From a virus, in the IMG/VR virus record IMGVR_UViG_3300044729_001513, positions 1-20,647 of that record: a DNA stretch of 20,647 nucleotides. One strand, given 5' to 3'. The notes under the pieces are model-generated. The model ran no database searches. It saw nothing but the letters and a program-made list of their open reading frames with translations, and had not been told where the DNA came from. Every line of letters begins with the position of its first letter. The stretch's first letter is position 1. Positions 1-20,647 of this stretch are shown here, in pieces. Position numbers and translations under genes: made by a program.

Positions 1-2
1 AA

Positions 3-200
3 CAGTTCTATTATGCAAAAGAAGCAGACCCAAAAGAGTTACAAGAATTTGTTGATTCATTGAACCAACAGCAATTCAGTAGATTAGAAGAATTTTTCAA
101 TAACTTACCAAAGCTAGAAAAGACTGTTGATTTTACATGTAACAAATGTGGTTACGAACATAAACTAGAGATTGAAGGACTCAACAATTTTTTCGTGTAA
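3..200 (+). CDS. 26: Baseplate hub protein gp26-like, C-terminal part
   Basis: The left window edge cuts this gene; 65 C-terminal residues remain, ending at TAA 198-200. The visible part has an acidic/aromatic helical stretch (FVDSL, EEFFNNLPKLE), then a Cys-x2-Cys ribbon (FTCNKCGYEH) and a closing motif LEIEGLNNFF. That Cys ribbon followed by a 'GL..FF' end is the pattern I associate with T4-type baseplate protein gp26 of marine T4-like phages; in T4 gp26 takes part in baseplate hub assembly. The downstream gp51-like frame supports the call. The last codons run over a T-TTT-TTC heptamer (188-194) where a -1 shift would fuse this protein to the next frame. The recognition rests on a short fragment, so the exact family name is moderately sure. 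Confidence 0.7.
   Translation, partial: QFYYAKEADPKELQEFVDSLNQQQFSRLEEFFNNLPKLEKTVDFTCNKCGYEHKLEIEGLNNFFV
188..194 (+). other. Candidate -1 ribosomal frameshift site (T TTT TTC)
   Basis: In the gp26 frame the codons are TTT (189-191) and TTC (192-194), preceded by a T, giving a canonical X-XXY-YYZ heptamer four codons before the end of gp26 (TTT, TTC, GTG, stop). Slipping back one base lets both Phe tRNAs re-pair (TTT, TTT) and moves reading into the frame that encodes gp51. That frame is open from 176 to 394 and has no ATG or GTG before its conserved part. I see no strong stimulatory stem downstream; an internal SD-like element was not found either. The site is seen in sequence; its use is inferred. 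Confidence 0.55.
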
Positions 201-394
201 GTTTTCGTCATGATACATTGCAGAACTACTACAAGACCAACTTTGCTTTAATACAACATCACAAATATAGTCTTGCAGAAATTGAGAATATGCTGCCATG
301 GGAAAGAGATGTTTATGTCAATATGTTGATTCGTTATTTGGAAGAAGAAAATGAAAAAATAAAACAAAAACAATCACAGAGAACAAGTAGATGA
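191..394 (+). CDS. 51: gp51-like baseplate hub assembly protein, probably made by -1 frameshift from gp26
   Basis: From the slippery site the -1 frame gives 66 further residues to TGA 392-394. They contain YYKTNFALIQHHKYSLAEIE and MLPWERDVYVNMLIRYLEEE, which match the short gp51-type protein that follows gp26 in marine T4-like phages (in T4, gp51 is a catalyst of hub assembly). No ATG or GTG precedes this conserved segment in frame; the only candidate start is TTG 218-220, which lacks a Shine-Dalgarno sequence. A gp26-gp51 fusion by frameshifting is therefore the simplest reading. The stop overlaps the next start as ATGA (391-394). The position between gp26 and large tail proteins resembles the two-frame tail-assembly chaperones of other phages, which also precede the tape measure; that parallel is inference. 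Confidence 0.65.
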   Translation, partial: FRVSFRHDTLQNYYKTNFALIQHHKYSLAEIENMLPWERDVYVNMLIRYLEEENEKIKQKQSQRTSR

Positions 395-2013
395 GTATAT
401 TAGGAAGTCTGTTAGGAACAAATTCTAACAGACCAGAACCATCAGAAACAATGCAGAACAATGCTGGAGGATTGATGAATAGATTCAATCCTTTTAATTT
501 GGCTTCGGGAATGTTTGGTAAAAGAAAACCAGGTGCTGCGGACAACTATGCTGGTTCGTCTGATGGTATGAAGAAAGGATTGAAGAACAAAAAGGATCCT
601 AGATTTGTTACCAAATCAATAACATCAGAAACACCTGTGCAGAAAGGTGATTCTGTTACTAACATTTCAGCAAAACTGTTTGCTTTGTTTAAATCTTCTT
701 TTGATAAAGAAAATAAAGAAGAAAAAATAAAAAAGAATTCTGAGAAATCAATGGAAGCAGTTCGTGATAAAAGAAACAAAGAGTTAATCGCTGCTCTTAC
801 TGCTGAACCAAAAGGTTTGAAAAAAGAATCAAAAGATTTAAAAAAGCAGGAAGACCGAATTAAAAAAGATATGCCGAAGCAACCTGCTACCCCTAAACCA
901 GAAACACAACCACCAGCTGCGGCCGCCGGTGTACCTAAAAGACAACCAGCAGCCGGTGCACCTAAAGGACCGTCAGCAACTCCAGCAGCCCCTAAAGGAC
1001 CGTCAGCAGCTCCAGCAGCACCTAAAGGACCACCAGCTGCTCCTCCAGCATCGGCAGCACCAGCCGGCGGAGCATCTACAGCAACAAGAATTGGTGTTGG
1101 TGCTGGTCTTGCACTAGCCGCTCCTTCTGCATTAGCTGCAATCTCGCAAGCAATTGGTAAAGCTGAAGCTGGTCATGGTGGTGGTTATGATGTTGCTTTT
1201 GGTGATGTTGTAACAAAAGAAGGAAAAATTAAAAATACAATACCTTCTAAAAAAACTAAAACTGGAGAATCTGTTCCAACTGCTGAAGAATTTTCAGAAA
1301 AATATTTAGGAAAAAGAAAAAAACTTACAGAATTTACATTAGAAGAAGTAAAAAAATTTCAAGCAGAAAGAGATAGAATACTTCCAGGTAGTGGGGCTGC
1401 GGGAACATATCAATTTATGCCTACCGTTTTGTTTGGTAGTAAAAAATCTATAGGTCTAGTAAAACAATTAGGATTGCCTATGGATACCATGTTCAATAAA
1501 GATACACAAGATAAATTACAAGAATTGTTAATCAGTGGTAATGTTAATATCTTAAAAAAATATGGTGTTCCTATAACTCCAGGTTATTTGTATATGGCTC
1601 ATTATGTTGGAGCAAAAGCAGCAAAATACGTTCATGAAGCTGCATTGAAAGGAGAAAACGTATCTGTTGCTGAAGTAATGAGAAGAAATAAGTTACCTAT
1701 AGGAGTCAATCCAGAATTAGAAAAAATGAAAGTTATGGAGTTTGAAAAAACATTGGAAGCAAGACTGGTTAAGAAAGGTGGATTAAATTTAGCAGAAGCA
1801 AAAACTGAACAAGTTGGACAACAATTAAATACCGGAAAAAGACTTGCAGAAGCATCCACAGAAGGAAAAGATTTGAAAAAACAAGTGGCCGCAGCAGGAG
1901 GACCTATAATGGTAAATCAAACTAATAACATAGTGGCCTCAGCAGATAATTCAAAAACCATGACAGTACCTAGATCAGACGCATCAACATTTGCACGAGG
2001 AGCAGCAACGTAA
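391..2013 (+). CDS. Tail-associated structural protein with lysozyme-like domain
   Basis: 540 residues. Residues 31-60 and 88-137 (RFNPFNLASGMFG; ISAKLFALFKSSFDKENKEE; RDKRNKELIAAL) resemble the N-terminal region of the next gene product, so the two are paralogues. Residues about 140-230 are charged and then Pro/Ala-rich, including three 10-residue repeats of the PKGPSAAPAA type. Residues about 250-430 look like a peptidoglycan-cleaving lysozyme/transglycosylase fold: IGKAEAGHGGGYD with candidate catalytic Glu259, and GAAGTYQFMPT (336-346), close to the 'AGRYQF..ST' signature of phage muramidases. The C-terminus ends in GGPIMVNQTNN, a type of tail seen in marine myophage virion proteins. A role in piercing the cell wall during infection is inferred. 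The start overlaps the gp51 stop; the stop TAA overlaps the next ATG. The catalytic assignment is tentative. Confidence 0.6.
   Translation: MSILGSLLGTNSNRPEPSETMQNNAGGLMNRFNPFNLASGMFGKRKPGAADNYAGSSDGMKKGLKNKKDPRFVTKSITSETPVQKGDSVTNISAKLFALFKSSFDKENKEEKIKKNSEKSMEAVRDKRNKELIAALTAEPKGLKKESKDLKKQEDRIKKDMPKQPATPKPETQPPAAAAGVPKRQPAAGAPKGPSATPAAPKGPSAAPAAPKGPPAAPPASAAPAGGASTATRIGVGAGLALAAPSALAAISQAIGKAEAGHGGGYDVAFGDVVTKEGKIKNTIPSKKTKTGESVPTAEEFSEKYLGKRKKLTEFTLEEVKKFQAERDRILPGSGAAGTYQFMPTVLFGSKKSIGLVKQLGLPMDTMFNKDTQDKLQELLISGNVNILKKYGVPITPGYLYMAHYVGAKAAKYVHEAALKGENVSVAEVMRRNKLPIGVNPELEKMKVMEFEKTLEARLVKKGGLNLAEAKTEQVGQQLNTGKRLAEASTEGKDLKKQVAAAGGPIMVNQTNNIVASADNSKTMTVPRSDASTFARGAAT
961..1050 (+). repeat. 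Three tandem 30-bp repeats inside the tail protein gene
   Basis: Units begin at 961, 991 and 1021, each opening with CCTAAAGGACC; the first two differ at very few bases and the third is more diverged. They keep the reading frame and encode 10-residue Pro/Ala/Lys units (PKGPSATPAA, PKGPSAAPAA, PKGPPAAPPA). A shorter diverged copy precedes them at about 934. This is a flexible linker that can expand or contract without frameshift. Confidence 0.85.
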
Positions 2014-3572
2014 TGGCGACAATACAAGACTATAGAGAAGCCAGAAGAACTGGTCAAATCTCCCTTACGAATTTAATAGCAAGAAACATTGCTGAAGGAG
2101 AAGGATTTGGTTCTGTTGGTAAAGCAATATCCCAAAAAATTAAAGCAAGAGGAACAAGAATCAAAGAAGCTTTTGATCCTTTGAATATTGCAAGTATGCT
2201 TGTAGGTAGAACAAAACTAGGTACTGCAATTCTTGGTAGAATGATGGGTAGAAGTGCAGAAGATATTCAATACTTTGCAAGAAAAGGTGCAGGTCGAGAT
2301 GCAGCATATGATCCATTTTTTGCTAGAAGTCCTCGTTCATTACAACCAGTAAGACAGAATGAAAGTATGGCAGACATATATGCCAAGCTGTATGCTTTGA
2401 TTAAAAAACAAATCGAAGAAGAAAACAAGAGAAAAGAAGTTAACGAAAACTTCAAAGAAGAAAGAGAAATGGAAGATGAGCGCCGACACAAAGAATTGTT
2501 GGTGGCAATTCGTGGTAAAGGAAAAGGAAAAGCAACACCAGTAAAAGAAGGTGGAGGATTATTAGATTTAGTCAAAGGGCTGTTTGGTCAATTGAAAAGC
2601 GGATTACTTTGGTTATTTGCAGCGGTAGCTCCATTAATTGCAATGTTAGGGAAAGGATTGATGGGAGTATTTAAAGTTTTACTTGACTTGGGTATTGGCG
2701 CACTTCGTTTTCTTGGTACCTTTATGGCAAGTCCTCTAGGCCTTGCTATAGCTGCTGGTACAATAGTAGCTTATTTGTCTAAACTTGTTGCTGAAGCAAT
2801 AGGTGATTGGGAGAATAAAAAACTCAAAGACAAAGGTGGCCAAGCAGCGGTTGATGCACAGAAAGAAGTATTGAAAGCTCCACCGGCAACACCTATACAA
2901 GAAACATATGATGAGTTTGGTGGTACAGCAGTATCCGACGAAGCTCAAATGGCCGCAGAAAAAAGAGATGCCTTTGTGAAAAAAAAGCAAGACCTTGTTT
3001 GGAAAAAAATGGCGGCAAAAGGTTATCCTGTAAGAGATAAAAGCTTTTTTAGTGGAACATATACATTTGAAAAAAAATCTGGAGAAAAGGCACCAGATGA
3101 ATTAGTCAAAGAGGTTAGTCAAGAAGCAGATGTTGAGCTTGAAGCAAAAAGAAAAAAAGCAACCGCAACTCAAAAGAAAGGAACTGCTCAAAAAGTATCA
3201 CCTCCTACAGGTTCTTCAGCATCGGCATCTGCACCAGCGACAGCAACACCTTCATCCTCATCACCTTCTGCTCCTGCGGGTGCCTTGGCTACTGCTTCTG
3301 AATCTTCTGCATCAACATCAATGTCAGCAACACCAGCACCTTCATTACCTGCTACACCTCCTGTTGCAACTGCTACTGATCAAAATATGGAGTTGGAATC
3401 AGAGAGTGCGTATTCTATGCAATCAGCACCTATGATATTCAATAAGAGTTCAACAAATGGAATAAACCTAGGTGCGCCAGATGCTGGTACTGTAACTGGT
3501 GCTGCACCTATTCGTAATGATGCACTTGAAAATATCATAAACAAACTTCAACGTAGATCCTCTGTAATGTAA
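2013..3572 (+). CDS. Tail structural protein, tape-measure-like
   Basis: 519 residues; the ATG overlaps the previous stop (TAATG). The N-terminal half has DPLNIASMLVGRTKLGTAILG (55-75) and MADIYAKLYALIKKQ followed by a very charged helix up to ERRHKELLVAI (119-166), related to the preceding protein. Residues about 186-258 are a run of hydrophobic segments (LLWLFAAVAPLIAML, GIGALRFLGTFMAS, LGLAIAAGTIVAYL), as in tail tape measure proteins. Residues about 390-460 are Ser/Ala/Pro/Thr-rich low complexity. The C-terminus (APMIFNKSSTN, then ALENIINKLQRRS) resembles the end of its neighbour. The location directly after gp26/gp51 suits a tape measure or tail-tube-lumen protein, but gp29 homology cannot be shown here. 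Other possibility: a baseplate or hub-associated virion protein. Confidence 0.55.
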   Translation: MATIQDYREARRTGQISLTNLIARNIAEGEGFGSVGKAISQKIKARGTRIKEAFDPLNIASMLVGRTKLGTAILGRMMGRSAEDIQYFARKGAGRDAAYDPFFARSPRSLQPVRQNESMADIYAKLYALIKKQIEEENKRKEVNENFKEEREMEDERRHKELLVAIRGKGKGKATPVKEGGGLLDLVKGLFGQLKSGLLWLFAAVAPLIAMLGKGLMGVFKVLLDLGIGALRFLGTFMASPLGLAIAAGTIVAYLSKLVAEAIGDWENKKLKDKGGQAAVDAQKEVLKAPPATPIQETYDEFGGTAVSDEAQMAAEKRDAFVKKKQDLVWKKMAAKGYPVRDKSFFSGTYTFEKKSGEKAPDELVKEVSQEADVELEAKRKKATATQKKGTAQKVSPPTGSSASASAPATATPSSSSPSAPAGALATASESSASTSMSATPAPSLPATPPVATATDQNMELESESAYSMQSAPMIFNKSSTNGINLGAPDAGTVTGAAPIRNDALENIINKLQRRSSVM

Positions 3573-3594
3573 AAACCCCGCACTAGGCGGGGCT
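3571..3594 (-). terminator. Rho-independent terminator downstream of gp32
   Basis: CCCCGC (3576-3581) and GCGGGG (3587-3592) form a six-pair GC stem with a 5-nt loop. Read on the - strand the hairpin is followed at once by five U (the AAAAA at 3571-3575), so it terminates the gp32 transcript. Read on the + strand it has no U tract, though the stem may still protect the ends of the converging tail-gene mRNA. It sits in the only convergent junction of the window. Confidence 0.9.
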
Positions 3595-3615
3595 AAACAA
3601 GACCGTCTAGTCTGT

Positions 3616-4521
3616 TTAATCTTCTGCTGCCAGCTTTGCAAAGTAGTTCATATCATCATCTTCATCTTCATCGATTGAAGGTGCTTTCACTGGAGCTTTC
3701 TTTGCAGCAGGCTTCTCATCAACTTCAGTTTCAAACATATGAGAACTATCTTCAATTGTAGTTCTTGGTGCAGTAGTTCCTGCAAGACCTAGAACTTTAT
3801 CCAATCGTGCTTTGATAGCATCATATGATTTAAACTTGCTAGGATCAATCAACTCTTTGAGAGAGTATTCTTGCTTCCATACTTTTTCAAGTGCATCGTC
3901 ATCATCAAGTAATGCAGCGGGTGAATCAAATTCGCATTTGTCGTAGTTCTGATAACCATCAACTTTACGAATCTTAACTTTGAAGTTAGCACCTTTCCAC
4001 AAATCAAATGGGTTCATTGGCTTCTCATCTTCAAACTCAGGATGCATAGCGCCATTGATTTTATCAAAGATGCTCTTGCCATATTTGAATAAGAAAACTT
4101 TACCATTGTTTTCGGGATGCTTAGGATCATCTACAATATAGATGTTTGAAACATAAGTCAGCTTACGCTTTTGATCACGGGCAATCTTTTTGTTTGCTTC
4201 AATACCTGAGTTCCACAATTGTGTATTGTGTTCACAAACAGGACACTTTTCATTGAGTGTAGTACGGCAGTCATCAATTAGCCAACCACCAGGACCTTGA
4301 AAGCCATGACGGAACATTTTGACCCATGGGAGTCCATCTTCATCTTGTGGTGGTTCTGGAAGAAAACGAATGACTGCATAGCCATTACCAGACTTATCTA
4401 GTTCAGGTTTCCAGTAATGATCGTCGTCGGAATTTGAATCGGAAGAAGTGTTGACTGCTTCTAGTGCTTTGGTGAGTTTGTCAAGGTTAGACGAACTCTT
4501 TTTGAGTTTTGAAAAATCCAT
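3616..4521 (-). CDS. 32: Single-stranded DNA-binding protein gp32
   Basis: 301 residues, matching the length of T4 gp32 (301). It coats ssDNA in replication, recombination and repair and interacts with gp59. The N-terminus has a basic LKKSSS stretch (6-11) like the 'LAST' motif used for cooperative binding. The zinc-binding set is visible as His72, Cys85, Cys93 and Cys96 (H-x12-C-x7-C-x2-C); T4 uses His64, Cys77, Cys87, Cys90. VIRFLPEPP and RHGFQGPGGW are core OB-fold motifs. The C-terminus is highly acidic (SIDEDEDDDMNYFAKLAAED), as expected for the protein-interaction tail. SD AGGAG lies 6-7 nt upstream of ATG 4519-4521. The gene is followed by a strong terminator and preceded by its own promoter and a tandem repeat. 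T4 gp32 represses its own translation; the repeat in this leader could have that role (inference). Confidence 0.95.
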   Translation of the reverse strand: MDFSKLKKSSSNLDKLTKALEAVNTSSDSNSDDDHYWKPELDKSGNGYAVIRFLPEPPQDEDGLPWVKMFRHGFQGPGGWLIDDCRTTLNEKCPVCEHNTQLWNSGIEANKKIARDQKRKLTYVSNIYIVDDPKHPENNGKVFLFKYGKSIFDKINGAMHPEFEDEKPMNPFDLWKGANFKVKIRKVDGYQNYDKCEFDSPAALLDDDDALEKVWKQEYSLKELIDPSKFKSYDAIKARLDKVLGLAGTTAPRTTIEDSSHMFETEVDEKPAAKKAPVKAPSIDEDEDDDMNYFAKLAAED

Positions 4522-4530
4522 ATTATCTCC

Positions 4531-4552
4531 TAGTATAAACGTAGTATAAACG
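4531..4552 (-). repeat. Perfect 11-bp tandem repeat in the gp32 leader
   Basis: On the - strand CGTTTATACTA occurs twice without a gap (4552-4542 and 4541-4531), running directly into the SD AGGAG of gp32. The resulting mRNA leader is AU-rich and unstructured. In T4, gp32 binds a leader operator containing AU-rich repeats next to a pseudoknot to repress its own translation. A matching role here is inferred from position and composition only. Confidence 0.6.
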
Positions 4553-4571
4553 ACTTGTCCACATACATCTC

Positions 4572-4601
4572 ATTATATCATAGTATTTAGTCATACTGCA
4601 A
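4572..4601 (-). promoter_or_regulatory. Promoter upstream of gp32 (extended -10)
   Basis: On the - strand TATAAT (4577-4572) is preceded by TG-A, an extended -10. A weak -35 TTGCAG (4601-4596) lies 18 bp upstream and overlaps the end of the nucleotidase gene. A CTAAATACTA motif (4590-4581) sits just before the -10 and could be a late-type element. No other complete promoter was seen in this 69-bp gap. Confidence 0.55.
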
Positions 4602-5079
4602 GAGCATCTAAGATGAGTTGCTTAGTATTGCCTAAATCTCTATGTAGTATACCGATACCACCTTTATCGATGAAACCTTGAATAACATAATCGGTATCAT
4701 CTACAAGAATGGTATCTGAACCTCTTGCATAATTTGCTTTCAATCTACTGCCTGCAATAATATTTTGCTTATATGTAATGCCATGGTCTTTCAACCACTT
4801 CTGTTTTTGCTCTGTAACTTCTTTATGATACTTTGCGCCACCACTTGAACTGAGAATTTCAATATTGATGTTAGGAATAGAATCAACAAACTCTAATAAT
4901 TCTTGTCCACCTGGCCACCATTCTAATGTAGCAAAGTTACCACCTTCAATGAAAGTTGGCCAATCATTAGTGAATTCTTTTTGATCTCTTGATTCACCCG
5001 GAGTCTTGTTAAACAATTCTTCAAATCGTTTTTCGAAGTTAGCTAAGACCCCATCCATATCCAAATATAATGTTTTCAT
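4591..5079 (-). CDS. HAD-superfamily 5'(3')-deoxyribonucleotidase-like phosphatase
   Basis: 162 residues. The HAD motifs are in order: motif I DMDGV with nucleophile Asp7 and Asp9, motif II in EILSSSG (Ser77-79), a Lys-containing segment SRLKANYA (about 111-118), and motif IV LVDDTD (Asp127/128). The small size and the WPGGQELLEFVD cap fit the NT5C-type 5'(3')-deoxyribonucleotidase group, which dephosphorylates (d)NMPs. In a phage it may adjust nucleotide pools. The ATG overlaps the gp59 stop as ATGA. It interrupts the 32-59-33 block, which in T4 has no nucleotidase here. Substrate is inferred from family only. Confidence 0.75.
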   Translation of the reverse strand: MKTLYLDMDGVLANFEKRFEELFNKTPGESRDQKEFTNDWPTFIEGGNFATLEWWPGGQELLEFVDSIPNINIEILSSSGGAKYHKEVTEQKQKWLKDHGITYKQNIIAGSRLKANYARGSDTILVDDTDYVIQGFIDKGGIGILHRDLGNTKQLILDALAV

Positions 5080-5660
5080 AGATATTTTCTCACAATGTCA
5101 CGAAACTTTATTTTATCATAAACAACAAAAGGTGTATACTTCTTTATCTTTCTTTTCCAAGTTGGCCATATTATATCATCATCAATTTTCTTCTCCCACA
5201 TTGGTAAAAAGTTCATCATGTCATTCAATATCACAACAGTTTCCAAAGTTACTTTATGTCTGAGCAATTCATCATATAGTTTTGGTGATCCAGATTTAAC
5301 TGATATGAAATCTTTGTGATGATCAAACAAGTAACTTATATCATTTTCGAAGGTATATGTCAAGGACTGTTTTGTTTTCTGCCAACTTGTATAATTTTCT
5401 TCTGCTTCTGGTGTTAATAGTTCACCAACCCAATGAAAATCTTGGCGAACAAAGTTAGATACCAAAAAGTCTTTGCAATCTTCCAAAGAATATTTTCTGG
5501 ATAATTTGTAGAAAGAATATTTGTTTTTATGTGTGAGAAAAGATTCTTTGGTACTGTTCGTTTTGCCGTTATATTTGAAGTAATCGTAACTGTCAGATAT
5601 AAAATGCAATCTTAAAGACTGATACATCATATAAACGGCGTATCCACCATTTTCACTCAT
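5076..5660 (-). CDS. 59: gp59-like loader of the replicative helicase
   Basis: 194 residues, close to T4 gp59 (217). Shared features are an N-terminal GGYAVYMMYQSLRLHF segment, KYNGKTNSTKESFLTHKNKYSFYKLSRKYS in pieces (compare T4's KYNW..RV..AAYQKRRDKYFFQKLSEKY), FLVSNFV and the WVGEL segment, and a helical C-terminal half. T4 gp59 loads helicase gp41 onto gp32-coated fork DNA. The gene lies between gp33 and the nucleotidase/gp32, the T4 order. ATG overlaps the gp33 stop (ATGA). An internal TTGACA-17-TATAAG match lies at 5335-5363 and might give extra transcripts toward gp32; it may be chance. Confidence 0.88.
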   Translation of the reverse strand: MSENGGYAVYMMYQSLRLHFISDSYDYFKYNGKTNSTKESFLTHKNKYSFYKLSRKYSLEDCKDFLVSNFVRQDFHWVGELLTPEAEENYTSWQKTKQSLTYTFENDISYLFDHHKDFISVKSGSPKLYDELLRHKVTLETVVILNDMMNFLPMWEKKIDDDIIWPTWKRKIKKYTPFVVYDKIKFRDIVRKYL

Positions 5661-5878
5661 AAAGGTAGTCTGTTTATTTTCTTGAGTTGATTGTTTCTCT
5701 CGGCTTGTTCTCTGATTTTTGATTTGAGTGCTGATGATACAAGAGTGGATGCAACCTCCACTTCTAACCCTGTTTGTTCACAGTGATGAAGAATTGCATC
5801 CAAAAGATCACAGTTCATTTCTACTGCCATAGTTTCAACCATCAAACTAAATGTTTTTATTTCTTCTCTTGTTGGCAT
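5657..5878 (-). CDS. 33: gp33-like late transcription co-activator
   Basis: 73 residues, shorter than T4 gp33 (112) but like the compact versions in marine T4-like phages. LLDAILHHCEQTGLEVEVASTLV followed by SALKSKIREQAERNN in pieces is the recognisable core. gp33 bridges host RNA polymerase (beta flap) and the gp45 sliding clamp for late transcription. The location next to gp59 and gp32 reproduces the T4 order, which strengthens the call for a short protein. The ATG at 5876-5878 overlaps the stop of the upstream hydrolase gene (TAATG). Confidence 0.8.
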   Translation of the reverse strand: MPTREEIKTFSLMVETMAVEMNCDLLDAILHHCEQTGLEVEVASTLVSSALKSKIREQAERNNQLKKINRLPL

Positions 5879-6417
5879 TATGTTCTAGTATAAAAAATAT
5901 GATTACCAATTCGCATTACTACACCACTCTTTTTCCATCCAGGATTGATGTAGGCACCATGAAAATACATTACGTTATGTGCTGCTATTTTAGCATGAGC
6001 AATGGGTTCTGTCAATGCTTTTCTGGCAATGTATCGTGCTTCTTCCCATAGATATTGGTTTTTATTTGTGTGAACCTTTTCACACACCCAACTGAACTGG
6101 CACAATATTTTTCCGTTGATTTTATCTTTTTGGTAAACGACACCACAGATAGTGCTTGGATATTTGTGCGATTTTGTTCTGTTGATGGTAACTTGTGCTA
6201 CAGCAAGTTTTCCTTCAAAAGATTCTCTGCCAGCTTCATAGTAAATGTTATTGGCAAGGCATTCAACGTCTTTAGCCATAACTTCTTTTGTTTCTGTAAT
6301 AACTTCTTCTGCAACCTGTTGAGGCATTGTTTGTGCAATTACAGAAACGGATAATAGGGCAGCAACAATCAATAAACTGATTACGCTGAATATGGTTGTG
6401 GCTTTATCTCTAAGCAT
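5878..6417 (-). CDS. SleB/CwlJ-type cell wall hydrolase, membrane-anchored or exported
   Basis: 179 residues. Residues 8-29 are a hydrophobic helix (IFSVISLLIVAALLSVSVIA) that can act as signal peptide or signal anchor. The rest is a SleB-like hydrolase_2 domain: CLANNIYYEAGRESFEGKLA with the conserved Glu61, VAQVTINR, YPSTICGVVYQ, CQFSW and a final YFHGAYINPGW. The family cleaves peptidoglycan (lytic transglycosylase/amidase-like activity). In a phage, an N-terminal signal suggests an exported endolysin that might act without a classical holin; this is inference. SD AAGGAG precedes ATG with 5 nt. Placement directly before gp33 is unlike T4. Confidence 0.8.
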   Translation of the reverse strand: MLRDKATTIFSVISLLIVAALLSVSVIAQTMPQQVAEEVITETKEVMAKDVECLANNIYYEAGRESFEGKLAVAQVTINRTKSHKYPSTICGVVYQKDKINGKILCQFSWVCEKVHTNKNQYLWEEARYIARKALTEPIAHAKIAAHNVMYFHGAYINPGWKKSGVVMRIGNHIFYTRT

Positions 6418-6438
6418 TACTTCTCCTTAATAGTTAGA

Positions 6439-6456
6439 GGTGTGCCGAAGCACACC
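6439..6456 (-). other. Intergenic UUCG-tetraloop hairpin
   Basis: On the - strand GGTGTGC-TTCG-GCACACC forms a seven-pair stem closed by C(UUCG)G, about 10 nt after the stop of the gene at 6466-6735 and before the SD of the hydrolase gene. No U tract follows, so it is more likely an mRNA-stability or partial termination element than a full terminator. Confidence 0.6.
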
Positions 6457-6465
6457 CGGTCCCGA

Positions 6466-6735
6466 TCAGGTAGACTTTTTGCTAGTCTTTTCTGGTGTGA
6501 TGTTTGAAACGAATCCGTTCAAGGACTGTGCCTTGTTAACAATGTCGTTTTCTGTGGGATATATTGGAAAGGCTGGATGTTCAGGTATTGGTTGTCCGTT
6601 TAGTTTAGCAGACTCTACCTTTACATGCCATTCTTGTTGAAGGCGATCTTTATTAGAATGATATTCTTCCAATAAAAGGTCTTTCGCCATTTTTAAAAGT
6701 TCAAGGCGAATCTCGAACGGTGTAAGATTACTCAT
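6466..6735 (-). CDS. Conserved phage protein of unknown function
   Basis: 89 residues, charged and helical in the first half (LTPFEIRLELLKMAKDLLLE), then a Pro-rich middle (GQPIPEHPAFPIYPTENDI) and a Lys/Ser/Thr-rich tail. Its start resembles a small conserved ORF in marine T4-like phages near gp33. I know of no assigned function. No membrane segment or enzyme motif is visible. A good SD AAGGAG precedes ATG 6733-6735. The 89-bp stretch upstream (6736-6824) contains a CTAAATAGTA motif, a weak CTGGGT/ACCCAG hairpin and a CA-rich leader. Confidence 0.7.
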   Translation of the reverse strand: MSNLTPFEIRLELLKMAKDLLLEEYHSNKDRLQQEWHVKVESAKLNGQPIPEHPAFPIYPTENDIVNKAQSLNGFVSNITPEKTSKKST

Positions 6736-6824
6736 AATACTTCTCCTTATTGTGTGTTGTGTGTTGTGGTGGTTTTTTAGAATTTCTTCTGGGTGATGCC
6801 ACCAAACCCAGTGTATAATACTAT

Positions 6825-7259
6825 TTAGCTTTGGTCTGCTTTATATGCATCTAGTGTTTTCTTGAACTTTCCCGCATGTGAGCGTTCTGCTTTTGCAAGT
6901 GTTTCAAACCAGTCTGCAATTTCATCAAAGCCTTCTTCACGGGCTGTCTTAGCCATACCTGGATACATATCGGTATATTCGTGTGTTTCACCTTCGATAG
7001 CAGATTCAAGAGCCTCTGCAATACTGTTAACCTGCATTCCTGTTGCAGGATCGCCAGCGGAACCATTTAACAGATACTCCATATGACCGTGTGCATGTCC
7101 GGTTTCACCTTCTGCTGTGTGACGGAATACCGCAGCAACTTCTGGTGAGCCTTCAATATCGGCCATGTTTGCAAAATAAAGATAACGACGATTTGCTTGT
7201 GATTCACCTGCAAATGCTTCTTTCAAATTCAATTCAGTTTTAGTTCCTTTGACGTTCAT
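6825..7259 (-). CDS. Rubrerythrin (ferritin-like diiron protein, no rubredoxin domain)
   Basis: 144 residues forming one four-helix ferritin-like domain. Candidate diiron ligands are visible: Glu19 ([10 protein letters not shown]), Glu52 with His55 ([10 protein letters not shown]), Glu91/Glu94 (EGETHEY) and Glu125 with His128 ([10 protein letters not shown]). Rubrerythrins reduce peroxide with a diiron centre. The C-terminal Cys4 rubredoxin domain of classical members is absent, so an external electron donor would be needed. SD AGGAG precedes the ATG. The gene starts 15 bp after pqqA, and no terminator separates them, so both are likely on one transcript from the promoter at 7.4 kb. As a phage gene it is an auxiliary gene for oxidative stress, by inference. 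Confidence 0.88.
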
Positions 7260-7274
7260 TGTTTCTCCTAATTA

Positions 7275-7349
7275 TTAACGATTAGCGATATAAAGAGTGA
7301 TTTCAAACCCAAAACGCATATCAGTTGCTTGTGGTGTCATCCAAGTCAT
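7275..7349 (-). CDS. pqqA: PqqA-like coenzyme PQQ precursor peptide
   Basis: 24 codons, ATG 7347-7349 to TAA 7275-7277, with SD AAGGAG 6 nt upstream. The peptide begins MTWMTP, has DMRFGF and ends EITLYIANR. PqqA peptides typically read M(x)W..P...D.R.GFEVT.Y.(A/S)NR, and the obligatory Glu and Tyr that become PQQ are spaced Glu-x3-Tyr; here Glu16-x3-Tyr20. Length (PqqA is about 22-29 residues) and the NR end also fit. In bacteria PqqE (with chaperone PqqD) crosslinks this Glu and Tyr, and PqqF/G, PqqB and PqqC finish the cofactor. None of these is in the window, so host enzymes would be needed. The gene has its own strong promoter and is followed by rubrerythrin. Confidence 0.85.
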   Translation of the reverse strand: MTWMTPQATDMRFGFEITLYIANR

Positions 7350-7361
7350 AGTAGTCTCCTT

Positions 7362-7386
7362 AAAAAATTACAGCAACGTGCTGTAA
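7362..7386 (-). promoter_or_regulatory. Palindrome plus U6 in the pqqA leader
   Basis: TTACAGCA (7368-7375) and TGCTGTAA (7379-7386) are perfect inverted arms with a 3-nt loop. On the - strand they are followed by six T (7367-7362) and then the pqqA SD. With the -10 at 7397-7392 the transcript would begin at about 7385, so this is a 5'-terminal stem-loop. It could stabilise the mRNA, act as attenuator, stop read-through from the upstream oxygenase/tmRNA unit, or be a DNA operator. Confidence 0.65.
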
Positions 7387-7391
7387 CTTGA

Positions 7392-7421
7392 AGTATATAT
7401 TGACTGGATGTATTTTGTCAA
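7392..7421 (-). promoter_or_regulatory. Sigma70-type promoter for pqqA and rubrerythrin
   Basis: On the - strand the -35 is a perfect TTGACA (7421-7416). With 18 bp spacing the -10 is TATACT (7397-7392); TATATA with 16 bp spacing is an alternative. It lies in the 119-bp gap between the oxygenase stop and pqqA. The same gap also has a palindrome ACCAAT-4-ATTGGT (7462-7477) spanning the oxygenase stop codon. Confidence 0.75.
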
Positions 7422-7468
7422 GTAGAGAAAATCATGATAATTGTCTACTGATAAAATGAATACCAATA

Positions 7469-8152
7469 TTAATTGGTTTTATACAGTTCTCTCACCATAT
7501 CACAGTCATTGAAATCTAGTGAAAGTAAAATTCTTGGATATGGAACACCAGGCTCAGTATCATAGACTCGGTGTGGAATATTATATTTAAACAATAGAGG
7601 GCGATCAAATACAAAAGAGGTAATTTCAGATTCTACATCACACATTCTATAGATACCAGTTTCATTCTTCGAAACAACATCTTGGCTTGGTGGTTTGTAT
7701 GGGGTTTCTCCAGTAGTCAAAAGATTAACAGCATCAGGTTTCATCTTGTACATTGTTGTAGTTGTACCAGGTAAACACTGATATATTGGCCAATTAATTC
7801 TATAATCTATTTCACTTATCGATGCATCAGAATGAAGTCCTAGACGAAAACCAGAACCATCTCCTGCTGTTATAACGAGTACTGAGCATGAAATTACTTC
7901 AACACCTAACTTATCTAATGCTGCTTTTAGATCAGGACATCTTTCAAAAACTTCTTCATAATTCAAATAATTCCAAAGTAAACCATGTTCTAACACATCA
8001 TACTTTCTTTGACCTGGTCGTGTCGGATGAAAAGTGAAAAGAACATCATTATTAGGAAGAATATTTAAGTACAATTCATTGAGCATCAAATGCTCAAGTT
8101 GTTTTGTAATGTCAAGATGATTTTCTATATCTAAAAATTTATATGGTACCAT
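7469..8152 (-). CDS. Putative 2OG-Fe(II) dioxygenase
   Basis: 227 residues from ATG 8150-8152 (MVPYKFLDIENH). A longer frame to 8227 exists but would run through the tmRNA tag region, so I reject it. The iron-binding triad is visible: GLHSDA (His107, Asp109) and IPHRVYD (His194), with Arg207 in YPRILLSLDF positioned for 2-oxoglutarate. The INWPIYQC segment is common in marine-phage members of this fold. The substrate is unknown; family members hydroxylate proteins, nucleobases or small molecules. The SD is weak, so it may be translated at a low level or from RNA processed at the tmRNA. It is one of four oxygenase-like genes here and lies between tmRNA and pqqA. Confidence 0.7.
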   Translation of the reverse strand: MVPYKFLDIENHLDITKQLEHLMLNELYLNILPNNDVLFTFHPTRPGQRKYDVLEHGLLWNYLNYEEVFERCPDLKAALDKLGVEVISCSVLVITAGDGSGFRLGLHSDASISEIDYRINWPIYQCLPGTTTTMYKMKPDAVNLLTTGETPYKPPSQDVVSKNETGIYRMCDVESEITSFVFDRPLLFKYNIPHRVYDTEPGVPYPRILLSLDFNDCDMVRELYKTN

Positions 8153-8223
8153 AATAATTTGTGATGTTAATAGTAAGCCAGTTGATTGAGTAATAAGGAC
8201 AACTGGTAAAACCTCATCTAGCC

Positions 8224-8256
8224 TCAAGCGGCTAGAGCGTAACTTTCATCGTTTGC
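8224..8256 (-). other. tmRNA tag reading frame (ANDESYALAA)
   Basis: Resume codon GCA at 8256-8254, then codons for N D E S Y A L A A and TGA at 8226-8224. The tag closely resembles gamma/betaproteobacterial tags (E. coli ANDENYALAA). The ALAA end is the ClpXP/ClpAP recognition signal. It is preceded by AGTAACT, the kind of upstream context that sets the resume codon. Confidence 0.9.
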
Positions 8257-8341
8257 AGTTACTAGTTTTGCTTGATTTACGGTCATCGCCTACCGTGTTG
8301 CCGTCTCCGTTAGCTCACCCTGTCGAAACCATGTCTGGCCC

Positions 8342-8428
8342 ATCAGAAGTGTCCTGCTGTTCACAGGTCGGGAATTCCAATCCTCAGAGTCTTGTTAAAC
8401 TCTTACATATCACCCTAAACAACACTTC
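8342..8428 (-). other. Intervening segment between the two tmRNA pieces
   Basis: 87 nt lie between the CCA end and the 5' G of the coding piece. ACACTTCTG (8422-8430) and CAGAAGTGT (8344-8352) are perfect 9-bp inverted repeats that flank it and overlap the CCA, extending the acceptor stem into a long clamp. This would hold the precursor together for RNase P cleavage at 8341 and 3' trimming at 8429. No gene is seen in it. Confidence 0.75.
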
Positions 8429-8498
8429 TGGTGGACCAGGTGGGAGTCGAACCCACGTCCAGAATGCCTTCACTTTGAAGGATATACAACAATTTTAG

Positions 8499-8621
8499 TT
8501 ACTTGAATGGCCAATTATTTATGATGATGACTATCGTAAACATCAACCAAGCAACTCTTAGTACATTATCAAATGCTCTTTCGAATTTATCCAGTAATGT
8601 TTTTTTATGCGTATCTGACAT
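8499..8621 (-). CDS. Small tail-anchored membrane protein, unknown function
   Basis: 40 residues. The first 20 are charged (MSDTHKKTLLDKFERAFDNV) and are followed by one hydrophobic helix (WLMFTIVIIIN) and a short WPFK tail. ATG 8619-8621 has an SD (GGAG) 5 nt upstream and overlaps the end of the upstream small gene by 17 nt in another frame. It ends 7 nt before the acceptor piece of the tmRNA. No family recognised. A holin-like or inhibitor role is possible but unsupported. Confidence 0.6.
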   Translation of the reverse strand: MSDTHKKTLLDKFERAFDNVLRVAWLMFTIVIIINNWPFK

Positions 8622-8694
8622 TGATGCTCCTATCTACTACACCAAAGACAGCAGCGTTACCAAACAATATGACAGCAAAGAGCAGAATGCCCAT
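8605..8694 (-). CDS. Tiny hydrophobic peptide, unknown function
   Basis: 29 residues: MGILLFAVILFGNAAVFGVV is a membrane helix and the rest is a polar tail (DRSINVRYA). A strong SD AAGGAG lies 7 nt before ATG 8692-8694, and a consensus-like promoter is right upstream, which argues that this is a real gene despite its size. No family recognised. Confidence 0.6.
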   Translation of the reverse strand: MGILLFAVILFGNAAVFGVVDRSINVRYA

Positions 8695-8708
8695 GTTTAT
8701 CTCCTTAG

Positions 8709-8737
8709 ATTGTAACACGTTAATTTGTAATTGTCAA
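8709..8737 (-). promoter_or_regulatory. Sigma70-type promoter for the small membrane ORFs and tmRNA
   Basis: On the - strand TTGACA (8737-8732), 17 bp spacer, TACAAT (8714-8709). The -35 overlaps the stop codon of the exonuclease gene. The unit downstream is two small ORFs, then the tmRNA. Confidence 0.75.
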
Positions 8738-9396
8738 GATTTATTTTGGTTATAATACTTGATAACGTCAACCAAACCATTCAAATGATCGGATGTTTTC
8801 TCTTGAAAAATGATAGGTGAAGAATCTTTGACTGCAATGATAATCACAAGATTATCTATAGGAGTACCAATCAGTTCTTCATACATTAAAGCATATGCTG
8901 TAGTTTGCCAAAAATAGTCTAGTACGTCATCTCTTTTCTTTGGTCTTGCAGAGGTCTTAAAATCAATTACAGAGAGTTTACCATCATACTCTGCAATACA
9001 ATCTACTCTACCAGCCATACCTACTGCTTTAGACCACAACGCTTGCTCTTGATAATGAATGTTGTTTATCTTGTTCAGATAGGGTTTTATTGAGAGAAAA
9101 AACTCAACAGCATCAGGCATCACACCTTTCATGTAATCCTGTTTATTATTTAGATAGTTCTCACAGATAGTATGTACATTAGTGCCACGGGAAGTAGCTT
9201 GTTTGGAGATACGATTGGCTTCTTCTTCACCAACTCTGGCTCTCCATTCCATAATAGCTTTTTTCTTTTTGGCACCAACAACAGTAGTTACTGATGGTAG
9301 CTTAGTACCATCAGGCAACTTATAGTATCTTTTACCGTCAGGAAAAGTTTCTGATTGTAGGTCTTGTAGTTCTTTAGGTGGGCAATAGTTAAACAT
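8734..9396 (-). CDS. PD-(D/E)XK exonuclease (RecB/MGME1-like)
   Basis: 220 residues. The nuclease core reads: SRGTNVHTICENYL (the RGT..H motif, about residues 69-82), QALWSKAVGMAGRVDCIAEYDGKL in pieces with the active-site Asp of GRVD, VIDFKTS (the D-x-K part of the motif), and a QTTAYALMYEE helix with conserved Gln/Tyr. This matches the small RecB-like exonucleases of marine T4-like phages, which resemble mitochondrial MGME1 and process ssDNA ends or flaps. It likely acts in phage DNA replication or host DNA degradation. The ATG overlaps the preceding stop (TAATG). Confidence 0.82.
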   Translation of the reverse strand: MFNYCPPKELQDLQSETFPDGKRYYKLPDGTKLPSVTTVVGAKKKKAIMEWRARVGEEEANRISKQATSRGTNVHTICENYLNNKQDYMKGVMPDAVEFFLSIKPYLNKINNIHYQEQALWSKAVGMAGRVDCIAEYDGKLSVIDFKTSARPKKRDDVLDYFWQTTAYALMYEELIGTPIDNLVIIIAVKDSSPIIFQEKTSDHLNGLVDVIKYYNQNKS

Positions 9397-10010
9397 TATT
9401 TAAATCCAGGACCACCAACCCACAACACTAACGAACGGCGAATGCCTCTAGTGACTGGTGTAACACGATGTAATGTCCATGATGGGAAGAACCATGCACG
9501 ACCTCTTTTCTGTTCTACGGTTCTAATGTCATCAGAACCATATTTGACTTGTAATTCTCCGCCTTCAAATTCTGAAGTATCACTGAGCATAAGACACATT
9601 GATAATTTTCGAAAAGGTGTATCGCTACCAGCTAGACTTGTATCTGTGTGCCAATCATAATGTCCTTGATCATATTGTGTATATGAACCAAGTTGTGCTA
9701 GTTCATAACAACCAGTCAAATCAAACTGAAAAAACTGGCGATTGGCTGACCAAATCGCATTCGTCATCTTTTCCCAGATGTGATGATTGTTTTTATCAAC
9801 ACCCATCCAACCAATGTTTGTTCTTCGTTTTTCTTGATTGACTTGACCTTCTCCGCCATATCCTACTTGTGCAGCCTTTTGATCATGCCATTCGGGACGA
9901 GAGAGGATATAATTGATATCATCATCAGAGAGAAAACCTTCCCAATAACAAACATCATCTTTTCCTGGTGCATTGAAGGGCGCAATAGGATATACCAAAT
10001 TATGTAACAT
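9396..10010 (-). CDS. 2OG-Fe(II) oxygenase, prolyl-hydroxylase-like
   Basis: 204 residues from ATG 10008-10010; a TTG further upstream (10037) would overlap the previous gene and is less likely. His121-x-Asp123 in YDWHTDT, distal His181 in LHRVTPV and an Arg at 191/192 (GIRRSLVLWV) complete the Fe/2OG site. FEGGELQV and RGRAWFFPSWTLH are typical of the PiuC/PKHD-type group. The reaction would be hydroxylation of an unknown substrate. It follows the previous oxygenase by 7 nt, suggesting the two work in one transcript. Common in marine T4-like phages, where the role is not established as far as I know. Confidence 0.85.
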   Translation of the reverse strand: MLHNLVYPIAPFNAPGKDDVCYWEGFLSDDDINYILSRPEWHDQKAAQVGYGGEGQVNQEKRRTNIGWMGVDKNNHHIWEKMTNAIWSANRQFFQFDLTGCYELAQLGSYTQYDQGHYDWHTDTSLAGSDTPFRKLSMCLMLSDTSEFEGGELQVKYGSDDIRTVEQKRGRAWFFPSWTLHRVTPVTRGIRRSLVLWVGGPGFK

Positions 10011-10017
10011 TTTTATC

Positions 10018-10611
10018 TCACTTTCTATACATATCAATCATACGATTTCTTACAAATGGGTGTTGTCCATCCCATCTTTTATCTCCAGCAAACTCTGGAT
10101 ATGGTCCATTTGCACGAACAAAGTGACAGAATACTTGTCCAGAATAGTAATCATTAGGTCCATCACATGGTTTTCTCCAGTGTAATAGATCACATCCTTT
10201 GTATACAACACCATCACCTTCTGCTAAATCATAACGATGACCTGCCATGTATATAGGCCATGAATAATGATGGGAACGACCTAGCTGTATTGTAACAGAT
10301 ATCTCACATGAAGGTCTATCAGAATGTATCTTTAACTCATCACCATTGCCATATAAACGAGAATATGAATAGGTAGGAATGAGTTCTTCTTCTAGTGCAT
10401 TTTCAAGCTTTGGCCATACCATTTCTAGGATGGTTTCAGTTGCCATCTCACCATGTCCTGCTGCTTTTGAATTTGGTATTTGTGGATCGCCACCTACTCC
10501 CATTGCACCTTTGACGGCAAGTAGGTGGGTTACGAATTTAGATACTTCAAGGGGTACTAGATTTTGAAAATATAATACACCTTTACTGTTGAAATACTCA
10601 CGGGCACTCAT
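10018..10611 (-). CDS. 2OG-Fe(II) oxygenase-like protein
   Basis: 197 residues. ELKIHSDRPSCEISVTIQLG gives His96-x-Asp98; DLLHWRKPCDGPNDYYSGQVFCHF gives distal His144, and the usual Arg seems replaced or displaced. YSYSRLYGNGDELKIHSD is a motif frequent in phage oxygenases of this fold. SD GAAAGGTGA precedes ATG 10609-10611. The 43-bp gap to the upstream gene is very AT-rich with no clear terminator. Substrate unknown; it is encoded directly before another oxygenase. Confidence 0.75.
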   Translation of the reverse strand: MSAREYFNSKGVLYFQNLVPLEVSKFVTHLLAVKGAMGVGGDPQIPNSKAAGHGEMATETILEMVWPKLENALEEELIPTYSYSRLYGNGDELKIHSDRPSCEISVTIQLGRSHHYSWPIYMAGHRYDLAEGDGVVYKGCDLLHWRKPCDGPNDYYSGQVFCHFVRANGPYPEFAGDKRWDGQHPFVRNRMIDMYRK

Positions 10612-10654
10612 ATTATTTCACCTTTCAATAAAAATAAAAAATAATTATGGTTGA

Positions 10655-11392
10655 TTAGTATTCTACGATAACGATGCCTGCGCCACCAGCTGGTCTAGTA
10701 GCCCCTGGTCCTCCAGCACCTTGACCACCACCACCACCACCATATACTCGGCCTGAGTTGGTATGAATACCTCCTCCACCAAGGAGGGAAGAACCACCTG
10801 ATCCTCCGGGTACATTTGTACTTGAACTTTGACCTGCACCTCCACCAATTATAAATCCACAGGTCGTAGCACCAGGAACACTGCCTATACCTCCTATGCC
10901 GCCGCAGGTGGGGCTGCCAATAGCACCTCCAGTCGCACTTGCAAAAGAACCAAATGATGACGTTCCTCCTGTACCTGATTGTGGTGATGAAGTTGGCCCT
11001 CCAGCACCAACAGTAACAGGATATGGTGTTGCAGCAGAAACAGGAGTAACTCTAATTGCTGCTCCTCCACCGCCACCACCGGCACCTCCGCTAGAGACTG
11101 GTACGGGGCCACACGGCGTCGGAACTGATCCACCTACCGCCTGACCACCAGAAGCACCTCCACCTACTACAGTAACCTTGATCTTAGTGGTCGTTGGTGG
11201 TGTTGTAAATGTTCCCGGTGAAGTAAACACCTGCATATTAAAAAATCCACCAGCAGGAATCACTCCAGGAGCAATCTGTGGTGCCGTAATAGTTCCAGTG
11301 ATATTAGCAGCAGCAACAGCTCCAGTAAACCCAAATTGCTGTGTGCTTCCGTCGTTGAAGATTAGAGTTGTTCCATTTGAAGAAACTGCCAT
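10655..11392 (-). CDS. Gly-rich tail fibre / adhesin-like protein
   Basis: 245 residues. The N-terminus (MAVSSNGTTLIFNDGSTQQFGF) and the segment VFTSPGTFTTPPTTTKIKVTVVGGG are typical of phage tail-fibre proteins with a glycine-rich tip. Residues about 75-240 are dominated by Gly runs (GGAGGGGGGAA, GGGGGGQGAGG). Such Gly-rich segments can pack as polyglycine-II helices in T4-like receptor-binding adhesins. It ends AGGAGIVIVEY. SD AAAGGA precedes ATG 11390-11392. It lies away from the other virion genes, on the opposite strand. Role in host recognition is inferred. Confidence 0.65.
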   Translation of the reverse strand: MAVSSNGTTLIFNDGSTQQFGFTGAVAAANITGTITAPQIAPGVIPAGGFFNMQVFTSPGTFTTPPTTTKIKVTVVGGGASGGQAVGGSVPTPCGPVPVSSGGAGGGGGGAAIRVTPVSAATPYPVTVGAGGPTSSPQSGTGGTSSFGSFASATGGAIGSPTCGGIGGIGSVPGATTCGFIIGGGAGQSSSTNVPGGSGGSSLLGGGGIHTNSGRVYGGGGGGQGAGGPGATRPAGGAGIVIVEY

Positions 11393-11402
11393 TTTGTGTC
11401 CT

Positions 11403-12101
11403 TTATAGTCCTAATTTTTCCTTTTGAGTGAGATATTCCCTGACGAATCCGCTTCGGACAATATCTTCCAACCCAAATTTAATATGGTGTACATCTTTGA
11501 TGTTATTTAGTATAGTTACAGCATCAGTCAAACCAGACTTCTCTTTCTTGTTGTTCAGATCGTTCTGGTTGTAATCTCCACATAACATAAATCTACAGTT
11601 TTCACCAATACGAGTTAAGACAGTATCAATCTCATGAAAAGTCGCTGATTGAAACTCATCAAATACAATAATACAGTCACTAAATGTCAATCCACGCAGA
11701 AAGCTAGTGGTCTGAAACTCAATAATTTCTTTATGTAACAAGAAATGCCATGCATCTCCACGACCTATCAGTTCATTGACAATATTCTGATACGGCTCTT
11801 GATATATCTTTGCTTTTTCTTCCAGTGTGCCTGGTACAAATCCTAAGTCTCTTGATGGTACCGCTGAACGAATAATGACTATTTTTTTATAGTGTGATCC
11901 ATCTTCTAACAAATCTCTTAATCCAAGATACATTGCAAGAAAAGACTTACCTGATCCTGCTGATCCCGATAAAACTAAATGATTACCTGCTTCATATGCT
12001 GCAAATGTTTTCTCCTGATTCTCTGTTAATGGTCTAACTCTTTTAAGTGAAAAGTGTTGTGCTTTGGCTTCTGCTGAGGCTGTTCTTTTTCTTGGTGCCA
12101 A
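11403..12101 (-). CDS. phoH: PhoH-family ATPase
   Basis: 232 residues. Walker A is GSAGSGKS (46-53), Walker B is CIIVFDEFQ, and IRSAVPSRDLGFVPGTLEEK (in pieces) is the PhoH signature between them. PhoH proteins are cytoplasmic ATPases, widespread in marine phages; their function in infection is not settled. I chose TTG 12099-12101 as start because SD AAAGGAG lies 6 nt upstream; an ATG at 12119 would place this SD inside the coding sequence and overlap the upstream stop. Confidence 0.88.
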   Translation of the reverse strand: MAPRKRTASAEAKAQHFSLKRVRPLTENQEKTFAAYEAGNHLVLSGSAGSGKSFLAMYLGLRDLLEDGSHYKKIVIIRSAVPSRDLGFVPGTLEEKAKIYQEPYQNIVNELIGRGDAWHFLLHKEIIEFQTTSFLRGLTFSDCIIVFDEFQSATFHEIDTVLTRIGENCRFMLCGDYNQNDLNNKKEKSGLTDAVTILNNIKDVHHIKFGLEDIVRSGFVREYLTQKEKLGL

Positions 12102-12112
12102 TTTTTTCTCCT

Positions 12113-12388
12113 TTACCATTCACGAGGCATTTTAGTTTTATGTCCTGCTTTTACAGTGTTGTGGGGAACTCTCTCTTTGATGCGACCTATAATCTCTCTT
12201 TCAAATCGTGCATCAGGTTGACCAATACCTGGTACTGACATACGCATACCATCACCTAGTATAGGTGTGTCTGCAATATATCTTTCTAGGTGGGGATTGT
12301 TTGCTTTGAAGTTATCATACTCAGATATTTTCATCATATGTTCTTCAAGTTCATTGGTTTCTTTGTTCAAGAATTCGTAAGTTGGCAT
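12113..12388 (-). CDS. Conserved small phage protein with FmdB-like N-terminus
   Basis: 91 residues beginning MPTYEFLNKETNE, the start seen in FmdB-like regulators and in many marine phage ORFs, but without the Cys pairs of a zinc ribbon. The middle ISEYDNFKANNPHLERYI and the C-terminal basic part (KAGHKTKMPREW) match my memory of a phage-specific version. No function known. Its start overlaps the upstream gene by 22 nt in another frame, and its stop TAA abuts the PhoH SD. Confidence 0.65.
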   Translation of the reverse strand: MPTYEFLNKETNELEEHMMKISEYDNFKANNPHLERYIADTPILGDGMRMSVPGIGQPDARFEREIIGRIKERVPHNTVKAGHKTKMPREW

Positions 12389-12636
12389 ATTGTCATATCA
12401 GCGGGTTTATCATTAATGATTGCAGTAGAGGTCACTCTATCTATTTCGAGATGTCCATGACAAACAATGTTCCAGTGTTGACCATCTTCTTCAGTCTCAC
12501 CTTTACAAGGCACATTGATTGTCACATTTTTGAAAAGATATTCTCTATCGTTTTCAAACACTCTCCAAACATGGTCAGCAGTACCTCTGCCTGGATTTCC
12601 TCTTGTGTGATTGAATCGTATCTTATATTTATTCAT
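12367..12636 (-). CDS. Conserved phage protein of unknown function
   Basis: 89 residues, beta-rich by appearance. GRGTADHVWRVFENDREYLFKNVTIN (in pieces) and NIVCHGHLEIDR are its distinctive segments; there are two Cys and several His but no recognised metal motif. Similar small ORFs accompany PhoH in marine T4-like phages, from memory. ATG overlaps the oxygenase stop (ATGA). Confidence 0.6.
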   Translation of the reverse strand: MNKYKIRFNHTRGNPGRGTADHVWRVFENDREYLFKNVTINVPCKGETEEDGQHWNIVCHGHLEIDRVTSTAIINDKPADMTICQLTNS

Positions 12637-13286
12637 ATGATGATTGGCTCAGGTGGCGGGCAATAGTTTTGAATTCTTCCTACGCCTAGATTGAAGTGGA
12701 TAAAAGTAAATGGATTGTCATTTGCATTTCTAGTAAACCCATGAGGTAACCATGAGTTGGTGAAAAACATCATTCCTGGTGTAGGTTTGAAATAGGTAGC
12801 GATATTAGCATAGGTCAATTCATTCATATCTTTTGGATACATGTTGATTTGACGCTTTGCTGGTCGTGGGTCATGTACAACAAACTGACAAGAGTTTTCT
12901 GGCACATCTATAAAATATAAACCTGTCAATTGATGACCAAAGCCATGCACATGCTCATCATGTCCAGAATACTTCTCATGTTCTTGACACCAGAATTCTT
13001 TACATACAACAGTCCAACCTTCCATATTGAACCCTTGTGATTCTAGAATATTATATCCTGTACCAGTGATATACTCAATCATTGGATAGATTCTAGGATC
13101 ATCCATGTACTCTGTCATGTGTACAGGATACACAGGATTACATTCTGTCTTTTGTTTTTTAGTTTTGGCAAGATAAGCATAAGAAACTTCTTTTGCTATC
13201 TCAAGATATTCTGGTCTGTGTATCCAATAGACATTGGAAGGAAAAAGACTTTGTACGCTCAATTCATTGTTCATTTGTTCTTCCAT
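12633..13286 (-). CDS. 2OG-Fe(II) oxygenase-like protein (TIGR02466-like)
   Basis: 217 residues if ATG 13284-13286 is used; ATG 13272-13274 (residue 5) has a better SD (GGAAG) and is a good alternative. EHVHGFGHQLTGLYFIDVPE (His112, His114) and VVHDPRP match the 'H.H....LSG.YY...P....DPR' layout of a family of putative 2OG-Fe oxygenases. Distal His182 lies in WLPHGFTRN, and FTFIHFNLG closes the barrel. The first metal motif reads H-x-H rather than H-x-D, so activity is less certain. It is the first gene after the perfect promoter at 13.3 kb and leads the oxygenase - small ORFs - PhoH unit. Confidence 0.65.
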   Translation of the reverse strand: MEEQMNNELSVQSLFPSNVYWIHRPEYLEIAKEVSYAYLAKTKKQKTECNPVYPVHMTEYMDDPRIYPMIEYITGTGYNILESQGFNMEGWTVVCKEFWCQEHEKYSGHDEHVHGFGHQLTGLYFIDVPENSCQFVVHDPRPAKRQINMYPKDMNELTYANIATYFKPTPGMMFFTNSWLPHGFTRNANDNPFTFIHFNLGVGRIQNYCPPPEPIII

Positions 13287-13302
13287 AAAAAAACATAGGT
13301 TA

Positions 13303-13331
13303 ATTATATATGATTACTTAACGAGTGTCAA
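13303..13331 (-). promoter_or_regulatory. Perfect sigma70 consensus promoter
   Basis: On the - strand TTGACA (13331-13326), 17 bp, TATAAT (13308-13303). It lies in the 57-bp gap after the glycosyltransferase and drives the oxygenase/PhoH unit. A CTAAATACTA motif (13347-13338) precedes it, beginning at the glycosyltransferase stop codon. Confidence 0.85.
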
Positions 13332-13343
13332 GCTTTTTAGTAT

Positions 13344-14051
13344 TTAGTTCCAGTATTTTGAGTAGTCAATATTCTTCCAATATTGTTCGTTGTTGCGATA
13401 CCAGAAGTTCTTGATGAGGTAGTAAGTCATACCAAAATAACCCATTCTTTTAAATCGTCTGCTATCCTGACCCAAGTAATGATTGGCTATTCTAAATTTC
13501 TTTGGATCATATTGTTTAGATAAAAAGAAATCTTCACTTGTACCATACTTTTCTCCAAACCCGCCATACTCCCAAAACTTATCCGTTCTAGTCAACATAA
13601 AAGCACCAACAGCAAACGGTGACCAATATTTCAGAATACTATTGATACCATTGAATATCATGAAACCTATCTGTGTTCTAAGGTCACCATCATAGCATTT
13701 GATATTCAACCCAATCAAATCTAAGTTTTCTTTTTGTATTGTATCAACACAATCATGTATCACAGATTCATTAAAGAATCTAACATCACTATCTATAAAC
13801 AGTATATACGGCGTTGTCACAAGTCTAGCACCATTGTTCTTTGCTGTAGATACAGGACCACCTTCAATGATCTCTACATTCAAGCTACCTTTGCTGGCTT
13901 CTATAACTTCTCTTGTTTTGTCTGTAGATGCATCAGCAATGATAACTCTGGTGTTACCTATGTTTTGTTTTTTCAAATGTTCCAATAAATGATGAATGTA
14001 ATCTTCCTCATTCTTGCAAGGAACTACTATTGTGATTATACTTTCTGACAT
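13344..14051 (-). CDS. Family 2 glycosyltransferase
   Basis: 235 residues with a GT-A fold: IITIVVPCKNEEDYI (5-19) at the start of the Rossmann-like domain, VIIADASTDKTREVI (36-50), FIDSDVRF with the metal-binding Asp87-x-Asp89, and GTSEDFFLSKQ as the catalytic ED region. A hydrophobic stretch (QIGFMIFNGINSILKYW, SPFAVGAFML) may touch the membrane. It would transfer a sugar from a nucleotide sugar to an unknown acceptor (surface glycan, lipid or DNA base). The last tract is aromatic/basic. ATG 14049-14051 has SD GAAGG and overlaps the small gene upstream by 16 nt. Confidence 0.85.
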   Translation of the reverse strand: MSESIITIVVPCKNEEDYIHHLLEHLKKQNIGNTRVIIADASTDKTREVIEASKGSLNVEIIEGGPVSTAKNNGARLVTTPYILFIDSDVRFFNESVIHDCVDTIQKENLDLIGLNIKCYDGDLRTQIGFMIFNGINSILKYWSPFAVGAFMLTRTDKFWEYGGFGEKYGTSEDFFLSKQYDPKKFRIANHYLGQDSRRFKRMGYFGMTYYLIKNFWYRNNEQYWKNIDYSKYWN

Positions 14052-14206
14052 TTACCTTCAACCTTAAAACTATCAAACTTCAACCAATATGTCATAGACT
14101 GTAGAACCTGCTCACATTGTTGTTGTGTCTGAAATTGTAAATTAATTTTTCCTGGTATGTCGTTTGGATTGTTTATATGAACCGCTATCAATATCATCAA
14201 CCACAT
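14036..14206 (-). CDS. Nested small secreted-type protein, unknown function
   Basis: 56 residues from ATG 14204-14206, with SD AGGAG 7 nt upstream. It begins with a short hydrophobic stretch (MWLMILIAVH), then INNPNDIPGKINLQF, a TQQQCEQVLQSMTYWLKFDSF helix in pieces, and VEGKC near the end. Two Cys (31 and 53) could form a disulfide in the periplasm. It overlaps the phosphoesterase end by 65 nt and the glycosyltransferase start by 16 nt in other frames. The good SD, codon-level sense and Cys pair make it likely real; no function known. Confidence 0.6.
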   Translation of the reverse strand: MWLMILIAVHINNPNDIPGKINLQFQTQQQCEQVLQSMTYWLKFDSFKVEGKCQKV

Positions 14207-14957
14207 TATCGCTCTCCTGTGTCCATGTTACTATTTCCCATCGGCCATCATGATGCTCAACAAGTGCAGTCAACGATTCAACCCAATCACCATCATTCAT
14301 ATAAGTTACACCATCAATCTCTTTAATCTCTGCATGATGTATATGCCCACAAATTACTCCATCATATCCTTTCTTCTTACAATAACCTGCTAAGTTTTTT
14401 TCAAACTGAAACATAAAGTCTACTGCTTTCTTTACCTTGTGCTTAAGGAAACCAGAAAGGCTCCAATAATTAAAACCAATTCTATGTAAGAACCAATTAA
14501 GTCTATTATTAACTGATAAGATGAAGTCATACGCCCTGTCTCCTAAAAATGATAACCATGGTGCTAATCTTGTGATACCATCAAACAAATCACCATGAAC
14601 CACAAGATAATGTTTCCCATCAGCACCGACATGTTCACATTGATTAGTGAGTTCAACCATTCCAAATCCAAGACCATAATGAAGATAAGGTCGTAGAAAT
14701 TCATCGTGATTTCCTAGTACATAAACTACTCTGGTTCCTCTTTTAGCGTGTCCTAGAACTCTGCGGACAACATTGGTATGACTTTGTTTCCAACGCCATT
14801 TGTTTTGTTTGATTTTCCATGCGTCAATGATATCACCAACAAGATATAATGTTTCGCATGTATTATGTTTGAGGAAATTATTGAGTGCTTCAGCCTTGCA
14901 ATCTTTTGTTCCAAGGTGAACGTCTGAAATGAAGATACTACGGTAAGTCTTTTGCAT
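14142..14957 (-). CDS. LpxH-like metallophosphoesterase (UDP-2,3-diacylglucosamine hydrolase family)
   Basis: 271 residues. The calcineurin-like motifs are in order: SDVHLG (Asp12, His14), VGDIIDAW (Asp42), GNHDE (Asn83, His84), VVHGDLFD and CGHIHHAEI. The insert (GDRAYDFILSVNNRLNWFLHRIG in pieces) and the tight match to COG2908 point to the LpxH-like group, which cleaves UDP-2,3-diacylglucosamine in lipid A synthesis; related proteins act on other pyrophosphates. In a phage it may alter lipid A supply or nucleotides. The C-terminal 30 residues are polar and overlap the small gene downstream. SD AAGGT precedes the ATG weakly. Substrate is inferred. Confidence 0.8.
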   Translation of the reverse strand: MQKTYRSIFISDVHLGTKDCKAEALNNFLKHNTCETLYLVGDIIDAWKIKQNKWRWKQSHTNVVRRVLGHAKRGTRVVYVLGNHDEFLRPYLHYGLGFGMVELTNQCEHVGADGKHYLVVHGDLFDGITRLAPWLSFLGDRAYDFILSVNNRLNWFLHRIGFNYWSLSGFLKHKVKKAVDFMFQFEKNLAGYCKKKGYDGVICGHIHHAEIKEIDGVTYMNDGDWVESLTALVEHHDGRWEIVTWTQESDNVVDDIDSGSYKQSKRHTRKN

Positions 14958-15015
14958 TTTTGTACCTTATTAAAAATCCTCAATGTAACGGAATTGTCAC
15001 AGAGAGGAATTTTTT

Positions 15016-15624
15016 TTAAGCGTACAATCCAAGTTTTTGGTTAATATCAACCATTTTTTGGAGACAGCCTTCAGTATACCATGCAGGTACGGGTCTTGAA
15101 TTGACCTTGCCTTTCCATGATGCAAGATGTGTCTTATTATTTATGTAATAATTTCTGTAAGAGGCGATAGAATCACCTGAAACTTTTACATCATCAGGCA
15201 TAGCAGGCGTAGGTTCTGTAAAAGGTTTTTCTCTGTTTATATTTGTGGGAAGTTTATGCAAAGCGCCAGTCAAACCACTTGATTGGATTTTGTGTAGTCT
15301 ACCGTAACGGAAAGTATATTCAAGACAAAGTTCTACTAGTAGATTTTGCAGCCACACATAGTTTGCAGCAGACTGTCTTACCCAGACTGCTGAAGGATGG
15401 TTGATATGAGTAGCAGAATACAAAATAGATTCACGGTCGTCAGGAAGACCATATGCAGTTTGTTTTCTACCAGTTTTAGTGAGGCGAGTGTACTGGGTAC
15501 CATCAAGAATGCGATGAGCAGTAGAAAGTAATTGAGCATATTCAAGGACCATTTTTATGGAATGTTTATCATTGTGGTACTCAGCACACACTTTAGGATC
15601 ATTATGTAAATAAAAGATGTTAAT
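15016..15624 (-). CDS. Conserved phage protein, likely AUU start
   Basis: 202 residues. NIFYLHNDPKVCAEYHNDKH and KMVLEYAQLLSTAHR begin the protein, NHPSAVWVRQS, NYVWLQNLLVELCLEY and DSIASYRNYYINNK follow; these are conserved blocks I recall from many phage ORFs of unknown function. The His/Asp/Lys-rich N-terminus suggests an active site, but none is established. An SD AGGAG lies 7 nt upstream of ATT 15622-15624, the codon where family members begin (MNIFYL). The upstream TTG (15639) would put the SD inside the gene, and the next ATG is near residue 25, inside the conserved part. Confidence 0.65.
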   Translation of the reverse strand: MNIFYLHNDPKVCAEYHNDKHSIKMVLEYAQLLSTAHRILDGTQYTRLTKTGRKQTAYGLPDDRESILYSATHINHPSAVWVRQSAANYVWLQNLLVELCLEYTFRYGRLHKIQSSGLTGALHKLPTNINREKPFTEPTPAMPDDVKVSGDSIASYRNYYINNKTHLASWKGKVNSRPVPAWYTEGCLQKMVDINQKLGLYA

Positions 15625-15659
15625 TTTTTTTCTCCTCAAAGAGCCATACTATTATAAAC

Positions 15660-15884
15660 TTACCAGCCCATTGTGTCTTTCAAGTTTTCGGTAGTCAAAG
15701 TAGTTGAAGGTTTCATGATACCACTGGTCATATCATGTGTAATTTCATCAACATAATATCCAGCACCACGAAGGAACAATGTGAAATTAGCTAGTACTTC
15801 ATCAAGTGTTTCCGCTTCAAATGAAACAAAAGTATGATAATTTTCATCATTGTTATGTTCTGATCTGAATTCAAAGTGTGTCAT
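15660..15884 (-). CDS. Conserved small phage protein of unknown function
   Basis: 74 residues: FEFRSEHNNDENYHTFVSFE, then LDEVLANFTLFLRGAGYYVDE, a pattern of a beta strand followed by an amphipathic helix with conserved FLRGAGY that recurs in T4-like phage ORFs. No function known. ATG overlaps the upstream stop (ATGA). Confidence 0.65.
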   Translation of the reverse strand: MTHFEFRSEHNNDENYHTFVSFEAETLDEVLANFTLFLRGAGYYVDEITHDMTSGIMKPSTTLTTENLKDTMGW

Positions 15885-16156
15885 AGTTTAGGAATCTCCA
15901 ATTTTTCAATTTTCTCTTTCTTTGATGGGAAACGAGAAGCAATAGATTCTGCTGTTACTGTTTGCATAGCGAATTGTTTGAACTGATCATAAGTGTCTTT
16001 TACTGCATATGCAGATTTACCATTGACAGCAGCAGAGTCAGCAAAGAACAATACACAACCACCAGCAGCAAGTGGAGCAATTTCAATTACTTCATCAAGA
16101 TTAATAATAACTTTACAGTTTTTTTCTACGGAATCAACTTCAATAAATGTAGCCAT
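15881..16156 (-). CDS. Small protein of unknown function
   Basis: 91 residues from ATG 16154-16156 (MATFIEVDSV), chosen over the ATG three bases upstream because the SD GGAGG then has workable spacing and the start overlaps the preceding stop (TGATG). The N-terminus has beta-strand character (KVIINLDEVIEIAPL, GGCVLFFADS); the C-terminus is charged (SKKEKIEKLEIPKL). No family recognised. Confidence 0.6.
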   Translation of the reverse strand: MATFIEVDSVEKNCKVIINLDEVIEIAPLAAGGCVLFFADSAAVNGKSAYAVKDTYDQFKQFAMQTVTAESIASRFPSKKEKIEKLEIPKL

Positions 16157-16329
16157 CATGCCTCCAGGTCAGGTTTAGAGTTGTCTTTAATTTTTGCTTG
16201 CTTTGCTTTCGCTTCTGCAATCTCAGCTTCAATCATCATCTTCTTCATGAATGATAGCTGTGATTTAGATACGGTCATCAACATTCTTTTTGTTTCTTTG
16301 GACATTTTATAACTTGAATTTACTTTCAC
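16156..16329 (-). CDS. Small Met/Lys-rich protein, GTG start
   Basis: 57 residues from GTG 16327-16329, with SD AAGGAG 5 nt upstream that overlaps the stop of the preceding gene. It is a single basic helix (MSKETKRMLMTVSKSQLSF, MKKMMIEAEIAEAKAKQAK). The ATG at codon 9 has no SD. The stop overlaps the next ATG, indicating coupling. Function unknown. Confidence 0.6.
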   Translation of the reverse strand: MKVNSSYKMSKETKRMLMTVSKSQLSFMKKMMIEAEIAEAKAKQAKIKDNSKPDLEA

Positions 16330-16338
16330 AGTTTCTCC

Positions 16339-16596
16339 TTAACGAACTTTGTTGCAATCTGGTACAGCAACTAAGTAATTGGTGTATTCATTGTGTGGAC
16401 GAACAAAGTAACAGTTGCCTGATACATCCCACACTAAATGATTTTGTACACCTTTTACATCACTCAATGCTGGAGGATTCTTCAATTCTTCAAAATCTTT
16501 TTTTGCTGAACGAGCCAAAAGAAAAGCCATCACTAACAAAAACAAAATCATAACAATATGAATCGAATTCTTTTTCATCAATAACAAATATTTCAT
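16339..16596 (-). CDS. Small membrane-anchored or exported protein
   Basis: 85 residues with a signal-like helix (residues 12-28, IHIVMILFLLVMAFLLA) after a short basic start (MKKNS). The following domain has two Cys (GNCYFVRPHNE and VPDCNKV), suited to a periplasmic disulfide. Such short anchored proteins are common in phages; function unknown. ATG overlaps the upstream stop (ATGA). Confidence 0.6.
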   Translation of the reverse strand: MKYLLLMKKNSIHIVMILFLLVMAFLLARSAKKDFEELKNPPALSDVKGVQNHLVWDVSGNCYFVRPHNEYTNYLVAVPDCNKVR

Positions 16597-16835
16597 AGCA
16601 TTCCTATTCCTTCAAACAGTTCATAGACTAAGTAACATGATATCACAATACCGCTGAATACTAAAGAGATAAAGACTAAGTTTTCCACTTTTTCTCGGTA
16701 GTATTCCATTTCAAACTTGATCATATCTCTTTGTGCCCGCATCATTGGTGAAACATCACCATCCAACATGGCAAAAGTCTTATCTGCTTCTTCCAATCTT
16801 CGTTTTGCAGAAATGTAATGGATAATGGATATCAT
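16593..16835 (-). CDS. Small protein with C-terminal membrane helix
   Basis: 80 residues from ATG 16833-16835, which overlaps the upstream stop (ATGA); an earlier TTG would lie inside that gene. The first 50 residues are a charged helix (YISAKRRLEEADKTFAMLDG, MRAQRDMIKFEMEYYREKVE), and residues about 53-74 are a membrane segment (LVFISLVFSGIVISCYLVYEL). Possible coiled-coil membrane protein; function unknown. Confidence 0.6.
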   Translation of the reverse strand: MISIIHYISAKRRLEEADKTFAMLDGDVSPMMRAQRDMIKFEMEYYREKVENLVFISLVFSGIVISCYLVYELFEGIGML

Positions 16836-17014
16836 GAAAGAGCTTCCGCCGCAGTGTATCGTTCTCTTGGTACAGATGTCCAATAACCAGTATTAATTAT
16901 ATTACCATAATGGTCTTTAATGTCTTGTTTGTATTGCAATTCTACTTTCCAGATTTTGTTTTTCTCTTGATCGTAGAATTCCACAACTTTAAATTGCGTA
17001 TGTAGTTGATTCAT
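16832..17014 (-). CDS. Small protein of unknown function
   Basis: 60 residues from ATG 17012-17014, which overlaps the upstream stop and has SD AAGGA 9 nt away; the ATG at 17023 is immediately adjacent to that SD and unlikely. The protein is mostly beta (FKVVEFYDQEKNKIWKVELQ, INTGYWTSVPRERY). No family recognised. Confidence 0.6.
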   Translation of the reverse strand: MNQLHTQFKVVEFYDQEKNKIWKVELQYKQDIKDHYGNIINTGYWTSVPRERYTAAEALS

Positions 17015-17250
17015 GCTATACATTCCTTAATTTCACGCCAATAGTTTCTTTCTGCCCAATGCACAATACACCAATCATTAATACAATTTTCAAATGTCAT
17101 CACTTCAGGATCTTTGCCGATTGACTGCATTTTCTCACACCAGTAATCCCAATATTGATTCAATATATCATCTTCTGAGAGTGTTTCCCAATGTGTATAT
17201 TCTTGACCTAGAGTATTGTAGTCAGGATAGCATATGGTGTAGTATTTCAT
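17011..17250 (-). CDS. Conserved small phage protein (MKYYTICYP type)
   Basis: 79 residues from ATG 17248-17250, overlapping the upstream stop (TAATG). MKYYTICYPDYN, then LSEDDILNQYWDYWCEKM and INDWCIVHWAE are blocks I recall in ORFs of cyanophages and other marine T4-like phages. Rich in Trp and Tyr. Function unknown. Confidence 0.65.
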   Translation of the reverse strand: MKYYTICYPDYNTLGQEYTHWETLSEDDILNQYWDYWCEKMQSIGKDPEVMTFENCINDWCIVHWAERNYWREIKECIA

Positions 17251-17747
17251 TATAATAACAGTCCCCATTCATCCTGAGGTGGTGATGGTGGATCGGAATC
17301 AGACTTACGATACTCGTAGATAGGTTTATCTGGTACAGTATAAGGAAAAGTTACAGGTACACGGCTGTCTCTATTTGTGTAATATGATTTTACTGCTTCA
17401 CCAGTTTCTGCATCACGATACCATTCCCAAAATACTTTACCATCAATATCGTATGCTTGACCATCTTTACTTTCTTTGAATACGGATGAGCATCGTTTGT
17501 TTTGATACATATCATGATTATGTTCAATCCATTCATCATCTTCACCTGTCAATGGTGATAATGGTTTGAATCGCATTAATTTTTCAAGACACTGTAATGC
17601 ATAACTGGCAGAGAATCCAGAATGTCCTTCTTCTGCAAACTCTTTGACCATATGTAATAGATGATTACGCATCATACCATTCATGTCACCATCGTCGGTC
17701 ATTCCGATACGATCTAATTCACTTTCTGCATAAGATACTAAACTCAT
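17250..17747 (-). CDS. Conserved phage protein of unknown function
   Basis: 165 residues. The N-terminal half is helical (SYAESELDRIGM, EEGHSGFSASYALQCLEKLM); the second has FKPLSPLTGEDDEW, QNKRCSSVFK, AYDIDGKVFWEW and VPVTFPY. This LTGEDDEW...NKR...AYDIDGK order is very widespread in phages of many hosts, but I know no proven function. SD GGAGG, ATG overlaps the upstream stop. Confidence 0.7.
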   Translation of the reverse strand: MSLVSYAESELDRIGMTDDGDMNGMMRNHLLHMVKEFAEEGHSGFSASYALQCLEKLMRFKPLSPLTGEDDEWIEHNHDMYQNKRCSSVFKESKDGQAYDIDGKVFWEWYRDAETGEAVKSYYTNRDSRVPVTFPYTVPDKPIYEYRKSDSDPPSPPQDEWGLLL

Positions 17748-18010
17748 TTTTCCTCCACATTCATTCCCAATAATTTATATAATATCTTACGATACCATGG
17801 TACAGGCTTATTCATTCTCAAAGTAATAGCATCAGGTTCTATCTGAATCACCGGTCTGACATTCCAAGTAGTCGCCGCAACTGTAAATCCAGTATTGCAT
17901 GATAGATTTGATGCAGTAATCTTCGGTCGAGTATCACAACCATCATAATCTAATTCTAATGGTATCTGTTCAGTAAGAGGCCAGAAGAATTGTATCTCTA
18001 ATTGATGCAT
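17744..18010 (-). CDS. Small protein of unknown function
   Basis: 88 residues. It opens MHQLEIQFFWPLTEQIPLELDY in pieces, has three Cys and a basic end PWYRKILYKLLGMN that could lie on a membrane. Mixed beta in the middle (FTVAATTWNVRPVIQIEPDA). Start overlaps the previous stop (TAATG). I do not recognise a family with certainty. Confidence 0.6.
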   Translation of the reverse strand: MHQLEIQFFWPLTEQIPLELDYDGCDTRPKITASNLSCNTGFTVAATTWNVRPVIQIEPDAITLRMNKPVPWYRKILYKLLGMNVEEK

Positions 18011-18372
18011 TAGTTATACTCTCCTTTTTCATTTTTCATTGCAGGCTTTCTTCGCAATAATTTCCAGAGTTTATATTGCCATGAATACCATGTGTGACGA
18101 ATGCCTACGATAACTCTGAGATATGGAAGAATAGCCCCAACATAAATGCCATTATGTGGGTCAATCTCGGCATCAACTCCGATAGCGAAATGTTCCATAG
18201 TCCAACAGTGCAACAAGAGCCAATGTAGATGCCAATTGTTCGCATTATATTCATCACCAGGACGATACTCAAAACGAGGAACAAGAGGACAAGCATTATT
18301 GCACCATATTTGATGAAGTGGGTAGTGTTCCCACCAGTATTTTTCTCTGACTGCTACCATATCTTCACTCAT
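18010..18372 (-). CDS. Trp/His-rich protein of unknown function
   Basis: 120 residues from ATG 18370-18372, 2 nt after the upstream stop; a GTG at 18384 is an alternative start inside the upstream gene. Many aromatic residues (YWWEHYPLHQIWCNN, NNWHLHWLLLHCWTMEHF) and a moderately hydrophobic part (IYVGAILPYLRVIVGI), then a basic C-terminus (LWKLLRRKPAMKNEK). No enzyme motif recognised. Confidence 0.55.
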   Translation of the reverse strand: MSEDMVAVREKYWWEHYPLHQIWCNNACPLVPRFEYRPGDEYNANNWHLHWLLLHCWTMEHFAIGVDAEIDPHNGIYVGAILPYLRVIVGIRHTWYSWQYKLWKLLRRKPAMKNEKGEYN

Positions 18373-18374
18373 AA

Positions 18375-19034
18375 TCAATCCCACAGGCTACGATAATATT
18401 TACCAAACAAACGGAAACCATTTTGCATTTTTTCCTCTACTGCACGAATACCATCATAGTCGCATTTATAGGTATGTTTAGGACCATGACCCATCTGGAA
18501 AAATGAATGTTCACCTTTTGTTACTTCATTTCCTTCTTTATCTACTGGTGTCCATGTCATATCAATTTCACCTGAACTATATGCATCTTGCCATGAATCA
18601 TTAACGAGGTGTTCAAATGCAAAAATCATTTCATCTAAAACATAGTCCCAGCGTTTAAAGTGATTACCATCAACATCATATTCATTTTCTTTATGAGGTG
18701 CAGAGGTAGATTTCAATTGTTCAGGAACATCTTCATCATCAACACTAGGAGCACCATGTTTACTTTCTTTTAGTTGCTTGAGCATAGGAAGAATAATGAA
18801 GGACAGTGTATGATCCATGCTCCATGTATCCCAACGGTCAATCTTTACATAACGAACATGTGGGTGTACAATGTCTAGAAATTTTTGAAGTGCAGTAGTG
18901 AAAGGTAAAAGAATATCTGACAGTTTTACAATGATAGGCTCATCGTATTCAATTTCACGCCAGAAGAAAACTTTTTCTAAGATAGTGTACGGAGACAACC
19001 AATGGTCTCTGTAGTTGGAAATGTAGACCTTCAT
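18375..19034 (-). CDS. Conserved phage protein of unknown function
   Basis: 219 residues. N-terminus MKVYISNYRDHWLSPYTILE, middle YVKIDRWDTWSMDHTLSFIILPMLKQL, then WDYVLDEMIFAFEHL and a C-terminal part with EEKMQNGFRLFGKYYRSLW. These blocks recur in many phage genomes, where the protein is listed without function, from memory. SD TTAGGTGA precedes the ATG, and a TTGACA-17-TATGAT promoter lies just upstream. Confidence 0.65.
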   Translation of the reverse strand: MKVYISNYRDHWLSPYTILEKVFFWREIEYDEPIIVKLSDILLPFTTALQKFLDIVHPHVRYVKIDRWDTWSMDHTLSFIILPMLKQLKESKHGAPSVDDEDVPEQLKSTSAPHKENEYDVDGNHFKRWDYVLDEMIFAFEHLVNDSWQDAYSSGEIDMTWTPVDKEGNEVTKGEHSFFQMGHGPKHTYKCDYDGIRAVEEKMQNGFRLFGKYYRSLWD

Positions 19035-19046
19035 TGTTTCACCTAA

Positions 19047-19178
19047 TTAATTATCTTCCATAAAATAGATCATAACAAAAAGACCACATGCTGTCAATAG
19101 AAAACCGACTACATCACCAAATCTAATGGAAAGAAAACAGAATACAAAAAATAAAAAGTAGATTAAGTTATTTCTCAT
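19047..19178 (-). CDS. Small two-helix membrane protein, unknown function
   Basis: 43 residues from ATG 19176-19178: MRNNLIYFLFFVFCFLSIRF, then GDVVGFLLTACGLFVMIYFM, giving two likely membrane helices and a short acidic end. The start overlaps the end of the upstream gene by 11 nt. Size and topology resemble a class II holin, but no lysis gene is adjacent, so this is only one option. Confidence 0.55.
   Translation of the reverse strand: MRNNLIYFLFFVFCFLSIRFGDVVGFLLTACGLFVMIYFMEDN
19069..19097 (-). promoter_or_regulatory. Sigma70-type promoter inside the small membrane gene
   Basis: On the - strand TTGACA (19097-19092), 17 bp, TATGAT (19074-19069). It lies in the 3' part of the 43-codon gene and could drive the gene at 18375-19034 and those after it. 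Confidence 0.55.
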
Positions 19179-19380
19179 TAACAATGGCAGTAATCTGATG
19201 AGCAGGAATACCAATGTCATACGCCATACAATGATAGGTCAATAGCTGAATGATTCTGGCAGCTTTATTTATGAGTACACCACGTTCATGCTCACCGAAC
19301 TGATTTTGAAGCATGGCGTACTCATTCAACTGCTGAATAAACCTATCTATTGCTAGAGAGTCTTTAACTATTTCAGTCAT
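19168..19380 (-). CDS. Small helical protein of unknown function
   Basis: 70 residues, all-alpha by appearance (IDRFIQQLNEYAMLQNQFGE, VLINKAARIIQLLTYHCMAY). Its start overlaps the upstream stop by 8 nt. No family recognised. Confidence 0.6.
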   Translation of the reverse strand: MTEIVKDSLAIDRFIQQLNEYAMLQNQFGEHERGVLINKAARIIQLLTYHCMAYDIGIPAHQITAIVNEK

Positions 19381-19582
19381 TGGCTATAGGAAACAATTTA
19401 AGTGCTTCTAGTTTATCTTGATACTCTGCAATATAAGCCAGTTCCTTTTCAATAGCATCCATCAGGTCTGTGTGTTCTGGTAGTGCTGTAGGATTACGCA
19501 GCATCACCTCAACATTCACACGGTGCTTTTGAATATGGCTTTGAAAGTGAACCATACTTGCTTTTAGTATTTCGTTTCTCAT
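19373..19582 (-). CDS. Conserved small phage protein of unknown function
   Basis: 69 residues: VHFQSHIQKHRVNVEVMLRN, then EHTDLMDAIEKELAYIAEY and LEALKLF. The 'H..KHR.N.EV.L.NP....EH.D...AIE.EL..IAEY..KLE' pattern is familiar from marine T4-like phages. Helical; function unknown. ATG overlaps the upstream stop (TAATG). Confidence 0.65.
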   Translation of the reverse strand: MRNEILKASMVHFQSHIQKHRVNVEVMLRNPTALPEHTDLMDAIEKELAYIAEYQDKLEALKLFPIAND

Positions 19583-19860
19583 TATTCATCTCCTTCAACT
19601 AGATCATAGGTAATATCATACCCACCTTTTCGTGAGGTCCACCAATCATCATAATCATGATCCCAGTCGATCTCTACGTCATTCTCCCAAGCATCATCTA
19701 TAACATCCTCAATTGAAATTTCACCATTTTCAATATCTTTGAATAACTTGGATATTTCTTCTTCACTATGTTCAGGATAGACTTCAGAGAGAAAATCTTC
19801 CGTAATCTCAAACGTATAACGAGAATCTACCTGATGCCATTCGTGCTTCATCACTTTCAT
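19582..19860 (-). CDS. Acidic small phage protein of unknown function
   Basis: 92 residues, strongly acidic, ending in a conserved-looking block VEIDWDHDYDDWWTSRKGGYD. The middle is a helix (SEEEISKLFKDIENGEISIE). The clustered Asp/Trp might bind metal or mimic DNA, but nothing proves it. SD GAGGTG lies inside the end of the phosphoesterase gene and supports the first ATG. Confidence 0.6.
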   Translation of the reverse strand: MKVMKHEWHQVDSRYTFEITEDFLSEVYPEHSEEEISKLFKDIENGEISIEDVIDDAWENDVEIDWDHDYDDWWTSRKGGYDITYDLVEGDE

Positions 19861-19861
19861 T

Positions 19862-20647
19862 TTACACCTCTACATATTTCAGTTTAAAATCGTCCGCACG
19901 GCTTTCATACCCATCATAACCACGAGGATTACATACAACACGGGTAGTACCAACCATATAATCAAACTCATCATGGGTGTGACCGTGCGTCCACAATTTG
20001 ATGTTTCGGTTATTCAAAATAAACTCTGTGAGGTCACTTGAATAGGCTCCATTGATTAAATGATCCCTAGCATATTTAGGCTTAACACTTTCCTTTGTTG
20101 GTGCATGATGACCCACAACAACAAACTTTGTATTAGGATTCAATGACAAACAAGTTTTCAGTCTAGTCAAAAACTGCTCATGATCCTTCATAGCATCTTC
20201 GGGAAGAAACCGACAACCTTCACCAACTTTTTCGTTGGTCACTAAACGAAAATCATTCATTCTATGCTGAACCGTACTGGTAGTAATTGGATCGTTTTTG
20301 TTCATATCAGTCCACAATGTACCACCAAAGAAAATAACATCATCAATACGAAGGCTCTCTTTGTCTAGGATAACGAGATTATCGAATCTAAACACCTTAC
20401 GGAGTATAGGCAAAGTATCACCAAAGTCGCCATGGTAGTGTTCATGGTTACCTGCGATAAACAATACCATCTTGAATTCTTTGCAGCAGTTTTCAACAAA
20501 ATTATAAAATTTTTGTGCCCTGAGTGCGCCATCATCCATGATAGGATCATGTAATAGTTCAAGGTCTTTGGCAACTAGAATATCACCACCAAGAATCAAT
20601 ACATCGGCACCTTCTTCATTACGAAGGACCAGGTCACCAAACTCAAG
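19862..20647 (-). CDS. Calcineurin-like metallophosphoesterase, N-terminus beyond the window
   Basis: The frame stays open to the right edge, so at least 261 residues are present and the start is missing; the first visible residues are LEFGDLVLRNEEGADVLILGGD in pieces, just after where the D-x-H motif should be. Visible metal motifs: GGDI, AGNHEHYHGD, VVGHHAP and WTHGHTHDEFDY. The family hydrolyses phosphomono- or diesters; such enzymes occur in many phages with unknown substrates. It leads the run of small coupled ORFs toward 15 kb. It differs clearly from the LpxH-like enzyme at 14.1-15.0 kb. Confidence 0.8.
   Translation of the reverse strand, partial: LEFGDLVLRNEEGADVLILGGDILVAKDLELLHDPIMDDGALRAQKFYNFVENCCKEFKMVLFIAGNHEHYHGDFGDTLPILRKVFRFDNLVILDKESLRIDDVIFFGGTLWTDMNKNDPITTSTVQHRMNDFRLVTNEKVGEGCRFLPEDAMKDHEQFLTRLKTCLSLNPNTKFVVVGHHAPTKESVKPKYARDHLINGAYSSDLTEFILNNRNIKLWTHGHTHDEFDYMVGTTRVVCNPRGYDGYESRADDFKLKYVEV

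Follow-up and report, generated by a model that had tools for sequence, protein, structure and literature searches.

A phage-borne pqqA gene, a likely supplier of PQQ precursor, and the putative host-type operator in its promoter

The question raised by this locus is whether a reading frame of only 24 codons within phage DNA is a true gene for the PQQ precursor peptide PqqA and, if so, what a phage might gain from it. A reading made from sequence alone had placed a pqqA gene at positions 7275–7349 of the window, by which we mean the whole stretch of DNA analysed (20,647 nucleotides; IMG/VR record IMGVR_UViG_3300044729_001513). The ORF at 7275..7349 belongs to the PqqA family. The coordinates were right, but the strand had been left unstated: the 24 codons run on the minus strand (7349..7275) and encode the peptide MTWMTPQATDMRFGFEITLYIANR, whereas the plus-strand reading of the same positions is unrelated to PqqA. 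An HMM search with the family models, the check proposed along with that reading, matched MTWMTPQATDMRFGFEITLYIANR to Pfam PF08042 (E 8.1e-8; 32.5 bits with a cut-off of 21.1; 19 of 19 model positions) and to NCBIfam TIGR02107 (E 3.1e-8; 33.3 bits with a cut-off of 20; 21 of 21 positions), and a lack of any PqqA match, which would have refuted the assignment, did not occur. All motifs that had been listed for the 24 residues were found, namely Glu16-x3-Tyr20, W3..P6, the core D10-M-R12-x-G14-F15-E16 and the terminal N23-R24. Only one place in the whole record exceeded the cut-off of the PqqA profile search, compared with none in 14 control genomes, and a strict PqqA regular expression gave a single match in the window, whereas 200 shuffles gave none. 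The locus comprises the following elements.

7275..7349, minus strand: pqqA, gene for the PqqA precursor peptide, above the curated cut-offs of PF08042 and TIGR02107, with dN/dS 0.127; the pair to be cross-linked is Glu16 plus Tyr20
6825..7259, minus strand: rubrerythrin-like gene (PF02915, E 1.4e-26) with its own Shine-Dalgarno sequence, a few bases past the pqqA stop codon
6466..6735, minus strand: conserved phage gene that follows in the array and encodes an 89-amino-acid protein without known function, with relatives in 280 viral stretches
7356..7361, minus strand: Shine-Dalgarno sequence AAGGAG, 6 nt before the pqqA ATG
7365..7389, minus strand: leader hairpin between promoter and Shine-Dalgarno sequence (−11.2 kcal/mol on its own, z −4.4)
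7392..7421, minus strand: σ70-type promoter TTGACA-N18-TATACT with 11 of 12 consensus bases, conserved in close relatives
7423..7437, minus strand: PQQ box TCATGATTTTCTCTA with a perfect left half-site and 8 of 10 conserved bases, starting 88 nt before the ATG and ending one base before the −35 hexamer

The window is a fragment of a T4-like phage, with genes for a gp32-type ssDNA-binding protein, PhoH and a phage exonuclease around pqqA, as the initial reading had it. Location of this host-type metabolic gene within genuine phage genomes extends to isolated phages and to contigs of up to 356 kb. The transcription unit is laid out as promoter, Shine-Dalgarno sequence, pqqA and rubrerythrin, the last being probably co-transcribed with pqqA and possibly serving in protection against peroxide or iron. 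The order pqqA–rubrerythrin–89-amino-acid gene is kept in close relatives, and many relatives have pqqA upstream of the 89-amino-acid gene. Relatives of the rubrerythrin occur in about 400 viral stretches, often near pqqA, and one is present in Pelagibacter phage Mosig. No pqqB–E genes were seen in the window, and neither a PQQ alcohol/methanol dehydrogenase nor a PqqE above the cut-off was found in the 27 related records tested. Reliance on host enzymes, which had been deduced from the window alone, is compatible with these results and with the presence of PqqE in the candidate host groups. PqqE-like matches in four phage contigs turned out to be other radical-SAM proteins, far below the cut-off and at levels equalled in control genomes.

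Several further features of the window were recorded. A permuted tmRNA is encoded at 8162–8542 on the minus strand (Rfam beta_tmRNA, 154.9 bits) with the predicted tag ANDESYALAA. The gene at 9396–10037 (minus strand) matches Fe2+-dependent PKHD-type dioxygenases below the cut-off, and those at 7469–8152, 10018–10611 and 12633–13286 were judged by eye to be of the 2OG-Fe(II) oxygenase type. A weak match to the UDP-2,3-diacylglucosamine diphosphatase LpxH, again below the cut-off, was obtained for 14142–14957 (minus strand), which adjoins a gene that looks glycosyltransferase-like by eye (13344–14051).

Conservation of the peptide points to a working gene. A dN/dS of ~0.13 (0.127) was computed among 22 distinct 24-codon homologues, which indicates purifying selection, and W3, P6, A8, D10, R12, G14, F15, E16, I17, T18, Y20 and R24 are invariant in all of them. 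Loss of Glu16 or Tyr20 in related phages had been named as an observation that would refute the assignment; instead, the Glu-x3-Tyr pair is kept in 63 of 63 related viral loci having a PqqA ORF. These loci are viral relatives that were fetched through the two neighbouring genes and scanned with a PqqA profile built in this analysis. When a locus holds both neighbour genes, pqqA is present in 19 of 24 cases; one of the five exceptions begins inside rubrerythrin and the other four represent a more distant, rearranged group. Exactly one pqqA was found in 15 of 20 long related contigs (65–356 kb), the other five being devoid of it. The 356-kb contig L036 (IMGVR_UViG_3300023174_000036), which is of jumbo-phage size, contains a single pqqA with the box-like TCAATGATTTTCACTA upstream.

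Free-standing pqqA genes were detected by a pattern scan in at least 120 IMG/VR contigs. The 120 PqqA reading frames counted there comprise 119 that are complete with a start codon and one truncated by a contig end, and nearly all have a Shine-Dalgarno sequence. Among annotated phages, tblastn returned nine Methylophilales/Methylophilaceae phage genomes (four Melnitz isolates, P19250A, MEP301, Venkman, MEP401 and MEP402) and, in addition, a PqqA peptide in the Manatee Spring podovirus. MEP431–434 and HIM624-A, which are named in the taxonomy, were not among the returns, and we do not claim that every methylophage has pqqA. When 5.8 kb of MEP301 was compared with Venkman, P19250A, MEP401/402 and the Manatee Spring virus, the DNA in common was limited to pqqA and the bases flanking it directly. 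As this is the sole DNA common to MEP301 and the other phages in that stretch, the alignment suggests that pqqA alone may have been captured or transferred repeatedly. Two matches were discarded: that to 'Acinetobacter phage MD-2021a' (L007, CAKLQF020000010.1), whose contig carries ppk and pqqA together with pqqBCDE and represents bacterial contamination in a phage collection, and that to Rhodococcus phage ReqiDocB7, a chance stretch within gp008. A broad peptide pattern with long N-runs produced no matches, although known pqqA copies ought to match it.

Genes this short had been expected to escape annotation, and most distinct phages indeed have none at the pqqA site. In Melnitz (L002, 4967–5062; QZI94433.1) and the Manatee Spring virus (L006, 2067–2195; UOF77531.1) an ORF is annotated antisense to pqqA; both are probably wrong calls that hide the true gene. 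No PHROGs profile matched pqqA, and the published descriptions of Melnitz, MEP301, the MEP401/402 group and Venkman (OM43 phages) do not mention it. With only 23–25 codons, pqqA is missed by standard gene callers and phage family libraries. A phage PqqA was nevertheless reported in 2020 for a Lake Baikal methylophage (PMC7678222), and a reservoir study lists pqqA, pqqE and pqqD among virus-encoded genes; phage auxiliary metabolic genes for PQQ are thus of a kind already known. New, as far as we have searched, are the breadth across unrelated methylophages, a Burkholderiales-type clade without methanol dehydrogenase, and a PQQ operator shared between host and phage.

The peptide itself gives a hint at the host. 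PqqA of Methylophilaceae reads ..EMRFGFEVT.Y followed by VMNK or VCNR after Tyr20, and that of Burkholderiales and Thauera follows the pattern x-W-x-T-P....DMRFGFEITMYIANR. The tail class of phage PqqA peptides matches that of their hosts, and the P19250A peptide is identical to the common Methylophilaceae form. The host peptides closest to that of the window are from Thauera and Comamonadaceae, and we take the window peptide, from its sequence, to be of the Burkholderiales/Rhodocyclales rather than the Methylophilales type. Since it is nearer to PqqA of the former groups, the host of the window phage is probably a member of the Burkholderiales or Rhodocyclales and not of the Methylophilales. 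The initial suggestion of a methylotrophic (Methylophilales) or other PQQ-using host therefore stands with respect to PQQ use but not, judged by peptide type, with respect to Methylophilales. Candidate host groups are equipped for PQQ synthesis, as a search for pqqA–E in likely hosts revealed: in one Burkholderiales family (that of one such host genome), 93 of 401 genomes have pqqA, and of 12 related host genomes 10 have a PqqE above the cut-off. A host without PQQ biosynthesis, which would have undermined the proposal, is thus not what these groups offer. The phage tmRNA is of the betaproteobacterial, permuted type; blastn of it against genomes of the Burkholderiales family and of Methylophilaceae yielded only short matches with similar scores and did not separate the two groups.

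An ideal Shine-Dalgarno sequence and a strong promoter had also been described, and the elements listed above agree with this, expression itself being inferred. The leader hairpin is supported by covariation, with 5 of 10 pairs changed on both sides in seven alignable leaders, as compared with 0–2 in slid controls. Almost all members of the clade to which the window belongs have it (mean z −2.97; 92% below −1.5), and the leaders of all viral pqqA genes average −1.72 versus −0.29 in controls (P 1.6e-14). Only the short hairpin is unusually stable; the whole leader together with pqqA does not fold more stably than shuffles (z 0.15). We infer that the hairpin probably stabilises or regulates the short pqqA message.

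Upstream of bacterial pqqA genes we found a palindrome, TMATGA-N3-TCATKA, which we call the PQQ box. It lies mostly 100–150 nt from the ATG and is rare elsewhere in host genomes; no published description of it was found in a limited literature search. Of 126 host upstream regions, 34% have at least 9 of the 10 defining bases and 23% have all 10; the corresponding figures for random segments are 1% and 0. Methylophaga has a matching variant, TCAGGAAAATCCTGA. The commoner form in hosts, TCATGA-N3-TCATGA, occurs 1–5 times per genome. In 12 host genomes, its 29 perfect sites comprise 20 before pqqA, two before pqqB, one between a PQQ methanol-family dehydrogenase gene and its moxJ-like gene, and six inside unrelated ORFs. 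As a pqqA site already known was what led to the choice of each genome, 12 of the 29 are built into the sample; pqq or dehydrogenase genes account for 11 of the other 17. In seven further hosts, 9 of 11 sites of the form TAATGA-N3-TCATTA lie 115–132 nt before pqqA. Methylophilaceae genomes (host loci L504–L532) harbour several orphan copies of pqqA, every one of them with a PQQ box, and G608 has four pqqA sites. In two Methylotenera genomes (L538, L542) a perfect TAATGA-N3-TCATTA is located between divergent genes for a pentapeptide-repeat and a glycine-zipper protein, and for this reason the box may have targets outside pqq.

A matrix trained on host sites only was then applied to the regions upstream of phage pqqA. 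With segments of the same contigs as controls, 59% of 115 phage upstream regions exceeded the 1% threshold and 30% the 0.1% threshold, with positions peaking 85–90 nt before the ATG (~88 nt). Lineages were counted by nucleotide flank clusters, as tblastx clustering lumped all viral loci into one; taking one region per cluster (18 clusters), 56% were over the 1% threshold. The Melnitz box scored 16.8 bits, and Melnitz, P19250A, MEP301 and Venkman were all above the 1% threshold; MEP401/402 had no convincing box by the host-only matrix. Three of the four occurrences of the phage form in 24 phage records are upstream of pqqA. The window box scored 12.6 bits, a value exceeded by 0.016% of control segments (P ~1.6e-4), and is the third-best matrix site in the window, the two higher-scoring places being apparently inside ORFs. 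Because the box is imperfect and two places score higher, the claim rests on its position and on the set of relatives, in which the same spot has 9 of 10 bases (L254/L256) or all 10 (L268).

Given that its promoter contains an apparent copy of the host pqqA operator, transcription of phage pqqA is probably gated by the host PQQ regulator, although binding data are lacking and both the identity of the regulator and the direction of regulation are inferred. A distance of one base from the −35 hexamer is, by inference, a usual position of an activator; against the need for one, the −35 hexamer of the window promoter is consensus as it stands. One host has the box between pqqA and a histidine kinase/LuxR-type regulator pair, and activation of the pqq operon by AgmR, a LuxR-type regulator, has been reported in Pseudomonas (PMC12997753). 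Based on this single neighbourhood and the AgmR literature, a LuxR-type response regulator of the AgmR/ErbR kind is the most likely candidate, again without binding data.

We consider it likely that the gene is a true pqqA which serves as an auxiliary metabolic gene, adding PQQ precursor under the regulator by which the host governs PQQ synthesis; that this regulator binds, that the gene is expressed and that PQQ yield rises are inferences. In the infected cell, the phage would produce extra PqqA peptide, whose Glu16 and Tyr20 would be cross-linked by host PqqD/PqqE, and host PqqF/G, PqqB and PqqC would complete PQQ. The cofactor would be loaded into periplasmic alcohol/methanol dehydrogenases of the host and keep respiration going for the phage, while the operator copy would ensure that PqqA is made when the host PQQ regulon is on. 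Supplying the precursor alone would make sense since one PqqA is used per PQQ. Cross-linking by host PqqE, a rise in PQQ and a benefit to the phage are inferences that go beyond the computed evidence, which covers assignment to the PqqA family, conservation, the phage surroundings, the absence of PqqE and methanol dehydrogenase from the tested relatives, and enrichment and position of the box. More PqqA need not yield more PQQ if host PqqE or PqqC is limiting. Overexpression of pqqAB in Acetobacter is reported to have led to higher PQQ (PMC7936290), and that source cites more PQQ upon overexpression of pqqA alone in Gluconobacter. A PQQ-producing methylotroph keeps five stand-alone pqqA copies (PMC9851590).

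Other interpretations have to be weighed. The gene might be a real pqqA whose palindrome is unconnected with PQQ control, being a box of the Fur (iron) type or some general element of promoters, with pqqA and rubrerythrin read from the phage's own promoter. The form of the box in relative L268, TAATGATAATCATTA, equals what we take to be the core of the classical Fur consensus, an iron protein is encoded next to pqqA, and the window promoter is already near consensus. Sites of a Fur box, however, should be concentrated at iron genes, and this is not the case: most of the sites in the 7 plus 12 hosts fall within ORFs or at loci for pqq or methanol dehydrogenase, and not at recognisable iron genes. 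The commoner host form is found chiefly at pqqA, pqqB and methanol dehydrogenase genes, and none of the TAATGA-N3-TCATTA sites in the seven hosts is at a recognisable iron gene, most of them preceding pqqA. Moreover, the phage box follows pqqA and not rubrerythrin, a relative of which is present in few of the at least 120 pattern-scan loci. We regard this interpretation as unlikely, though it retains some weight.

Alternatively, surplus unprocessed phage PqqA might act as a decoy that occupies PqqD/PqqE, so that less PQQ is made or periplasmic oxidation is shut down. Strong transcription of so short a peptide gene could be enough to saturate PqqD, and no phage PqqE above the cut-off was found; yet the cross-linking residues and the host-like tail are all kept under purifying selection, phage peptides match the host tail class up to identity in P19250A, and methylotrophs themselves hold several stand-alone pqqA copies, which makes a decoy very improbable. 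Even less credence is given to pqqA as passive cargo, repeatedly acquired from hosts without benefit. Such a short gene is cheap to carry, and a quarter of the long related contigs (5 of 20) do without it, but neither the low dN/dS nor the conservation of promoter, box and leader hairpin, the latter with compensatory changes, would be expected of cargo, and the gene recurs in unrelated phage groups whose compared stretches are otherwise dissimilar in DNA sequence.

If the gene does supply PQQ precursor, it is tempting to speculate, with only a slight leaning in favour, that this is a general strategy of phages on PQQ-dependent betaproteobacteria, in which pqqA and the host operator have been captured repeatedly by unrelated phages and an alcohol/methanol-sensing two-component system of the host directly tunes the phage gene in the course of infection. 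In lakes and the sea, methanol and alcohol are oxidised in large part by PQQ-dependent dehydrogenases. Should PQQ precursor be a routine contribution of phages to their hosts, one-carbon oxidation may go up instead of down in infected cells until they lyse. Peptide tail and box together represent a sequence signature that may help host prediction for uncultured phages, and the shared operator renders the hypothesis testable in cultured phage–host pairs.

Comparison with known systems brings out what is shared and what is distinct. Like the window, the Lake Baikal population VP_266 (T4-like Methylophilaceae phage; PMC7678222) has pqqA in a T4-like, low-GC freshwater phage, and the gene was proposed to raise PQQ for host methanol dehydrogenase. 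VP_266 also encodes methanol dehydrogenase, which the tested relatives of the window were not found to carry, and it is assigned to Methylophilaceae, whereas the window peptide is of the Burkholderiales/Rhodocyclales type. That report describes no operator, conservation or breadth. Stand-alone pqqA copies of Methylophilaceae (PMC9851590; Ge et al. 2015, as cited in that source) resemble the phage gene in being single, apart from pqqBCDE and equipped with their own control region, and those found in this analysis have the same palindrome. They are chromosomal, whereas the phage copies lie among phage genes and have the box nearer to the start codon (~88 versus 100–150 nt). Melnitz, P19250A, MEP301, MEP401/402 and Venkman share with the window a PqqA ORF with Glu-x3-Tyr but have Methylophilales-type peptides. 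Auxiliary metabolic genes of cyanophages such as psbA are cases in which a phage supplies a fast-consumed part of the host's energy system; pqqA of the window differs from psbA in that it encodes a cofactor precursor peptide and comes with what appears to be a borrowed host operator.
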